A DNA stretch of 64,000 nucleotides from Streptomyces eurythermus (GTDB taxonomy: Bacteria > Actinomycetota > Actinomycetes > Streptomycetales > Streptomycetaceae). Below the pieces are notes generated by a model. The model did no database searches. It was not told where the DNA came from and worked only from the letters and a program-made list of their open reading frames with translations. Where the stretch lies: assembly GCF_014649115.1 (NCBI RefSeq), contig NZ_BMSK01000012.1:248001-312000 (forward strand), given 5' to 3'. The position numbers and the translations under genes are program-made. Shown in pieces: positions 1 to 64,000 of the stretch. Within the stretch, counting starts at the first letter, position 1. Each line of letters begins with the position of its first letter.

Positions 1-398
1 GCGGCCACGTTCAGGCCGGGGTGCAGCTCGGTGCCGTCGGCGGTGCGGGCGTAGACGTCGGCGGAGCCGCTGAGCGCGTTGGCGCACAGCCAGACCTCGC
101 CGAGCGTGCAGGCATGGCAACTGCCGCAGGAAGGCGCCCAGTTGAGGACCACGGGGCTGCCGGGCGCGACATGGGTGACGCCCTCGCCGACGGCGATCAC
201 CGTGCCGGCGCCCTCGTGACCGAGGACGGCCGGGACCGGCACCCGCATGGTGCCGTTGGACAGGGACAGGTCGGAGTGGCAGACGCCGGCGGCGGCGAGG
301 CGGACCCGGACCTGTCCGGGACCGGGGTCGGGCAGCTCGATGCCGGTGATCTCCAGCGGGGCCCCGACGGCGGGCAGGACGGCGGCTCGTACGGCCAT
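1..398 (-). CDS. zinc-dependent alcohol dehydrogenase (C-terminus cut by window edge)
   Basis: Medium-chain, Zn-dependent alcohol dehydrogenase (GroES-like fold) that would oxidise an alcohol to an aldehyde with NAD(P). Only the N-terminal 132 residues are inside the window. Visible are the catalytic-zinc motifs GVCHSD (Cys40) and GHEGAG (His61-Glu62), and the four structural-zinc cysteines C91, C94, C97 and C105. ATG at 398 follows a GAGGAG ribosome site 9 nt upstream. It lies 13 nt downstream of the aldehyde dehydrogenase on the same strand, so the pair is very likely one operon carrying an alcohol to an acid. Substrate unknown. Confidence 0.93.
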   Translation of the reverse strand, partial: MAVRAAVLPAVGAPLEITGIELPDPGPGQVRVRLAAAGVCHSDLSLSNGTMRVPVPAVLGHEGAGTVIAVGEGVTHVAPGSPVVLNWAPSCGSCHACTLGEVWLCANALSGSADVYARTADGTELHPGLNVA

Positions 399-411
399 GG
401 TCGCGGACTCC

Positions 412-1800
412 TCAGAACTGGAGGGACTTGGTCTGCAGGTACTCGGCGAGTCCGTGGCTGCCGAGTTCCCGGCCGACGCCGGACTGTTTGTAACCGCCGA
501 AGGGCGCGAGGGGGTTGAACCGGCCGCCGTTGATGTCGACCTGGCCGGTGTCCATGCGGCGTGCGAAGGCCACCGCCTCGGCCTCCTCGGCGGCCCAGAC
601 GGCGCCCGCGAGGCCGTACACCGTGCCGTTGGCGATGCGCAGGGCGTCCTCCTCGTCCTCGTAGCGCAGGATCGTCAGGACCGGGCCGAAGATCTCCTCC
701 TGGGCGATCGTCATCTCCGGGGTGACGTCGGCGAAGACAGTCGGGCTGACGAAGTAGCCGCGCTCGCGCGGGGCCTCGGGGCCGCCGGCGACCAGCCGGG
801 CGCCCTCGGCGACGCCCTTCTCGATGTAACCGCGCACCCGGGCCTGCTGCTTGGCGCTGACCACCGGGCCGATCCGGTCGCCGTACTTGGCGGCGGCGGT
901 GGCGGCCAGTTCGACGGCCTCGGCGTACTGGTCGCGGTGGACCAGCATGCGGGTCCAGGCGCTGCACGTCTGGCCGGAGTTGGACATCACGTTGGCGACG
1001 CCGACGTTCACGGCGCGGGCGAGGTCGGCGCTCGGCAGGATGACGTTGGCGGACTTGCCGCCGAGTTCCAGGGCGACCTTCTTCACGGCCGCGCCGGCCA
1101 CCGCGCCGATCTGCCGGCCGACCGCGGTGGAGCCGGTGAAGGAGACCAGGTCGACGCCGGGGTGCTCGGCGAGGGCCTGCCCGGCGACCGGGCCGAGGCC
1201 GGTGACCAGGTTGAACACGCCCGCGGGCACGCCCGCCTCGTGCACCGCCTCGGCGAACAGCTGGGCGACGAGCGGGGTGTCCTCGGCGGGTTTGAGGACG
1301 ACCGTGCAGCCGGCGGCGAGGGCGGGGGCGACCTTGGCGACGATCTGGTGGAGCGGGTAGTTCCAGGGGGTGATCGCGCCGACCACGCCGATGGGCTCGT
1401 GCAGGACCGTGGAGTTGCCGACCTTCTCCTCGAAGGAGTGCCGCGCGGCCAGTTCGGCGAAGGAGGCGGCGACCGCGAGGGGCACCGCCGCGTGCACGGC
1501 CTCGGAGAACTTCGGCGGTGAGCCCAGCTCGGCGGTGACCGTCGCGGCGATCTCGTCCTTGCGCCCGTCCAGGGCGCGGTGCAGGGCTGCGAGGCGGGCG
1601 GCGCGTTCGGCCGGGGGTGTGGCGGCCCAGCCGGGCAGGGCGGCGCGCGCGGCCCGTACGGCGGTGTCGACGTCTAGCGCGCCGCCCGCCGGGACCTTGC
1701 CGATGACCTGCTCGTCGGCGGGGTTGACGACCTCGATCACGTCGCCGCTCGCGGCGGGGCGCCAGGCGCCGTCGATGTACAGGGCGTCATGTGCCTTCAT
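412..1800 (-). CDS. NAD(P)-dependent aldehyde dehydrogenase
   Basis: Aldehyde dehydrogenase superfamily, 462 aa, full length. It oxidises an aldehyde to the carboxylic acid through a thiohemiacetal. The cofactor-site motif TPWNYP is near residue 145, the general-base Glu in ELGGKS near 243, and the nucleophilic Cys in SGQTCS near 277. The start is ATG at 1800 with a GGAGG site 8 nt upstream; a longer open frame to 1941 lacks family similarity. First gene of a two-gene operon with the zinc alcohol dehydrogenase. The palindrome 40 nt upstream (1840-1856) matches one in front of the acyl-CoA dehydrogenase near 40.96 kb, suggesting a shared repressor. Substrate not determinable. Confidence 0.95.
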   Translation of the reverse strand: MKAHDALYIDGAWRPAASGDVIEVVNPADEQVIGKVPAGGALDVDTAVRAARAALPGWAATPPAERAARLAALHRALDGRKDEIAATVTAELGSPPKFSEAVHAAVPLAVAASFAELAARHSFEEKVGNSTVLHEPIGVVGAITPWNYPLHQIVAKVAPALAAGCTVVLKPAEDTPLVAQLFAEAVHEAGVPAGVFNLVTGLGPVAGQALAEHPGVDLVSFTGSTAVGRQIGAVAGAAVKKVALELGGKSANVILPSADLARAVNVGVANVMSNSGQTCSAWTRMLVHRDQYAEAVELAATAAAKYGDRIGPVVSAKQQARVRGYIEKGVAEGARLVAGGPEAPRERGYFVSPTVFADVTPEMTIAQEEIFGPVLTILRYEDEEDALRIANGTVYGLAGAVWAAEEAEAVAFARRMDTGQVDINGGRFNPLAPFGGYKQSGVGRELGSHGLAEYLQTKSLQF

Positions 1801-1839
1801 GCTGTGTCCTCCCGGCGGGTGCACGTCGTCCGGCACACA

Positions 1840-1856
1840 AACTAGCGGTGATAGTT
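1840..1856. promoter_or_regulatory. TetR-type operator palindrome upstream of aldehyde dehydrogenase
   Basis: AACTAGC-GGT-GATAGTT: 7-bp arms with one mismatch, embedded in AAACTA...TAGTTT. The spacing and sequence match the perfect AACTAGC-AGC-GCTAGTT at 40957-40973. It lies 40 nt upstream of the start codon, where a repressor would overlap the promoter. The cognate regulator is not identified in the window. Confidence 0.6.
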
Positions 1857-2008
1857 TTGCCGCGCCAGACATTCCCGGGCCATGGGCCCCCGGGACATCA
1901 TCGCGGACGGCCCGGCCGGCGCGGAGCCGAGTCCGCCGCACGACCGGGCCGCCGCCCGGCTGGACGCCGGTCGACCGGATGCCGCTTCACTGGTTGCCGG
2001 TTCGCCGG

Positions 2009-2665
2009 TCACTTCGCCGCGGTCAGATGGGCGAAGACCACCACGTTGCTGGTGTAGCCGGTGCGCCGGCTGAACAGGCCGCCGCAGGTCATGATCCTCA
2101 GCTCCGGGCGCCCGGTCGCGCCGTAGACCTCCCGGTCGGGGAAGCCGGCCTTGTCGTAGACCTTCACCCGGTCCACGGAGTAGACGGCGGTACGTCCGTC
2201 CGCCCGCCGCACCTCGACGGCCTTGCCGGGTTCGACCGAGGCGAGCCCGGCGAACACCGCGGGTCCGCTGCGGGTGTCGCGGTGGCCGACGGCGACCGCG
2301 GTGCCCGCCTCGCCCGGCGTGGGCCCGCCCTCGTACCAGCCGACCAGCCGGGGCTGATCCACCGGCGGCGTCTCCAGCTCCCGGTGGGCGTCAAGGCGGA
2401 GCGGGACGATCGGGGCGTCGATCCCCAGGGAGGGCACGCGGAAGGCGGTCGGCCGGGACCGGGGCAGCGGGCGGGGCGGCGGGGCGGGCGGCGCGGGCGG
2501 GGCCGCCGCCTCGTCCGCGCCGCCCGCCCGGCCGGCCGTGGCCGGTCCGTCATGTCCCCCGCAGCGCGAGCCGACCGCCACCAGGACGGTCACCAGCACG
2601 GCCGTTCGCGCGAGGCGGTAGGCGCGGGTCCGGTACCAGGGCCTGCGCCGTCTACGCGGCGCCAT
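2009..2665 (-). CDS. class F sortase
   Basis: Sortase transpeptidase, 218 aa, of the short actinobacterial class F type. A basic N-terminus and one membrane segment (about residues 18-32) are followed by a Pro/Ala-rich linker and the sortase beta-barrel. The catalytic residues are His128 (AVGHRDT), Cys194 (MTCGG) and an Arg at 200/201. It would cleave a sorting signal and transfer the substrate to the cell envelope. The start codon lies inside the end of the upstream secreted protein gene (14-bp overlap), so the two are translationally coupled and the upstream product is the likely substrate or partner. Confidence 0.92.
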   Translation of the reverse strand: MAPRRRRRPWYRTRAYRLARTAVLVTVLVAVGSRCGGHDGPATAGRAGGADEAAAPPAPPAPPPRPLPRSRPTAFRVPSLGIDAPIVPLRLDAHRELETPPVDQPRLVGWYEGGPTPGEAGTAVAVGHRDTRSGPAVFAGLASVEPGKAVEVRRADGRTAVYSVDRVKVYDKAGFPDREVYGATGRPELRIMTCGGLFSRRTGYTSNVVVFAHLTAAK

Positions 2666-3344
2666 GGGGGCGGCGGCGGATCAGCCGGACGTACACGGCG
2701 GCGCTGACGGCGACCAGGCCCACGGCCGCCGCGGCGGCCACCGGGGAGTACGCGGCGGCCGTGTCGATGAGGCCGCCGCCGCCCGCGTGCACACCGCCCT
2801 TCGGGCCGTCGTGGTCGCTCTGGCCCCAGGACCCGTTGTCCTGGTGCTCCCCGTCGTGCTGCTGGTGGTCCTCGATCTGGCCGCCGGGCGCGCCCTCCAC
2901 CTTGCCGTCGTGGCAGTTGACGCGGAAGACCTTCTCCTTCAGGGCCGGGGGCGCCCCCACCGTCCAGCTGATCTTGTACTGTCCGTCGGCCAGCCCCAGC
3001 GGGTCGGTGTGCCCGGCGCCGCCGGCCAGCTGGATGATGCCCGTCACGGTGGCGGCGGTGGGCAGCGGGGGCTGGGGCGTGATCGTGTACGCGATGCTGG
3101 TCAGGGTGTCGAAGTTGACGGCCTCCAAGAAGAACTTGCAGACCACCGGGTCGTCCTTGGCCGAGCCGATGAACGACGGGGGGTTGGTGGAGCGGGCATT
3201 GTGGATCCTGATGTCGCCGTTCTCCCCCTGGGCCGCCGCGTTCGGCGCCGCCACCCACGACGCGCCCGCCGCGGCGAGGGCGGTGAGGACGACGGTGGCG
3301 CCCGCGCGGGAGCCGGCTGCACGGGGGAGTGTCAGGGTGGGCAT
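2652..3344 (-). CDS. secreted protein with C-terminal membrane anchor, probable sortase F substrate
   Basis: 230-aa exported protein of unrecognised function. It has a signal peptide (cleavage near APNAAA-Q), an extracellular domain with two cysteines (VVCKFF and RVNCHDG) that could form a disulfide, and a His/Asp/Gly-rich linker. At the C-terminus come LIDTA (from residue 192), a hydrophobic segment and an RLIRRRP tail. This is sorting-signal architecture, but LPXTG/LAXTG is absent; LIDTA would be a variant. ATG at 3344 has GGAGG 7 nt upstream. A TTG start two codons earlier is possible but has poor spacing. Operon with the sortase. Confidence 0.85.
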   Translation of the reverse strand: MPTLTLPRAAGSRAGATVVLTALAAAGASWVAAPNAAAQGENGDIRIHNARSTNPPSFIGSAKDDPVVCKFFLEAVNFDTLTSIAYTITPQPPLPTAATVTGIIQLAGGAGHTDPLGLADGQYKISWTVGAPPALKEKVFRVNCHDGKVEGAPGGQIEDHQQHDGEHQDNGSWGQSDHDGPKGGVHAGGGGLIDTAAAYSPVAAAAAVGLVAVSAAVYVRLIRRRPHGAA

Positions 3345-3404
3345 GCGCAATCCTCCGGGTTCAGACGATTTTCATACAAATCGCTCTTTCGCCTGGACAC
3401 TGCC

Positions 3405-4685
3405 TCACGACCCGCGCGGCTCCCGGCAACGGCGCCGGGCGCGCCCTCGGATATCGCCCGTGCGGCGCAGTCCCGGGCCCTCGCGCCGCTCTCCCGCCAC
3501 CCGTCCGGCCCCCTCCCGGGGCCGCCCGGAGGAGCGCAGCGCCACTCCGGCGGAGGCCAGCAGCAGCCCGCCCAGCATCAGGAACGGCGCCGCCACCCCC
3601 GCCAGCCCGGCGACCAGGCCCGCGGCGGCCGGGGCGGCCACCTGGCCCAGCCGGTTGCCGGTCAGCCGCAGGGCGAGCGCGGTGGAGCGGGCCTCCTCGG
3701 GCGCCGCCCGCACCACCGTCGTCATCGACAGCGGCTGGCCCACGCCCAGGCAGAAGCCGAGGAGCGTGAGCATCACGCCGAGCGCCCACACCGGCACCGG
3801 CAGCGCGACCCCCGCGCACAGCAGGGCCGCCAGCAGACAGGTCCCGGTGAGCAGCGCGGGCCTGCCGAGCAGCCGCAGCAGCGGGGTCAGGACCAGCCGG
3901 CAGGCGATGGTGGCACCGGCCCGCAGGGCGAGCAGGACGCCGATCACCGCGGGGGCGATGCCCCGGTGCTCGCCGACCACCGGCAGGTAGGCGGTGAGGA
4001 TGTCGGTCGCGGACAGCACCGACAGGCTGATCAGCATGCCCGCGGGCACGCCCCGGGCGCGCAGGATGCCCGCGACCGGCACCCGTCCGCCGCCCGGCGG
4101 GCGCGCCGGGCCGGCCGTACGGTCCTCGATCCGCCACAGCGCGGTGAACGCGACGGCGGCGCCCGCGCCCGCCGTGACGAGGGCCAGCGCGCTGCTGTGC
4201 GCCAGGCCGGGGCCGCCGACGAGGGCGCCCGCGGCGAGCGGGCCGACGAGCTGGCCGAGGGAGGCGCCGATGGTGAAGTGGCCGAAGTCACGGTCCTGTT
4301 CGTGCGGCGCGGACTGGCGGGCCACCAGCGACTGGGCGCCGATCACGAAGCACAGGTGGCCGAGGCCCATGACCCCGCTCCACAGGGCCATCGCCCACAG
4401 GGAGCCGGCCAGTCCGCTCAGGGCGCAGCCGCCCGCGATGAGGACCACGCCCGCGGGCAGCAGGGGTGCGCAGCGGCCGTGGTCGGTGCGGCGGCCGAGC
4501 GGTACGGCGGCGAACAGCGGCAGCAGCGCGTAGACACCGGCGATGACGCCGACCGCCCGTTCGTCGGCGCCCAGCGCCAGGGCCCGGTAGGAGACGGCGG
4601 GGCGGGCCATCGACACCGCCCCCTGGGCGAAGCCGAAGGCGATGACGAGGCGGAGCAGCCAGCCGCGGTTCCCACCGGGCGCCAT
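3405..4685 (-). CDS. MFS transporter
   Basis: Major facilitator superfamily permease, 426 aa, about 12 hydrophobic segments, probably a proton-coupled efflux pump. A loop motif of the GRRTDHGR type lies between TM2 and TM3, as expected for MFS. The C-terminus is a long Arg-rich cytoplasmic tail. ATG at 4685 has a GGAAGGA site upstream. It lies 23 nt downstream of the citrate transporter on the same strand, so it may be cotranscribed. Substrate unknown. Confidence 0.88.
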   Translation of the reverse strand: MAPGGNRGWLLRLVIAFGFAQGAVSMARPAVSYRALALGADERAVGVIAGVYALLPLFAAVPLGRRTDHGRCAPLLPAGVVLIAGGCALSGLAGSLWAMALWSGVMGLGHLCFVIGAQSLVARQSAPHEQDRDFGHFTIGASLGQLVGPLAAGALVGGPGLAHSSALALVTAGAGAAVAFTALWRIEDRTAGPARPPGGGRVPVAGILRARGVPAGMLISLSVLSATDILTAYLPVVGEHRGIAPAVIGVLLALRAGATIACRLVLTPLLRLLGRPALLTGTCLLAALLCAGVALPVPVWALGVMLTLLGFCLGVGQPLSMTTVVRAAPEEARSTALALRLTGNRLGQVAAPAAAGLVAGLAGVAAPFLMLGGLLLASAGVALRSSGRPREGAGRVAGERREGPGLRRTGDIRGRARRRCREPRGS

Positions 4686-4708
4686 GGGTGCGGTCCTTCC
4701 CGGGGTGA

Positions 4709-6088
4709 TCAGACGATGCCGAACAGGAGCGCCGAGCCGAGCACCACCAGGGAGGTGAGCGCGGCCCACTTCACCACGAACCGGGTGTGGTCGCCGAACT
4801 CCACCTTGGCCATGCCGACCAGGACGTAGACGGCCGGGACGAGCGGGCTCGACATGTGCAGCGGCTGGCCGGCGATCGAGGCGCGGGCGATCTCCAGCGA
4901 GGAGACGCCGTGCGCGTGGCCCGCCTCGGCGAGCACCGGCAGGACGCCGAAGTAGAAGCCGTCGTTGGACATGAAGTAGGTGAGCGGGATGCTCAGCACG
5001 CCGGTGACGAGGGCCATGTGCGGGCCCATGCCGTCGGGGATGTTGCCGACCAGCCACTTCGCCATGTGGTCGACCATGCCGGTGCCCTGGAGGACGCCGG
5101 TGAACACGGCGGCGGCGAACACCATGCCGGAGACGTTGAGGACGTTCTCCGCGTGCGCGGCGATCCGGGCCTTCTGGTCCGGCATGTGCGGGAAGTTGAC
5201 GGTCAGCGCGAGGGCGGCGCCGAGCAGGAACAGCACCGGGATCGGCAGCCACTCCATGATCATGGCGGTGAGCAGGACGACCGTGAGCAGCGCGTTGAAC
5301 CAGTACAGCTTCGGGCGCAGGGTGGGGCGGGCCGGGTCCAGGCCCTGGAAGCCGTCCCCGGCGGGGTCCGCGGGCAGGTCCGCGCCGGCGCCGGAACCGC
5401 CGGCCTTCGCGCCGGAGGCGGCGCCGACCAGCACCGTCTCGGTCTCCTCCACCAGCACTTCGTCCAGCGTGAGCACGCCGAGCCGCCGGCGCTCGCGGCG
5501 GCCGAGGACGTAGGCGAGGACGAGGACGAACAGCAGGCCCATGGCGAGGGCCGGGATCATCGGTACGAAGATGTCGCTCGCGTCCACCTTCAGCGCGGTG
5601 GCGGCGCGGGCGGTGGGGCCGCCCCAGGGGAGCGTGTTCATCACGCCGTTGGCCATGGCGGCGACGCCGGTCATCACGACCAGGGACATCTTCAGCCGCT
5701 TGTAGAGCGGGTACATCGCCGAGACGGTGATCATGAAGGTGGTGGAGCCGTCGCCGTCCAGGGAGACGATCGCGGCGAGGACCGCCGTGCCGACCACGAT
5801 CCGCAGCGGGTCGGCCTTGCAGAACTTCAGGATGCCCCGGACGACCGGGTCGAAGAGGCCGACGTCGATCATCACACCGAAGTAGACGATCGCGAACATG
5901 AGCATCGCCGCGGTGGGGGCGAGGCTGGTGACGCCGTCGATGACGTAGTCACCGAGTTTGCCGCCCTTGCCCACGAACACGCAGAACAGCGCGGGGATGA
6001 GCACGAGCGCCGCGATCGGCGACATCTTCTTCAGCATGATCAGGACCAGGAAGGTCGCGATCATGGCGAAGCCGAGGATGGTCAGCAT
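4709..6088 (-). CDS. CitMHS-family citrate-Mg2+/Ca2+:H+ symporter
   Basis: Citrate-metal symporter, 459 aa, about 12 membrane segments. Family hallmarks are the N-terminal MLTILGFAMI segment, the conserved SLDGDGSTTFMI motif, LPWGGPTARAA, and a second-half YFMSNDGFYFG motif. A charged, Ala/Gly-rich cytoplasmic loop (about residues 215-250) separates the halves. It imports citrate complexed with divalent metal. The ATG at 6088 matches the family N-terminus but has only a weak AGG ribosome site; upstream in-frame codons give an unrelated extension. It lies downstream of a TetR gene on the same strand, and inverted repeats flank the promoter. Confidence 0.92.
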   Translation of the reverse strand: MLTILGFAMIATFLVLIMLKKMSPIAALVLIPALFCVFVGKGGKLGDYVIDGVTSLAPTAAMLMFAIVYFGVMIDVGLFDPVVRGILKFCKADPLRIVVGTAVLAAIVSLDGDGSTTFMITVSAMYPLYKRLKMSLVVMTGVAAMANGVMNTLPWGGPTARAATALKVDASDIFVPMIPALAMGLLFVLVLAYVLGRRERRRLGVLTLDEVLVEETETVLVGAASGAKAGGSGAGADLPADPAGDGFQGLDPARPTLRPKLYWFNALLTVVLLTAMIMEWLPIPVLFLLGAALALTVNFPHMPDQKARIAAHAENVLNVSGMVFAAAVFTGVLQGTGMVDHMAKWLVGNIPDGMGPHMALVTGVLSIPLTYFMSNDGFYFGVLPVLAEAGHAHGVSSLEIARASIAGQPLHMSSPLVPAVYVLVGMAKVEFGDHTRFVVKWAALTSLVVLGSALLFGIV

Positions 6089-6097
6089 GAAATGGAT

Positions 6098-6155
6098 ACC
6101 TAACGTTCGCCCTTGAACATCCCACCTGGGGGTCGGCGGTGCGATGACGTTAGGT
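6098..6155. promoter_or_regulatory. split inverted repeat in the citrate transporter promoter region
   Basis: ACCTAACGT at 6098-6106 and ACGTTAGGT at 6147-6155 are exact reverse complements, about 40 bp apart, immediately upstream of the citrate transporter. This could be a two-site operator (DNA loop) for the adjacent TetR protein or a two-component response regulator. Regulator assignment is inference. Confidence 0.4.
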
Positions 6156-6229
6156 CCGTTCAACCGGCGTTAACAAGATGTTGACGTGTGAGCAATAAGC
6201 GCAAAAGTCCAGGTCAGAGGCGGGACGGT

Positions 6230-6847
6230 TCAGTCGAGTACGCGGCCCAGGTAGGCCCGCAGCAGCTCCCTGGTCTCGGCGATGACCGCCTCGTCCCCCT
6301 CCGGGTCGATCCGGAAGGCGAGTTGCACGAGGGTGTCGGCGCTCTCCACGGCGACCAGGAAGACCCGTCGCAGATCCGTGTCCGGGGTGCGGCCGAGGTA
6401 GCCCGCGAGCAGCTCGGTGAGCCGGTCGGAGACGCGGGTGTTGGGCTCGTCGTGGCGGCAGCCGACCGGGATCTGGTTGCCGAAGTCGACCAGCGAGAAG
6501 CCGGGCGCGGTGCGCTTCATGGCGAGGTACTCGTCGAGGACGGCGTCCATGGCGGCCCGCCAGTCCCCCGCGCGGGCCCGGTCCAGCCGCTCGGTGACAC
6601 GCTCGACGTACCGCTCCAGGTTGCGCTGGGCGAGGGCGTCGGCCATCTCCCGCTTGTTGCCGAAGAACCGGTAGACCGAGCCGATGGGGACGCCGGCGCG
6701 CTGGGCGACGGCGCGGGTGCTCAGGGCGTCGTAGCCGACCTCGTCGAGGAGACCGGCGCAGGCGTCGAGGATCCGGGTGAGCCGCTCGGCGCTGCGCCGC
6801 TGGACGGGCGCGCGACGAAGCGAGGTCGCGTGGGGCACGGGCTTCAT
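6230..6847 (-). CDS. TetR/AcrR family transcriptional regulator
   Basis: 205-aa TetR-type repressor. The N-terminal helix-turn-helix runs through about residues 20-65 (ERLTRILDACAGLL, then LSTRAVAQRAGVPIGSVYRF), followed by a helical ligand-binding domain. ATG at 6847 has a GGAAAGG ribosome site. It lies upstream of the citrate transporter and MFS genes on the same strand with a 141-nt gap, so it may control them or itself. Ligand unknown. Confidence 0.93.
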   Translation of the reverse strand: MKPVPHATSLRRAPVQRRSAERLTRILDACAGLLDEVGYDALSTRAVAQRAGVPIGSVYRFFGNKREMADALAQRNLERYVERVTERLDRARAGDWRAAMDAVLDEYLAMKRTAPGFSLVDFGNQIPVGCRHDEPNTRVSDRLTELLAGYLGRTPDTDLRRVFLVAVESADTLVQLAFRIDPEGDEAVIAETRELLRAYLGRVLD

Positions 6848-7615
6848 GATGCCTTTCCGCCGGAGTTAGGTAAACCTTCCTCAGAGTACGGAGAGGAGCC
6901 GCCCGGCACTCATCCGCCGACGCGGGCGCACGCGTGCCGGATACGTCACCGGACACGCCGACCGCGCACCACGGGCACGGCGACCGCGCACGGCAGCCGA
7001 CCGTAGAGCCGCCCACACACCCGCCGGACCGGCCCACGCGAGCCGGATCAGGCCCACCGGGACCACCGCCACTCCCCCGCCGGACCGCCCGGTGCCGCTC
7101 CGCCGACCCGGCCACGCCCCCGCCCCCCCGCCGTCCGGCCCACCCCGGCCACCGGACCGCCGCTCCCCCGACCCGGCCGCCCGACCACCCGCGGACCCGG
7201 CCTCTCCCCCGCCGACCGGCCCGTCCCTCACCCCCACACCGACAACGACCCCGCACCGCCAGGCCCACCTACCGAGCCGACCGGAACCGCCACCACCGCC
7301 CCAGACATCCACCCCACCCCATCCACCGAACCACCACGCCGACGGGCCCGGGGAGCAACCGACACACCCCCACCAACCAACCGGACCACCCACCGACCCA
7401 GCCGCTCCCCCGCCGACCGGCCCCTCCCTCACCCCCACACCGACAAGCGCCCCGCACCACCAGGCCCACCCACCGAGCCGACCGGACTACCCGCCGAACC
7501 CACGGGACCGCCGCGCCGACCGGGCCCGGCCCACCAGAGCAACCGGCACTCCCCTGCCGGCCGGCCGCCGTCCTCGTCCGCGACTCACGCCCCCCCCCCC
7601 GCCACTCCGCCGGGC
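6848..7615. repeat. C-rich non-coding spacer with degenerate repeats
   Basis: 768-bp gap without a credible gene. The + strand is extremely C-rich and purine-poor, so the other strand is G-rich. An imperfect direct repeat of about 80 bp starts near 7203 and again near 7404, exactly 201 bp apart. A short module, (g/t/a)ctcccccgccgaccggcc, recurs in variant form near 7070, 7163, 7204, 7404 and 7550. Proline-rich frames can be read through it but have no family similarity, and several frames stay open only because the region lacks A/T. It probably holds the TetR promoter at its left end. Confidence 0.6.
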
Positions 7616-8173
7616 TCACGCGCCCGGCGTGGCCGGCGTGGTGCCGTTCGGGGGGCGGTGCGTGCGCGTCTCCGCGTCGGAGACCGTGATGTCGGCGGTG
7701 CTTTCGATCGGCTTGCCGTGCACCGCCCACACCGTGCCGTCGTCGGCGTACAGGCGGGCCGTGATCTGGTGGGTGCCGTGCGGGATGCGGTCGGCGGCCA
7801 GGTGGTGGGCGGGGGTGTGCAGCCGGGCGACCGGGCGGCCGTCGACGTAGAGCTGGACGAGCCCGCGCCCGAGGGCGGCGGCCGGCCGGGTGCCGGGCGC
7901 GGAACAGCGGAAGTGACGCAGCCTCAGCCGGACGTCCCAGCCGCCGGCCGAGTCCGGGGTGACCTCGACGGCGACGGCGGGCGCGTTCTTCTCGGGCACC
8001 TCGCGCAGGTTGCGGCCCGTCTCGTCGGTGCTGTCCAGCACGGATCCCACAGGCGAGGGCGAGACCGTGCCCTCGTGCGCCTCACCGGTTGCGCAGGCCG
8101 CCGCTCCCCACGGCAGCAGGACGCACACCACGAGCGCGGTGAGCCGCCCGCGCGTCCACTTCTTCCACGACAT
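7616..8173 (-). CDS. putative lipoprotein, unknown function
   Basis: 185-aa protein beginning [11 protein letters not shown], with a hydrophobic segment and a lipobox-like GAAAC near residue 22, so probably a membrane-anchored lipoprotein. The mature part contains a beta-rich region with [20 protein letters not shown] and [15 protein letters not shown], which looks like an immunoglobulin or copper-binding-like beta sandwich; I do not recognise the family. An upstream start 10 codons earlier is possible, but the signal sequence fits the ATG at 8173. Divergent from hmgA. Confidence 0.7.
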
Positions 8174-8279
8174 GATCCGGAGCGTAGAACAGCGCCCCGG
8201 CACCCGGGATCCGCCTCAGGTCTGGTTCGCGCCCTACCTCGGAGGGAGGACCGGGAACCCTCTTGCGCGGACCTTCGCC

Positions 8280-8305
8280 GATTCCTACGGTGTTGCATAG
8301 GAATC
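8280..8305. promoter_or_regulatory. operator-like inverted repeat upstream of hmgA
   Basis: GATTCCTA-N10-TAGGAATC, perfect 8-bp arms (8280-8287 and 8298-8305), ends 21 nt before the hmgA start codon. The position overlaps the expected promoter. Candidate binding site for the GntR-family regulator encoded just downstream of hmgA. Confidence 0.55.
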
Positions 8306-8326
8306 GGGAGCGCGCGAGGAGCGATC

Positions 8327-9637
8327 ATGAGCGGGGACGCACGGAAGGCCGCCGAGGGGCTGTCGTATCTGACCGGGTTCGGCAATGAGCACGCCTCGGA
8401 GGCGGTGCCGGGCGCCCTGCCCGAGGGCCGCAACTCGCCACAGCGCGCACCGCTCGGCCTGTACGCCGAGCAGCTGAGCGGTACGGCGTTCACCGAGCCG
8501 CGCGCGCACAACCGGCGCTCGTGGCTGTACCGCATCCGCCCCTCGGCCGCCCACCCGCCGTTCACCCGCACCGGCAACGGCGCGCTGCGCACGGCCCCCT
8601 TCACCGAGACGGTGCCCGACCCCAACCGGCTGCGCTGGAACCCGCTGCCCGAGCCCCCGGCCGGCACCGACTTCCTCGGCGGGCTGTGGACGCTGGGCGG
8701 CAACGGCGACGCGACCCAGCGCACGGGCATGGCCGTGCACCTGTACCACGCCAACTCCTCGATGGAGCGCGTCTTCTCCGACGCCGACGGGGAACTGCTG
8801 ATCGTGCCGGAGCGCGGCGGGCTGCTGCTGCACACCGAGTTCGGCCGGCTGCGTGTGGAACCGGCCCATGTGGCGCTGATCCCCCGTGGGGTGCGCTTCC
8901 GTGTGGAGCTGCTGGACGATTCCGCGCGCGGTTATGTGTGCGAGAACTACGGGGCGCCGTTCCGGCTGCCCGACCTCGGTCCCATCGGCGCCAACGGCCT
9001 CGCCAATCCCCGGGACTTCCAGGCGCCGGTCGCCGCGTACGAGGACGTCGAGGGCCCGGTGGAGGTGGTGAACAAGTTCTGCGGCAACCTGTGGACGGCA
9101 ACGTACGACCACAGCCCCCTGGATGTGGTCGCCTGGCACGGCAACCATGTGCCGTACGTCTATGACCTGCGCCGGTTCAATGTGATCGGCACCATCTCCT
9201 ACGACCACCCGGACCCGTCGATCTTCACGGTGCTGACCTCCCCGTCGGACACCCCGGGCCTGGCCGGCGTGGACTTCGTGGTCTTCGCGCCGCGCTGGCT
9301 GGTGGGCGAGGACACCTTCCGGCCGCCGTACTTCCACCGGAACGTGATGAGCGAGTACATGGGCCTGATCGAGGGGGCCTACGACGCCAAGGCGGAGGGT
9401 TTCGTGCCCGGCGGCGGCTCGCTGCACAACATGATGTCGGCGCACGGCCCGGACCGGGAGACGTTCGACCGGGCGAGCGCGGCCGAGCTGCGCCCGCACA
9501 AGATCGACGACGGGCTGGCCTTCATGTTCGAGACCCGCTGGCCGGTGACCCTCACCCCGCACGCGGCCGGCGCGGACCACCTCCAGCAGCGCTACGACGA
9601 TGTGTGGCAGGGACTTCAGCGGCACTTCCGGGGGTGA
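8327..9637 (+). CDS. hmgA: homogentisate 1,2-dioxygenase
   Basis: Fe(II)-dependent ring-cleaving dioxygenase of tyrosine and phenylalanine catabolism, converting homogentisate to maleylacetoacetate. 436 aa, normal family length. Landmarks are the N-terminal [21 protein letters not shown], and the C-terminal iron site with [11 protein letters not shown] (His and Glu ligands) and [12 protein letters not shown] (His ligand). ATG at 8327 has GAGGAG upstream. A perfect inverted repeat lies just before the ribosome site, and a GntR-family gene follows 46 nt downstream on the same strand. The other homogentisate pathway genes are not in this window. Confidence 0.97.
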
Positions 9638-9683
9638 CGGCCGCCGTTGCGCGGGAGGTTGCCCGCCGGGTACGGATAGCGGG

Positions 9684-10433
9684 GTGACCTCCTTCGCCCC
9701 GGACTCCATCGTCCTGAACCGCAAGCTGCCGCTGTGGTACCAGGTGTCGCAGTCGCTGCGCGCCTCGATACTGGGCCGCTCCCCCGAGGACCCGCTGCGG
9801 CTGCCCACCGAGGAACGGCTGGCGGAGCACTACGGCGTGAGCGTGCTGACCATGCGCCAGGCGCTGAAGGAACTGGAGGACGAGGGGCTGATCAGCCGGC
9901 ACCGGCGGCGCGGCACGTTCATCGAGCCCGGGGTGCGGCGCGGGGCGCCGGTGCGGCTGCTGGGCTCGGTGGACGCCATCGTGGCGCAGCAGTCCGGGAT
10001 GACGACCGAGCTGCTGGAGCACGGGCGGGTGCCGGTGCCGGCCGCGCTCGCCGAGTACTTCCCGGACCTCGCGGAGGTGGCGGTGTACCACCGGCTGCGC
10101 GGCGACGAGAAGACCGGGGAGCCGACCAACCACGCCGTCAACCACATCCGGCCCGACCTGGCCGAGCGGATCGACCCGGACGACCTGGTGCGCTGGCCGA
10201 TGACCAAGGTGCTGCGGGACGTGGTGAAGGCCGACATCAGCCGGATCACCGACACGGTGCAGGCGCGGCTCGCCGATCCGGAGACCGCGCGGCTGCTCGA
10301 TGTGCCGTTGCTCAGCCCGATCCTGCACTACACGGGGGTGACGTACGACAGCGAGGGGCGGGTGCTGGACGTGGCCGTCATCCACTACCGGGGGGACCGG
10401 TTCTCGTTCACGGTCACTCTCGACGCCACCTGA
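9684..10433 (+). CDS. GntR/UTRA family transcriptional regulator
   Basis: 249 aa. An N-terminal winged helix-turn-helix (about residues 15-75, with LPTEERLAEHYGVSVLTMRQALKELEDEGLI broken over the HTH) is followed by a UTRA/HutC-type effector domain to the C-terminus. GTG at 9684 is chosen because the upstream frame runs into hmgA and is unlike the family. No strong Shine-Dalgarno is visible. Located directly after hmgA on the same strand, it may respond to an aromatic intermediate and act on the GATTCCTA-N10-TAGGAATC site. That link is inference. Confidence 0.9.
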   Translation: MTSFAPDSIVLNRKLPLWYQVSQSLRASILGRSPEDPLRLPTEERLAEHYGVSVLTMRQALKELEDEGLISRHRRRGTFIEPGVRRGAPVRLLGSVDAIVAQQSGMTTELLEHGRVPVPAALAEYFPDLAEVAVYHRLRGDEKTGEPTNHAVNHIRPDLAERIDPDDLVRWPMTKVLRDVVKADISRITDTVQARLADPETARLLDVPLLSPILHYTGVTYDSEGRVLDVAVIHYRGDRFSFTVTLDAT

Positions 10434-10457
10434 GCCGGGGGCGGACGAGGCCGTACG

Positions 10458-11612
10458 ATGCCCACCGTGACGCACGACGACGCTCCGCTTCTGGCGGACC
10501 TCATGCCGTGGTCCGTCGCACCGATGCGGCCGGGCCGGCACTGGCCGACGGCGCCCGACCCGGCGTCGCTGCGGGCCCGCTGGGAGGCGCTGCTGCGGGC
10601 CGAGGGGCCGGACCGGGAGGCCCTGTTCGAGCCGACCCGGGCGCGTGCGCTCACCTCGGCCGTGGGCCAGTTGCCCGGTCAGTCCACCGGTACCGGACGG
10701 CTCGCCCGGGCCGAGGGTCCCTGTGCGGAGCCGGTGCGGGTGCTGGCCGCGCCGTTCGACGAGCGGTGGCTGATCCCGGACCACCGGCTGATCGACACGG
10801 CCCGCCCGGAGCTGTGGCGGGTGGCGGACGCGCGGCAGGTGTTCACGGCCCAGACGGGTGACGCGGACCTGCCGCTGCTGGCGACCCCGCTGCTGCCCAC
10901 GCTGCGCACCGGCCGGATCCGCCCGCTGTACCGCCGCCCGGGCGGCGCCGAACCGAACCTGGCCCCGGGCCTGTCGGACCTGCTGGCCGTCCGCCTGGGC
11001 GCACGCCCCTCGGCGGCGGACGTGCTGGCCTGGATCGTGGCGGCGGTCCGCCCGGACCTGACCGTGCCGCTCACCGACGACGGCGACCTGTGGGCGGCCG
11101 GGGTGGAGCTGGGCCGCCGGATGCTGTGGCTGATGTGCCGGGACGGGGAGCGGCCCCGACTGCCCGGTGGCCGGCGGCCGTACGTCCGGGCGCCGCTGCC
11201 GGGCCGTCCGGGGACCCTGCGGTACGACCCGGACGAGGAGGCCCTGTACCTGGACGAGGGCCGGATCTCCCCCGTCCCGGCCGGGGCGTGGGAGTTCGAG
11301 GTGGCCGGGGCCCGGGTGCTGGAGTCCTGGTTCGCGGCCCGTACCGCGCCGGCCGAGCCGGGCACGCTCGCCGCGATCCGCCCGGCGGCCTGGCCGCAGA
11401 GCTGGACCTCGGAACTGCTGGAGCTGATCACGGTCCTCGCGCTGCTGACCGAACTGCGGGCCCCGCGCGCCCGGTTGCGGCCGGAGTCGGCGGTGACGGC
11501 GGACGAGCTGCGGCGCGCGGGCGTACTGCCGGTCCCGGAACCCGCCCGGCGCCCCGCGTCGGTACTGGACCACCAGGAGGAGGGCCCGGAGGGTCAGTTC
11601 GCGCTGCTCTAG
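10458..11612 (+). CDS. type ISP restriction-modification specificity-domain-like protein
   Basis: 384-aa soluble protein. The stretch PFDERWLIPDHRLI ... RPELW (about residues 97-120), followed by LLPTLRTGRIRPLYRRP, resembles the C-terminal specificity domain of type ISP (LlaBIII-like) restriction-modification enzymes. There is no nuclease, helicase or methyltransferase motif (no Walker box, no NPPY). It is thus an orphan domain protein, a kind widespread in Streptomyces and of unknown role. It converges on the nucleotidyltransferase gene and shares a CTAG with it: TAG at 11610-11612 here, and the opposite-strand TAG at 11609-11611. Family call is moderate. Confidence 0.75.
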   Translation: MPTVTHDDAPLLADLMPWSVAPMRPGRHWPTAPDPASLRARWEALLRAEGPDREALFEPTRARALTSAVGQLPGQSTGTGRLARAEGPCAEPVRVLAAPFDERWLIPDHRLIDTARPELWRVADARQVFTAQTGDADLPLLATPLLPTLRTGRIRPLYRRPGGAEPNLAPGLSDLLAVRLGARPSAADVLAWIVAAVRPDLTVPLTDDGDLWAAGVELGRRMLWLMCRDGERPRLPGGRRPYVRAPLPGRPGTLRYDPDEEALYLDEGRISPVPAGAWEFEVAGARVLESWFAARTAPAEPGTLAAIRPAAWPQSWTSELLELITVLALLTELRAPRARLRPESAVTADELRRAGVLPVPEPARRPASVLDHQEEGPEGQFALL

Positions 11613-12145
11613 CCCACCGTACGAGGGCGCAGGGCGGCCTCCAGGCGGGCGATGTCCTCGGCGTCCTTGGCCCGGCGGGGCCGGGACGGGTCCCAGACGG
11701 GCATCATGCGCTTGATCTCGATCTGGGCGTGCGGTGCGACGATGGGCGCCCGGAGCGCGCCGATCCGGCCGGGTTCGGTCCCGAGCAGGCCGTCCGGCCA
11801 GGGGGTGCCGGCCCAGGGCCCGCCCGCCACGGTCACCCGGCCTTCCGTGTCCCGGTCGATCAGGGTGAAGCTGCTGTCCAGGCCGTCCTCGACGAAGTCG
11901 AGCTGGAGGTCCGCGGGCGGACCCGGCACCGGTGTGTGGCCGAGCCGGGTGAGGAGGCCGGCGAGGGCCGGGGCGTCCCGCGCCCAGGCGAACCAGTCGA
12001 TGTCCCCGTGGTCCCGGGTGACCTCGCCGAGGAAGAAGTCCATCGCCCAGCCGCCGCGCAGCCACAGCGGGATCCCGGCGTCCCGGGCCGCCCGGAGCAC
12101 CCGCGCGATCAGGCCGAGCTGGCGCCGGGCGCGTTCCTCGTCCAC
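11609..12145 (-). CDS. nucleotidyltransferase, aminoglycoside/lincosamide adenylyltransferase-like
   Basis: 178-aa protein of the ANT(2'')/Lnu-like nucleotidyltransferase superfamily. The active-site pattern RGGWAMD (30-36) and RDHGDID (44-50) gives the GG...W...D and DxD signature for metal and NTP binding. These enzymes adenylate small molecules such as aminoglycosides or lincosamides, but chromosomal copies often have unknown substrates. GTG at 12145 lies 5 nt after the TetR stop codon, so it is probably cotranscribed with that regulator. The longer upstream frame is a shadow of the TetR gene. Confidence 0.85.
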   Translation of the reverse strand: MDEERARRQLGLIARVLRAARDAGIPLWLRGGWAMDFFLGEVTRDHGDIDWFAWARDAPALAGLLTRLGHTPVPGPPADLQLDFVEDGLDSSFTLIDRDTEGRVTVAGGPWAGTPWPDGLLGTEPGRIGALRAPIVAPHAQIEIKRMMPVWDPSRPRRAKDAEDIARLEAALRPRTVG

Positions 12146-12150
12146 GACGG

Positions 12151-12864
12151 CTACCGGCGCGGCGCGAACGCGTCGATGACCCGCTCCACCGCCCGTTCGA
12201 AGACCGCCTCCAGATCGATCGGACCGGCGTCCTCGGTGAACGCCGCCGCCATGCGCGGGTACGCTCCGGTGGCGAGCCGGCCGCCCAGGTAGGCGATGCG
12301 GACCGCGTTCTCCTCGTCCTCCGACCACGGCAGGGCGCGCACCCGCTCGGCGGTGTCGAGTTCGTTGCGGACGTAGGCCGTGACCATGCCGTTCAGCATC
12401 GCGATCAGCTCCAGCTTGGTGCCGTACCGCTCCTGGAGCGGGTCCAGGCAGGCCAGGCAGTGCTCCAGGTAGCGCAGGGCGTTCGGACTGAAGCCGTAGG
12501 CGGGGGACATCAGGCGCGGCAGCCACGGGTGGCGGCGCATCAGCTCGCGGGTCTGCCGGGCCACCCGGCGCATGTCGGTCCGCCAGTCGCCGCTCGGCTC
12601 CCACAACTCGTGCTCGCCGCCGACCGCGTCCACCATCAGCTCGTACAGGTCCTCCTTGCGGGGGACGTAGTTGTAGAGCGACATGGTGCCGCAGCCCAGT
12701 TCGGCGGCGACGTGCCGCATCGACACCGCGTCGAGACCTTGCGCGTCGGCGATCCGGACGGCCGCGGCGGCGATGTCGTCACGCGTGTACGCCGGTCGCG
12801 GGCCCCGGCCGGTGCGCTGGGGGCGCGCCCAGATCACCTCGGGTACGGCCCCTCGGACTGCCAT
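12151..12864 (-). CDS. TetR family regulator controlling the divergent ABC transporter
   Basis: 237-aa TetR-type repressor. HTH at about residues 25-70 (IAAAAVRIADAQGLDAVS, then AAELGCGTMSLYNYV), followed by a TetR_C-type ligand domain. ATG at 12864 has GAGGTGA upstream; a GTG at 12882 is possible but covers that site. It is divergent from a DrrA/DrrB-type ABC pair, and the gap holds the perfect palindrome TACGTAC-GGC-GTACGTA with a second copy at the transporter start. This is the classical arrangement of a drug-responsive repressor controlling itself and an exporter. Confidence 0.93.
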   Translation of the reverse strand: MAVRGAVPEVIWARPQRTGRGPRPAYTRDDIAAAAVRIADAQGLDAVSMRHVAAELGCGTMSLYNYVPRKEDLYELMVDAVGGEHELWEPSGDWRTDMRRVARQTRELMRRHPWLPRLMSPAYGFSPNALRYLEHCLACLDPLQERYGTKLELIAMLNGMVTAYVRNELDTAERVRALPWSEDEENAVRIAYLGGRLATGAYPRMAAAFTEDAGPIDLEAVFERAVERVIDAFAPRR

Positions 12865-12893
12865 CGATCGATCACCTCGCACACCATCCTAGT

Positions 12894-12910
12894 TACGTAC
12901 GGCGTACGTA
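12894..12910. promoter_or_regulatory. operator 1 for TetR/ABC exporter
   Basis: Perfect palindrome TACGTAC-GGC-GTACGTA centred at 12902, in the divergent promoter region between the TetR gene and drrA-like gene. A repressor bound here would cover both promoters. Confidence 0.8.
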
Positions 12911-12928
12911 GTGCGGTATGGTCCGGGC

Positions 12929-13885
12929 ATGGCTACTACGTACGCTGTACTTAGTGAAGGTCTGGAGAAGCGCTTCGGCGCTGTGCGGGCCCTGCGCGGG
13001 CTGGATCTGGCCGTCGCCGAGGGCACGGTCTGCGGACTGCTGGGCCCGAACGGGGCCGGGAAGACGACGGCGGTGCGGCTGCTGACCACACTGCTGCGCC
13101 CGGACGGGGGCTCGGCCCGGATCGCCGGGCACGACCTGGTGCGGGAGGCGGCGGCCGTGCGGCGCCGCATCGGGGTCACCGGGCAGTACGCCTCGGTCGA
13201 CGGCGACCTCACCGGCCGGGAGAACCTGCGGCTGTTCGCCCGGCTGCACCGGGTGCGCGGGCCGGCCGCCCGCGCCGACGAGCTGCTGGAGCGCTTCGGC
13301 CTGGCGGAGGCGGCGGACCGCAGGGCATCGGCGTACTCCGGCGGCATGCGGCGGCGACTGGACCTGGCGGTGAGCCTGGTGCGCCGTCCCGACGTGCTGT
13401 TCCTGGACGAGCCGACCACCGGCCTCGACCCGGCCGGCCGCGCCCGGATCTGGCAGGCGGTACGGGAGCTGAAGGCGGAGGGCACGACCGTGCTGCTGAC
13501 CACGCAGTACCTGGAGGAGGCCGACCGGCTCGCCGACGACATCGCCCTGGTGGACCGGGGGCGGGTGGCGCACACCGGCTCGCCCGCCGCGCTCAAGGCG
13601 GTCGTCGGGTCGTACGCGGAGGCGGTGGTCGCAGGCGCCGGGGCGCTCACCCGGGCGGCGGCCGTGCTCGACCGGCTGACCGGCCGGGAGCCCGTGCTCG
13701 ACCATGAGCGGGGCGCCGTCGGCGCGGTCACCACCGACCCGACGCTCACCCTGCCCCGGCTGGTGCGCGAACTGGACGCGGCCGGCGTGCCGTTGCTGGA
13801 CGCGGGCATCCGGCCGCCCACCCTGGACGACGTCTTCCTGCGGCTCACCGGGGAGTCGGCCGAGGCCGAGGAGGCGGCCGCGTGA
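12929..13885 (+). CDS. ABC transporter ATP-binding protein, DrrA type
   Basis: 318-aa ATPase subunit of a drug-exporter-type ABC transporter (daunorubicin resistance DrrA family). Walker A GPNGAGKTT at 39-47, ABC signature YSGGM at 137-141, Walker B VLFLDEP at 157-163, and a C-terminal extension of about 100 residues typical of DrrA. ATG at 12929 has no clear ribosome site and lies close to operator 1, so the mRNA may be leaderless. A GTG at 12911 is an alternative. It couples by GTGA overlap to the permease gene. Repressed, by inference, by the divergent TetR protein. Confidence 0.94.
   Translation: MATTYAVLSEGLEKRFGAVRALRGLDLAVAEGTVCGLLGPNGAGKTTAVRLLTTLLRPDGGSARIAGHDLVREAAAVRRRIGVTGQYASVDGDLTGRENLRLFARLHRVRGPAARADELLERFGLAEAADRRASAYSGGMRRRLDLAVSLVRRPDVLFLDEPTTGLDPAGRARIWQAVRELKAEGTTVLLTTQYLEEADRLADDIALVDRGRVAHTGSPAALKAVVGSYAEAVVAGAGALTRAAAVLDRLTGREPVLDHERGAVGAVTTDPTLTLPRLVRELDAAGVPLLDAGIRPPTLDDVFLRLTGESAEAEEAAA
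12937..12953. promoter_or_regulatory. operator 2, inside the first codons of the ABC ATPase gene
   Basis: TACGTAC-GCT-GTACTTA, the same palindrome with one mismatch, centred at 12945. It lies 43 bp (about four helical turns) from operator 1 and within codons 3-9 of the ATPase gene. Two dimers on the same helix face could bind cooperatively and block elongation as well as initiation. Confidence 0.75.
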
Positions 13886-14661
13886 GCGCGCTCGCGCACG
13901 ACGGGCTGGCGATGGCGGGCCGGCACCTGCGCCGGGTCCGCAACAACCCGGGGCTGGCGGTGCTGACCCAGCTCATGCCGGTCAACATGCTGCTGTTCTT
14001 CGGCTACGTGTTCGGCAGCGCGCTGACCGTGTCCGGCCGCGAGTACCGCTCCTTCCTGGTGCCCGGGCTGCTCGTCGCGACCGCCGCCGGCGGGCTGATG
14101 ACCGGCATGTTCCAGGCGGCCCAGGACACCCACCGGGGGGTGTCGGACCGGCTGCGCACGATGCCGGTGAGCCGGGCCGCCGCACCGGTCGGGCAGGCCG
14201 TCGCGGACCTCGTCGTCACGGCGGCCGGAACGGTGCCGCTGCTGCTGACCGGGCTCGCGGTGGGCTGGCGTATCGAGGGGTCGGCGGCCGGGGCGGCCGG
14301 GGCGGTGGCGCTGCTGCTGTTCTTCCGGTTCGCCTGCACCTGCGCCGGGATCCTCCTCGGGCTGCTCAGCCGCAGCGAGGAGGCGGCCGGACAGCTCGGC
14401 TCCGCGTCCTTCGTGCTGCCGCTGCTGTCCAACGCGTACATCCCGACGGACCACCTGCCGGGCTGGCTGCGGACGCTCGCCGAGTGGAACCCGATCAGCG
14501 CGGTCACCACCGCCGTGCGGGACCTGTCCGGCAACGCGCCCGTTCCCGAGGGCGCCGCCTGGCCGGTGGCCCACCCGGTGGCCGGTTCGCTGGCCTGGTG
14601 CCTGCTGCTCACCGGCGTGTTCCTGCCGCTCGCGGTGCGCCGGTACGCGCGGGCCGAGTGA
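13882..14661 (+). CDS. ABC transporter permease, DrrB type
   Basis: 259-aa integral membrane protein of the ABC-2 (DrrB) family with about six transmembrane helices. The SRSEEAAGQLGSASFVLPLL and IPTDHLPGWLRTLAEWNPIS regions match the ABC-2 signature. GTG overlaps the ATPase stop by 4 bp (GTGA), so the subunits are translationally coupled. Together they form an exporter for a hydrophobic, probably antibiotic-like, compound. Substrate unknown. Confidence 0.93.
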   Translation: MSALAHDGLAMAGRHLRRVRNNPGLAVLTQLMPVNMLLFFGYVFGSALTVSGREYRSFLVPGLLVATAAGGLMTGMFQAAQDTHRGVSDRLRTMPVSRAAAPVGQAVADLVVTAAGTVPLLLTGLAVGWRIEGSAAGAAGAVALLLFFRFACTCAGILLGLLSRSEEAAGQLGSASFVLPLLSNAYIPTDHLPGWLRTLAEWNPISAVTTAVRDLSGNAPVPEGAAWPVAHPVAGSLAWCLLLTGVFLPLAVRRYARAE

Positions 14662-14708
14662 GCCCGCACTGCTGACAAGGCCGCCGGTCAGGGGAGATCA
14701 TCCACCCC

Positions 14709-15905
14709 ATGGATCAACTCCCGCTCCCCTTGGAGGGCATCACCGTCGTCGCCGTCGAACAGGCCGTGTCCGCGCCCTTCGCGACCCGGCAGCTCGCCGA
14801 CCTGGGTGCCCGGGTCATCAAGGTGGAGCGGGTCGACGGCGGCGACTTCGCGCGTGGCTACGACACGGCGGCCGGCGGTCTGGCCTCGCACTTCGTGTGG
14901 TGCAACCGCGGCAAGGAGTCCCTCGCGCTGGATCTGAAGGACCCGCGCGGACTGGCCGTCGCACGGCGGCTGGTCGCGGACGCGGACGTGTTCGTGCAGA
15001 ACCTGGCGCACGGCGCGGCGGCCCGGCTCGGCCTGGACGCGGCCACGCTGTGCGCCGCCCACCCGCGGCTGATCGCCGTGGACATCTCGGGCTACGGCGG
15101 CTCGGGACCGTACGCGGACAAGCGGGCCTACGACATGCTCGTGCAGTGCGAGGCGGGGCTGGTGTCAGTGACGGGGACACCGGAGCAGCCGGTGAAGGCG
15201 GGCATCCCGGCGGCGGACATCGCGGCGGCCATGTACGCGTTCTCCGGCGTGCTGGCCGCGCTGGTGCGCCGCGGCACGACCGGGCGGGGCGGGCCGGTGG
15301 AGGTGTCCATGCTGGAGGCGCTCGCCGAGTGGCTGGGGCATCCGCTGCACCACACGATGCACGGGGGCGAGCCGCCCGCCCGCACCGGGCTGGCGCACGC
15401 GGTGATCGCGCCGTACGACGCCTATCCGACGGCGGACGGCGGCCGGGTGCTGCTGTCGGTGCAGAACGACCGGGAGTGGCGGCGGCTGGCCGAACAGGTC
15501 ATGGGCCGCCCGGAGCTGGGCACGGAGGAGGCGTACGCGACGAACGCCGCCCGGGTGGCGCACCGGGAGCGGACCGACGCGCTGGTGGCGGCGGCGCTGC
15601 GGGCGCTGGACACCGAGGAGGCGCTGGCCCGGCTGGAGCGGGCGGGCATCGCCTGCGCCCGGCTGCGGGACGTGCGCGAGCTGGCGGAGCATCCGCAGCT
15701 GGCGGCCCGGGAGCGGTGGCGTCAGGTGGGAACACCGGCCGGGCCGCTGAAGGCGCTGCTGCCGCCCATCACGCTGCCGGGCGGGGGCGAGGCACGGATG
15801 GGTGAGGTGCCCGCGCTCGGGCAGCACACCGGAGCGCTGCTGCGTGCCGTGGGGATGACGGACGACGAGATCGCAGCGCTGCGCCGGGACGGTGTGGTGG
15901 TCTGA
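14709..15905 (+). CDS. CaiB/BaiF-type CoA-transferase
   Basis: 398-aa class III CoA-transferase, moving CoA between carboxylic acids through an aspartyl-CoA thioester. It starts LEGITVVAVEQAVSAPFATRQLADLGARVIKVE (broken here only by reading), the standard N-terminus. The catalytic Asp lies in KRAYDMLVQ near residue 143, followed by EAGLVSVTGTPE. ATG at 14709 has a GGGAG-like site upstream. A stand-alone gene 47 nt after the permease; no acyl-CoA partner gene is adjacent, so the substrate is open. Confidence 0.93.
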   Translation: MDQLPLPLEGITVVAVEQAVSAPFATRQLADLGARVIKVERVDGGDFARGYDTAAGGLASHFVWCNRGKESLALDLKDPRGLAVARRLVADADVFVQNLAHGAAARLGLDAATLCAAHPRLIAVDISGYGGSGPYADKRAYDMLVQCEAGLVSVTGTPEQPVKAGIPAADIAAAMYAFSGVLAALVRRGTTGRGGPVEVSMLEALAEWLGHPLHHTMHGGEPPARTGLAHAVIAPYDAYPTADGGRVLLSVQNDREWRRLAEQVMGRPELGTEEAYATNAARVAHRERTDALVAAALRALDTEEALARLERAGIACARLRDVRELAEHPQLAARERWRQVGTPAGPLKALLPPITLPGGGEARMGEVPALGQHTGALLRAVGMTDDEIAALRRDGVVV

Positions 15906-15946
15906 GCGCGGCGCCCCCGCTCGGAGGCCGGGGCCCTGCGGTGCGG

Positions 15947-16216
15947 TCAGTGACCGCCGAACAGCGAACGGCGCAGCCGGCGCAGCGGCGCGAAGAGGGA
16001 CACCCGGCGCACCCGCGCACCCCGGTCGCTGCGCGTGTGCACGGAGCCGCGTGCCGTCAGCTCACGCATCAGCGAAGTCGCCTCGACCGTCTCCCGCTGC
16101 GGTATGGCGGGTCCCGCCAGCACCGACAGATGGCGGTCCAGGCGCGAACTGCTCGCGCTGCTCCCGCAGGTGATCGCAGGGACCCTCGCCCTGCTGCGCA
16201 TTGTTATCTGTTCCAT
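15947..16216 (-). CDS. small conserved Streptomyces protein of unknown function (89 aa)
   Basis: 89-aa basic protein starting MEQITMRSRARVPAITCG and ending RRLRRSLFGGH. No membrane segment is visible, and one Cys lies in AITCG. It contains AIPQRETVEATSLMRELTARG, a likely amphipathic helix. ATG at 16216 is supported by GGGGAG 6 nt upstream; the longer frame start at 16228 lacks one. Converges on the CoA-transferase gene. I know no function; the good ribosome site and coherent sequence argue that it is real. Confidence 0.7.
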   Translation of the reverse strand: MEQITMRSRARVPAITCGSSASSSRLDRHLSVLAGPAIPQRETVEATSLMRELTARGSVHTRSDRGARVRRVSLFAPLRRLRRSLFGGH

Positions 16217-16369
16217 GTCACTCCCCACCCGTACGAGTCACCCGGCCCGGGCAGGCTAACCCTATCGCCCCACTGGGGCACCCGGGTATCTCGGCCACAG
16301 GATTCACCATCCCTGTACGGGGGTTGACCATCCCCCTTTGACTACTCTCCGAATCCGACCGATTCCAGG

Positions 16370-17119
16370 GTGAGTTGGACAAGCGGCCGTCCGGCGGGGC
16401 GCGTTGAGCCGCCGTCAGGCACGGTGGTCACGGCGAGTGACGTCGCGGCGGTGGCGAGGACTTCCGCGATCAAGGGCGTGTCGCCCACCCGGCGGGGTGC
16501 CGGGTCCGCCGAGGGTGACGACGGCCCCCCGCGCGAAGGCGGAAGCGATCACTCCGGAGCCCCGGCCCCTCGTTCGTCCGCGCCGCTCCCCGCGCGGGCG
16601 TCCGCGGCGGACGGAACGTGGGCGATCTCACCTCGCCGCCCACCGGGTCTGCCCGGTGGCAAGGGTGCCGGAGGCGGGAAGGATGCGTCCGAGCGGCCGG
16701 AGCAGTCGGTGCGGGTCACGGTGGCCGGGGCGGGCACGGAGTACTCCGGGTCCTGTCCGCCGCCGGGCGCCCGGGCGCCCGTCTTCACGGCGACGTTCAC
16801 GGTGGGGCGGCTGCCCGCGCGGGTGGAGTACCGGTGGGTGACGACGCGCGGGTCCGTGTCGGATCCCGGGTGGCGCACGCTGTCGTTCCCGGCGGGCGGC
16901 GGGAAGACGCGGCAGGCGCGGGTGACGCTCACGGTGTACCGGGGCGGGCCGGCGGCCGGGGACCAGGTCGTGGTGAAGGTGCGTGACCCGGAGAACACCG
17001 CCTCGAACGCGGTGCCGTTCTCCGTGGACTGCGCGCGGACAGCGTCGAAGACCCCGTCGGGCGGTCCCTCTTCCTCTCCCCAGGCCTCGGTGCCGGCCTC
17101 GCCTTCGGGCTCGCCCTGA
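16370..17119 (+). CDS. protein with C-terminal Ig-like extracellular-type domain, possibly a gene remnant
   Basis: 249 aa if read from GTG 16370. Residues from about 112 (SVRVTVAGAGTEYSG) to about 222 form a beta-rich domain with two cysteines (GSCPPP ... SVDCAR) and the LTVYRGG / VVVKVRDPEN strands. From memory it is a domain found outside the membrane in Streptomyces proteins, including C-terminal parts of Ser/Thr kinases. The first 110 residues are low-complexity, with no signal peptide or membrane segment and no good ribosome site. This may therefore be the 3' remnant of a longer gene. The C-terminus is Ser/Pro-rich. Confidence 0.5.
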   Translation: MSWTSGRPAGRVEPPSGTVVTASDVAAVARTSAIKGVSPTRRGAGSAEGDDGPPREGGSDHSGAPAPRSSAPLPARASAADGTWAISPRRPPGLPGGKGAGGGKDASERPEQSVRVTVAGAGTEYSGSCPPPGARAPVFTATFTVGRLPARVEYRWVTTRGSVSDPGWRTLSFPAGGGKTRQARVTLTVYRGGPAAGDQVVVKVRDPENTASNAVPFSVDCARTASKTPSGGPSSSPQASVPASPSGSP

Positions 17120-17173
17120 CCGGACTCCCGGGACGCGCCCGGAAGTTCACCCGGCGGGGCGAGCCCGTCCGGG

Positions 17174-17980
17174 TCACGCGTTGTTGGTGAGCACCGGCAG
17201 GTAGCCGCCGGAGTGGCCGGCCGCGGTCGGGTGGTACGACTCGCCGATGTCGAGCCAGTCGACGCTGTGCAGCCAGGAGGAGCCGGAGCAGATCTCGTGG
17301 CCGGTGAAGGTGGTGCGGACGTCGCCGAAGACGAAGCTGTGGGCGGTGGCGCGGGCCTTGATGGTGGTGTCGATGTAGTCGGCGGCGTCGTTGATGGCCG
17401 CCCGCTTGGTCTCGGAGAGGCCGAGGCAGGACTGGCCGAGCAGGTAGAAGCGGGGGTAGCCGATGACGACCACCCGGGCGGACGGGGCCTTGGCCCGGAT
17501 CGCGTTGTAGAGGGTGTCCAGCTTGCCGGGGAGCGTGTTGGCGACGTACGCCTTGGCGGTGTTGATCCGGGAGAGACAGGTGCTGTCGGACTGGAGCACA
17601 CATGTCGTCATGACGTCGGCGAAGCCCGCGTCGTTGCCGCCGGCCGTGACGGACACCAGCGAGGTGGAGGAGTCGAGGGAGCCGAGCTGGTTCGCGCGCA
17701 CGTCGTCCGTCGTGGCGCCCGAGCAGGCGTTGAAGGCGAACGACGAGGGGCTGTGGGCGGCGTTCCACAGGTACGGGTACGCCTTGGTGCTGCGCTTGCA
17801 GCTGCCGCTGGTGCTGATGTAGCTGTCGGCGCCCACTCCGGAGGAGTAGGAGTCGCCGAGGGCCACGTAGCCGCCGGCCGCGGCCGTCGAGGACGCCTGC
17901 GCCGAGGCGGCCCCGGTGAGACCGAGGCCGGCGGCGAGGAGGAGCGAGGTAACGAGTCCGGTAAGTCGGGAACGTCTCAT
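17174..17980 (-). CDS. secreted SGNH/GDSL esterase-lipase
   Basis: 268-aa secreted hydrolase. It has a signal peptide (about residues 1-29, cleavage after AQA), block I GDSYSSG with nucleophile Ser44, block III GGNDAGF, and a C-terminal ESYHPT with catalytic His250. The Asp usual two residues before His is absent, as in the Ser-His dyad enzymes of the Streptomyces scabies esterase type. Six cysteines suggest three disulfides. ATG at 17980 has GGGAGG upstream. Role: extracellular ester or phospholipid hydrolysis. Confidence 0.95.
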   Translation of the reverse strand: MRRSRLTGLVTSLLLAAGLGLTGAASAQASSTAAAGGYVALGDSYSSGVGADSYISTSGSCKRSTKAYPYLWNAAHSPSSFAFNACSGATTDDVRANQLGSLDSSTSLVSVTAGGNDAGFADVMTTCVLQSDSTCLSRINTAKAYVANTLPGKLDTLYNAIRAKAPSARVVVIGYPRFYLLGQSCLGLSETKRAAINDAADYIDTTIKARATAHSFVFGDVRTTFTGHEICSGSSWLHSVDWLDIGESYHPTAAGHSGGYLPVLTNNA

Positions 17981-18282
17981 GGAACCTCCCTTTAGCAGGA
18001 TCTCTGCCTCAACGTTGGTAGCAGCTACGCGTGTTGACAGGAAGTGTCCATGCCAAAACTTTTGTGGTCTCAACAAAGTCGACCCGAGACATTCACCGCT
18101 TGTGTATTGCGCGTGCGGGCCACGTCTGTTGACACTCGGTCAACTCCCTGGGGGGCGCGGGGGACTGCCGTCGGCACGCTTCGGGGAACGTCCGGTCCGA
18201 CCGTGCCGTCGTCTTGACGCCCTGTCGGCGGCTGCGCCACATTGAAACCCGGCATCAGGCGCGTCGGGGGGCAAAGTCGCCA
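17981..18282. promoter_or_regulatory. divergent promoter region between SGNH esterase and small membrane protein
   Basis: 302 bp without a gene. On the esterase side are a perfect palindrome GTAGC-A-GCTAC (18018-18028) and a TTGACA...TGTC inverted repeat (18034-18048). TTGGCA in the esterase direction could be a -35. This AT-richer stretch is the likely regulated promoter of the secreted esterase. No regulator can be assigned. Confidence 0.4.
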
Positions 18283-18714
18283 ATGCAGAACATACGTATC
18301 AAGCCACCTTCGTCGGACGGCACCGGGACGGACACCGACGGCACCCGGCCGGGGCCGGGGAGGGGCCCGGCACCGCTGCTCGCCGGGGCCGCGGCCGCCG
18401 TCGCGACGGCCGGCGCGCTGCTCGCGCTGATCGACTCCGGCTCACCCCTGCGCGCCCCGTGCACGCTGTTCTTCCTGCTCGCGGCGCCGGCCGGGGCGCT
18501 CGCCGCGGCGCTGCGCGGCCCGGATCCGCTCGGCCGCGCGGTCACCGCCCTCGCGGGCGCGATCGCCGTCGACCTGCTGGTCGCCCAGTGCATGCTGGCC
18601 GCGCACCGCTGGTCGGCCGGGGGCGGGGTGGTCGTGGTGACCGGGTTCAGCCTGCTGGTCCTGCTGGTCGCGCTGGTACGGGGGCGCTGTTCCGGGAGGG
18701 GCCGGTACGACTGA
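18283..18714 (+). CDS. small integral membrane protein, unknown function
   Basis: 143 aa. A hydrophilic N-terminus of about 30 residues (Asp/Gly/Pro-rich) is followed by four hydrophobic segments, roughly residues 33-52, 57-76, 86-105 and 112-133, ending in a basic tail. ATG at 18283 has a GGGGGG-type site about 12 nt upstream. No family recognised. It is the last gene before the AAA ATPase and is separated from it by a repeat-rich spacer. Confidence 0.7.
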   Translation: MQNIRIKPPSSDGTGTDTDGTRPGPGRGPAPLLAGAAAAVATAGALLALIDSGSPLRAPCTLFFLLAAPAGALAAALRGPDPLGRAVTALAGAIAVDLLVAQCMLAAHRWSAGGGVVVVTGFSLLVLLVALVRGRCSGRGRYD

Positions 18715-18883
18715 CGCTCCGGCGGAGGGGTGGGGCGCCGGTGGCGGGCTGGGGGTCCGGAGGCAGGGCCGGGCTCCGGGGGCAAGGCCGGCCCCGACGG
18801 GCGGTCGGCGCTCCGGAGCGGGGCCGGGTCCGGACCTCCGACGGTCGGTCGGGCCCGTGGAGGAGGTGGGCCCCGGTTGAGGT

Positions 18884-18996
18884 CGGTCGGGCCTCCGGAA
18901 AGACGGTTCGGCCTCCGGAAGGCGGGCCGGACCTCCGCGAAGGCGGCCCGGGCCCCGCAAAGACGGTCCGGGCTCCCGGAAAGACGGTCCGGGCTG
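18884..18996. repeat. 20-bp tandem array
   Basis: Five near-complete units of 20-21 bp plus a 12-bp partial, at about 18884, 18904, 18924, 18944, 18964 and 18985. The consensus is CGGTCCGGGCCTCCGGAAAG(A). It lies in the 338-bp spacer (18715-19052) between the membrane-protein gene and the AAA ATPase gene; the rest of that spacer is a more degenerate G-rich version of the same motif. The open frame through it is a consequence of high GC, not coding. Confidence 0.75.
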
Positions 18997-19052
18997 TTTT
19001 CGCGGAGCGTTGGGCCGGAAATGCCGTGCGGGCGGGGCATCCGTGCCGGATC

Positions 19053-20156
19053 ATGGCGGACATGTCCGCGAACCCACACGACGCCCTGCCGATCCGGCTC
19101 CACGTCGACGATTCCGACTCCCCGTCCGACGTCGTCGACGCGCTGTTCCTCGGCCGCTTCGCGACGGGCGAGCAACCGTACTCGCACGCGGTGAACATCG
19201 ACCGCGTCCGCTCCGGAGCGACCCTGCTGCCGGAGGGCGCCCGAGTGCTGCGGGTGGCCCGCGACGACGACCGCAGCGCGACCCTCGCCGAGGGGGACGG
19301 CTGGACCCTGCTGGTCTCCCGGTGGAACCGGGGCGCGGACGTGACGGTCACCGCGACCAGCGCCGACCTGGCCAAGCGGGTCCTCGACCAGGCCACCGAC
19401 GGCGCGGCCGACGAGCCGGAACCACAGCCGGAGAACGTGACGATGGGGTTCTGGTACGTCTCCCCGCGGCGCGGCCCGCACCGCACCACCCGGCAGATCG
19501 CCGCGGGCACCTGGGAGGAGGTCCGGGCCAACTACACGGCACCGGTGGCGGATGCCATGGACCGGCTGATGCGAACGACGCCCGACGACATCGCCGGCCG
19601 GCTGCTGCTGCTCCACGGCCCGCCGGGCACCGGCAAGACCTCCGCGCTGCGCACGCTGGCCCGCTCCTGGCGGGACTGGTGCCAGGTCGACTGCGTCCTG
19701 GACCCCGAGCGGCTCTTCTCCGACGTCGGCTATCTGATGGACATCGCGATCGGCGAGGACGACGGCGCGGGCAAGGGCCGCTGGCGCCTGCTGCTGCTGG
19801 AGGACTGCGACGAACTGATCCGCGGCGAGGCCCGGCACACCGCGGGCCAGGCCCTGTCCCGGCTGCTGAACCTCACCGACGGCCTGCTCGGCCAGGGCCG
19901 CAACGTGCTGGTCGGCGTCACCACCAACGAGGACCTGGAGCGGCTGCACCCGGCCGTGGTCCGCCCCGGCCGCTGTCTGGCCCGGATCGAGGTGGGCCCG
20001 CTGACCCGCCGGGAGGCGGTGGACTGGCTCGGCACCGAGCAGGGCGTCGGCCGGGAGGGCGCGACCCTGGCCGAGCTGTACGCGCTGCGCCGGGGCACCG
20101 CGCCGACGTCGGTGCCGGGGGCCCGGGAGGGAGCGGACGCGGGGCTGTACCTGTGA
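19053..20156 (+). CDS. AAA family ATPase (DUF5925-type N-terminus)
   Basis: 367 aa. The N-terminal conserved domain (PHDALPIRLHVDDSDSPSDV, LFLGRFATGEQPYSH) is followed by an AAA core with Walker A GPPGTGKTS (189-197), Walker B LLLLEDCDE (246-254) and an Asn sensor-1-like VGVTTNED. A cytoplasmic ATPase of unknown substrate, widespread in Streptomyces. Start codon choice lies between ATG 19053 and 19062; the frame is open far upstream only because of the repeat spacer. No operon partner on either side. Confidence 0.88.
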   Translation: MADMSANPHDALPIRLHVDDSDSPSDVVDALFLGRFATGEQPYSHAVNIDRVRSGATLLPEGARVLRVARDDDRSATLAEGDGWTLLVSRWNRGADVTVTATSADLAKRVLDQATDGAADEPEPQPENVTMGFWYVSPRRGPHRTTRQIAAGTWEEVRANYTAPVADAMDRLMRTTPDDIAGRLLLLHGPPGTGKTSALRTLARSWRDWCQVDCVLDPERLFSDVGYLMDIAIGEDDGAGKGRWRLLLLEDCDELIRGEARHTAGQALSRLLNLTDGLLGQGRNVLVGVTTNEDLERLHPAVVRPGRCLARIEVGPLTRREAVDWLGTEQGVGREGATLAELYALRRGTAPTSVPGAREGADAGLYL

Positions 20157-20202
20157 GCACCGCCCGGGTGAGTACGGTCACGGCGGGTGCTTTCATGGGG
20201 GT

Positions 20203-20976
20203 ATGACCCTGTATGTCGGCACGTCGGGGTGGCAGTACAAGGACTGGCGGGGCCTCGTCTATCCGGCCGGGGTGCCGGCGCGGCGGTGGCTGGAGGAGTA
20301 CACCCGGCTGTTCGCGACCGTGGAGATCAACAACGCCTTCTACCGGCTGCCGTCGTACGACACCTTCGCCGACTGGCGGGAGCGGGTGCCGCCGGACTTC
20401 GTGGTCGCGGTCAAGGCCAGCCGGTTCCTCACCCACGTCAAGCGGCTGAAGGACCCCGGGGAGCCGGTGCACCGGCTGCTGACGCACGCGGCGGGGCTCG
20501 GCGACCGCCTGGGCCCCGTCCTCCTCCAGCTCCCGCCCACCCTGCGCGCCGACCCGGCCCTGCTGGACGCCTGCCTGGCCTGTTTCCCGCCCGGTACCAG
20601 GGTGGCGGTCGAACCCCGGCACGACTCCTGGTGGACCGGCGAGGTGCGCGAGGTGCTGGTGGCCCGGGGCGCGGCGCTGTGCTGGGCGGACGTCCTGGCC
20701 CGCCCGGCCGGTCCGCTGTGGCGCACCGCCGGCTGGGGCTACGTCCGCTTCCACCAGGGCCGCGCCCGGCCCTGGCCGCGCTACGGCCGGCGCAGCCTGG
20801 AGACCTGGGTGGACCGCATCGCGACGACCTGGGCCGACGACCTGGACGTGTACGCGTACTTCAACAACGACCCGGGCGGCGCGGCGGTCCAGGACGCGGT
20901 GGTCTTCGCCAGGGCCGCGCGCCGGGCCGGGTTGACGGTGACGAGAACACCGGAGCCGGCGAGAGCCGGACAGTAG
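20203..20976 (+). CDS. DUF72 family protein (YecE-like, TIM barrel)
   Basis: 257 aa. The N-terminal TSGWQYKDW, then EINNAFYRLPSYDTFADW, the basic VAVKASRFLTHVKRLKD and VAVEPRHDSWW are hallmarks of the DUF72/YecE barrel, a family related to xylose-isomerase-like folds but without established function. C-terminal YAYFNNDPGG is also conserved. ATG at 20203 follows a GGGGG stretch. Soluble; stands alone between the AAA ATPase and a GntR gene. Confidence 0.92.
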   Translation: MTLYVGTSGWQYKDWRGLVYPAGVPARRWLEEYTRLFATVEINNAFYRLPSYDTFADWRERVPPDFVVAVKASRFLTHVKRLKDPGEPVHRLLTHAAGLGDRLGPVLLQLPPTLRADPALLDACLACFPPGTRVAVEPRHDSWWTGEVREVLVARGAALCWADVLARPAGPLWRTAGWGYVRFHQGRARPWPRYGRRSLETWVDRIATTWADDLDVYAYFNNDPGGAAVQDAVVFARAARRAGLTVTRTPEPARAGQ

Positions 20977-21051
20977 CGGTCACACACCGCCACGGCGCTC
21001 GGCCACCCCGGCAGAACGGCGAAACGGCGAAGCAGCGAGGCGGGCCCCTCC

Positions 21052-21423
21052 TCAGTCCTCCCCGTAAGCCGCCCGCAGGGCGTCCCGTACGGCGGCCAGT
21101 GCCTCGTCCCGGCCGAGGCCGAGCCGCCGGACCCGCTCGGCGTACGCCTGGGCGGCCGAGGATGCCTCCCGCTCCGCGGCCGACCCGGCGGCGGCCACGA
21201 ACGTGCCGTTGCGCCCCCGCGTCTCGATCACCCCGTCGCCCTCCAGCGCCCGGTACGCCTTGGCCACCGTGTTCACCGCGAGCCCCAGTGACTCGGCCAG
21301 CCCCCGCACGGTGGGCAGCCGGTACCCGACCGGGAGCGCCCCGGACCGCGCCTGCTCGGAGATCTGCGCCCGTACCTGCTCGTACGGGGGCGCGCTGTCA
21401 TCGATGCGGATCTTCAGGCTCAC
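21052..21423 (-). CDS. GntR family regulator, YtrA-type short form
   Basis: 123 aa, only a winged HTH (PPYEQVRAQISEQARSG, then LPTVRGLAESLGLAVNTVAKAY, residues about 10-70) plus a short helical dimerisation tail, as in the YtrA subfamily. GTG at 21423 is 72 nt from the divergent acetyltransferase start. YtrA regulators usually control ABC transporters encoded alongside; none is here, so the target may be the divergent acetyltransferase. No clear Shine-Dalgarno. Confidence 0.9.
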   Translation of the reverse strand: MSLKIRIDDSAPPYEQVRAQISEQARSGALPVGYRLPTVRGLAESLGLAVNTVAKAYRALEGDGVIETRGRNGTFVAAAGSAAEREASSAAQAYAERVRRLGLGRDEALAAVRDALRAAYGED

Positions 21424-21495
21424 GGGGCCGATTGTCCCGCACCCGCCGGAAAATAGGAGGCAGTCCGGCGGCCCGGCCTCGTACGGTGCGGTTCC

Positions 21496-22425
21496 ATGAC
21501 AGTCCTCGTGCGTGACCTGCGCCCCGACGTCCCGGCCGACGCGAAGGGCTTCGCCCGGGTGCGCCGCCTCGCGCTGCCGTACATCCTGTTCACCCCGGAC
21601 TCGGTGCGGCACACGGCCGCCCATGTCCACCCCGCCGCTCGTTTCCGGCCGCTCGTCGCGGAGGAGGACGGCGAGATCATCGGCACGGCGCAGGTCCATC
21701 TGGTCCACGACAGCCCCGAGCCGGGCCAGGGCGCGCTGAACATCTACGTCCGCCCGGACCGGACCGGGCGCGGGGCCGGGCGGCTGCTGGCGCGGGTCGC
21801 CGAGGAGTACCTGGCGGAGCTGGGCGCGACCCGGCTGCTGGCCTGGGCCCTGGACGAGCCGGCCAACCGGGCCTTCGCCGAGCGGCACGGCTACCGGCCG
21901 GGCCGCAGCGCCCACTTCCTCCGGCTCGACCTGGCGCACGGCGCCCTGCCGCCGCTCCCTGACACCCCGTCGGGAGTGGAGCTGCGCACGGCCGCCGACT
22001 TCACGGCCGATCCCCGGCCGCTGTTCGAGCTGGACGCGGAGACGGTGCTCGACGAACCGGGCGATGTGGACACCGAGTTCACGGACTACGACGCGTGGGT
22101 CGAGGAGGTCTGGCACCATCCGCTGCTGAACCGGGAGCTGACCACGGTGGTCTGTGCCGACGGCCGGCCGGTCGCCTTCACCGTGGCCTACACCGACGGC
22201 GGCACCCGTTACTCGACGGCGATGACCGGTACCATCCGCGCCCACCGCGGCCGTGGCCTGGCCAAGCTCGCCAAGATCCACTCCCTGCGCCGGGCCCGTG
22301 CCGCCGGTCTCACCGAGGCGTTCACGGGCAACGACACCGGGAACGGCCCCATGATCGCGATCAACGAGTGGCTCGGGTACGCGTTCTGCGCGCGCGAGGT
22401 GCGTTATATCCGTGAACTCGGCTGA
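21496..22425 (+). CDS. tandem GNAT-domain acetyltransferase
   Basis: 309 aa with two GNAT folds. The first (about 1-150) has the acetyl-CoA loop RPDRTGRGAGRLL; the second (about 155-309) has RAHRGRGLAKLAKI and ends with NEWLGYAFCAREV. The double-domain plan is like mycothiol synthase MshD and antibiotic N-acetyltransferases, but the substrate cannot be told. ATG at 21496 is supported by the family start; the ribosome site is weak. Divergent from the GntR gene. Confidence 0.92.
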   Translation: MTVLVRDLRPDVPADAKGFARVRRLALPYILFTPDSVRHTAAHVHPAARFRPLVAEEDGEIIGTAQVHLVHDSPEPGQGALNIYVRPDRTGRGAGRLLARVAEEYLAELGATRLLAWALDEPANRAFAERHGYRPGRSAHFLRLDLAHGALPPLPDTPSGVELRTAADFTADPRPLFELDAETVLDEPGDVDTEFTDYDAWVEEVWHHPLLNRELTTVVCADGRPVAFTVAYTDGGTRYSTAMTGTIRAHRGRGLAKLAKIHSLRRARAAGLTEAFTGNDTGNGPMIAINEWLGYAFCAREVRYIRELG

Positions 22426-22463
22426 GCATGTCCGCGAACCCGGCCGAGCGGACGGGCGGGAGG

Positions 22464-23084
22464 TCACACGGTGGCCACCACCGCGTACCGCTCGTCGTCC
22501 ACCTCCTTGCCCCACAGCGCACGGTGCCCGGACAGTCGCTCCACGCGCACGCGCCGGGTGAGCGGCTCCAGCAGGGCGGTGAGCCGCCGCGCGGGTATGC
22601 CGACCGGGGTGAGGGTTCCCCACACGCCCTCGACCAGCACGATCCGGCCCGTGGGGCGCAGCAGGTCCTTCCAGTGCCGCAGCGCCCCGGCGGGGTCCGG
22701 CAGGGCCCACAGCACATGGCGGACCAGGACCGCGTCGAAGCGCCGCTCCCCCACCGGCGGGGCCGCCGCGTCCCCGCGCAGGATCTCGGCGGTGTGCCCG
22801 GCGAGCTTGGCGCGGGCCCGCTCGACCATCGCCGGGGACCGGTCGACGGCCGTCACCCGGTGCCCCTGCTCGGCGGCGAGGAGCGAGAGGCTGCCGGTGC
22901 CGCAGCCGAGGTCGAGGAGGTCGGCGGGGTGGCCGGGGAGCCAGGCGCGCAGCCGGTCCGCCCAGGCCGCGCGCACCTCGGGGTCGCGCAGTCCGTGATC
23001 CGGTTCGTCGTCGAAACCGGCGGCCAGCGCATCCCAGTCCGCTTCCGGGGCACCAGCACCCCTGTGCGTGTTCTCGCTCTTCAT
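22464..23084 (-). CDS. class I SAM-dependent methyltransferase
   Basis: 206 aa. SAM-binding motif I DLGCGTGSLSLLAAEQG at about 66-82, the acidic AVDRS loop, and motif IV-like DAVLVRHVLWALPDP. It resembles UbiE/Methyltransf_11 small-molecule methyltransferases. ATG at 23084 chosen; a GTG at 23102 in frame is possible, and neither has a strong ribosome site. Convergent with the acetyltransferase and divergent from the 45-aa small gene. Confidence 0.9.
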   Translation of the reverse strand: MKSENTHRGAGAPEADWDALAAGFDDEPDHGLRDPEVRAAWADRLRAWLPGHPADLLDLGCGTGSLSLLAAEQGHRVTAVDRSPAMVERARAKLAGHTAEILRGDAAAPPVGERRFDAVLVRHVLWALPDPAGALRHWKDLLRPTGRIVLVEGVWGTLTPVGIPARRLTALLEPLTRRVRVERLSGHRALWGKEVDDERYAVVATV

Positions 23085-23221
23085 GCCCAGAGGGTGACAC
23101 ACGCCACTGACAGTACGGACGTGACAGCCACCACTGACAAAACGGCACCGATGAGGAAATCTCCCGGAAAACGTCTACCTCCGTGACAACACGGAACCCG
23201 GTAGCCACGAAGGAGGCAGCG

Positions 23222-23359
23222 ATGCGCCGCATGACCGTGCAGAAGAAGCCCCTGAAGCGGACGGACAGCCGCCGGATGTCCGAGGAGGCGGAAGAGACTC
23301 CGGCGGGACGACCGGAGGTGCGCAAGGACATCGCGCGCACCTGGTGGCCCGACGCCTGA
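23222..23359 (+). CDS. 45-aa small protein with Trp-Trp-Pro-Asp-Ala C-terminus
   Basis: Short ORF with an excellent ribosome site (AAGGAGG, 5 nt before ATG 23222). The product is highly charged: MRRMTVQKKPLKRTDSRRMS, then an acidic segment EEAEETPAG, then RPEVRKDIARTWWPDA. No signal peptide or membrane segment. The layout (basic head, acidic middle, aromatic tail) would fit a small regulatory peptide or a RiPP-like precursor, but no modifying enzyme except the divergent methyltransferase is nearby. Function unknown. Confidence 0.75.
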   Translation: MRRMTVQKKPLKRTDSRRMSEEAEETPAGRPEVRKDIARTWWPDA

Positions 23360-23371
23360 CCCGAGGGCGGC

Positions 23372-23875
23372 TCAGCCCAGCAGCTTGCGGTAGTGGACGC
23401 GGTCGTAGGGGCCGTCGACCCGGCGGGCCACGACCTCGTAGCCGTAGCGCGGATAGATCTTCTGGTTCTCCCACATCATCGCGTTCGTATAGAGCCTGAT
23501 CTCGCCCAGCCCGAGTGCACGCGCGTGTGCGTCGACGAAGCGCAGCAGGCGGCGTCCGACGCCGGTGCCGTGGACGCGGGGGTGGACGGCGATGCTGTCC
23601 AGGAAGAGATGGCCGGCGAACGCCTCGACCACCACCAGCCCGACGACGGGCTCGCCGGTGACGAACACCTTGCCGGCGGCCACGTCCGCCGCGTGGTCGG
23701 CCTCCATGGGCTGGGGCACGACGCCGATGCGCTCGATGTAGTGGTGGTACGCCGCGTCCGTGACCGCCCGCACGGCGGGTACGTCCCGCGGTCCGGCCGG
23801 CCGGACCTGTTCCCCGCCGTCGTGGCCCTCCGGGCGGCCGTTGCCTTCCGTGCCGCTGTGGCTCTTGTCGATCAT
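23372..23875 (-). CDS. GNAT family N-acetyltransferase
   Basis: 167 aa. The acetyl-CoA-binding motif HPRVHGTGVGRRLL (about residues 98-111) and the C-terminal NQKIYPRYGYEVVARR are typical of the GNAT fold. ATG at 23875 begins MIDKSHSGTEG, a likely start; the longer frame to 24043 is not family-like. Convergent with the 45-aa gene, only 12 nt from its stop. Substrate unknown. Confidence 0.9.
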   Translation of the reverse strand: MIDKSHSGTEGNGRPEGHDGGEQVRPAGPRDVPAVRAVTDAAYHHYIERIGVVPQPMEADHAADVAAGKVFVTGEPVVGLVVVEAFAGHLFLDSIAVHPRVHGTGVGRRLLRFVDAHARALGLGEIRLYTNAMMWENQKIYPRYGYEVVARRVDGPYDRVHYRKLLG

Positions 23876-24020
23876 GCGGCGCACGCTATCTGTCTGAGCT
23901 GAGCCTGAGCACTTCCTTAAGCGGACCATAAGGATCTCCTCCCCAAGCTCCCGACGGGCGTTCCGGCGCTGTCGCGGGGCTAGCTTCGGATCACCCACGG
24001 ACCGTTCGGAGGAGTTCCGC

Positions 24021-24080
24021 ATGCCCAGCAGCCGCAAGGCCACCGACCCGGCCCCGGCGGGCGGCGGCCGGTGCCGGTGA
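24021..24080 (+). CDS. 19-aa ORF with strong ribosome site
   Basis: ATG at 24021 follows GGAGGAG at the ideal distance and reads MPSSRKATDPAPAGGGRCR before TGA, directly followed by a strong hairpin. It may be a real micropeptide, a leader peptide, or the surviving start of a truncated gene. No similarity recognised. Confidence 0.4.
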   Translation: MPSSRKATDPAPAGGGRCR

Positions 24081-24086
24081 GGCTCC

Positions 24087-24121
24087 GGGGCCTGTCCGGC
24101 GGCTCAGGCCGGACAGGCCCC
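24087..24121. terminator. bidirectional hairpin terminator
   Basis: GGGGCCTGTCCGGC (24087-24100), 7-nt loop, GCCGGACAGGCCCC (24108-24121): a perfect 14-bp stem between the 19-aa ORF and the 3' end of the convergent lipase gene. Confidence 0.8.
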
Positions 24122-24130
24122 GGCGGCGGC

Positions 24131-24997
24131 TCAGGTGAGGGCCGAGGCGCAGGTGGTGGGGGTGGCGTGGGCCGGGTCGAGGGCGTTGGCCACCTCGTGG
24201 AAGGCGATCCGGTCGAACAGGCCGATCGCGAGGTGTTCGGACAGGTCGAGCGGGCAGAGGTCCTGGAGCAGGACGTTGCGGACGTCCGAACCGTTCAGGT
24301 ACTGGGTGCGCCAGGGGGTGACCACCTCGTCGTACCTGGTGGCGATGACGGTGTAGCGCACGCCGGGGACGGTGTCGCCGCCCGCGTTGAGCTTGGTGAG
24401 GAAGCCGGAGCCGACGATCTGGTCGGCGAGGCCGGGGGTGGCGGCGTCGAGCAGGTCCTCGGCGCCGGGGAAGTACGGCAGCAGGTTGGTGAGGCCGTCC
24501 AGGTCGGTGCCGTGGTTGTCGGGGGCGATGCCGACGAGGGAGTGCACCTTGGCCGCTCCGCCGAGGAACTTCAGGTAGTAGCGGGGCATCATGCCGCCCT
24601 GGGAGTGGCCGACCAGGTCGGCCTCGGCCGCTCCGGTCGCGGCGAGCACCTTGTCGACGAAGGCGGACAGCTGCCCGGCCGACTTGTCGATGGGTCCGAG
24701 ACCGTGGAAGAGGGGCACCCCGGGGAGCTGGCCGTAGTCGAGGGAGTAGACGCAGTACCCGCGGCTCGTGAGGTACGGGGCGAGGCCGAGCCAGTTGTCG
24801 ACCGAGTTGCCGAAGGTGCCGTGGACGAGGACGACGGGCCGGGGGTGGGCGGCGGACGGCTTGCACGCGTAGTCGTTCCAGCCGCTGCTGGTCGCGGCGG
24901 TGCCGGAGGCACCGGCGGCGGTGGCGGGTACGACGACGGCGGCGACGGCGAGCAGAAGCGCGGCGAGCGGTCTGAGCACTCGCTTCCAGGGCAGCAT
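24131..24997 (-). CDS. secreted triacylglycerol lipase (alpha/beta hydrolase)
   Basis: 288-aa extracellular lipase. Signal peptide of about 29 residues, oxyanion region VVLVHGTFGN (55-64), nucleophile elbow GHSQGG with Ser132, then an acidic residue and a C-terminal His to complete the triad (candidate HLAIGLFD / HEVANA region). Cysteines fit the Streptomyces lipase type with disulfides. ATG at 24997 is fixed by AAGGAGA upstream. A GTGATCCGGATCAC palindrome lies about 50 nt upstream. Confidence 0.93.
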   Translation of the reverse strand: MLPWKRVLRPLAALLLAVAAVVVPATAAGASGTAATSSGWNDYACKPSAAHPRPVVLVHGTFGNSVDNWLGLAPYLTSRGYCVYSLDYGQLPGVPLFHGLGPIDKSAGQLSAFVDKVLAATGAAEADLVGHSQGGMMPRYYLKFLGGAAKVHSLVGIAPDNHGTDLDGLTNLLPYFPGAEDLLDAATPGLADQIVGSGFLTKLNAGGDTVPGVRYTVIATRYDEVVTPWRTQYLNGSDVRNVLLQDLCPLDLSEHLAIGLFDRIAFHEVANALDPAHATPTTCASALT

Positions 24998-25043
24998 CGT
25001 GTGATCTCCTTGCGGCTCAAAGGGAGGTGCACGGCCTGACCCT

Positions 25044-25057
25044 GTGATCCGGATCAC
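25044..25057. promoter_or_regulatory. perfect palindrome upstream of the lipase
   Basis: GTGATCCGGATCAC, a 14-bp perfect palindrome 47 nt upstream of the lipase start codon, close to where its promoter should lie. Possible operator; no regulator assigned. Confidence 0.4.
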
Positions 25058-25164
25058 GGGATGCTGTTCACTCGTCAAGTTACGGTCGAGTAGTCCAACT
25101 GTGAAGTTACGCGTCAGTAAAAACTTGCGGTGCTAACCGGCCAGGAGCGCGCGGCGGGCCGGAG

Positions 25165-26133
25165 TCACGCCGCCAAGGTGCCCGGGAACACCGCGCGGGG
25201 GCCGAACTTCGCCCGGGCCCGGTCCGCTGTTTCCTCGAGGCGGCGGGTCTTGTCGTCCACCGGGTCGAAGGTGAGCTGGTGGGCGGCCCGGTCGGCGGGG
25301 GTCAGGTCCTCGGCGCGCAGGGCGAGCGCGCGGACCCGGGCGCGTTGCAGGCCCAGCGCCTCGTACATGCCGTAGGCCGTCCTCGTCAGGGCCGCCGAGT
25401 GCGCGGTCGGCTCCCTCAGGGCGCGGCTGCGGGTGGTGGCGGACCGGTCGGCGTAGCGGACGGTGAGGGTCAGGGTGCGGCAGACCTTCTCCACCGCGCG
25501 CAGCCGGGCACCGATCTCCTCGGTGGCCGACAGCAGCGCCCTGCGGTGCCGGTCGGGGTCCAACTCGTCGAGGGAGAAGGTCCGTTCCGTCACCAGTGGG
25601 CGCGAGACGGCGTTCGGGACGACCCGGCCGCGGTCGATGCCGCTCGCCTTCTCCCGCAGTTCCCGGCCCGCCCGCGCCCCGATCAGCCGCTGGAGCGTGG
25701 ACAGCGGCGCGGCGGCGACCCGGCCGAGGGTGTCCAGGCCGTACTCGTCCAGGGTGCGGGCGGTCGCCGCGCCGACGCCGGGCAGCGCGGTGACGGGCTT
25801 GCCGGCGAGGAACTCGGCGACGGCGTCCGCCGGGACCGCGCGGGTCATCCCGGGCCGGGCCTCGCGCAGCGCCACCCGGGCCAGCATCGGGCCCGGCCCG
25901 GCGCCGATCGCGCAGTCGACGCCGTACCGGGCGAGGGCCCGTACCCGGATCACCGAGGCCAGCCGCACCGCGTCGCGCCCGAAGTACCGCTCGGCGCCGC
26001 GCAGATCGGCCAGCGCGCCGTCCGGCGGCAGCGCCTCCACCACCGGGGTGAACTCCTCCAGCAGCCCGAGCAGCCCCGGCAGGGCCGCCTCGTACATCGG
26101 CGGCAGCTGGAAACGTACGCAGAGGATGGTCAT
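25165..26133 (-). CDS. ImuB-like Y-family polymerase homologue without catalytic acids
   Basis: 322 aa. It has Y-family palm/finger, thumb and little-finger regions (GVGAATARTLDEYGLDTLGRVA helix-hairpin-helix near 120-140, LVTERTF, LTLTVRYAD). The N-terminal metal-binding DxD and the SxDE motif of active Y-family polymerases are missing (start MTILCVRFQLPP; later DGALADLRGAERYF). This matches ImuB, the non-catalytic adaptor that brings DnaE2 to the beta clamp. QLTF at 286 could be a clamp-binding motif. The start overlaps the dnaE2 stop (ATGA), so the two are coupled. Confidence 0.85.
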   Translation of the reverse strand: MTILCVRFQLPPMYEAALPGLLGLLEEFTPVVEALPPDGALADLRGAERYFGRDAVRLASVIRVRALARYGVDCAIGAGPGPMLARVALREARPGMTRAVPADAVAEFLAGKPVTALPGVGAATARTLDEYGLDTLGRVAAAPLSTLQRLIGARAGRELREKASGIDRGRVVPNAVSRPLVTERTFSLDELDPDRHRRALLSATEEIGARLRAVEKVCRTLTLTVRYADRSATTRSRALREPTAHSAALTRTAYGMYEALGLQRARVRALALRAEDLTPADRAAHQLTFDPVDDKTRRLEETADRARAKFGPRAVFPGTLAA

Positions 26134-29100
26134 CCCGCACTCCCCGGACTCTGGTGCCACAACTTCCGTACCGCCGCGGGGGCCCGCGCGGCGTCCTCGC
26201 CCGCGGGCCGCAGATCGGCCCAGGGGTGCATCTCGTACCCCGTGGGCATGCGGATCGTCCGGTCCGCCATCGGGTCGCGGGCCGCGGAGCCGGCCGGCGC
26301 GGGCGGTCCCTCGGATCCGGCGACCCGGGCCCGGAGCGGACCGCCGTCGTCCTTCGCCGGTGTCCCGTCCGCGCCGGACGGCGCGGCCAGCCGGGCCGCG
26401 ACCCCGTCGAGCCCCTCCGCGCGCCGCACCTCCACCAGGTCGGCGAGGTTCCAGGCGGCGGAGCCGACCACGCTGAGGCTGCGCGGGCCGCGCCGCTGCA
26501 CCACCCCGCGCACCAGCAGCAGCCAGGAGTGGAAGACGGTGTGGGCGCAGGCGTCGTGGGAGTCGTCGAAGAAGGCCAGGTCCACCAGACCCGTGCCGTC
26601 GTCCAGGGTGGAGAAGATGACCCGCTTGCCGGAGCGGATCGGCGGGGTCTGGGTGGCCGCCTTGGCGCCCGCGACCAGCACGGTCTCCCCGTGCCGGGCC
26701 GTGCGCAGCCGACGCGCGGAGACCACGCCCAGCTCCGCGAGGAACTCCCGGTGGTCGTCCATGAGATTGCGCGAGGCGTCCATGGACAGCACGCCCAGCT
26801 CGGCGCTGAGCTTCTCCGCCGGGGTCAGGTCCGGCAGCCCGGCCGGCGCGGTCTTCCGGCCGCCGGCCAGGGGGAGCTGGCCACCGCCGCCGCCCCGGGC
26901 GCCCCGGTGCAGCTCGGACAGGTGCAGTTGCAGATCGCGCCGGTTGGCACCGAAGGCGTCCAGCGCGCCCACCTGGGCGAGCCGCTGGGCCAGCGGGCGG
27001 CTCGGCCGGGCCCGCTCCCAGAAGTCCACCAGCGAGGAGTACGGCTGTCCGTCCGCGATCCGCCGCGCCTCGGCCTCGCTGATGCCGTGGACGTCGCGGA
27101 GCGCCAGCCGCAGCCCCCACTCCTTCGACTCGGACACCAGTTCGATCCGATGGGCGGCCCCGGAGACGTTCACGTCCAGCGGCAGGATCGGCACCCCGCG
27201 CCGCCGGGCGTCGGCCAGCAGCAGCCGCTTCGGGTACATCCCCGGGTCGTGGGTGAGCAGTCCCGCGTAGAAGGCGGCCGGGTGATGGGCCTTCAGCCAC
27301 GCCGACTGGTAGGTGGGCACGGCGAAGGCGACGGCGTGCGCCTTGCAGAAGCCGTACGACCCGAAGGCCTCCACGATCTCCCAGGTGCGCCCGATCGTCT
27401 CCGCGTCGTACCCCCGGGCCGCCGCCCGCTGGGCGAACCACACCCGGATCCGCCCCTGCGACTCGGGGTCGGACAGCCCGCGCCGCACCCGGTCGGCCTC
27501 GCCCCGCCCGCAGCCGGTCATGATGGCGACGATGTCGATGACCTGCTCGTGGAAGACGACGACCCCGTACGTCCCCTTCAGCGGCTCCTCCAGGTCCGGG
27601 TGCGGACAGCGCACCGGCGCCCGTCCGTGCCGCGCCTCGATGAAGGGTCGCACCATGTCGGCGGCGACGGGGCCGGGCCGGAACAGCGAGATGTCCACGA
27701 CCAGGTCGTGGAAGGTGCTCGGCTGGAGCCGCCCCACCAGGTCCCGCTGGCCGGGCGACTCGATCTGGAAGCAGCCGAGCGTCTCGGCGGACCGGATCAG
27801 CCGGTAGGTCTCCGGGTCGCCCGGCTCCACCGCGTCCAGGTCGATCCGCTCCCCGGTCGCCCGCTCCACCTCGGCGACCGCGTGCGCCATCGCCGACTGC
27901 ATCCGCACCCCCAGGACGTCCAGTTTGAGCAGCCCGAGGTCCTCCACGTCCTCCTTGTCGAACTGCGCCATGGGCAGCCCCTCGCCGCTGGTCGGCACCA
28001 CCGGCGTACGGGCGAGCAGGGAGGCGTCGGACAGCAGCACCCCGCACGGGTGCATGGCGACCCCGCGCGGCAGCGCGTCGAGCGCCTCGACCAGCTCCCA
28101 CAGCCTGCCGTACTTCTCCTTCTCCCCGGCGAGCCGCCGCAGTTCGGGCAGTTCCGCCAGGGCCGCGCGGGCGTCGCGGGCCCGGATGTGCGGGAAGGAC
28201 TTGGCGATCCGGTCGGTCTCGGCCGGGTCCATGGACAGCGCGGCGCCCACGTCCCGGATGGCGTGCCGGACCCGGTAGGTCTCCGGCATGGCGACGGTCG
28301 CGACCCGCTCGCCGCCGAACCGGCCGATGACGGCCCGGTACACCTCCAGCCGCCGCGCGGACTCCACGTCGATGTCGATGTCCGGCAGCACCACCCGCTC
28401 CTTGGACAGGAAGCGTTCCATCAGCAGCCCGTGCTCGACCGGGTCGGCGTGCGCGATCCCGAGCAGGTGGTTGACGAGCGAGCCGGCCCCGGACCCGCGG
28501 GCGGCCACCCGGATGCCCATCGCACGGACGTCGTCGACCACCTGGGCGACCGTCAGGAAGTAGGAGGCGAAGCCGTGGTGGGCGATGATGTCCAGCTCGT
28601 GGTGCACGCGCTCCCAGTACGCGCGCCGCCCGCCGTAGCCGAGCCGCAGCATGCCCGCCGCCGCCCGCGAGGCGAGCGCCCGCTGGGCGGTGCGCCGGCC
28701 GGCGCCGACGAGGTGCGGCTCGGGGAAGTGCACGCTGCCCAGACCCAGGTCGTCCTCGGGGTCGACCCGGCACTCGGCGGCGGTGGCCAGGGTCTGCTCC
28801 AGCAGCCGGTGGGCGGCGCCCCGCCGGAATCCGGCGGCCTCCACGATCCGTTCGGCGGCGTCCAGCATGGCCGGGGCGTCCTTCAGCCAGGCCTCGCCGG
28901 AGTCCAGTTCCCCGCGGGGGTCGATGGGCACCAGGCGCCGGGCCGCGTCCAGCACGTCGGCCACCGGCCCCTGCCCGGGGTCGGCGTACCGGACGGCGTT
29001 GCCGAGCACCGGCCGCACCCCCTGCTCGGCGGCGAACCCGACGGTACGGGCCGCCAGCCGCAGCGAGCCGGTGCCGGTGCCGGTACGGCCGTGCCAGACG

Positions 29101-29636
29101 GCCTCCAGGCGCAGCGCGTCGCCGTACACCTCGCGCCACGGGGCCAGCAGGGTCGCCGCCCGGTCGGGCCGGCCGGCGGCGAGCGCCCGTCCCACGTCCG
29201 AGTCCGGTCCGAGCAGCACCACCAGCCCCTCGCCCTGGTGGCCGGCCCACGGCAGCAGCGGGGTGCCGCCGCCCGCGTGCGCCGCGGTGACGAGCCGGCA
29301 CAGGCCGGCCCAGCCGCGGGCGCCGTCCGCGGCGAGGAAGGTCACCCGGGGGTCCGACTCGTCCACGAAGGCGCCGCCGCGCACCGGGCTGCGGCGCTTG
29401 TCACGGCGCCCGGGCTCCCTCGGCGCCACCGCCAGGTCCACCCCGAACAGCGGGCGGACGCCCGCCCCGGCGCAGGCCTTGGCGAAGCGCACGGCACCGG
29501 CGAGGGTGTCGCGGTCGGTCAGGGCGAGGGCGTCCATGCCCCGCTCCGCGGCGCGCTCGGCCAGCCGCTCCGGGTGGGACGCCCCGTACCTCAGGGAGAA
29601 CCCGGAGACGGTGTGCAGATGCGCGAAGCCCGGCAC
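26130..29636 (-). CDS. dnaE2: error-prone DNA polymerase III alpha subunit DnaE2
   Basis: 1168-aa C-family polymerase. The N-terminal PHP domain (HLHTVSGFSLRYG), the palm catalytic aspartates LPDIDIDVES near residue 419, the finger/beta-binding regions and a C-terminal OB fold are all present. No epsilon exonuclease domain. It performs translesion synthesis with ImuB after DNA damage. I choose GTG at 29636 because GGGAGG precedes it by 6 nt and the family starts there; GTG at 29651 is the longer alternative. A LexA box lies about 40 nt upstream, so SOS induction is expected. Coupled to the imuB-like gene by ATGA. Confidence 0.95.
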   Translation of the reverse strand: MPGFAHLHTVSGFSLRYGASHPERLAERAAERGMDALALTDRDTLAGAVRFAKACAGAGVRPLFGVDLAVAPREPGRRDKRRSPVRGGAFVDESDPRVTFLAADGARGWAGLCRLVTAAHAGGGTPLLPWAGHQGEGLVVLLGPDSDVGRALAAGRPDRAATLLAPWREVYGDALRLEAVWHGRTGTGTGSLRLAARTVGFAAEQGVRPVLGNAVRYADPGQGPVADVLDAARRLVPIDPRGELDSGEAWLKDAPAMLDAAERIVEAAGFRRGAAHRLLEQTLATAAECRVDPEDDLGLGSVHFPEPHLVGAGRRTAQRALASRAAAGMLRLGYGGRRAYWERVHHELDIIAHHGFASYFLTVAQVVDDVRAMGIRVAARGSGAGSLVNHLLGIAHADPVEHGLLMERFLSKERVVLPDIDIDVESARRLEVYRAVIGRFGGERVATVAMPETYRVRHAIRDVGAALSMDPAETDRIAKSFPHIRARDARAALAELPELRRLAGEKEKYGRLWELVEALDALPRGVAMHPCGVLLSDASLLARTPVVPTSGEGLPMAQFDKEDVEDLGLLKLDVLGVRMQSAMAHAVAEVERATGERIDLDAVEPGDPETYRLIRSAETLGCFQIESPGQRDLVGRLQPSTFHDLVVDISLFRPGPVAADMVRPFIEARHGRAPVRCPHPDLEEPLKGTYGVVVFHEQVIDIVAIMTGCGRGEADRVRRGLSDPESQGRIRVWFAQRAAARGYDAETIGRTWEIVEAFGSYGFCKAHAVAFAVPTYQSAWLKAHHPAAFYAGLLTHDPGMYPKRLLLADARRRGVPILPLDVNVSGAAHRIELVSESKEWGLRLALRDVHGISEAEARRIADGQPYSSLVDFWERARPSRPLAQRLAQVGALDAFGANRRDLQLHLSELHRGARGGGGGQLPLAGGRKTAPAGLPDLTPAEKLSAELGVLSMDASRNLMDDHREFLAELGVVSARRLRTARHGETVLVAGAKAATQTPPIRSGKRVIFSTLDDGTGLVDLAFFDDSHDACAHTVFHSWLLLVRGVVQRRGPRSLSVVGSAAWNLADLVEVRRAEGLDGVAARLAAPSGADGTPAKDDGGPLRARVAGSEGPPAPAGSAARDPMADRTIRMPTGYEMHPWADLRPAGEDAARAPAAVRKLWHQSPGSAG

Positions 29637-29673
29637 ACCCACCTCCCGCACACGTGAGCCCCGAAACGACTCT

Positions 29674-29687
29674 CGAACATCAGTTCC
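29674..29687. promoter_or_regulatory. LexA (SOS) box upstream of dnaE2
   Basis: CGAAC-ATCA-GTTCC: the GAAC-N4-GTTC core matches the Gram-positive/actinobacterial SOS box exactly. It is 38 nt upstream of the dnaE2 start. A second, weaker copy GAAC-ACGT-GTAC lies at 29719-29730. Confidence 0.85.
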
Positions 29688-29784
29688 CTACTGCTCTCCC
29701 CACCATACCTCCATTCCCGAACACGTGTACGACACCCGTTCGACCGCCTCCGACCTGCGCAAACGCCCCGCGACCAGACGACGA

Positions 29785-29815
29785 GGCCCCCGCACACCGG
29801 GGGTGTGCGGGGGCC
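29785..29815. terminator. terminator downstream of streptogrisin gene
   Basis: GGCCCCCGCACACC (29785-29798), 3-nt loop, GGTGTGCGGGGGCC (29802-29815): a perfect 14-bp stem 20 nt after the protease stop codon on the minus strand. Confidence 0.8.
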
Positions 29816-29835
29816 GGGCCGGTACGGGGAGGGCG

Positions 29836-30735
29836 TCAGAAGACGTGCACCCCGTAGGCGCTCAGCGCCTCGGTGACCGGCTGGAAGAACGTCGTACCGC
29901 CGGAGGTGCAGTCGCCGCTGCCGCCGGAGGTCAGGCCGTAGGCGGTGGTGCCGCCGTACAGCGGGCCGCCGGAGTCGCCGGGCTCGGCGCACACGGTGGT
30001 CTGGATCAGGCCGGAGACGATGTCGCCGCCGCCGTAGTTGACCGTGGCGTTGAGCGCGGTGACCCGGCCGCTGTGCGTACCGGTCGTGGAGCCGCGCCGG
30101 TAGACGGTCGTGCCCACCGACGGCGTGGCCGCGCTGGTGATGTCCTGGCTGCCCACGGCGCCCGACTTGGTCACCGAGCTGTTGGTGTAGCGCACCAGGC
30201 CGTAGTCGTTGCCGGGGAAGCTGGACCCGGCCGTGGTGCCGAGCGTGGTGGTGTGCGAGGAGTTCGACCACCAGGTGCCCGCGCCGTCGGTGCAGTGCCC
30301 GGCGGTGAGGAAGTAGTAGTTGCCGCTGGAGTCCTGGACGTTGAAGCCCAGCGAGCAGCGCCAGCTGCTCGCGTATATGGCGTCACCGCCGGAGATCAGC
30401 TTGTTGAACTTGCCCGGCGTGTGCTTGATCACCAGGGCGTCCGCGCCCGCCCCGGCCTGCTTCCTGATCTTGGCGATCTCGGCCTGGGACACCGTGCTGT
30501 CGACGGTGACGACGACACGGTTGGTCTTGGCGTCCACCGCCCAGGCCGTGCCGGGGACGTCGGCCTTGAGCACGGAGTCGCTCGCCCGGGTGAGCTGGGC
30601 GGAGCTGAAGGTGTGGACGTCGCTGGCGTTCGCGGTGGGGGCGGCGAACGCCGCCGCGGCGAGGAAGCCCGCGGCCACGGCCGTCAGCTGGATCCGTCTC
30701 GCGGTGCCGCGGGGAGTGGTGCGCTTGATCCTCAC
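29836..30735 (-). CDS. streptogrisin B-like secreted serine protease (S1 family)
   Basis: 299-aa prepro-protease. Signal peptide about 1-38, propeptide to about 113, mature enzyme from [10 protein letters not shown] (Ile114), almost the streptogrisin B start. Catalytic triad His147 (TAGHC), Asp177 (NDYGLV), Ser255 (GDSGGP). Cys pairs around RCSLGF/GHC and VCAEPG match two disulfides. GTG at 30735 is preceded by GGAGGGAA. Monocistronic, with a strong terminator. Extracellular nutrient protease, autocatalytically matured. Confidence 0.96.
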
Positions 30736-30977
30736 TTTTCGTTCCCTCCAAGGGAAGTCGGGGGCCCGCGTGGGGTCGGGGCCCGTGAGGCGCAGCCAGG
30801 AGCCCGACCGGGTTGCGATGTACATGCCCCTGACAAGCGCTGGGGTGGAGTATTCGGCCGAACGGCCGGTCGGCACAAGGGTGCCTTTCGGCCGTCGCCC
30901 CGGAACCACCCGAACGCCCCCGAGACGCCACCGGACCGGCCCCGCACCCCCGGGCGGGACCGGCCGGCGCACCGCGG

Positions 30978-31760
30978 TCAGCCCAGCCGGCGCTCCCCCG
31001 CCTCCACCGCCACGTCCAGCGTGTTGCCGGGGGCCGGCAGGGGGCAGATGAAGTGGGCGGCGAAGGCGCACGGCGGGAGCTGTGCGCGGTTGAAGTCGAC
31101 GGTCACGCGCCCCTCGGCGTCCGGCGCCGCCGGGAACAGGAAGCGGAACCGGAAGCTGGTGTCGCCGCTGGTGGCGTCGGCGAACACCGCCCACAGGCCG
31201 CCGTCCGCCCGCCGCGCGACCTTCAGCGTCCGCTCCCGGCCGGCCAGCGTGAAGGCCAGCTCACCGGCGAGGTCGAAGCCGCGCTCGCGGCCGTCGGCGT
31301 TGCCGAGCCGGATGGTGCGGGTGGAGTCGTACGGCGTGAACCGGCCCGGCACCGACCAGCGGGGGTCGTAGGGGTCGGCCTCGATGTCCCGGAAGGCCCG
31401 CCGGGCGGCGGAGGCGGGGTCGTACACCCGTACTCCCCACACGCCCTCGCGCACCAGGACGACCAGCCGCTTCTCCCCCAGCGCGACCCGCGCCGCGGCC
31501 TCCGGGCCGCTGTCGGCGGTCAGCCGGGTCTCGCCCGCGAAGGGCCGGCCGGCCACGGTCAGGCCGTCGGCCTCGGCGGCGGTGAGCACTACTCCGTCCG
31601 GCTCCGCCACCCACTTCCCGGGAATGTCCGGAAGTCGACCATCCGGATAGTCCTCGATCCAGTGCGTCGCGGTCAGCGCGAGCGGGCCGTAGGGCGCCGA
31701 GACGCTCTCCACCCGCTCCTCGTGCCACTGCTTCCAGGCGTCGGACGCGTCCGTCGTCAT
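30978..31760 (-). CDS. DUF1684 domain protein
   Basis: 260 aa. DUF1684 landmarks: [26 protein letters not shown] (start), later [13 protein letters not shown], and the C-terminal [22 protein letters not shown] with two cysteines and a conserved NPPC-type turn. Function of the family is not established. ATG at 31760 is preceded by AAAGGA. It lies 22 nt downstream of a flavin monooxygenase in a minus-strand cluster with an ABC transporter, so it is probably part of the same catabolic operon. Confidence 0.88.
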
Positions 31761-31782
31761 CTCATCGGTTCCTTTCCTCGTG

Positions 31783-33084
31783 TCATCCGTCGTCATCCGT
31801 CGTCCCACCCGGCACCCCGAGATGGGAGCGGAGCGTGCCGCCCCCGTATTCCGTGCGGAACGCGGAGCGCTCCTGGAGCAGCGGCACCACCCGGTCCACG
31901 AACTCCTCCAGCCCGTCCGGGAGCTGCGGGGCCAGCAGGAAGCCGTCGGCGGCCCCCTCCTCGGCGTACCGGTGCAGTTCGGCGGCGACCGTGCCGGGCG
32001 TGCCGACGAAGGACTGCCGGCCGCTCGCCTCGATCACGGTCTCCCGCAGGGAGAGCCCCTTGTCCTCGGCCAGGGCGCGCCAGCGCGCGGCGAGCGCGCG
32101 CGTACGGCGGTCCCGGGCGCGGGGCTCGGTCCGGGGCAGCGGGCCGTCGGGGTCGTGTCCGGACAGGTCCGTCCCCCAGATCCGCTCCACCGCGCACAGC
32201 GCGTGGCGCGGGGTGATCAGCAGCCGTCTGATCCCGGCGGCCCGCTCCCGCGCCTCGGCCTCGGTGTCCCCGAGGACGACGGTGATCCGGGACATCACCT
32301 TCAGGTCCCCGGGGGCGCGGCCGTACGCCGCGAGCCGCCGTTTGACGTCGGTGTAGCGGGCGCGGGCCTGCTCCGGCGGGGCGTGCCGGACGAGGAGCAC
32401 GTCGGCCCAGGCCGCGGCCGGCTCCCGGGCCCGCTCGGAGTCCCCGGACCGGATCACCACGGGGTGGCCCTGGGGCGAGCGGGGCAGCCCGAACTCGCCC
32501 GCGATGTCGAAGTGGCGGCCCCGGTGGGCGAACGGCCGGGGCACCCCCTCGGGGGTCACGGAGTCCCATAACCTCCGTGCGGCCAGGACGAGTTCGGCGG
32601 CCCGGCCGTACGGGTCCGGGTGGCCGGCGAAGCGGTGGTCGGCGCCGGTGCGGGGATCCGCCGAGGCCGCCACCCGCCAGCCCGCCCGGCCCGCGCTCAA
32701 GTGGTCCAGGGTGGCCAGCCCGCGGGCGAGTTCGTAGGGCTGGGCGCAGGCGGCGTTCACGGTGGCGGCGAGGCCGAGCCGGGTGGTGACCCCGGCGAGC
32801 GCGTTCAGTACGGCGACCGGCTCCGGTCCGCCGGCCGGGGCCGGCTCGTGCGGCCGCCCCCGGTGCTCGGGCAGCGGCGGCTCCTCGTCCAGCAGCAGGA
32901 AGTCGAACAGGCCGCGCTCGGCGGTGCCGGCGAGCCGTTCGTAGGCGGCGAACGCGATCCGGGATCCGGCGCGCGTACCGGCCCACACCGCGTCGGGCCC
33001 CAGGCCGGCCGGGTCGTCGGCGCCCGCGTCGGGCCGGCCCGCGCCCGGCGGCGTGGCCGCCAGGTGCAGCTGCCGTACGGTCAT
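31783..33084 (-). CDS. NtaA/SnaA/DszA-type FMN-dependent monooxygenase
   Basis: 433 aa, luciferase-like TIM barrel. Family marks: FDFLLLDEEPP, LATLDHLSAGRAGWRVAAS, and HRGRHFDIAGEFGLPRSPQGHPVVI. It would use reduced FMN and O2 to oxygenate a thioether, sulfonate or amine. ATG overlaps the stop of the preceding monooxygenase (ATGA), so the pair is coupled. Relatives act in S-substituted cysteine, sulfonate and EDTA/NTA breakdown. Here the neighbouring amino-acid ABC transporter and Cys leader peptide favour a sulfur amino-acid substrate. Confidence 0.92.
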   Translation of the reverse strand: MTVRQLHLAATPPGAGRPDAGADDPAGLGPDAVWAGTRAGSRIAFAAYERLAGTAERGLFDFLLLDEEPPLPEHRGRPHEPAPAGGPEPVAVLNALAGVTTRLGLAATVNAACAQPYELARGLATLDHLSAGRAGWRVAASADPRTGADHRFAGHPDPYGRAAELVLAARRLWDSVTPEGVPRPFAHRGRHFDIAGEFGLPRSPQGHPVVIRSGDSERAREPAAAWADVLLVRHAPPEQARARYTDVKRRLAAYGRAPGDLKVMSRITVVLGDTEAEARERAAGIRRLLITPRHALCAVERIWGTDLSGHDPDGPLPRTEPRARDRRTRALAARWRALAEDKGLSLRETVIEASGRQSFVGTPGTVAAELHRYAEEGAADGFLLAPQLPDGLEEFVDRVVPLLQERSAFRTEYGGGTLRSHLGVPGGTTDDDG

Positions 33085-34163
33085 GACGCTCTCCGGGACA
33101 CCGCCGGCGCCCCGGACACGGCGTACCGGTTGGCGGGCCGTGCCAGGCCCAGGTGCTCGCGCAGGGTGCTGCCCGGGTAGAAGGTGCGGAACAGGCCGCG
33201 GTGCTGGAGCAGCGCCACCGTGCCGTTGACCAGCCGCTCCAGATCCCGGCGCGGTTCGACGGGGACGAAGTGGAAGCCGTCGGTGACGCCCTCGGCGTGC
33301 CAGGAGGCCACCAGCTCCGCGAGGTCGACGGGGCCGCCCCGGTACAGCGGCCCGTGCACGGTGGGGCGCGGCCCGCCACCCCCATGACCCGGTTCGGCGG
33401 CATGCTCGCCGTCGCCGAGGTCCACCAGCAGGCTCACCAGCACCCGCAGTGTGTCCGGGTTCCGTCCGAAGGCCCGCGCCTGCTCCCGCAGCCGGTCCCG
33501 TACGCCCGCGGCCTGGGCGGGTGAGGCCGCCCGGACCAAGGCGACGTCGGCGTGGCGGGCGGCGACCGCGCAGGCGTGGGCGTCGGTGGCGTCGACCACG
33601 CGGACCGGGTGGCCCTGCGGCGGCCGGGGCACGGTCGAGGGCCCCCGGACCGAGAAGCCGGTGCCGGTGAAGTCGACGCGGTGCACCCGGTCCCCGTCGA
33701 GGAAGCGGCCGTCGGCCACGTCCCGGATCTCGGCGCCGTCCTCCCAGCTGTCCCACAGCCGCGCGGCCACGTCGGCGACCTCGTCCGCCTCCCGCCACAG
33801 GGCGTCGGCGGGTGCCGTGGGCCGGCGGCCGAACAGCCGGGCCTCGTCCTCGGTGACGGACACGTCGATCCGCCAGCCGGCCCGGCCCCGGCCGACCCAG
33901 TCCAGGGTGGCCACGGCGGCCTGCACCCGGAAGGGCTCGGTGTGGGTGGTGGTGACCGTCGGCACCAGTCCGATCCGCCGGGTCGCGGGCGCCACCCGGC
34001 ACAGCACACCGAGCGCGTCGGGGCCGGGCCGGGCGAAGGAGTCGTCCAGCGTCACGAAGTCCAGCCCGCCGCGCTCGGCGAGCCGCGCCAGAGCGGTGAA
34101 CGCCCCGGCGTCGAACACCCCCGGCAGGTCGAGCGCGGCCGCGAGATGCACCAGCCCCCTCAT
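33081..34163 (-). CDS. LLM-class flavin-dependent oxidoreductase
   Basis: 360 aa, a second luciferase-like monooxygenase. LDFVTLDDSFARP near residue 34, VATLDWVGRGRAGWRIDVS near 82, and RPPQGHPVRVVDATD near 180 match the NtaA/SnaA group. It contains an insert rich in Gly/His (about 255-268). ATG at 34163 has GGGGAGG upstream. The operon continues into the next monooxygenase by ATGA overlap. 34 nt downstream of the ABC ATPase. Confidence 0.9.
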   Translation of the reverse strand: MRGLVHLAAALDLPGVFDAGAFTALARLAERGGLDFVTLDDSFARPGPDALGVLCRVAPATRRIGLVPTVTTTHTEPFRVQAAVATLDWVGRGRAGWRIDVSVTEDEARLFGRRPTAPADALWREADEVADVAARLWDSWEDGAEIRDVADGRFLDGDRVHRVDFTGTGFSVRGPSTVPRPPQGHPVRVVDATDAHACAVAARHADVALVRAASPAQAAGVRDRLREQARAFGRNPDTLRVLVSLLVDLGDGEHAAEPGHGGGGPRPTVHGPLYRGGPVDLAELVASWHAEGVTDGFHFVPVEPRRDLERLVNGTVALLQHRGLFRTFYPGSTLREHLGLARPANRYAVSGAPAVSRRAS

Positions 34164-34197
34164 GCCGGCCCCCTCCCCGTCACGTGCCGTTCCACCC

Positions 34198-34959
34198 TCA
34201 CAGCACCTTCGCCAGGAACGTCCGGGTCCGCTCCTCGCGCGGCGCGCCCAGCACCTGCTCCGGGGTTCCCTGTTCCACGATCCGGCCGTCGGCCATGAAC
34301 ACCACCGTGTCGGCGACCTCGCGGGCGAAGGCGATCTCGTGGGTGACGACGATCATCGTGGTGCCCTGTGCCGCCAGGTCCCGGATGACGTCCAGCACCT
34401 CCCCCACCAGCTCGGGGTCGAGCGCGGACGTCGGCTCGTCGAACAGCAGCAGTCTCGGCTCCAGCGCGAGCGCCCGCGCGATGGCCACCCGCTGCTGCTG
34501 CCCGCCGGACAGCTGGCGTGGATAGGCGCCGGCCTTGTCCGCGAGCCCGACCCGCTCCAGCAGCCGGTGCGCGGTCTCCTCCGCCGCCTTCCGGGGCCGC
34601 TTCAGCGCGGACACCGGCGCCTCGGTGACGTTCTCCAGGACGGTGAGGTGGGGGAAGAGGTTGAAGTTCTGGAAGACGAACCCGATCCGGGTGCGCTGCC
34701 GCAGCACCTCGCGCTCGGGCAGTTCGTGCAGCTTGTTCCCGGAGCGCCGGTAGCCCATCAGCGCGCCGTCCACGCTGATCTCACCCCGGTCCACCTTCTC
34801 CAGGTGGTTGATGGTGCGCAGCAGGGTGGACTTGCCCGAGCCGGAGGGGCCGAGCACGACGGTGACCTCACCGGTGCGCACCTTCAGGTCGATGCCCTTG
34901 AGCACGTCGAGCGAGCCGAAGCTCTTGTACACCGACCGGATGTCGACCATGACGCTCAT
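34198..34959 (-). CDS. polar amino-acid ABC transporter ATP-binding protein
   Basis: 253 aa. Walker A GPSGSGKST (37-45), Q-loop FQNFNLFPHLTV, signature LSGGQQQR, Walker B LLLFDEPTSALDP, H-loop VTHE. The sequence belongs to the GlnQ/TcyN polar amino-acid and cystine importer group. The start overlaps the FAD protein stop (ATGA). Together with the permease (36734-37591) and the divergent substrate-binding lipoprotein it makes a full importer. Confidence 0.95.
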   Translation of the reverse strand: MSVMVDIRSVYKSFGSLDVLKGIDLKVRTGEVTVVLGPSGSGKSTLLRTINHLEKVDRGEISVDGALMGYRRSGNKLHELPEREVLRQRTRIGFVFQNFNLFPHLTVLENVTEAPVSALKRPRKAAEETAHRLLERVGLADKAGAYPRQLSGGQQQRVAIARALALEPRLLLFDEPTSALDPELVGEVLDVIRDLAAQGTTMIVVTHEIAFAREVADTVVFMADGRIVEQGTPEQVLGAPREERTRTFLAKVL

Positions 34960-36737
34960 CGCGCGAGTTCCTTTGCTTGTGGGGCCGCTTCGGGGGCCGC
35001 CGGTGAATTGAGGAAGAACAGCACCGCCCGGGCGGTCGCGTCGTTCTGCCGGAACGCGGGGCCGCCGGTGCGCGGCCGGGTGAACGCGCCGGGGGCGCGG
35101 ACGTCGGTGTACGGGCCGAGCGCGAACCGCCGGGGGTGCGGGCGCCCGGCGGTGTCCAGGATCCGGCCGTCGCCGGGGTCGACCCGGAGCAGTCCTTCGG
35201 GGGTCTCGGCGGCGCCGTCGGCGCGCAGCGCGCGCAGCAGGCCGTCACGGGTCCGGCCGACGGCGGGCTCGGGCAGCCGGGCCTCCACCAGGGCCCGGGC
35301 GGTGACGGCGAAGCCCGGCACGGTGGGGCTGGCGGCCCGGAACACCCCGTCCTCGGCGGTGACGGTCATGCCGGCCCCGACGAACCGGAGCAGCCCGGCC
35401 CGGGACAGCGCGAGCATCTGCCGCAGCCGGGGTCCGGGCGGCCCGGACGCCAGGTAGCTGAAGAACCCGTGCCACCAGGGCCCGATGTCGCCGAGCCGCA
35501 CCAGTTGCCCGTAGACGGAGAGCAGCCCGAGGAAGACGGCCAGGTCGGGGCTGTGGGCGGGGTCGTGACGGCGGCGCAGGTCCGCCTCGATGTAGTCCCG
35601 CAGCCCGTTCTGGAAGGCGTCGTGCGAGGCGTACCGCACGCCGTCCAACGGGTGGTCGAGCGCGGCCAGGTCGAGCCGATCGGCGGGGTCGGGCACGGCG
35701 GCGGCGACCAGTGCCCGCAGCCCGTCGGGGCCGTCGGCCGCCGCGTACTTCTCCTCGAAGTCCCGCCAGGCCATGGCCGTACGCCCGGGGTGGGCGGTGA
35801 ACAGCCGGTGGTAGTGGGCGAAGCCCAGCTCCTTCTCGACCAGCGGCCACACATCGCGCCGGAAGTCCGGGCCGCCGGGGCGGGCCAGCAGGGCGTCCAC
35901 CTCGGCGGGGCCGAGGAAGCGGGGCAGCGGCGGCCGGTCGCCGGCGAGGTCGTAGCCGATCTTGGAGTGGTACGGCACTCCGCGCCGGGAGCCGACGTAG
36001 AGCACCGGCTCCCGCCCCGAGGGCAGATACGTCTCCCCCTCGTACCGTCCGCCGCGGCCCTCGGTGAGCAGCACCATCAGGTCGACGAAGGCCAGTCCGA
36101 AGCCGCGGACGAGGACGGGTTCGCCGGGCCGCAGCGCGGACAGGTCGCTGTCGGCGGTGAAGTCGGGCGGCAGGTGCACCAGGCCGTGCTCGCGGGCGTA
36201 GGCGGCCAGCGCGGCCTGCTCGTCGTCGAGTTCGGCGTCCAGGTGGCCGAGGGCGAGGATCACCAGGTCGGCCGGGAGCGGTTCCGGGCGGCCGTCGAGC
36301 CACACCTGCTGGCGGCCGTCGCGGGGCCCGCTGATCCTGAGGGCGCGCCGGGGGTGGTGGTGGACGGTGACGTTCGGCGGCAGGGCGGCCCTGGCCCGGT
36401 CGTAGACCCAGCGCAGATAGCGGCCCTGGACCCGCCGGTCGGGGAAGACGCGGCCGTCGAGCCCGGCCCACTCGTGCAGGGTGGGGCCGGGGCGTACCGG
36501 GCCGTCCATGGCCACCGTGTCGTCGGTGAACATGGTGACGTCCTCGGCGTGCGAGTTCATCCACAGCAGCGGGGACTGTTCCTGGCGCCATATGCGTCCG
36601 CCGCCCGGCGGGTGGGGGTCGACCAGGTGGATGTCCAGGCCCTCGCCCGCGTACAGGGCGGGCGCGTTGGCGGCGAGGCGTTCGAGGACGCCGGTCCCCC
36701 GCGGCCCGGCCCCGACGATCACCAGCTGCTGCCTCAT
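34956..36737 (-). CDS. FAD/NAD(P)-binding protein (PF13454-type)
   Basis: 593 aa. The N-terminal Rossmann motif LVIVGAGPRGTGVLERL (about 5-21) starts an FAD/NAD(P)-binding domain. Further marks are PPGGGRIWRQEQSPLLWMN, VILALGHLDAE and VLVRGFGLAFVDLM. It is a flavoprotein oxidoreductase of the kind often found with amino-acid ABC transporters and flavin monooxygenases; the reaction is unknown. It sits between permease and ATPase genes with ATGA overlaps on both sides, so it is tied to uptake. Confidence 0.9.
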   Translation of the reverse strand: MRQQLVIVGAGPRGTGVLERLAANAPALYAGEGLDIHLVDPHPPGGGRIWRQEQSPLLWMNSHAEDVTMFTDDTVAMDGPVRPGPTLHEWAGLDGRVFPDRRVQGRYLRWVYDRARAALPPNVTVHHHPRRALRISGPRDGRQQVWLDGRPEPLPADLVILALGHLDAELDDEQAALAAYAREHGLVHLPPDFTADSDLSALRPGEPVLVRGFGLAFVDLMVLLTEGRGGRYEGETYLPSGREPVLYVGSRRGVPYHSKIGYDLAGDRPPLPRFLGPAEVDALLARPGGPDFRRDVWPLVEKELGFAHYHRLFTAHPGRTAMAWRDFEEKYAAADGPDGLRALVAAAVPDPADRLDLAALDHPLDGVRYASHDAFQNGLRDYIEADLRRRHDPAHSPDLAVFLGLLSVYGQLVRLGDIGPWWHGFFSYLASGPPGPRLRQMLALSRAGLLRFVGAGMTVTAEDGVFRAASPTVPGFAVTARALVEARLPEPAVGRTRDGLLRALRADGAAETPEGLLRVDPGDGRILDTAGRPHPRRFALGPYTDVRAPGAFTRPRTGGPAFRQNDATARAVLFFLNSPAAPEAAPQAKELAR

Positions 36738-37591
36738 CGGGTCCGCTCCGTGCCGCGCGCGTAGCGTTTCTCGACGTAGTACTGGCCGATGCCGAGCAGC
36801 GAGGTGACCACGGCGTACCAGAGGGTGGCGACCATCAGCAGCGGGATCACCTGGTAGGTGCGGTGGTAGACCAACTGGGCGGAGAACAGCAGGTCGTTGA
36901 CGGCGATGATGCTGACGATCGAGGTGCCCTTGAGGGTGCCGATCAGCATGTTGGCGGCGGGCGGCACGATGGAGCGCATCGCCTGCGGCAGCACGATCCG
37001 CCACCAGCGCCGGCCGGGGCTCAGGCCGAGCGCCTGGGCGGCCTCGATCTGTCCGCGGTCGACGGAGAGGATGCCGCCGCGCACGACCTCGGCGGCGTAG
37101 GCGGCCTCGTGCAGGGTGAGGCCGACGATCGCGACGGCGACCGGGCTGAGCAGGTTGACGGTCTTCACGCCGAAGACCTGCGGGTACAGCGCCCCGATGT
37201 TGAACCACAGCAGCAGCTGCACCAGGATCGGGATGGACCGGAACAGCCATACGTAGCCCCAGGCGACCGCCCGCAGCACGGGGTTGGCGGACAGCCGGAA
37301 CGCGGCGAGCAGGGTGCCGAGGGCGAAGCCGAGGGTCATCACCACGGCGGTCAGCCACAGGGTGAGCCACAGTCCGCGCAGGATGGCGTCGGAGGTGAAG
37401 TACTCGGCGACGACGTCCCATTGGAACGCCTTGTTGCTCAGGACGGAGTTGACGGCGAACCCGAGCAGCACGAGGACGGCGACGGCCGCCGCCCACTGGC
37501 CGAAGCGGCGGCGCGGGACGATCCGCGGGGCGTCGGCGGGTTCGGGTGTCTTGGCCGTGGCGGGGGTCTGGGCGAGGGTGTCGGATGACAT
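36734..37591 (-). CDS. polar amino-acid ABC transporter permease
   Basis: 285 aa. A cytoplasmic N-terminus of about 30 residues is followed by about six membrane helices and the EAA loop EAAQALGLSPGRRWWRIVLPQA (about residues 186-207). HisM/TcyL-type permease; the single subunit would form a homodimer. ATG at 37591 with GGAG upstream. A TTGACA-N19-TACTCT promoter candidate (complement 37698-37728) lies upstream. First gene of the six-gene minus-strand operon (permease, FAD protein, ATPase, two monooxygenases, DUF1684). Confidence 0.94.
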   Translation of the reverse strand: MSSDTLAQTPATAKTPEPADAPRIVPRRRFGQWAAAVAVLVLLGFAVNSVLSNKAFQWDVVAEYFTSDAILRGLWLTLWLTAVVMTLGFALGTLLAAFRLSANPVLRAVAWGYVWLFRSIPILVQLLLWFNIGALYPQVFGVKTVNLLSPVAVAIVGLTLHEAAYAAEVVRGGILSVDRGQIEAAQALGLSPGRRWWRIVLPQAMRSIVPPAANMLIGTLKGTSIVSIIAVNDLLFSAQLVYHRTYQVIPLLMVATLWYAVVTSLLGIGQYYVEKRYARGTERTR

Positions 37592-37697
37592 GCGAAGGCT
37601 CCGTGACGCGTGAATCGTCGGAACGAAGGTGATGCCTTCACACGGGCGCGCCGCGCGGCGCGATCACGGCCGAGCCCCTCAGCAGGGCCGTATGCCG

Positions 37698-37728
37698 AGA
37701 GTACGGGGCCGTTTCGGTCCGCTGTCAA
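37698..37728 (-). promoter_or_regulatory. putative promoter of the ABC/monooxygenase operon
   Basis: TTGACA (complement 37723-37728), 19-nt spacer, TACTCT (complement 37698-37703): a housekeeping-type promoter reading toward the permease gene. Spacing is slightly long. Confidence 0.45.
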
Positions 37729-37799
37729 GGTTGTCCATACTGTGAGCCGTACATCTCAAGTCAGTTGACGCGGAACCGGATGCCTGTTCCACTTGGCCC

Positions 37800-37871
37800 A
37801 TGCATCCACAGCAGTGGCTGGTCACCCGCTCCCACATCGACTTCGGTCGCGTGTGGTCCTGTTCCTGTTGA
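37800..37871 (+). CDS. 23-aa leader peptide ending Cys-Ser-Cys
   Basis: Short ORF upstream of the substrate-binding lipoprotein. The C-terminal half is RSHIDFGRVWSCSC, closely matching the (S/T)RxHIDxxRVxSAxC pattern of Streptomyces leader peptides found before sulfur-uptake genes. Two of the last three codons are Cys (TGT). A TTGACG at 37765 with a weak -10 just before the ATG suggests a leaderless transcript. A GC hairpin follows at 37889-37907. Likely a cysteine-sensing attenuation leader: ribosome stalling at Cys codons when cysteine is scarce would change downstream RNA folding. Confidence 0.8.
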   Translation: MHPQQWLVTRSHIDFGRVWSCSC

Positions 37872-37888
37872 GCTGACCCCCTGCGCGC

Positions 37889-37907
37889 GCCCGCCGGTCC
37901 GGCGGGC
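37889..37907. terminator. attenuator-like hairpin between leader peptide and lipoprotein gene
   Basis: GCCCGCC-ggtcc-GGCGGGC (37889-37895 and 37901-37907), 17 nt after the leader stop codon, followed by a pyrimidine-rich run. Position and stability fit a transcription attenuator or an anti-Shine-Dalgarno element for the downstream gene. Confidence 0.55.
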
Positions 37908-38001
37908 CTCCTCGCGTTCTCTTGCTTCCCCCGCCTTCACACGCGCCCCCCTCCCCTCGCGTTTTTCGCATACCCGTCTGCTCCCAGGAGACCGCTGACC
38001 G

Positions 38002-38949
38002 ATGCGTACGCCCATTTTTCGGTATGTCATGCCCTTTACCGCCATCACATCGGCCGCCCTGCTGCTCACCGCCTGCGGTTCGGGCTCCGGCGGCGCGGAC
38101 GGCACGGACGCCTCGGGAGTGGCGGCCAAGAACGCCGGGATACCCACCACCGACGTCGTCTCCGCCATCCGGAAGGACCCGGCCGCGGCGAGGCTGCTGC
38201 CCGCCGGCACCACGAACCTGACCGTCGCGGTCAGCGTCGGCGGCACCCCGCCCGGCACCGCCTACCTGGGCGACGGAAAGACCCTGACCGGCCAGGACGT
38301 CGACTTCACCCAGGCGGTGGCCCGGGTGCTCGGCATCAAGCTGAAGGTGGAGCAGGCGAGCTTCGACGCGATCCTGCCCGCCCTGGACAGCGGCAAGTAC
38401 GACTTCGGCGCCAGCAACTTCGGCGTCACCGACGAGCGCCGCAAGAGCGTGGACTTCGTCACCTACGTCAACGACGGGCAGGGCTTCGCCGCCCGCAAGG
38501 ACAGCGAGCTGACGAAGATCACCGACCTGAAGCAGCTGTGCGGCCTGAACGTGGCGACGGGCGCCGGCACCACCTTCGAGGCCACGCTGGAGCGGAGCAA
38601 GCACGTGTGCTCCGACGCGGGCAAGAAGGAGTACCGGGTGCAGACGTACGGCGAGCCGAGCGCGGTGTGGTCCTCGCTCCAGCAGGGCCGCAGCGATGTG
38701 GTGATGTCCACGATCAACGGCCTGCGCTACGCCGTCGCCCATCAGGGGGGCCTGAAGTTCCTCAACGAGTACCACCGCCTGGACGTCGGCTTCGCCTTCA
38801 AGAAGGGCTCGAAGCTGGCGCCGGCCTTCCAGGCGGCCGTCAACAAGCTGCTCTCCGACGGCTCCTACGAGCGGATTCTCAAGAAGTGGGGGACGACCGG
38901 CTCGGCGATCAAGGAGTCCCGTATCAGCCCGCCGGAACAGAGCAACTGA
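38002..38949 (+). CDS. amino-acid ABC transporter substrate-binding lipoprotein
   Basis: 315 aa. Signal peptide with lipobox LLTAC (Cys near 25), then a periplasmic-binding-protein type II fold of the polar amino-acid group (LTGQDVDFTQAVARVLGIK, KYDFGASNFGVTDERRKSVDFVTYV, LSDGSYERILKKWG). ATG at 38002 has CAGGAG upstream. Divergent from the permease-FAD-ATPase-monooxygenase operon and preceded by the Cys leader peptide and hairpin. Ligand is probably a sulfur-containing amino acid derivative (inference). Confidence 0.95.
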   Translation: MRTPIFRYVMPFTAITSAALLLTACGSGSGGADGTDASGVAAKNAGIPTTDVVSAIRKDPAAARLLPAGTTNLTVAVSVGGTPPGTAYLGDGKTLTGQDVDFTQAVARVLGIKLKVEQASFDAILPALDSGKYDFGASNFGVTDERRKSVDFVTYVNDGQGFAARKDSELTKITDLKQLCGLNVATGAGTTFEATLERSKHVCSDAGKKEYRVQTYGEPSAVWSSLQQGRSDVVMSTINGLRYAVAHQGGLKFLNEYHRLDVGFAFKKGSKLAPAFQAAVNKLLSDGSYERILKKWGTTGSAIKESRISPPEQSN

Positions 38950-38980
38950 ACAGCGCGATCCCACAGAGGAACTGACGGCC

Positions 38981-39012
38981 AGACGGGCCCCGGCGACCGC
39001 CGGGGCCCGTCT
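38981..39012. terminator. terminator after substrate-binding protein
   Basis: AGACGGGCCCCGGC (38981-38994), 4-nt loop, GCCGGGGCCCGTCT (38999-39012): a perfect 14-bp stem 31 nt after the lipoprotein stop. Confidence 0.85.
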
Positions 39013-39260
39013 GAGCGCCTGTCAGGATCACCCGGACGCACCTCTTCTCACCCGTCCGCCGAGAACAATCATATTTCACTCTCAGTCAGCAGCGGTATGA
39101 CTCAGGACCCTTGGGGCACAAGGACTCTCGACGGATCGGCTGTGCACCAGTACCGTCACAAACCCCCCGCGCGGCGTCTATCCACTTGGCGCGCCGTCCG
39201 CATCATGGATGACCATAGGGATGCGGAAAGCAAGAAAGACCGCTGTGAGAGGAGGCGTCC

Positions 39261-39698
39261 ATGGGATCGGTACGCAAGGCGAGTGCATGGCTCGGCCTCG
39301 TCGACGACAACGATGACGAGCGCTACTACGACGACGACTACTCCGAGGGCACCGAGTCCGGGGACGCCTGGGTCACCGACCCGCGCGTGCGGGTGGCCAC
39401 GGACACCGCCGAGGAGAAGGGCCGCCGGATCGGCACGGTGACCCCGGACAGCTTCCGGGACGCCCGCGCCATCGGCGAGCTGTTCCGGGACGGAGTCCCG
39501 GTCATCATGAACCTCACCAACATGGAGCCCGGCGACGCCAAGCGGGTCGTGGACTTCGCGGCCGGGCTCATCTTCGGGCTGCGGGGCTCGATCGACCGCG
39601 TGTCCAACCGCGTGTTCCTGCTCACCCCGGCCGACACGGAGATCATCAGCGGCGAGGCGTCCGCGCACCGCTCCGACGGCTTCTTCAACCAGAGCTGA
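39261..39698 (+). CDS. SepF-like cell division protein
   Basis: 145 aa. An N-terminal amphipathic stretch ([15 protein letters not shown]) is followed by an acidic linker and the SepF core ([22 protein letters not shown] and [33 protein letters not shown]). It ends in FFNQS. SepF anchors FtsZ to the membrane. Streptomyces carry extra SepF-like proteins away from the dcw cluster; the isolated location suggests this is one of them (SflB-type). ATG at 39261 with GAGGAGG upstream. Confidence 0.92.
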
Positions 39699-39728
39699 GG
39701 CAGGGCCGCTCACCGGCCCCGCCCTGCC
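39699..39728. terminator. hairpin between convergent SepF-like and acyl-CoA dehydrogenase genes
   Basis: GGCAGGGC (39699-39706) and GCCCTGCC (39721-39728) form an 8-bp stem with a 14-nt loop in the 37-bp gap between the two convergent stop codons. Confidence 0.5.
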
Positions 39729-39735
39729 AGGGGGC

Positions 39736-40926
39736 TCACCGGAAGGCGTCCAGCCCGGTGAGCGCCTTGCCCAGCACCAGCTGGTGCATCTCGACGGTGC
39801 CCTCGTAGGTGAGCACCGACTCCAGATTGGTCGCGTGCCGCATCACCGGGTACTCCAGGGAGATCCCGTTGGCACCGAGGATCGTCCGCGCCGTACGGCA
39901 GATCTCGATGGCCTCGCGGACGTTGTTGAGTTTCCCGAAGCTGACCTGTTCCGGACGCAGCCGCCCGGCGTCCATCCGCCGCCCCAGATGGTGGGCGAGC
40001 AGAATCCCCTTGTGCAGCTCCACGGCCATGTCGGCGAGCTTGGCCTGGGTGAGCTGGAAGCCGCCGATGGGCCGCCCGAACTGCTCCCGTGACCTCGCGT
40101 AGTCCAGGGCCGCCTCGAAACTGCTGCGCGCGGCGCCCATCGCGCCCCACACGATGCCGTAGCGGGCGTGCGAGAGACAGCTGAGCGGTCCGCGCAGCCC
40201 GGTCACCTCCGGCAGCACGGCGCTGCCGGGCAGCCGTACGCCGTCCAGGACCAGTTCGCTGGTGACGGAGGCGCGCAGGGACCACTTGTGCTTGATCTCC
40301 GGCGCCGAGAAGCCGGGGCTGTCGGTGGGCACGACGAAGCCGCGGATGCCCTCCTCGGTCTGCGCCCAGACCACGGCCACCCCGGCGACCGAGCCGTTGG
40401 TGATCCACATCTTGCGGCCGCTGAGGACCCAGTCGTCGCCGTCGCGCTTGGCGTGGGTGCGCATCGAGGCGGGGTCGGAGCCGTGGTCGGGCTCGGTCAG
40501 CCCGAAGCAGCCGATCACCTCGCCGGCCGCCATGCGCGGCAGCCACTGCCGCTTCTGCTCCTCGCTGCCGAACCGGTGGATGGCGTACATCGCCAGGGAG
40601 CCCTGCACGGAGACCAGCGACCGGATGCCCGAGTCGGCCGCCTCCAGCTCCAGGCAGGCCAGGCCGTACTGCACGGCGCTGGCCCCCGCGCAGCCGTACC
40701 CGGTGAGCGACATGCCGAGGGCGCCGAGCGCGCCCAGTTCGCGGGCGAGGTCCCGGATGCCGGGCAGCTCGCCCTTCTCGTACCAGTCGGCGACGTACGG
40801 CAGGACGCGGTCGGCCGCCCAGTCGCGGACCGTGTCCCGGATCGCCAGGTCCTCCGGTTCCAGCAGATCGTCGATGCCGAGCGGGTCGGCGGCATCGAAC
40901 GGGGGCAGCTTCGCGGACGCGGACAT
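39736..40926 (-). CDS. acyl-CoA dehydrogenase, glutaryl-CoA dehydrogenase-like
   Basis: 396-aa FAD flavoprotein. Marks: CFGLTEPDHGSDPASM, the FAD-site WITNGSVAGVAVVWA, REQFGRPIGGFQLTQAKLADM, and the catalytic Glu in TYEGTVEMHQL near residue 375. The TEPDHGSDP and catalytic-Glu context resemble glutaryl-CoA dehydrogenase, which oxidises and decarboxylates glutaryl-CoA in lysine/tryptophan breakdown; short-chain acyl-CoA remains possible. ATG at 40926 has GGAGGG upstream. A perfect operator palindrome (40957-40973) lies 30 nt upstream. Confidence 0.93.
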   Translation of the reverse strand: MSASAKLPPFDAADPLGIDDLLEPEDLAIRDTVRDWAADRVLPYVADWYEKGELPGIRDLARELGALGALGMSLTGYGCAGASAVQYGLACLELEAADSGIRSLVSVQGSLAMYAIHRFGSEEQKRQWLPRMAAGEVIGCFGLTEPDHGSDPASMRTHAKRDGDDWVLSGRKMWITNGSVAGVAVVWAQTEEGIRGFVVPTDSPGFSAPEIKHKWSLRASVTSELVLDGVRLPGSAVLPEVTGLRGPLSCLSHARYGIVWGAMGAARSSFEAALDYARSREQFGRPIGGFQLTQAKLADMAVELHKGILLAHHLGRRMDAGRLRPEQVSFGKLNNVREAIEICRTARTILGANGISLEYPVMRHATNLESVLTYEGTVEMHQLVLGKALTGLDAFR

Positions 40927-40956
40927 GGGGCACCCTCCGGGACGGAAACGCGACAA

Positions 40957-40973
40957 AACTAGCAGCGCTAGTT
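40957..40973. promoter_or_regulatory. perfect operator palindrome upstream of acyl-CoA dehydrogenase
   Basis: AACTAGC-AGC-GCTAGTT, 7-bp perfect arms, 30 nt upstream of the start codon. Same half-sites and spacing as 1840-1856, so probably the same repressor acts at both genes. Confidence 0.7.
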
Positions 40974-41691
40974 ACAGCTCTCCGGCCGACGTTACGGCGG
41001 AGCGTCCCCTACGTCCAGAGCGGACCGGCACGGTGTCGCGCGCGCTTGCCGAGCGGACCGGCACGGTGTCGCGCGCGCTTGCCGAGCGGGCCGGCACGGT
41101 GGCCCGTGCCTCAGCCGGATCGGTGCGGTTTCCGGTGCGCCCGCGCCCCAGGCGGATCGGCGCGGTGGCCGCGCGTCCGAACGGATCGGTACGGTCTCCC
41201 GCGCGGACGGGCGGACGGGCGGGCGGAGGGGCGGACGGACGGGCACAGGCTCCCGCACGTCCAGGCGGATCGACGCGATCTCCCCACGCGCCCGAGAGGA
41301 TCAGTGCGGTTTCCGGCGCCTCCGGGCGGATCGGCGCGAGTCCGGCGCGCCCGGGGGGCGGCACCGTCTCCCGCATGACCGAGCGCACCGCCACCATCGC
41401 CCACCCCTCCAGGCGGATCCGCGCGAGTCCGGCGCGCCCGAGAGGATCGGCACCATCCCCCGCATGACCGAGCGGACCGGCACCGTCTCCCACCCCTCCA
41501 GGCGGATCCGCACGAGTCCGGCGCCCCCGAGAGGATCGGCACCATCCCCCGCATGACCGAGCGGACCGGCACCGTCTCCCACCCCTCCAGGCGGATCCGC
41601 ACGAGTCCGGCGCCCCCCGGGGAGGCGACACCGTCTCCCGCATGACCGAGCGGACCGGCACCGTCTCCCGCGTCTCCCCGCGGAGCCGGGG
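40974..41691. repeat. non-coding spacer made of tandem repeats (33-bp and 89-bp periods)
   Basis: Left part: gagcggaccggcacggtgtc... starts at 41018, 41051 and 41084 (exact 33-bp period, first two copies identical over 33 bp). Right part: gcatgaccgagcg starts at 41373, 41462, 41551 and 41640, an exact 89-bp period with near-identical copies. The modules share the core GAGCGGACCGGCAC(C/G)GT(C/G)TC. 89 is not a multiple of three, so the copies change frame and the open frames here are not coding. No gene in the whole gap. Confidence 0.85.
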
Positions 41692-43317
41692 TCAGGCGGT
41701 GACGCGGGGTTTGCCGGGGGTCGGTTCCGCCTCCCGGGGTGCCGGGAGGTCCACCTCCGCGCCGTCCGGTTCCTCGCCGCACTGCATGACCCACGGCAGC
41801 CGCAGCGCCAGCACCGCGCCCAGCAGCAACAGCCCCGCGCTCACCAGCAGCGTCACATGCAGCCCGTGCACGAAGGAGTCGCGCGCCGCCCGGCGCAGCG
41901 CCGCCCCGGTGCCCCCGCCGAGCCGCCCGGCCACCTCGTAGGCCTCGCCGAGCGAGTGGCCCGCCGCGTCCGCCGCGGGCCGGGGCACGCCGGGCACCGA
42001 GCGGAGCCCCGGGGCGTAGGCCGCGTTCATGACGCTGCCCAGCAGCGCGATGCCGATCCCCGCGCCGAGCTGGTACGAGGTCTCGCCGATCGCCGCCGCG
42101 CCGCCGGCCTGGCCGGCCGGGGCCTCGCTGAGCATCGACTCGTAGGCGCCGAAGAGGGTGGTCTCCAGGCCGAAGCCCAGCAGCACGAACCCGGCCAGCA
42201 GCAGCGGCGGGTCGTCGGCGCCGCCCATCGCGGTCAGGGTCAGCACCGCGGCGGCCGTCAGGCAGAACCCGGCGCACACCATCCGGCGCGGCCCGAAGCG
42301 GCGCAGCACGCGGGCGCCCGCCAGGCCCGCCGCCATCGCCGCGACGGTCAGCGGCAGCAGCCGCAGGCCGGTCTGCAGCGGGGACAGTCCGAGCACCAGT
42401 TGCAGGTACTGCGCGGCGACCAGCTCCAGGCCGACCAGCGCGAGCATGGCCAGCACGATGCAGCCCACCGAGGTGCCGAACGCGGGCCTGGCGAACATCC
42501 GCAGCTCGACCAGCGGATGCGGGTGCCGCCGCTGGCGCCGTACGAAGAGGAAGAGGAGGGCCGCGCCGGCCAGCAGGGGCAGCACGGTGACCGGGCTCGC
42601 CACCGCCTCCCCGCCGCCGAGCCGCTTCACCCCGAGGACGGCGCCGAAGAGCCCGCCCGCCGCGAGCAGCGCGCCGGTCACGTCCCAGGGGCCGCCGTCC
42701 GTGCCCCGCGACTCCGGCAGCAGCATCCGGCCCACCGGAAGACTGACCAGCATCAACGGGATGTTGACGAGGAAGACCGAACCCCACCAGAAGTGCTCCA
42801 GCAGGAACCCGCCGAGCAGCGGTCCGACCGCCGCGCCGACCGCCGCCACCGCGCTCCAGACGCCGATGGCGAGGGCCCGCTCGCGCCGGTCGGGGAAGAC
42901 CTGCCGGAGGATCGACAGGGTCGCCGGCATGATCATCGCGCCGCCGGCGCCGAGCAGCGCACGGGCGAGGACGAGCATCGGCGCGCTCCAGGCGAACGCG
43001 GCCAGAGCGGAGGCGACGCCGAAGAGGCCGTAGCCGAGCAGCAGCACCCGTCTGCGGCCGACCCGGTCCCCCAGAGTGCCGAAGAGGATCAGCAGCGAGG
43101 CGCAGACCAGCGGATAGACGTCGACGATCCACAGCAGTTCCACGGCGCCGGGCCGGAGGTCCTCGGTGACGGCGGGGACCGCGACGTGCAGCACGGTGGC
43201 GTCGAGGGCGACGAGCAGCAGGCTCACGCACAGGACGACGAGGACGACCCACCGGTCGGCACCGGCCCCGGCCGCCCGACGATGCCGCCCTACGGCAGCC
43301 GTGGTCGTCCCGGACAT
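41692..43317 (-). CDS. MFS drug efflux transporter, DHA2 (EmrB/QacA) family
   Basis: 541 aa, 14 predicted membrane segments. LDATVLHVAVPAVTEDL near residue 40 is the DHA2 TM1 motif; GDRVGRRRVLLLG is the loop A motif; motif C-like GPLLGGFLLEHFWWGSVFLVNIP lies near 160. Proton-driven multidrug exporter (SmvA/QacA type). ATG at 43317 with GGGAGGT upstream. No regulator gene is adjacent, unusual for this family. The 3' end abuts the tandem-repeat spacer. Confidence 0.92.
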   Translation of the reverse strand: MSGTTTAAVGRHRRAAGAGADRWVVLVVLCVSLLLVALDATVLHVAVPAVTEDLRPGAVELLWIVDVYPLVCASLLILFGTLGDRVGRRRVLLLGYGLFGVASALAAFAWSAPMLVLARALLGAGGAMIMPATLSILRQVFPDRRERALAIGVWSAVAAVGAAVGPLLGGFLLEHFWWGSVFLVNIPLMLVSLPVGRMLLPESRGTDGGPWDVTGALLAAGGLFGAVLGVKRLGGGEAVASPVTVLPLLAGAALLFLFVRRQRRHPHPLVELRMFARPAFGTSVGCIVLAMLALVGLELVAAQYLQLVLGLSPLQTGLRLLPLTVAAMAAGLAGARVLRRFGPRRMVCAGFCLTAAAVLTLTAMGGADDPPLLLAGFVLLGFGLETTLFGAYESMLSEAPAGQAGGAAAIGETSYQLGAGIGIALLGSVMNAAYAPGLRSVPGVPRPAADAAGHSLGEAYEVAGRLGGGTGAALRRAARDSFVHGLHVTLLVSAGLLLLGAVLALRLPWVMQCGEEPDGAEVDLPAPREAEPTPGKPRVTA

Positions 43318-43576
43318 GTACGTACCTCCCAGATGATCCCTCGCGCGGGGCGGACCGACGGGGTGGGGACTGACCGTCGTACGGCCGGAGCGAGCGGTTT
43401 CTCCGGCCCGCGCGAACCCACGCGAGTGACTCGTCAGCGTACGCGAGCCGGCCCCGCCGTCACGTGGCGGACCTCTCACACGCGTGAGGCAACCCGTGTG
43501 GCGTACCGCACGTCACCGCCCCTTGACCGTGACCCGGCGACCGGTCCGGTGCGCGGCGCGGTCGATAATCGAGCCC

Positions 43577-44839
43577 GTGAGCGATCTTGAAACGCGCGTG
43601 GTCCCGGCCCGCGCCCCTCTCCTGCGCCGGGCGGTCCCGGCCCTGCTGGGCTACGCGGCGGTCCGCGCCCTGGGGCTGGCGGTGCTGGCGGCGTGGAGCG
43701 CGGCGCGCGGCAAGAGCGCCTACACGCTGCTGACCGCGCGCTGGGACTCGCTGTGGTACACGCGGGTCGCCGACCTGGGCTACGGCTACGAGGTGCGGCT
43801 GCCGAACGGGGACGTCCACTCCAACCTGGCGTTCTTCCCGCTGCTGCCCTGGCTGGAGCGGCTGCTGCACGCCGTCGCCCCGCTGTCGTACGCGGACGCC
43901 GGGTTCGTGGTGAGCCTGCTGGCCTCGCTCGTCGCCGCGGCCGGGATCTTCGCCGTGGCGGACCGGCTGTACGGCCCCCGGACCGGCTTGTGCGCGGTGC
44001 TGCTGTGGGCGGTGCTGCCGGTCGGGATCGTGCAGTCGATGGCGTACAGCGAGTCGCTGTTCACGGCGCTGGCGGCCTGGTCCCTCTACGCGGTGCTGAC
44101 CGGGCGGTGGGTGGGCGCGGGTGTGCTCGCGGCCCTGGCGGGGCTGACCCGGCCGGTGGGGATGGCGGTGGTCGCCGCGGTGTGGACGGCGGGCGTGATC
44201 TCGTTCGTGCGAGAGCGCGGCACGCGGCACGCGCCGGGCGCGCACCCCCGCACACGCGCCCCCGGCGCACACGGCCCCGACGGCCACCACCCCGACGCGC
44301 CGGCCGACACGCAGGTCGGCTCGTCCGCGCCCGGCGCCCCCGCCCGGCGTCGCGCGCTCGGCATGCTGCTCGCCCCGCTCGGGGCCGCCGGGTACGTCCT
44401 GTGGGTCGGCCGGCGCACCGGCGCGGGCCCGCTCGGCTATCTGGACGTCCAGGCCGGATGGCGCAACGGCTTCGACGGCGGCTACGCCTTCGCCCGCTTC
44501 GTGGCCGCCCGGTTCACGTCCTTTCCGTCCGCCCTCGCCGGCCTCGGCCTGATCGCCGGCGTGGCCCTGCTGATCTGGCTGTACGTCACCTGTGTGCGCC
44601 GGCGCCAGCCGGCCGCGCTGCTGGTCTACACGGGCGTCGTCCTCGCCCTCGCCCTGTGCGCGTCGAGCTACTTCGGTTCCAAGCCACGGCTGCTGATGCC
44701 CGCCTTCCCCCTGCTGCTGCCGCTCGCCCGCGCCCTGGCCCGGCGGCGCACCCCGGTCGCGGCCCTGGTCACGGCCGGTCTGGCGGGCGTCGCGGCGGTC
44801 TACGGGGCGTTCTGGCTGAACGGCTCCGGGCCGCCGTGA
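43577..44839 (+). CDS. PIG-V-like membrane mannosyltransferase
   Basis: 420 aa, about 10-11 membrane segments, GT-C glycosyltransferase fold. ARWDSLWYTRVADLGYGYE (residues about 50-68, with the RWDS Asp expected to be catalytic), NLAFFPLLPWLERLL and AYSESLFTALAAWSLY are typical of the GPI-mannosyltransferase-2-like family found in actinomycetes. It probably adds mannose from a polyprenyl donor outside the membrane. A His/Pro/Ala-rich insert at about 220-255 is unusual. GTG at 43577 is close to a GATAAT -10-like hexamer (43564-43569), suggesting a leaderless mRNA. Confidence 0.88.
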   Translation: MSDLETRVVPARAPLLRRAVPALLGYAAVRALGLAVLAAWSAARGKSAYTLLTARWDSLWYTRVADLGYGYEVRLPNGDVHSNLAFFPLLPWLERLLHAVAPLSYADAGFVVSLLASLVAAAGIFAVADRLYGPRTGLCAVLLWAVLPVGIVQSMAYSESLFTALAAWSLYAVLTGRWVGAGVLAALAGLTRPVGMAVVAAVWTAGVISFVRERGTRHAPGAHPRTRAPGAHGPDGHHPDAPADTQVGSSAPGAPARRRALGMLLAPLGAAGYVLWVGRRTGAGPLGYLDVQAGWRNGFDGGYAFARFVAARFTSFPSALAGLGLIAGVALLIWLYVTCVRRRQPAALLVYTGVVLALALCASSYFGSKPRLLMPAFPLLLPLARALARRRTPVAALVTAGLAGVAAVYGAFWLNGSGPP

Positions 44840-45077
44840 TCCACTCCGACGGCCCGATGACGTCCGGGAGAATTCCACACCAGGACCGGGTTAACGCATT
44901 CATAAGCGCCATATAAACAACACCCGGCGTGATCAAAGGAATTGGCCCGATCGGACTCCCCGGATTGCGGAATCGCGGGAATTCTGGCCGCCCTTGAGAG
45001 GTTTCCCACATCACATCGTCATCACAAAGCCGCAGTTTCGACCGGGAACACCGCTCACTCGCTGTAACGTCGATTGG

Positions 45078-46097
45078 GTGCGTACCGAACGAAACCTCAC
45101 CCGGCGTCTGGACCGGGTGTTCGCCAGACTGGACCGGGAGCCGGAACGACCGGCCCACATCGATATGCCGCGGATGAGCCGGCACCGGGTCGTGCTGTTC
45201 TCCGCGACCCTGGCCTTCTACCTGGCGATCGTGTGGGCCGTCGTGACCACCTCCTGGCTCGTCCGGCTGGACTGGCAGGTCATGTTCTTCCGGCCGTACC
45301 AGCAGTGGCCGGAGATCCACGCGTTCCTCGACTACTACGTGGTGCTGGGCCAGCGCGGCCCCACCGCCGTGATGGTCGCGGCCTGGCTCGGCTGGCGCTC
45401 CTGGCGGCAGCACACCCTGCGCCCGCTGCTCACCCTCGCCACCTCGCTGCTGCTGCTGAACGCCACCGTCGGCGCCGCCAAGATCGGCATGGGACGGCTC
45501 GGCCCGCACTACGCCACCACGATCGGCTCGAACGAGATGGGCCTGGGCGGCGATATATTTCCCAGCGGCCACACCGCCAACGCGGTCGTCACCTGGGGCA
45601 TCCTGGCCTATCTGGCCTCCACCCCGAGAGCGCGCCGCTGGCTGTCGGCCCTCTCCGCGGTCACCTCGCTCGGCGTCGGCCTCACCACCGTCTACCTCGG
45701 TACGCACTGGCTGAGCGACGTGCTGCTGGGCTGGGCCGCCGGCCTGCTGATCCTGCTCGCCCTGCCCTGGTTCGAGCCGCTGATCGCCAGGGCCGAACTG
45801 TGGCTGTTCGACCTGCGCGACCGCTGGCGCGCCCGCCGCGGCCGGCCCGAGCCGGCCGTCCCGGTCACGCCGCTCGCGCTCCGGCCGCTCGGCACCCCGG
45901 CGGAGCAGCCGGCCCCGGCCCGCGAACCGGTCTCCCCGACCCGCGCCTCCCGGGGCCTCGCGCACCTGGCACCGGGGCCGCACACCACCCGGTCGGAGCG
46001 TACCCCGGTCACCCCGGCGGGCAGCCGGCGCCCGCCGGGCGCCGACCGCCTGCCGCGCGGCGCGAGCCAGCCTGCCCGCCCCCTGACGGGCGGCTGA
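45078..46097 (+). CDS. PAP2-family membrane phosphatase
   Basis: 339 aa. About five membrane helices carry the phosphatase motifs: KIGMGRLGP (motif 1, about 137-145), FPSGHTAN (motif 2, about 160-167) and TTVYLGTHWLSD (motif 3, about 202-213). The C-terminal 90 residues are a Pro/Arg-rich cytoplasmic tail. It may dephosphorylate undecaprenyl diphosphate or phosphatidate. GTG at 45078; GGAAC (45045-45049) and CGTC (45068-45071) resemble an ECF-sigma promoter at the start. The gap 44840-45077 is AT-richer and has no gene. Confidence 0.9.
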   Translation: MRTERNLTRRLDRVFARLDREPERPAHIDMPRMSRHRVVLFSATLAFYLAIVWAVVTTSWLVRLDWQVMFFRPYQQWPEIHAFLDYYVVLGQRGPTAVMVAAWLGWRSWRQHTLRPLLTLATSLLLLNATVGAAKIGMGRLGPHYATTIGSNEMGLGGDIFPSGHTANAVVTWGILAYLASTPRARRWLSALSAVTSLGVGLTTVYLGTHWLSDVLLGWAAGLLILLALPWFEPLIARAELWLFDLRDRWRARRGRPEPAVPVTPLALRPLGTPAEQPAPAREPVSPTRASRGLAHLAPGPHTTRSERTPVTPAGSRRPPGADRLPRGASQPARPLTGG

Positions 46098-46147
46098 CGG
46101 AGAGTCGGGCGACGGGGTCCGGTACGCACCACCTCCCCCGCGCCCAC

Positions 46148-46188
46148 GGCGAAGGCCCCGCTCCCGCGACGGGAGCGGGGCCTTCGCC
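46148..46188. terminator. strong bidirectional terminator
   Basis: Perfect 19-bp stem (46148-46166 with 46170-46188; arm begins GGCGAAGGCCCCGC) and a 3-nt loop, between the PAP2 gene and the convergent I78 inhibitor gene. Confidence 0.9.
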
Positions 46189-46202
46189 GTACCGGCGCCG
46201 GG

Positions 46203-46418
46203 TCACCCCCTCCAGGCCCGGCTCACCCGGCCGTCCCGTACCTCGAAATTCAGCCGTCCGGTCCGGTACTCCATGGTGATGATCGCACCCGGCGGCAGCG
46301 ACCGTACCGTGGTCCAGCCGCGCCGCCGGGCGAGCCGTTCGGCGTGGGCGGCGTCCAGGCCGACGTACCCGTCCGGATTGTCCTGGGGCTCCGCTGGCGG
46401 AGTGGGAATCGGTGCCAT
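46203..46418 (-). CDS. I78 family peptidase inhibitor
   Basis: 71-aa small protein. LARRRGWTTVRSLPPGAIITMEYRTGRLNFEV (broken) gives the I78 fold marks: basic helix, PG turn, TMEYR and RLN. The family inhibits serine proteases such as chymotrypsin or subtilisin; here there is no signal peptide, so it would act inside the cell or be released otherwise. ATG at 46418; ribosome site weak. Confidence 0.88.
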   Translation of the reverse strand: MAPIPTPPAEPQDNPDGYVGLDAAHAERLARRRGWTTVRSLPPGAIITMEYRTGRLNFEVRDGRVSRAWRG

Positions 46419-46837
46419 ACGGCCACGCTAGCCGGGTCCGGCCGGGCAGGAGAAGCGGCCGCCCCCGGTCACATCTCCGTCACGGCTTCCGGGCCCGGGT
46501 TTTGTCCGAAGTCCGTCACACGTGTGGGGGGTTTCCGTTCGGCTTACCGGGGTAATCGAACAGAATTCACGCGTGTCGGACGGTGCCTTCGAATTCCCCG
46601 GCGGAAAGTGCCGCAGTGGGGATCGGGGCGGACCCGGGCGCGATTCCCCGCGCAATCCGGTGCGGTACCACGGCATCTGACGCCATATGGGAAATTCACG
46701 GATCCGGCGCGACCGCCGGCCGCGCCCCGCCCCGGCGCACGGCCCGGCGGGCCTCGGCGTCCGCTCGCGGGTACCCGCCCGTGGGCCGGGGACGACCGGC
46801 GGGCGGGCCGGGGCGCGACGATGCGAAGGGGCGAGCG
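46419..46837. other. gene-free divergent promoter region
   Basis: 419 bp between the I78 inhibitor and ctaD. It contains an AT-richer stretch around 46545-46600 (gggtaatcgaacagaattc region) likely to hold the ctaD promoter. No ORF with family support and no clear operator palindrome. Confidence 0.5.
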
Positions 46838-48523
46838 ATGGGGACCGAGACCGCAGGGGTGACGGCACGTGCGGCGGGACGCCACCGGGCCGGCCGGGTG
46901 GTGGTGGACTGGCTCTCCACCACCGACCACAAGAAGATCGGTCATCTGTATCTGATCACGGCGTTCGGCTTCTTCCTGGCCGGCGGGGTGATGGCCCTGC
47001 TGATGCGCGCCGAACTCGCCCGGCCGGGGCTTCAGCTGATGGACAACAACCAGTTCAACCAGCTGTTCACGCTGCACGGCACGATCATGCTGCTGCTGTT
47101 CGCCACCCCGAGCTTCGCGGGCTTCGCCAACGAGCTGATGCCGTTGCAGATCGGCGCCCCGGACGTGGCCTTCCCCCGGCTGAACATGCTGTCGTACTGG
47201 CTGTTCGCGTTCGGCGGGCTGATCGTGCTGGGCTCGCTGGTGGTGCCGGACGGGCCGGCCGCCTTCGGCTGGTTCGCCTACGCCCCGCTCAACGACGCCC
47301 ACCACTCCCCCGGCGTCGGCCCGGACCTGTGGATCATGGGCCTGGCGCTGTCCGGTTTCGGGACGATCCTGGGCGCGGTCAACTTCACCGCCACGATCAT
47401 CGGGATGCGGGCGCCGGGCATGACGATGTTCCGGATGCCGATCTTCACGTGGAACACGCTGTTCACGTCGATCCTGATCCTGATGGCGTTCCCGGTGCTG
47501 GCGGCGGCGCTGCTGGTGCTGGAGTCGGACCGGCGGTTCGGCTCGCAGGTGTTCCAGGCGGCGAACGGCGGGGCGCTGCTGTGGCAGCACCTGTTCTGGT
47601 TCTTCGGGCACCCCGAGGTCTACATCATCGCGCTGCCGTTCTTCGGGATCATCACGGAGATCATCCCGGTGTTCAGCCGCAAGCCGGTCTTCGGCTATCT
47701 GACGCTGGTCGGCGCCACGATGGCGATCACCGGGCTGTCGATGGTGGTGTGGGCGCACCACATGTTCGCCACCGGCGCGGTGCTGCTGCCGTACTTCTCG
47801 CTGATGTCGTTCCTGATCGCGGTGCCGACGGGCGTGAAGTTCTTCAACTGGACCGGCACGATGATCAAGGGCTCGCTGTCCTTCGAGACGCCGATGCTGT
47901 GGGCGACGGGCTTTCTGGTGACGTTCCTGCTCGGCGGTCTGACGGGGGTGATCCTGGCCTCGCCGCCGCTGGACTTCCACGTCACGGACTCGTACTTCGT
48001 CGTCGCCCACTTCCACTACGTCGTCTTCGGCACGGTCGTCTTCGCGGTCTTCGGCGGCTTCTTCTTCTGGTGGCCGAAGTTCACCGGCAGGATGCTGGAC
48101 GAGCGGCTCGGGAAGATCCAGTTCTGGACGCTCTTCACCGGCTTCCACACCACCTTCCTGGTGCAGCACTGGCTGGGCGCCGAGGGCATGCCCCGCCGGT
48201 ACGCCGACTATCTGGCGTCCGACGGCTTCACCGCGCTGAACACGGTCTCATCGATCGGCTCCTTCCTGCTCGGCCTGTCCACGCTGCCGTTCCTGTACAA
48301 CGTCTGGAAGACCGCCACGCGCGGCGAGAAGGTCGACACCGACGACCCCTGGGGCTACGGCCGCTCGCTGGAGTGGGCGACCTCCTGCCCGCCGCCCCGG
48401 CACAACTTCGTCACCCTGCCCCGCGTCCGCAGCGAGTCCCCCGCCTTCGACCTGCACCACCCGGAGTACGCGGGCCAGGCCCCGCAGCCGGAGCCGAAGG
48501 GGCATCAGGCACGGTCCTCGTGA
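46838..48523 (+). CDS. ctaD: cytochrome c oxidase subunit I (CtaD), orphan copy
   Basis: 561 aa, 12 membrane helices. It has the haem/copper ligands TLHGTIML (low-spin haem His), the CuB site WFFGHPEVY (His-Glu...Tyr cross-link), WAHHMF (two His), and VAHFHYV (haem a3 and a His). The K- and D-channel residues are in place. Terminal oxidase subunit I of the aa3 respiratory complex. No ctaC, ctaE, ctaF or bcc genes are nearby, so this is a stand-alone copy, probably a second CtaD. ATG at 46838 with GAAGGGG upstream. Confidence 0.95.
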
Positions 48524-48542
48524 GGCCGGGCGCCGGACGCGG

Positions 48543-48575
48543 ACGGCCGCCTGCCCCGGCTGGGGCGGCGGCCGT
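48543..48575. terminator. hairpin between ctaD and the Rpf gene
   Basis: ACGGCCGCC...GCCCC / GGGGC...GGCGGCCGT, about 14 bp with a one-base bulge and a 4-nt loop, in the 73-bp gap between the convergent stop codons. Confidence 0.65.
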
Positions 48576-48596
48576 ACGTCTCACCGTGTCCGGCGC

Positions 48597-49530
<934 letters not shown>

Positions 49531-49837
49531 GGAGGTAGCGGCGATTTCCGGCCACCCACTACATGCGGCGATTTGCCGATATTCCCACCACCCTCCCCCG
49601 GCGGCCTGTGAGCCACCTCACCTCTTCAAGTGCCTTCGTCATACATGAACTTGACGGAGTGTGTCGCCTTCCGCACCCAAGGTGACCCCGTGCGGGGCAA
49701 GGCGCGAACCAGTCCTCCCCGGGGCGTGACTCCCACCACAGGACGCCCGTTGTCTTCTTCATGAGCCCGCAACCCCGGGGCTCATCGGCCGGGAGCCAAC
49801 CGGCCGACACCAGCACCGCATCCCGAGGGAGCCACCC

Positions 49838-50629
49838 GTGCCGCGCATGCTCGACGTCAGTGACGCCGTACGCGCCGAGATCGGCGACGAAGAAGCCGAA
49901 CGGCTGCTCGCCGGAGAGAACGCCCCGGGCAGTTACGACTGCACGTCCTGTCGCACCCCGGGCGACTCCGAGCAGGAGCGCACCAGCACCGTACTGTTCG
50001 TCGGCGACGAGACCGCCGTCCTCGCCTTCGCCCACGCCGGCTGCCTGCCCTCGCAGGTCGTACAGGTCACGGAGGAGCAGTTGCGGGGCGCCGTCCGGTC
50101 CATCGGCGTCGTCGACGACGCGCCGGCCGACGGCGAGCCGCAGCGGTCCGTGCCCGAGCAGGCGGTGCTCGGCGTGACCAGCGGACTGATCCTGGTCGAC
50201 GGCGAGTTGCACCCCGCGCTCGTGGTCGAGCCCACCTCCGCGATCGTCCGGCCGGGCACGGACGGGCCCGACGACGAATTCCTCCAGCTGCTCGTCGAGC
50301 AGGGCTTCGCGCCGGTGCCCGAGCTGACCGCCGTCCCCGAGGTGCTGCACGGCTGGTCCGTGCTGCTGGCCGTGGGCCGGCTGCACGCGGTGCTCCAGCC
50401 GGGCGGCGACGGCGGCCGGCCGGTGGCCTGGTGGCAGGCGCACCAGCCGCTCCAGGTGACCGACGGCTGGCGGGCCGCCGCCAACAAGCACCAGCAGGTG
50501 CTGATGTTCGCGGCTCCGGTGGGGTCCATCGGCCGGCAGCCGCGGGAGGACCTGCTGCGGGAGGCCCTCGACAGGGCCGCCGCGCAGGGGAAGCTGGTCG
50601 CCGCGGCACTGCCTCTCGCCGGTACCTGA
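49838..50629 (+). CDS. conserved actinobacterial protein of unknown function
   Basis: 263 aa, soluble, acidic. The N-terminal part has MLDVSDAVRAEIGDEEAERLLAG, a CTSC pair (residues 35-38) and LFVGDETAVLAFAHAGCLPSQ; the C-terminal part has a GWSVLLAVGRLHAVLQPGG strand region. I recognise no domain. GTG at 49838 is fixed by GAGGGAG 8 nt upstream. It precedes another Streptomyces-specific gene on the same strand. Confidence 0.85.
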   Translation: MPRMLDVSDAVRAEIGDEEAERLLAGENAPGSYDCTSCRTPGDSEQERTSTVLFVGDETAVLAFAHAGCLPSQVVQVTEEQLRGAVRSIGVVDDAPADGEPQRSVPEQAVLGVTSGLILVDGELHPALVVEPTSAIVRPGTDGPDDEFLQLLVEQGFAPVPELTAVPEVLHGWSVLLAVGRLHAVLQPGGDGGRPVAWWQAHQPLQVTDGWRAAANKHQQVLMFAAPVGSIGRQPREDLLREALDRAAAQGKLVAAALPLAGT

Positions 50630-50709
50630 GGTCCGCCCGCCGGACGGGCCCCGCTCCCTGGGGAGTTGTACGACCGCATCCCTTCGGGGCTCCGGTCGTT
50701 TGGACATAC

Positions 50710-51105
50710 GTGCACGCATACGACACACCGCCCCGTCGGTCCTTCTCCTCCGTGCCGCCCGCCCGGGCGGCGCAGGAGCCTTCCGGTGGACCGTCGGCCA
50801 CGCCGATCTACGACACGCTCTACGCGGAGTGGGTCAAGACCTTCCGCACGCTGCCCGGGGACCGCAGCGGTGAGGAGGAGCTGAGGTTCAGCGCCTTCGG
50901 GGACTTCCCGGACGGCAGCAGCAGATACGGCGGCCACCGGGCGGGGACGTTCAGCAGCTCCTACAGCGCCTACAGCGCGGGGGCCTACAGCGCCCGGCAG
51001 CAGTCGCAGTGGCAGCGGGTCGGCACGCTCGGCCGGCAGCAGGACTCCGGGGCGCCGTACGTCCCGGCCGCCGCCCTGCCACCGGGGCAGCGCCGCGGCG
51101 CGTGA
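50710..51105 (+). CDS. Streptomyces-specific protein of unknown function
   Basis: About 131 aa from GTG 50710. It contains TPIYDTLYAEWVKTFRTLPGDRSGEEELRF (read in two parts), a helical conserved stretch, then a Ser/Tyr/Gly/Ala-rich tail (SSSYSAYSAGAYSARQQ). The IYDTLYAEW motif reminds me of small Streptomyces proteins that carry an IYDxLxAE segment. The start is uncertain, as no good ribosome site is visible. Ends just before a 20-bp-stem terminator. Confidence 0.65.
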   Translation: MHAYDTPPRRSFSSVPPARAAQEPSGGPSATPIYDTLYAEWVKTFRTLPGDRSGEEELRFSAFGDFPDGSSRYGGHRAGTFSSSYSAYSAGAYSARQQSQWQRVGTLGRQQDSGAPYVPAAALPPGQRRGA

Positions 51106-51115
51106 CCTCCCCCGC

Positions 51116-51159
51116 ACACGACGGGCGGCCCCTGGAGAACCAGGGGCCGCCCGTCGTGT
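51116..51159. terminator. strong bidirectional terminator
   Basis: Perfect 20-bp stem (51116-51135 with 51140-51159; arm begins ACACGACGGGCGGCC) and a 4-nt agaa loop, between the plus-strand gene and der on the minus strand. Confidence 0.92.
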
Positions 51160-51169
51160 CGTACCGCTG

Positions 51170-52651
51170 TTACTTCTTCTTCGCGCCGCGCTTCTCGCGC
51201 ACCCGCACCGAGATGTGGATCGGGGTGCCCTCGAAGCCGAACTCCTCGCGCAGCCGGCGCTCGATGAAGCGCCGGTAGCCCGCCTCGATGAAGCCGGAGG
51301 CGAACAGCACGAACCGCGGCGGCTTGGTGCCGGCCTGGGTGCCGAACAGGATGCGCGGCTGCTTGCCGCCCCGGATCGGGTGCGGGTGGGCCGAGACCAG
51401 CTCGCCGAGGAAGGCGTTCAGACGGCCGGTGGGAACCCGGGTCTCCCAGCCCGCGAGGGCGGTCTCGATCGCCGGGACCAGCTTCTCCATGTGCCGGCCG
51501 GTGCGCGCCGAGACGTTCACCCGGGGCGCCCAGGCGACCTGGCCCAGCTCGGTCTCGATCTCCCGCTCCAGGTAGTAGCGGCGCTCCTCGTCGAGGGTGT
51601 CCCACTTGTTGAAGGCCAGGACGATCGCGCGGCCCGCCTCGACGGCCATGGTGACGATCCGCTGGTCCTGGACGGAGATGTTCTCGGAGGCGTCGAGCAG
51701 GATGACCGCGACCTCCGCCTTCTCCACCGCGGCCGCCGTGCGCAGGGAGGCGTAGTAGTCGGCGCCCTGCTGGAGGTGGACCCGCTTGCGGATACCGGCG
51801 GTGTCCACGAACTTCCAGGTCTTGCCGCCGAGTTCGATGATCTCGTCCACCGGGTCGCGGGTGGTGCCCGCCAGCTCGTTGACGACGACGCGCTCCTCGC
51901 CGGCGACCTTGTTCAGCAGCGAGGACTTGCCGACGTTCGGGCGGCCGATCAGGGCGATCCGGCGGGGGCCGCCGATCGCGGTGCCGAAGGACTGCTCGGG
52001 CGCGTCCGGCAGCACCTCCAGGACGGCGTCGAGCATGTCGCCGGTGCCGCGGCCGTGCAGCGCCGAGACCGGGTGCGGCTCGCCGAGGCCGAGGTTCCAC
52101 AGATAGGCGGCGTCGGCCTCGCCGCTCGGGCCGTCGACCTTGTTGGCGCACAGCACGACCGGCTTGCCGGCCTTGCGCAGCAGCCGGACGACCGCCTCGT
52201 CGGTGTCGGTCGCGCCGACCTTGGCGTCCACGACGAAGACGACCGCGTCGGCCGCCTCGATCGCGTACTCGGCCTGGGCCGCCACGGAGGCGTCGATGCC
52301 GAGGACGTCCTGCTCCCAGCCGCCGGTGTCGACGACCTTGAAGCGGCGCCCGGCCCACTCGGCCTCGTAGGTGACGCGGTCGCGGGTGACGCCCGGCCGG
52401 TCCTCCACGACCGCCTCGCGGCGGCCGATCATCCGGTTCACCAGAGTCGACTTGCCGACATTGGGGCGGCCGACGACGGCGAGCACGGGCAGCGGACCGT
52501 GGCCCGCCGCCTCGATGGCGCCCTCGACGTCCTCGATGTCGAAGCCCTCTTCCGCGGCGAGCTCCATGAACTCCGCGTACTCGGCGTCGCCGAGAGCCCC
52601 GTGCTCGTACTCGTGCTCGGCCGAGCCGTCGGGCTGGATGTCGTCGTTCAT
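51170..52651 (-). CDS. der: ribosome biogenesis GTPase Der (EngA)
   Basis: 493-aa essential GTPase acting in 50S assembly. An acidic N-terminal extension (1-55) is typical of actinobacteria. Two tandem G domains: first G1 GRPNVGKST (61-69) with NKVD, second G1 GRPNVGKSS near 237 with NKWD; KH-like C-terminal domain ending in a Lys-rich tail. ATG at 52651 has GAGG upstream. Downstream of the acyltransferase gene on the same strand with an 77-nt gap; a terminator follows. Confidence 0.97.
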
Positions 52652-52728
52652 GAAGTCCGTACCTCGTCGTTCATTGGTGGTGATCGGTGGACCGGCCCTC
52701 GGGGGCTGATCCACTACTCAAGTGTCGC

Positions 52729-53382
52729 CTAGCGCCCGGTCAGGCGCCTGGCGTTTTCCAGGTGGCTGGTGAGCTGTTTCCGGATCCGCTCGGTCGCCGC
52801 GTCCAGCGCCGCGCGCGTCCGCCGGCCGCTGCCGTCACCCGCGTCGAAGGGGTCTCCGAAGACCACGTCGACGCGGGAGCGCAGCGGGGGCAGTGCCTTT
52901 ATCAACCGGCCGGGACGCTCGGCGCTTCCCAGGACGGCCACGGGGACGATCGGCGCCCCGCTGCGGACCGCGAAGTAGGCGAGCCCGGCGCGCAGCGCGG
53001 CGAAGTCGCCCTCGCCCCGGGTGCCCTCCGGGAAGATGCCCAGCACTCCCCCGTCCGCCAGCACGCCGAGGGCCTGGGAGATCGCGCCCCGGTCGGCCGT
53101 GGCGCGGTCCACCTTCAGCTGGCCGATGCCGGTCAGGAAGGGGTCCAGCGGGCCGACGAAGGCCTCCTTCTTGATCAGGAAGTGCGTGGGGCGGGGTGCC
53201 ACGCCCATCACCATCGGTCCGTCGATGTTGTGGGAGTGGTTCACGGCGAAAATGACCGGGCCGCCGGCCGGCACCTTCCAGGCGCCGAGCACCCGCGGCC
53301 GCCACAGGCCGTACATCAGCCCGACGCCGATGCGGCGGCCGACCTCCGCGCCCCGCTCCGAGGGCACCGGCGCGAGCGTCAC
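52729..53382 (-). CDS. 1-acyl-sn-glycerol-3-phosphate acyltransferase
   Basis: 217 aa, PlsC family, making phosphatidate from lysophosphatidate. The HX4D motif is NHSHNID (near residue 48), the second block is FPEGTRGEG (near 115), followed by VPVAVLG. GTG at 53382 overlaps the cmk stop (GTGA), so it is coupled to cmk, an order common in Streptomyces. Membrane-associated, although no long hydrophobic helix is visible. Confidence 0.93.
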   Translation of the reverse strand: MTLAPVPSERGAEVGRRIGVGLMYGLWRPRVLGAWKVPAGGPVIFAVNHSHNIDGPMVMGVAPRPTHFLIKKEAFVGPLDPFLTGIGQLKVDRATADRGAISQALGVLADGGVLGIFPEGTRGEGDFAALRAGLAYFAVRSGAPIVPVAVLGSAERPGRLIKALPPLRSRVDVVFGDPFDAGDGSGRRTRAALDAATERIRKQLTSHLENARRLTGR

Positions 53383-54074
53383 TTCCCGGCCCGCTTCTCC
53401 TCGACCAGGGTGACGACGCACTCGATGACCTGGGCGAGGGACAGCTCGGTGGTGTCCACCTCGACGGCGTCGTCGGCCTTGGCGAGCGGCGAGGTCTTGC
53501 GGCTGGAGTCGGCCGCGTCCCGCTTGATCAGGGCCTCGCGGGTGGCGTGGACGTCGGCGCCCTTCAGCTCGCCGCTGCGGCGCGCCGCGCGGGCCTCCGG
53601 GGAGGCGGTGAGGAAGATCTTGAGGTCGGCGTCCGGCAGGACGGTCGTCCCGATGTCCCGGCCCTCCACGACGATGCCGTGCTCCGCGGCGGCGGCCAGC
53701 GAGCGCTGGAGCTCGGTGATCCGGGTGCGCACCTCGGGCACCGCGCTGACCGCGCTGACCTTGGAGGTGACCTCCTGGGTGCGGATCGGGCCGGACACGT
53801 CGACGCCGTCGACCGTGATGGTCGGGGCGGCCGGGTCGGTGCCGGAGACGATCTCCGGCTTGCCGGCGACGGCGGCGATGGCGGTCGGGTCCTCCAGGTC
53901 GATGCCGTTGGTCACCATCCACCAGGTGATCGCCCGGTACTGGGCGCCGGTGTCCAGGTAGCTGAGACCGAGCTGCGCGGCGACGGCCTTCGACGTGCTC
54001 GACTTGCCCGTGCCGGAGGGACCGTCGATCGCGACGATCACGGGCCTGGCGGTCGGGGCGGCGCCGTTTTCCAC
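53379..54074 (-). CDS. cmk: cytidylate kinase
   Basis: 231 aa. Phosphorylates CMP/dCMP with ATP. P-loop DGPSGTGKSS (17-26), LDTGAQYRAI (NMP binding), VEGRDIGTTVLPDADLKIFL (about 134-153) and ADSSRKTSPLAKADDAV are all typical. GTG at 54074 has AGGAAGG upstream. It sits 175 nt downstream of tyrA; the gap holds a 10-bp-arm hairpin at 54158-54207. Confidence 0.97.
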   Translation of the reverse strand: MENGAAPTARPVIVAIDGPSGTGKSSTSKAVAAQLGLSYLDTGAQYRAITWWMVTNGIDLEDPTAIAAVAGKPEIVSGTDPAAPTITVDGVDVSGPIRTQEVTSKVSAVSAVPEVRTRITELQRSLAAAAEHGIVVEGRDIGTTVLPDADLKIFLTASPEARAARRSGELKGADVHATREALIKRDAADSSRKTSPLAKADDAVEVDTTELSLAQVIECVVTLVEEKRAGK

Positions 54075-54157
54075 GGGGGGACACCTTCCTGGTGCGGTGC
54101 GGGCGGGGTGCGGGGAGCGAGAGCGCCCCGCACAAGGTTACTGGGTGCGGGTCACTC

Positions 54158-54207
54158 GTCCGGACGTACGCGGGCGGCGGGGCCCGGCGGCGCACGGACG
54201 TCCGGAC
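54158..54207. terminator. hairpin downstream of tyrA
   Basis: GTCCGGACGT (54158-54167) and ACGTCCGGAC (54198-54207) are exact complements separated by a 30-nt GC-rich loop, in the tyrA-cmk gap on the minus strand. May separate the two operons. Confidence 0.5.
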
Positions 54208-54249
54208 CGCGCGACCCCCGTGCGGCGGGCGGGCCGCGCCGCGCGGGCG

Positions 54250-55335
54250 CTACTGGCGCAGCGCCCAGCCCCGCTCCCGCAGTGCCTCCCTCAGCGCCGC
54301 CTGGGCCTGCGGCTCGACCATGAGCTGTACCAGACCGGCCTGCTGTCCGGTGGCGTGCTCGATGCGCACGTCCTCGATGTTGACCCCGGCCCGGCCGGCG
54401 TCCGCGAAGATCCGGGCGAGCTGGCCGGGCTGGTCGTCGATGAGGACGACCACGGTCTCGTAGGCCCGCGGCGCGGACCCGTGCTTGCCGGGTACCCGCA
54501 CCTGGCCGGCGTTCCCGCGGCGCAGCAGCTTCTCGATGCCCGCGCTGCCCTCGCCGCGCCGGGTCTCGTCGGCGGACTCCAGATCGCGCAGCGCCCGGAC
54601 CGTCTCCGTCAGGTCGGCGGCGACCTCGGAGAGCAGGTCGGCGACCGGGCCCGGGTTGGCGGACAGGATGTCGATCCACATGCGCGGGTCGGAGGCGGCG
54701 ATCCGGGTCACGTCCCGGATGCCCTGCCCGCACAGCCGTACGGCGGACTCCTCGGCGTGCTCCAGGCGCGCGGCGACCATGCTGGAGACCAGGTGGGGCA
54801 TGTGGGAGACGAGGGCCACGGCGCGGTCGTGGGCGTCGGCGTCCATGACGACCGGGACGGCCCGGCAGTGCGAGACCAGTTCCAGGGCGAGGTTCAGCAC
54901 CTCGGTGTCGGTGTCCCGGGTGGGGGTGAGCACCCAGGGGCGGCCCTCGAAGAGGTCGGCGGTGGCGGCCAGCGGGCCGGACTTCTCCCGGCCGGACATC
55001 GGGTGGGTGCCGAGGTAGGAGGTGAGGTCCAGGCCGAGCGCCTCGAGTTCGCGGCGCGGTCCGCCCTTGACGCTGGCGACGTCCAGGTAGCCGCGGGCCA
55101 GGCCGCGGCGCATGGCGTCGGCGAGCACCTTGGCGACATGGGCGGGCGGGGCGGCGACGATCGCCAGGTCGACCGGGCCGTCGGGCGCCTCGTCGGTGCC
55201 GGCGCCGAGCGCGGCGGCCGTGCGGGCCTGTCCGGGGTCGTGGTCGGCGAGGTGGACGGCGACGCCGCGCCGGGCCAGGGCCAGGGCGGCGGAGGTGCCG
55301 ATCAGGCCGGTTCCGATGACGAGAGCGGTTCTCAC
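54250..55335 (-). CDS. tyrA: prephenate dehydrogenase with C-terminal ACT domain
   Basis: 361 aa. The Rossmann motif VIGTGLIGTSAAL (6-18), THPMSGREKSG near 112 and HDRAVALVSHMPHLVSS near 177 mark TyrA, which converts prephenate to 4-hydroxyphenylpyruvate with NAD in tyrosine synthesis. An ACT domain (VVVLIDDQPGQLARIFADAG, C-terminal 75 residues) should bind tyrosine for feedback control. GTG at 55335 overlaps the aroH stop by 4 bp. Confidence 0.95.
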   Translation of the reverse strand: MRTALVIGTGLIGTSAALALARRGVAVHLADHDPGQARTAAALGAGTDEAPDGPVDLAIVAAPPAHVAKVLADAMRRGLARGYLDVASVKGGPRRELEALGLDLTSYLGTHPMSGREKSGPLAATADLFEGRPWVLTPTRDTDTEVLNLALELVSHCRAVPVVMDADAHDRAVALVSHMPHLVSSMVAARLEHAEESAVRLCGQGIRDVTRIAASDPRMWIDILSANPGPVADLLSEVAADLTETVRALRDLESADETRRGEGSAGIEKLLRRGNAGQVRVPGKHGSAPRAYETVVVLIDDQPGQLARIFADAGRAGVNIEDVRIEHATGQQAGLVQLMVEPQAQAALREALRERGWALRQ

Positions 55336-55694
55336 TGGGCGATGTCCTTGCGCAGGGCCGCGGCGGCGCCGAGGTAGACGTGGGTGATGTCGGCGCGGGG
55401 CCGGTCCGACTCGATGTGCGCGAGGATCCGTACGACCCGGGGCATGGCGCCCTCGATGTCGAGTTCCTGGGCGCAGATCAGGGGGACGTCGACGAGGCCG
55501 AGCCGGCGGGCGGCGACGGCGGGGAAGTCGCTGTGCAGGTCGGGGGTGGCCGTGAACCAGATGCTGATCAGGTCGTCGGCGGTCAGCCCGTTGCGTTCGA
55601 GGACGGCGGTGAGCAGCGCGCCGACCTGCTCCGCCATGTGACCGGCGTCGTCCCGTTCCAGTTGGACGGCTCCCCGGACCGCTCGTACCGCCAC
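55332..55694 (-). CDS. aroH: chorismate mutase, AroH type
   Basis: 120 aa. AroH-fold chorismate mutase turning chorismate into prephenate, the substrate of the next gene. Active-site residues match B. subtilis AroH: Arg7 (AVRG), Cys74 and Glu77 (ICAQELD), Arg89 (VVRIL) and Tyr107 (HVYLGA). GTG at 55694 has GAGGAG upstream. aroH and tyrA overlap by GTGA, so the two steps of tyrosine synthesis are coupled. Confidence 0.96.
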   Translation of the reverse strand: MAVRAVRGAVQLERDDAGHMAEQVGALLTAVLERNGLTADDLISIWFTATPDLHSDFPAVAARRLGLVDVPLICAQELDIEGAMPRVVRILAHIESDRPRADITHVYLGAAAALRKDIAQ

Positions 55695-55840
55695 GGCGCT
55701 GCTCCTCGCTGACGTGCGTGTTTCGTTCTTGGTCCGTCCAGCGTAGTCAGCCGCGCGGTACGGGCGTGCGCCGACCGCGCACTGAGACGATGCGGAACGT
55801 CCGTTATCCATGGATTTGCACGTCTGTACGGAGGTCTGAC

Positions 55841-56326
55841 ATGCCCCAGCCAGCGACACGGCGCACGGTTCTCGCCACGGGCGCCGGCGCGCTCGCCCTG
55901 GGCTGCGTGGGGTGCGGCGCGGACAGCGGCGCCGCCACGGCACCGCAACCGCCCACGGCTCCGGCGTCCCCGCCCTCCCCCGCCGCCGAGGGCGGCGCCG
56001 GGGAGACGTCCCCCGCCGCGCGCGAGGCCTCCCCGGCCGGGCGTCCGCTGGCCCGCACCGAGGACATCCCCGAGGGCGGCGGCAAGGTCTTCGAGGACCG
56101 GAAGATCGTGGTCACCCAGCCGGAGAAGGGCCGCTTCAAGGCGTTCTCGGCGGTCTGCACCCACCAGGGCTGCACGGTGAGCCAGGTCACGGACGGCACC
56201 ATCGTGTGCCCGTGTCACAGCAGCCGGTTCCGCATCACCGACGGCTCGGTGGCGGCCGGCCCGGCGAGCAGGCCGCTGGCCGAGGAGCCGGTGACGGTGC
56301 GCGGAAATTCGGTCTACCTGACCTGA
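55841..56326 (+). CDS. Tat-exported Rieske [2Fe-2S] protein, possible lipoprotein
   Basis: 161 aa. A twin-arginine signal (TRRTVLATGAGALALGC) with a Cys at 22/25 that could be lipidated, a Ser/Pro/Ala linker to about 65, then the Rieske domain. Cluster ligands are C106/H108 and C123/H126, with C111 and C125 positioned for the disulfide. It is a periplasmic-side electron carrier that folds its cluster before export. No partner oxidase is adjacent. ATG at 55841 with GGAGG upstream. Confidence 0.93.
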   Translation: MPQPATRRTVLATGAGALALGCVGCGADSGAATAPQPPTAPASPPSPAAEGGAGETSPAAREASPAGRPLARTEDIPEGGGKVFEDRKIVVTQPEKGRFKAFSAVCTHQGCTVSQVTDGTIVCPCHSSRFRITDGSVAAGPASRPLAEEPVTVRGNSVYLT

Positions 56327-56348
56327 GCCGCCCGCGTACGCTCCGGGC

Positions 56349-57092
56349 ATGCAGCCGCAGGACCTGGTACGCGACCACACCGTCTACGCCTGTGTCATGG
56401 GCTCCCGCGCCTTCGGCCTGGCGACGGACGCCAGCGACACCGACCGGCGCGGGGTGTTCCTCGCCCCGACCCCGCTGTTCTGGCGGTTCGACAAGCCGCC
56501 GACGCATGTGGAGGGGCCGGGCGAGGAGCGCTTCTCCTGGGAGCTGGAGCGGTTCTGCGAGCTGGCACTGCGCGGCAACCCGAACATCCTGGAGTGCCTG
56601 CACTCCCCGCTGGTGGAGCACGTGGACGACACCGGCCGCGAGCTGCTGTCCCTGCGCGGCGCCTTCCTGTCCCGGCAGGTCCACGACACCTTCACCCGGT
56701 ACGCCCTCGGCCAGCGCAAGCGGCTGGACGCCGACGTGCGCGCCACGGGCGCCCCGCGCTGGAAGCACGCGATGCACCTGCTGCGCCTGCTGACGGCCGC
56801 CCGGGACCTGCTGCGCACCGGCGAGCTGCGGATCGACGTGGGCGAGCTGCGCGAGCCCCTGCTGGCGGTCAGGCGCGGGGAGGTGCCGTGGGCGCGGGCG
56901 GAGGCGTGGCTGGCCCGGCTGGCGGGCGAGGCGGAGGAGGCCCTGCGGGGCAGTCCGCTGCCGGCCGAGCCGGACCGGGCGAGCGTGGCCGCCTTCCTGT
57001 ACCGGGTGCGCCGGGCCTCAGCCCTCCAGGCGGAGCCGGACCACGAGGTCGTGCAGGGCGTCGTGGGCGGTGGCGGTGTCGGGCAGCGCTGA
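56349..57092 (+). CDS. nucleotidyltransferase-fold protein (first of a convergent pair)
   Basis: 247 aa. The polymerase-beta-like active site is MGSRAFG (17-23) and ASDTDRRGV (28-36), giving the GS...DxD pattern; the rest is helical, with RYALGQRKRLDADV and KHAMHLLRLLTAARDLLRTGEL (in parts). The predicted-nucleotidyltransferase family transfers NMP to an unknown acceptor. It converges on a second member of the same family; the last 75 bp overlap that gene's 3' end in antisense. Confidence 0.9.
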   Translation: MQPQDLVRDHTVYACVMGSRAFGLATDASDTDRRGVFLAPTPLFWRFDKPPTHVEGPGEERFSWELERFCELALRGNPNILECLHSPLVEHVDDTGRELLSLRGAFLSRQVHDTFTRYALGQRKRLDADVRATGAPRWKHAMHLLRLLTAARDLLRTGELRIDVGELREPLLAVRRGEVPWARAEAWLARLAGEAEEALRGSPLPAEPDRASVAAFLYRVRRASALQAEPDHEVVQGVVGGGGVGQR

Positions 57093-57767
57093 GCCGGCCT
57101 GCGCCTCGTCCAGCGCGGTGTGCAGCCGTTCGACGTCCGTCGCCACGCGGTCCCGGTCGACGTCGGCGCGGGCGTTCTCCCGCTCCCGCTTGGCGGCGAT
57201 CAGCTCGGGGAGATAGCCGGGCCCGCCCGCCAGTTCCAGGAGCGTGGGCAGGTGTGCCTGGACCTCGCCGCTGCGCATGAGGTGGATGCCGGTGAGCAGC
57301 ACCCGGAAGGTGTAGAGCAGCGGCTTGAGTTCGCCGGTCTTCTCGAACAGCCGCCACTGGGTCGCGGCGAACCCGCGGTAGTGGTGGGCGTGGTGGCTGG
57401 TGAGGACGCCGGGGACGAGCGCGGTCAGCTCCCGGTGGGCCTCGCCGGTGTGCGCGACCAGCGGGGAGAGCAGCTGCTCCAGCACATAGCCGTTGCGGCG
57501 GAGCATCAGGCGGGCGAACTTGCGCAGGTCGTGGGTGACGAGGTCCAGCTCGACGCCGTAGCGGACCCAGGTGCGCGAGCGGGTCTCCTCCGGTTCGCCG
57601 AGGCCGACGAGGTCGGCGGCGGGGAGCAGGTGGACGCCTCTGAGGTCCACGTCGGAGTCCTGCGAGGGGAAGCCGTACAGGTGGGCTCCGGAGACGGTGG
57701 CGAACAGCAGGGGGTCGGGCTGTTCCGCGATCACCGGAGCCAGGTCCATGTCGAGATCGTCGAGCAT
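57018..57767 (-). CDS. nucleotidyltransferase-fold protein (second of a convergent pair)
   Basis: 249 aa. Active-site motif SGAHLYG (26-32) with DSDVDLRGV (37-45), more canonical than the neighbour; then RYGVELDLVTHDLRKFARLML and LLYTFRVLLTGIHLMRSGE. Same family as the convergent gene, so the two are diverged paralogues with 75 bp of antisense overlap. ATG at 57767 with a TAGG site; it starts 4 nt after the ADP-ribosylglycohydrolase stop, so the two are cotranscribed. Acceptor unknown. Confidence 0.92.
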   Translation of the reverse strand: MLDDLDMDLAPVIAEQPDPLLFATVSGAHLYGFPSQDSDVDLRGVHLLPAADLVGLGEPEETRSRTWVRYGVELDLVTHDLRKFARLMLRRNGYVLEQLLSPLVAHTGEAHRELTALVPGVLTSHHAHHYRGFAATQWRLFEKTGELKPLLYTFRVLLTGIHLMRSGEVQAHLPTLLELAGGPGYLPELIAAKRERENARADVDRDRVATDVERLHTALDEAQAGSALPDTATAHDALHDLVVRLRLEG

Positions 57768-57771
57768 GGGC

Positions 57772-58779
57772 CTAAGCGTCCCAGAGCGTGCCCAGGGCCG
57801 ACAGGTCGCCTCGGTACTCGATCCGTTCCGTCCAGTCGGCGGGCCAGGCTCCGACGCCCAGCCAGGCGCCCGCGAAGGCGCCGGTGAGGCAGGCGACGGA
57901 GTCGGAGTCGCCGGCGGTGCAGGCGGCCCGGCGCAGGGCGGTGACGGGCTCGTCGGGGAAGAGCAGGAAGCACAGCAGCCCGGTGGCGAGGGCCTCCTCG
58001 GCGATCCAGCCCTCGCCGGTGGCCAGGCAGGGGTCGGTCTCCGGGGAGACGGTCCGCACGGCCCGCTGGAGCCGGTCGAGGACGTCCAGGCACTCGTCCC
58101 AGCCGCGCGCGATGAAGTGCTCGGGGCCGGGGTCCTGGGCGCGGGTCCACAGGTCGCCGAGCCAGATGTGGTCGTAGAACGTGCGGCGTTCCAGGGCGTA
58201 CGAGCGCAGTCGCCCGACGAGTCCGGCGGGGTCGGTGCCCTCGGCGAGCAGGTGGACGGCGTGGGCGGTGAGGTCGGAGGCGGCCAGCGCGGTGGGGTGG
58301 CCGTGGGTGAGCGCGGCCTGCAACTGGGCGGCGCCGGCGCGCTGTTCACCGCTCAGGGCGGGGGCGAGGCCGATCGGGGCGACCCGCATGTTGGCGCCGC
58401 AGCCCTTGGAGCCGGTCTGACTGGCGTCCTGCCAGGCCCGCTCCCGGCCGGTGAGCAGTTCGCAGGCCCGCAGGCAGGTGGCGCCGGGGGCGCGGTTGTT
58501 CTCCGGCGACCGGTACCAGTCGACGAACTCCTCGCGCAGGGGCTCCTCGAGCCCCTTCGGCGTCAGGTCGCCGACATCCAGGGCGGTCCGCAGGGCGCGG
58601 CCGACGGCGAGGGTCATCTGCGTGTCGTCGGAGACGAGCGCGCGCCGCGGCAGCTCCAGCCCGCGCCAGGGCCCGAAGGCCGACTCGATCATCGGCACGG
58701 TCTTGAACTCGGTCGGGTAGCCGAGGGCGTCCCCGAGGGCGAGTCCGAGCAGTGCTCCGGTCGCCGGCTGCTTCGGCAT
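57772..58779 (-). CDS. ADP-ribosylglycohydrolase family protein
   Basis: 335 aa, all-helical ARH/DraG fold, removing ADP-ribose from a target or hydrolysing a related N-glycoside. Metal-binding motifs: ALGDALGYPTEF (14-25), SDDTQMT (50-56) and GDSDSVA (290-296). ATG at 58779; the GGGGG ribosome site lies inside the right arm of the 37-bp palindrome just upstream. Operon with a nucleotidyltransferase, so reversible nucleotide modification of one target is plausible (inference). Confidence 0.93.
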   Translation of the reverse strand: MPKQPATGALLGLALGDALGYPTEFKTVPMIESAFGPWRGLELPRRALVSDDTQMTLAVGRALRTALDVGDLTPKGLEEPLREEFVDWYRSPENNRAPGATCLRACELLTGRERAWQDASQTGSKGCGANMRVAPIGLAPALSGEQRAGAAQLQAALTHGHPTALAASDLTAHAVHLLAEGTDPAGLVGRLRSYALERRTFYDHIWLGDLWTRAQDPGPEHFIARGWDECLDVLDRLQRAVRTVSPETDPCLATGEGWIAEEALATGLLCFLLFPDEPVTALRRAACTAGDSDSVACLTGAFAGAWLGVGAWPADWTERIEYRGDLSALGTLWDA

Positions 58780-58785
58780 GCGATC

Positions 58786-58822
58786 ATCCCCCTTTATCGT
58801 CACCGTGACAATAAAGGGGGAT
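58786..58822. promoter_or_regulatory. 37-bp near-perfect palindrome overlapping the ribosome site of the ADP-ribosylglycohydrolase gene
   Basis: ATCCCCCTTTAT-c-GTCAC-c-GTGAC-a-ATAAAGGGGGAT: 18-bp arms with a single mismatch around a central C at 58804. It lies between the rluB stop (58845) and the ADP-ribosylglycohydrolase start (58779). As DNA it could be an operator; as RNA it would hide the GGGGG ribosome site, or end rluB transcription. Confidence 0.85.
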
Positions 58823-58844
58823 GGTGATCAAGCGCAAGGCGCCT

Positions 58845-59906
58845 CTAGAGATCGACTTCCTTCATCAGCATGCCGACCTCGGTGTTCGACAGGCGGCGCA
58901 GCCAGCCCGACTTCTGGTCGCCGAGGGTGATCGGGCCGAAGGCGGTGCGCACCAGCCGCTCCACCGGGAAGCCGGCCTCCGCCAGCATGCGGCGCACGAT
59001 GTGCTTGCGGCCCTCGTGCAGGGTGACCTCGACCAGGTAGTTCTTGCCGGTCTGCTCGACCACGCGGAAGTGGTCGGCGCGGGCGTAGCCGTCCTCCAGC
59101 TGGATGCCGTCCTTCAGCCGCTTGCCCAGGTCGCGCGGGATCGGGCCGACGATGGCCGCGAGGTAGGTCTTCTTCACGCCGTACCGCGGGTGGGTGAGGC
59201 GGTGCGCCAGCTCGCCGTGGTTGGTGAGCAGGATGACGCCCTCGGTCTCGGTGTCCAGCCGGCCGACGTGGAAGAGCCGGGTCTCGCGGTTGGTGACGTA
59301 GTCACCGAGGCACTGCCGGCCCTCGGGGTCCTCCATGGTGGAGACCACGCCCGCGGGCTTGTTCAGCGAGAAGAACTGGTACGACTGGGTCGCCACGGTC
59401 AGGCCGTCGACCTTGACCTCGTCCTTCTCCGGGTCGACCCGCTTGCCCTGCTCGGTGACGATCTCGCCGTTCACCTCGACCCTGGCCTGGTCGATCAGCT
59501 CCTCGCAGGCCCGCCGGGAGCCGTAGCCGGCGCGCGCGAGGACCTTCTGCAGCCGCTCGCCCTCCTGCTCGGCGCCCGGGAAGGTCTTGGGCAGCTTGAT
59601 GTCCTTCTTGCCCGCGTACCGCTCCCGGTTGCGCTCCTCCACCCGCGTCTCGTACTCGCGCGAGCGTGCCGGGGCCGTACGGCCGCCCGGCTGGGGCCGC
59701 TTCGGGCCGCCCTTGGCGCCGCCGCGCGCGGCACCGCCACGACCCGCCTTGGGGCCGTCCTTGGTGGCCCCGGGGCCCACGTCGTAGCGGCGCTCCTCGG
59801 GGCGGGGCTTGCGGGGCCGGCCCTGCCCCTGCTTCTGGTCCCTGTCGTTGCCGGCACCGCGGTAGTTACCGCGCCCGCCGCTCTTGCCGCTGCCGCTGCT
59901 TCGCAT
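58845..59906 (-). CDS. 23S rRNA pseudouridine synthase, RluB/RsuA family
   Basis: 353 aa. The Gly/Arg/Pro-rich N-terminal 110 residues are typical of actinobacteria, then an S4 RNA-binding domain (LQKVLARAGYGSRRACEELI, about 120-180) and the synthase domain with catalytic Asp in HVGRLDTETEGVILLTN (near 245). Isomerises a uridine in ribosomal RNA. ATG at 59906 with GGAAA upstream. Last gene of the scpA-scpB-rluB run, 13 nt after scpB. Confidence 0.95.
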   Translation of the reverse strand: MRSSGSGKSGGRGNYRGAGNDRDQKQGQGRPRKPRPEERRYDVGPGATKDGPKAGRGGAARGGAKGGPKRPQPGGRTAPARSREYETRVEERNRERYAGKKDIKLPKTFPGAEQEGERLQKVLARAGYGSRRACEELIDQARVEVNGEIVTEQGKRVDPEKDEVKVDGLTVATQSYQFFSLNKPAGVVSTMEDPEGRQCLGDYVTNRETRLFHVGRLDTETEGVILLTNHGELAHRLTHPRYGVKKTYLAAIVGPIPRDLGKRLKDGIQLEDGYARADHFRVVEQTGKNYLVEVTLHEGRKHIVRRMLAEAGFPVERLVRTAFGPITLGDQKSGWLRRLSNTEVGMLMKEVDL

Positions 59907-59919
59907 CAAGGTTTCCGTC

Positions 59920-60537
59920 TTAGTCGTCTGCGTCCTGACCGCCGGGCGCGTCGGGCGCGTCCGGGTCGAACGACGGGACCCCCTCCTGGGTCTCGGCCTC
60001 GATCGCCTCCGCCTCGGGGAGGAAGGGCGCGAGCTCCGGAAGCTCGTCCAGGCCGCGCAGGCCCATCCGCTCCAGGAAGTAGTTCGTCGTCCTGTACAGG
60101 ATCGCACCTGTTTCGGGTTCCGTGCCCGCCTCCTCGACCAGACCGCGCTGGAGCAGGGTGCGCATCACGCCGTCGCAGTTCACCCCGCGCACGGCGGAGA
60201 CCCGGCTGCGGCTGACCGGCTGGCGGTAGGCGACCACCGCCAGGGTCTCCAGCGCCGCCTGGGTGAGGCGGGCGGTCTGGCCGTCCAGGACCAGCCGCTC
60301 GACGGCGGGCGCGTAGGCGGCGCGGGTGTAGAAGCGCCAGCCGCCCGCGACGAACCGCAGCTCGAAGCCGCGGCCCTGCGCGGTGTACTCGTCGGCCAGC
60401 TCGCGCAGGGCGTCCGCGACCTGCCGCCGGGGCCGCTCCAGCAGCCGCGCCAGGTGCTCCTCGGTCGCGGGCTCGTCCACGACCATCAGCATCGCCTCCA
60501 GGGCGGGCTTCAGATCGAGACCGGCGGGCTCGCTCAT
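59920..60537 (-). CDS. scpB: segregation and condensation protein B
   Basis: 205 aa, two winged-helix domains (LDLKPALEAMLMVVDEPAT, then LTQAALETLAVVAYRQPVSRSRV and DGVMRTLLQRGLVEEAG). Subunit of the SMC-ScpAB condensin that compacts and segregates the chromosome. The Asp/Pro-rich C-terminal tail is disordered. ATG overlaps the scpA stop (ATGA). Confidence 0.97.
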   Translation of the reverse strand: MSEPAGLDLKPALEAMLMVVDEPATEEHLARLLERPRRQVADALRELADEYTAQGRGFELRFVAGGWRFYTRAAYAPAVERLVLDGQTARLTQAALETLAVVAYRQPVSRSRVSAVRGVNCDGVMRTLLQRGLVEEAGTEPETGAILYRTTNYFLERMGLRGLDELPELAPFLPEAEAIEAETQEGVPSFDPDAPDAPGGQDADD

Positions 60538-61583
60538 GCCTTCCTCTCCTCCTCGGGCCGCTTCGGCGGGCGGTCGAACTCGTCGGTGACCAGCGGCGCC
60601 GGATCCGTCTCCCCGCCGGTCCAGCGCACGGTCAGCTCCCCCAGCGCGGTCTCCTGCTCCAGCGCGACGGCCTTCTCCCGGTACAGCTCCAGCAGCGCCA
60701 GGAACCGGGCCACGACGGTGAGGGTGTCCCCGGCGTCCTCGGTGAGCTCCCGGAAGCCGACCTCGCCCAGCTCGCGCAGCCGCGCCACCACGATCCGGGC
60801 CTGCTCCCGCACGCTGACCAGCGGGGCGTGGATGTGGTCGACGTAGACCCGCGGCCTGGGCCGGGGCTGCATGGCCTTGACGGCGAGCTTCGCGAAGCCC
60901 TCCGGGCCGATGCTGATGACGACCTCGGGCAGCAGTTCGGCGTGCCCGGGCTCCAGGCCGACGGTACGGGGGTACCGCCGGGCCTCCTCGTCGAGCCGCT
61001 CGTTGAAGATGTCGGCGATCCGCTTGTAGGCGCGGTACTGCAGCAGCCGCGCGAACAGCAGGTCCCGGGCCTCCAGCAGCGCCAGGTCGGCCTCGTCCTC
61101 CACCTCGGCGGCGGGCAGCAGCCGGGCGGCCTTGAGGTCGAGCAGGGTGGCCGCGACGACGAGGAACTCCGTGGTCTGGTCCAGGTCCCAGTCCGGTCCC
61201 ATGGCCCGGATGTGCGCCATGAACTCGTCGGTGACCTTGGACAGGGCGACCTCGGTGACGTCCAGCTTGTGCCGGGAGATCAGCTGGAGCAGCAGGTCGA
61301 AGGGGCCCTCGAAGTTGGCGAGGCGGACCTTGAAGACACCGTCGGAAGCGGACTCGGGCACAGCCGCCCCGGACTCCGGCTCGGTCTGCCCGGGTTCCGG
61401 CGAGGCGGGCTCGGGCTCGGCATGCCCGTGCTCCGGCGGCTCCCCTTCGACGGGCGGCTCGACGGGCTCGGCGGGCTCGGCGGGTACGGCGACCGGCTCG
61501 GCCGGCCCGGCGCCCGGTCCCCGCCCCAGCGCGCGCCGACGGCCGGCCGGTGCGCCGGGGGCAGGGGCTTCGTTCCAGGTCAT
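60534..61583 (-). CDS. scpA: segregation and condensation protein A (kleisin)
   Basis: 349 aa. An unusual N-terminal extension of about 80 residues, rich in Pro/Glu, precedes the kleisin core (VRLANFEGPFDLLLQLISRHKLDVTEVAL, then VVAATLLDLKAARLLP). A C-terminal winged helix (TLTVVARFLALLELYREKAVALEQ) would bind the SMC head. Coupled to scpB by ATGA. 18 nt after the ribbon-helix-helix-like gene. Confidence 0.96.
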   Translation of the reverse strand: MTWNEAPAPGAPAGRRRALGRGPGAGPAEPVAVPAEPAEPVEPPVEGEPPEHGHAEPEPASPEPGQTEPESGAAVPESASDGVFKVRLANFEGPFDLLLQLISRHKLDVTEVALSKVTDEFMAHIRAMGPDWDLDQTTEFLVVAATLLDLKAARLLPAAEVEDEADLALLEARDLLFARLLQYRAYKRIADIFNERLDEEARRYPRTVGLEPGHAELLPEVVISIGPEGFAKLAVKAMQPRPRPRVYVDHIHAPLVSVREQARIVVARLRELGEVGFRELTEDAGDTLTVVARFLALLELYREKAVALEQETALGELTVRWTGGETDPAPLVTDEFDRPPKRPEEERKA

Positions 61584-61601
61584 AGCCCCCGCAGGCTATC
61601 G

Positions 61602-62150
61602 TTACCGCCCGCGCAGCCGGCGTACGAGGATGCTCGCGTCCCCGCGGGACTCCAGGTCGGCCAGGACCACGGCCACCGCCTCGCGGACGATCCGCCCGCG
61701 GTCCACCGCGAGCCCGTGTTCGCCGCGGAGCACCAGACGGGCGTGCTCCAGGTCCATCAGTTCCTCGGCCGAGACGTAGACGGTGATCTTCTCGTCGTGC
61801 CGCTCGCGCCCGCTGGGCCGCCGGGTCGCCGAGCGGCCGCGCTTGCGGGGCTGTGCGGCGGCCGGACCCTCCTGCGCCGCCTGGCGGCGCACCGGGCGGC
61901 TGCGGGACTCGCCGGTCCCGGCGGGCTCGGCGTCCGCCGCCATGTGCTCCGCGCCCTCTCCGTCGCCGCCCCGGACGGGTACCGACGGCGGTACGTCCTC
62001 CCCGGCGGCCGTCTCGTCGCTCTCCCCGGCGGGAGCCGGCACCCGGGCCTCACCGCCCGCCGCGCGCCGGGGAGTGGACGGCTGGAGCGCCATCCCTCCT
62101 GTCGTACGGAAGAGTTCGTCGGCCCCGGGCAGACTCACTCGGCGTGACAC
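61602..62150 (-). CDS. putative ribbon-helix-helix-like protein cotranscribed with parA
   Basis: 182 aa. The first 115 residues are Pro/Ala/Glu-rich and disordered; the C-terminal 65 (DEKITVYVSAEELMDLEHARLVL, then DRGRIVREAVAVVLADLES) look like a ribbon-helix-helix DNA-binding fold. GTG at 62150 lies inside the end of the parA-like gene (16-bp overlap), with GGAGGTG upstream. A ParB-like or small-RHH partner for the ParA ATPase is a reasonable guess. Confidence 0.8.
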   Translation of the reverse strand: MSRRVSLPGADELFRTTGGMALQPSTPRRAAGGEARVPAPAGESDETAAGEDVPPSVPVRGGDGEGAEHMAADAEPAGTGESRSRPVRRQAAQEGPAAAQPRKRGRSATRRPSGRERHDEKITVYVSAEELMDLEHARLVLRGEHGLAVDRGRIVREAVAVVLADLESRGDASILVRRLRGR

Positions 62151-63310
62151 CGGGCGAGCACCTCCCTGGCGAGCTGGCGGTAGGCGGCGGCACCGACGGA
62201 GTTGGAGGCGTACGTGGTGATCGGCTCACCGGCGACCGTGGTCTCCGGGAAGCGGACCGTGCGGCCGATGACCGTGTGGTACACGTGGTCGTCGAAGGCC
62301 TCGACCACGCGGGCCAGCACCTCGCGGCTGTGGACGGTGCGCGAGTCGTACATCGTGGCGAGGATGCCGTCGAGCTCCAGCTCGGGGTTGAGCCGCTCCT
62401 GGACCTTCTCGATGGTCTCGGTCAGCAGGGCCACACCGCGCAGCGCGAAGAACTCGCACTCCAGCGGCACGATCACCTTGTGCGCGGCCGTCAGGGCGTT
62501 GACGGTGAGCAGGCCGAGCGAGGGCTGGCAGTCGATCACGATGTAGTCGTAGTCGGGCAGCAGCGGCTTCAGGGCCCGCTGGAGCGTGGACTCGCGCGCG
62601 ACCTCGGAGACCAGCTGGACCTCGGCGGCCGACAGGTCGATGTTGGAGGGCAGCAGGTCCATGTTGGGGACCGCGGTCTTCAGCAGGACCTCGTCCGCGG
62701 ACATGCCCCGCTCCATGAGCAGGTTGTAGACGGTGAGGTCGAGCTCCATCGGGTTCACCCCGAGACCCACCGACAGCGCGCCCTGCGGGTCGAAGTCCAC
62801 GAGCAGCACGCGCCGGCCGTACTCCGCGAGCGCGGCGCCCAGGTTGATGGTCGACGTCGTCTTGCCGACGCCGCCCTTCTGGTTGCACATCGCGATGATC
62901 TTCGCGGGGCCGTGGTCGGTCAGCGGGCCCGGGATCGGGAAGTAGGGCAGCGGGCGTCCGGTCGGGCCGATGCGCTCACGGCGCTGACGGGCCGCGTCGG
63001 GCGCGAGCGTGGCCGCGTACTCCGGATCGGGCTCGTACTCGGCGTCGGGGTCGTAGAAGTGCCCCTCGGGCAGTTCGTCGTAGTCGGCGAAGTGGTTGTG
63101 GGGCGCGCCACTTCCGTCGCCGGCCATGGCGTTCACGTGATGGCCATCCATGCTCTGGTGTGCTGTCCCGGCCGTCCGAGGACCGGAACTCTGGTGGGCT
63201 GCGAAGGTGCGCACAGCTACGGAGCCGACAGCCTCGAATCCCGCGGGGCCCTGGCCCCGGACCGGCATTCCTGGTTGACCACCCCCGGGAGAAAATGTCG
63301 ACTCATTCAC
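62135..63310 (-). CDS. ParA/Soj-family ATPase
   Basis: 391 aa. A poorly conserved 130-residue N-terminus (FADYDELPEGHFYDPDAEYE) precedes the deviant-Walker core: KGGVGKTT (145-152), DFDPQGALSVGLG, and VIDCQPSLGLLTVNAL. GTG at 63310 with AAGGAGGT upstream gives the VNESTFSPGGG start I recall for Streptomyces homologues. This is the scpAB-linked paralogue, not the oriC-proximal ParA with ParB. Operon: parA-like, RHH-like, scpA, scpB, rluB. Confidence 0.93.
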   Translation of the reverse strand: MNESTFSPGGGQPGMPVRGQGPAGFEAVGSVAVRTFAAHQSSGPRTAGTAHQSMDGHHVNAMAGDGSGAPHNHFADYDELPEGHFYDPDAEYEPDPEYAATLAPDAARQRRERIGPTGRPLPYFPIPGPLTDHGPAKIIAMCNQKGGVGKTTSTINLGAALAEYGRRVLLVDFDPQGALSVGLGVNPMELDLTVYNLLMERGMSADEVLLKTAVPNMDLLPSNIDLSAAEVQLVSEVARESTLQRALKPLLPDYDYIVIDCQPSLGLLTVNALTAAHKVIVPLECEFFALRGVALLTETIEKVQERLNPELELDGILATMYDSRTVHSREVLARVVEAFDDHVYHTVIGRTVRFPETTVAGEPITTYASNSVGAAAYRQLAREVLARCHAE

Positions 63311-63693
63311 AAGTCGTCTTACCTCCTTGGTGACCAGGAAACTTCTAGACAAGGTCAGCGTGGCACCATGCCGACGGTTGGCGACTCTATGGCGTGTCGG
63401 CGGTCCGCAGCAACACAATCCGCCGGACCCGGCAGGATGTGTCGGCAATGAAACATGTCGCTGTCAAGGGCGTACGGCCGTCGCACAGCAGGTTTCCCGG
63501 GTGTACGAATCGGTCGAAGCGTTACGTTCGAGGCGAGTTGACCGAGAGCCGCAAAGTGACCATACACACATCCGGCCGGACCTTGTCGGGCAAGGTCCGG
63601 CCGGGCGTGTGTGATTGACGAGTCGTGTTGACGAATCGCCTTTTGGCGGGTGGTGACTTGACGACTCACCCGGTCGCGACCTGCTGAGGCAGG
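63311..63693. other. gene-free region upstream of the parA-like operon
   Basis: 383 bp between ald and the parA-like gene. It holds the ald terminator hairpin (63572-63604) and, on the minus strand, possible promoters (TTGACA at complement 63462-63467; TTGCTG-N18-TAGAGT further down). The small ORFs that can be read here have no support. Confidence 0.5.
63572..63604. terminator. ald terminator
   Basis: CCGGCCGGACCTTG (63572-63585), 5-nt loop, CAAGGTCCGGCCGG (63591-63604), a perfect 14-bp stem further extended by CACACA/TGTGTG. About 90 nt after the ald stop codon on the minus strand. Confidence 0.85.
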
Positions 63694-64000
63694 TCAGCCG
63701 AGCAGCGACTCCAGCTCGACGTGGGGCAGGCCGTGGGCCTCCGCGACCTCCTTGTAAACCACCTTGCCGTCATGGGTGTTGAGGCCCTTGGCGAGCGCGG
63801 CGTCGCGGCGCAGCGCCTCCACCCAGCCGTTGTTGGCCAGCGAGACGATGTACGGCAGCGTCGCGTTGGTGAGCGCGTTGGTGGAGGTGTTGGGCACACC
63901 GCCCGGCATGTTGGCGACGCAGTAGAAGACCGAGTTGTGCACCTTGAAGGTGGGCTCGGCGTGCGTGGTGGGGCGGGAGTCCTCGAAGCAGCCGCCCTGG
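63694..64000 (-). CDS. ald: L-alanine dehydrogenase, C-terminal part (5' end outside window)
   Basis: The last about 102 residues of alanine dehydrogenase, which interconverts L-alanine and pyruvate/ammonia with NAD. Visible: [45 protein letters not shown] and the C-terminal [19 protein letters not shown], all strongly conserved in Ald. The start lies beyond 64000. Followed by a strong terminator before the parA-like operon. Confidence 0.96.

Follow-up and report, generated by a model that had tools for sequence, protein, structure and literature searches.

What is a 23-codon open reading frame doing just upstream of a gene for a solute-binding lipoprotein? The question is raised by a stretch of Streptomyces eurythermus DNA, 64,000 nt long (called the window, at its full length, in what follows), and a sequence-only reading had already offered an answer: a leader peptide with two sensing Cys codons near its end, a GC-rich attenuator hairpin 17 nt beyond its stop, and the lipoprotein gene 130 nt from that stop. 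The pieces themselves are in place, including Cys at codons 21 and 23, the hairpin, and the distance, with the ATG of the lipoprotein gene at 38002. Not all of the pieces appear to do what was asked of them. From comparison of sequences I conclude that the leader is real, that it is strongly conserved, and that it belongs to a known class of Cys-leaders, what is new about it being one codon predicted to sense cysteine and a hairpin in the RNA. Lying 5' of the gene of a sulfur-nutrient transporter, the leader probably reports cysteine shortage to the cell. The features on which the first steps of the argument rely are these:

37765-37793, + strand: leader promoter by a loose hexamer pattern, with -35 TTGACG (37765-37770), a 17-nt spacer, -10-like TCCACT (37788-37793), then 6 nt and the ATG
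37800-37871, + strand: leader ORF MHPQQWLVTRSHIDFGRVWSCSC (23 codons, 37800-37868) with stop codon TGA (37869-37871), in 75 of 77 orthologous loci
37866-37868, + strand: Cys23 codon TGT, invariant Cys and the final sense codon in 69 of 76 sequences
38002-38949, + strand: solute-binding lipoprotein (SBP), SBP_bac_3, amino-acid/cystine type by HMM

The leader ORF is not a product of chance, since it recurs 5' of 75 of the 77 loci named as SBP orthologues: 68 have it within 1.2 kb and seven at about 1.75-2.0 kb. The two exceptions are L088, which has no leader, and L090, which has none in its mere 403 nt of upstream sequence. A 27-mer taken from the leader core is found at 88 places in 76 of 150 Streptomyces genomes, while the reversed-pattern control is found in none of the 150. 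A 26-mer form of the core turned up in 9 of the 197 genomes of a class-wide sample, and all nine are Streptomyces. Plasmids gave no match to 37600-38100 by megablast; tblastn of the leader gave matches of 60-61% identity in 17 records of Streptomyces plasmids, and the gene table, which is incomplete, lists no gene beneath them.

Then there is the matter of where the transcript begins. At 69 of 69 loci, by the loose pattern, a -10-like hexamer ends 6-7 nt before the ATG, and TTGAC lies 17-18 nt further up. A leaderless start at 37800, part of the earlier reading, is therefore likely as judged by promoter spacing alone, and the leader transcript likely begins at the start codon itself. A generic promoter scan of the window called no promoter here; TCCACT is a non-consensus -10.

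The two Cys codons are not equals. Codon 23 alone is invariant, and the idea that both codons sense cysteine finds no support here: codon 21 encodes Ser in 44, Cys in 22, and Ala in 10 of the 76 sequences. GGT16, GTG18, TGT23, and the TGA stop are identical in all 76 (window included), against a background codon usage in which TGT makes up 13% of Cys codons, GGT 8%, and GTG 40%. When substitutions are mapped onto a tree of 69 lipoproteins, none falls at a synonymous site of Gly16, Val18, or Cys23, while 14 fall at base 2 and 17 at base 3 of codon 21; these counts are approximate, because a fixed register and the SBP tree were used. The constancy of the core codons CAC, ATC, GAC, and TTC says little, since these are strongly favoured in these genomes.

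What could hold synonymous bases of Gly16 and Val18 in place? Two helices bear on the question:

37832-37856, + strand: hairpin P2 inside the ORF, CCACATCGAC (TTCG) GTCG-N-GTGTGG, with 10 pairs in 76 of 76 sequences
37811-37884, + strand: helix P1 by RNAalifold, pairing 37811-37831 in the ORF (5' arm) with 37870-37884 across the stop codon (3' arm)

As RNA, P2 reads CCACAUCGAC(UUCG)GUCG-N-GUGUGG. It is built from core codons, and its one bulge is the freely varying wobble base of Arg17. All ten pairs are kept throughout, and the synonymous sites within it that are informative, those of Gly16 and Val18, are frozen, as against 16 changes on the same tree at the bulged wobble base. The distant leader L129 is instructive: Cys has replaced both Gly16 and Trp19, yet nine of the ten pairs are still there, so that the core may be conserved in part for the sake of its RNA. 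The window core is no more stable than its synonymous recodings (z -0.19), and so the case for P2 is made by conservation across orthologues. A core hairpin common to the whole family was considered and rejected, since among 23 leaders L010 and L129 alone clearly beat synonymous recoding (fraction 0.008).

P1 is looser. Its pairs are kept in 47-64 of 65 sequences, except for one pair kept in 34, and the helix is partly broken in some relatives; L030 and L048 retain the 3' arm despite insertions. RNAalifold, given 18 close sequences, found no pair among 52 that was altered on both sides. Rfam gave no match over the entire window at the gathering threshold, and a search of 37600-38050 at E up to 10 gave two long-noncoding-RNA families, both far under their gathering scores.

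The leader has company within its own genome. The NCBIfam model NF042936, run at E up to 10 against the 9.17 Mb, picks out 14 places, of which 13 carry a recognisable leader, that of the window and twelve relatives. At that setting 9 of 14 control genomes also match (1 of 14 at E up to 0.05), and it is therefore motif and position that justify keeping the five weakest leaders, L009-L013 (E 0.12 to 1.2); L014 was discarded. The relatives stand mostly 5' of genes of sulfur types (sulfite reductase, sulfatase, FMN-reductase, monooxygenase, and cysteine-synthase, named from their translations). The claim that leaders of this kind precede sulfur genes thus held up, from HMMs for the genes of the window and mostly from reading of translations for the relatives; leaders without a same-strand gene, found in other genomes and described below, are exceptions. 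Cys is found eleven residues after the core His (His+11) in 12 of the 13 leaders of the genome. In a wider set of 43 loci, two had no match to the pattern; of the 41 leaders found, 34 have Cys at His+11, always as TGT, and seven have no Cys there. Across the family relatives the core residues are kept while their codons vary.

How does the window leader fit the class as described? It has the RxH[VI]D core and the Cys at His+11 of the broad class of actinobacterial Cys-leaders, and a single conserved Cys in place of a run of Cys codons near the stop. It shares with NF042936, the Ms4527A family, the core RxH[VI]D[LFY]xR and the C-terminal Cys, and differs from it in having one conserved Cys rather than a run and in its embedded UUCG hairpin. 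The score against that model is 27 bits (E 2.4e-6), short of the curated cut-off of 45 bits, which was reached in none of 16 Streptomyces genomes; at E up to 0.001 the model matches 4 of 60 genomes across the phylum, two of them outside Streptomyces. NF042934, a model of putative leader peptides (cis_reg_atten, cut-off 27 bits), has no match to the window leader at E up to 10, whereas 8 of the 10 own-genome relatives scanned, from the twelve, pass its cut-off. By these comparisons the window leader is within, or at the edge of, the known class. The class was called rarely annotated: models for it do exist, and it is the window's subgroup that falls beneath their cut-offs.

Cys-rich leader ORFs have been proposed in mycobacteria (PMC4633059, PMC1262725), and in the latter paper Rho is proposed for mycobacterial cys leaders. 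The results of Canestrari 2020 on Cys leader ORFs of M. smegmatis, as described in later papers that cite them, concern short ORFs that are leaderless, associated with cysteine genes, and supplied with Cys codons; the one here is similar, its leaderless start being likely. Their Cys codons are contiguous, while here a single one is conserved, and the translational mechanism described for them has no special support here. Literature searches for a Streptomyces Cys leader found none among the titles listed. PMC8079986 names eight leader peptides of S. lividans, none assigned to cysteine, and the consulted sections of PMC9386245 and PMC4833913 contain nothing on Cys leaders. If the present reading is right, cysteine-responsive leader ORFs would be extended from mycobacteria to a set of several operons in one Streptomyces genome.

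What would such a leader do? Observation supplies the ORF, the geometry of its promoter, the invariant UGU, conservation at the level of RNA, the composition of the spacer, and neighbours that are mostly of sulfur type. What I infer is that the ORF is translated, that ribosomes stall on it, that Rho takes part, and which way the response goes. I propose, with somewhat better than even confidence, that stalling at UGU23 when Cys-tRNA is low relieves a block imposed by Rho, or less likely at the ribosome binding site, on a gene for sulfur uptake. The leaderless transcript would begin at the AUG of the 23-codon sensor ORF, and the ribosome would pass through P2 before coming upon the single conserved UGU just ahead of UGA. 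Were Cys-tRNA scarce, the ribosome would stall with UGU in its A site. Standing there, it would keep the leader helices open and shield the C-rich spacer or delay its exposure, so that Rho (or, less likely, sequestration of the ribosome binding site) would no longer block the downstream gene. With cysteine plentiful, the ribosome would leave, P1 and P2 would re-form, and expression would drop. A point against the proposal is that one Cys codon adjoining the stop permits a switch based on dwell time only, not one based on position.

The output of such a switch has to be sought in what lies between the two genes:

37889-37907, + strand: GC hairpin (the attenuator of the sequence-only reading), stem GCCCGCCG/CGGCGGGC, loop GTC, 17 nt past the leader stop
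37872-38001, + strand: C-rich, G-poor spacer, a candidate Rho-loading region (C 64 and G 31 of 130)
37986-37990, + strand: Shine-Dalgarno AGGAG of the lipoprotein gene

The mean C-G skew of the spacer is 0.339 over 68 orthologues and 0.341 over the 12 own-genome relatives, as compared with 0.00 in 236 upstream regions and 0.029 in 288 post-stop regions. The skew of 37886-37995 is reached by 0.44% of the 110-nt stretches in the window, taking either strand. It is because the C-rich, G-poor spacer is common to relatives that I favour control by Rho over a terminator made of the GC hairpin, and the C-richness could arise from other causes. The terminator, which was the mechanism first suggested, would have the hairpin at 37889-37907 attenuate transcription intrinsically. 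Close relatives do have such a hairpin, with stems that change; relative to dinucleotide shuffles its mean z is -1.75 in the 31 loci with a gap under 200 nt and -0.63 in the 45 others (below -1 in 40 of all 76), so that the signal is clear in close relatives only and fades in distant ones. A terminator scan lists a weak site overlapping its 3' arm (a 5-pair stem at 37902-37915 with tail GTTCTCTTGC; one site found, 0.3 expected), and the 37889-37907 stem itself is absent from that list. The tail beyond the extended stem in the window, TCTCTTGCTT, has 6 T of 10, and 24 of 76 loci have at least five T in theirs, and so the terminator is to be called unlikely rather than excluded. Against it, the tail in the window has no run of U longer than two, neither inspection nor the consensus fold revealed an antiterminator, and a ribosome stalled at codon 23 probably cannot reach the hairpin, since on an assumed footprint its edge would be about 10 nt short of it. 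That this hairpin is a working attenuator is not supported, and intrinsic termination strikes me as improbable.

A block on translation in place of transcription is possible, on the doubtful side. Here, as in M. smegmatis, the stalled ribosome would cover an anti-Shine-Dalgarno sequence (UCCUGU, the Cys codons themselves) and so free AGGAG. The Shine-Dalgarno sequence of the window is indeed predicted to pair with UUCCUGUU of the leader (p 0.95). The best predicted partner is in the leader ORF in 11 of 27 loci, but in the spacer in the other 16. Modelling a footprint blocked at the Cys codon raises mean predicted accessibility over the 27 loci from 0.117 to about 0.18. Shuffling the spacers of the same loci gives 0.137 (mean rank 0.46), hardly above the native value. 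The translational version is weakened by this, and the idea that sequestration evolved as a feature was set aside. A further obstacle is the varying distance between leader and SBP gene: it can be as short as 128 nt or reach about 2000 nt, and where it is long other genes intervene. One might also suppose that it is the peptide that senses. In E. coli TnaC the key residue comes directly before the stop and the output may be through Rho, and in both respects the window leader is similar; the conserved residues differ, and arrest by the window leader is putative. By analogy, RxH[VI]D[LF]xR within the exit tunnel would pause the ribosome at Cys-UGA in response to cysteine itself. The spacing of eleven residues from His to Cys and the retention of residues while codons vary, both described above, are what this reading would expect. 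In the subgroup of the window, however, the same codons also build P2, and L129 has let go of Gly16 and Trp19 while keeping nearly all of that hairpin. I regard nascent-peptide arrest as quite unlikely. One invariant UGU, usually directly before UGA, together with a frozen hairpin means that a few point mutations could separate sensing by codon, by peptide, and by RNA. Stalling for want of Cys-tRNA, relieving a Rho block, remains the reading I prefer in cis.

Control in cis does not explain leaders that have nothing to control. To find such leaders, use was made of exact matches to P2, a rule by which decayed leaders would be missed. Of the 88 core places 37 were fetched: all 29 from the 26 genomes in which no SBP matched at E up to 1e-60, plus 8 that are second copies, from genomes with SBP. 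Three further loci from the class-wide 26-mer search brought the number to 40, of which 20 were read gene by gene (ORFs of at least 90 codons, with a composition filter). The first gene is convergent in 16 of the 20, and SepF comes first on the same strand, at +465 to +605, in three (L183, L191, L211); L176 has another same-strand ORF at +451. The other 19 thus have an intact leader and no same-strand gene ahead of the convergent gene or SepF. Seventeen of these are in genomes without an SBP match, the genome of L203 has an SBP elsewhere, and L211 is outside the genomes searched for SBP. Of the 29 places in genomes that lack an SBP match, such orphans make up 17. The remainder are L189, which was left unread, L199, where the contig ends, and places with a different gene downstream. 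L177 has a weak SBP-like match (40%).

For the counts that follow, a set of 20 orphan loci includes L209, which was classed as an orphan on grounds other than the gene-by-gene reading and whose genome has an SBP elsewhere, and excludes L176. In 18 of the 20, the sequence fetched 3' of the leader includes a SepF-like gene; in the window, too, a SepF-like gene (39261-39698) lies 3' of the lipoprotein gene. A SepF tree of 85 tips, 18 of them orphans, requires 10 changes, and its largest orphan clade has five members, differing at up to 31% of third positions, with support 0.276. Most losses of SBP look separate and could be recent. Conservation even where no transporter gene follows hints, from the sequences, that the leader RNA may act on a second set of genes. 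A candidate is close at hand, on the other strand:

36734-37591, - strand: ABC permease, first gene of the divergent operon
37634-37644, - strand: CGUGUGAAGGC, 5' UTR of the divergent operon; its complement in the leader RNA is GCCUUCACACG
37666-37691, - strand: hairpin at the 5' end of the divergent mRNA, covarying stem, invariant loop CUGAGGGG, which served as the search key
37933-37958, + strand: conserved spacer element GCCTTCACACG ... CCCTCCCCTC

The divergent operon encodes the permease, an FAD-NAD(P)-binding protein, an ATPase of cystine/ectoine type, and two LLM-class monooxygenases. About 60 nt past its stop the leader RNA contains GCCUUCACAC, and the 5' UTR of the divergent mRNA contains GUGUGAAGGC. 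Because this conserved 10-mer of the leader RNA is complementary to that UTR, a role in trans is possible, judging from the two sequences. Where the leader is no more than 1.2 kb away (69 loci), a 9-mer with at most one mismatch finds the spacer copy at 60 and the upstream copy at 61. Most of the 20 orphans have them as well: 13 have an exact spacer copy, or 19 if one mismatch is allowed, and for the upstream copy these numbers are 14 and 17. No Rfam match was found in the region for the hairpin of the divergent mRNA. Since GCCTTCACACG has only three copies in the genome, it was rejected as the operator of a regulon; two copies are the direct repeats here (37634-37644 and 37933-37943), and one is inside the 3' end of another ORF.

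Could the leader unit be mainly a small RNA, pairing in trans with the divergent 5' UTR, with the Cys ORF serving to gate its synthesis? Sinorhizobium rnTrpL, an attenuator that acts as an sRNA, provides the model of a leader RNA at work in trans, while the present case is known from complementarity of sequence alone. The leaders without a same-strand target would make sense in this way, as would the covarying hairpin of the UTR and the company the 10-mer keeps: of 116 loci, it is in the spacer of 69 of the 95 that have the divergent UTR element and of 1 of the 21 that do not, and both complementary 10-mers are exact in 65 of the 95. But those 21 loci are of other types, most of the SBP losses look separate and could be recent, and duplex energies are on average modestly better than those of shuffles (mean z -1.03, below -1 in 50 of 95 loci) but not in the window (-0.15). 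A second complementarity, CCCCUC/GAGGGG, is weak evidence, since it is to be expected often in C-rich RNA. Moreover, both copies of the motif are direct repeats in the DNA (+ strand), and a DNA-binding protein with its operator explains that equally well. I consider a leader that is mainly an sRNA rather unlikely. The same goes, at about the same level of doubt, for an RNA gene of dual function, in which a Cys-gated sensor ORF would be joined to a 3' part able to pair in trans with the 5' UTR of the permease/oxidoreductase operon on the other strand, and which would be retained as a free-standing RNA where the transporter gene is absent. If true, it would tie the two sides of the locus alike to cysteine. 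Because some leaders have no gene downstream, whether an attenuator-type RNA acts in trans can be tested directly, and in a harmless genus.

The genes that intervene between leader and lipoprotein at some loci deserve mention. At L056, L061, L068, and others, translations read by eye point to a gene like those of GNAT acetyltransferases (a Pfam scan of a 60-aa fragment of it returned nothing), and in deeper relatives the place is taken by an LLM monooxygenase. Their sequences suggest salvage of S-alkylcysteine or sulfonate. A separate subclass of leaders, HIDLxRVCSA (L001, L124, L128, L130, and similar), has its Cys at His+7, not at His+11. The window's own type of leader is found elsewhere 5' of SsuD-like, GNAT-like, FMN-reductase, FAD-NAD(P), and LLM genes.
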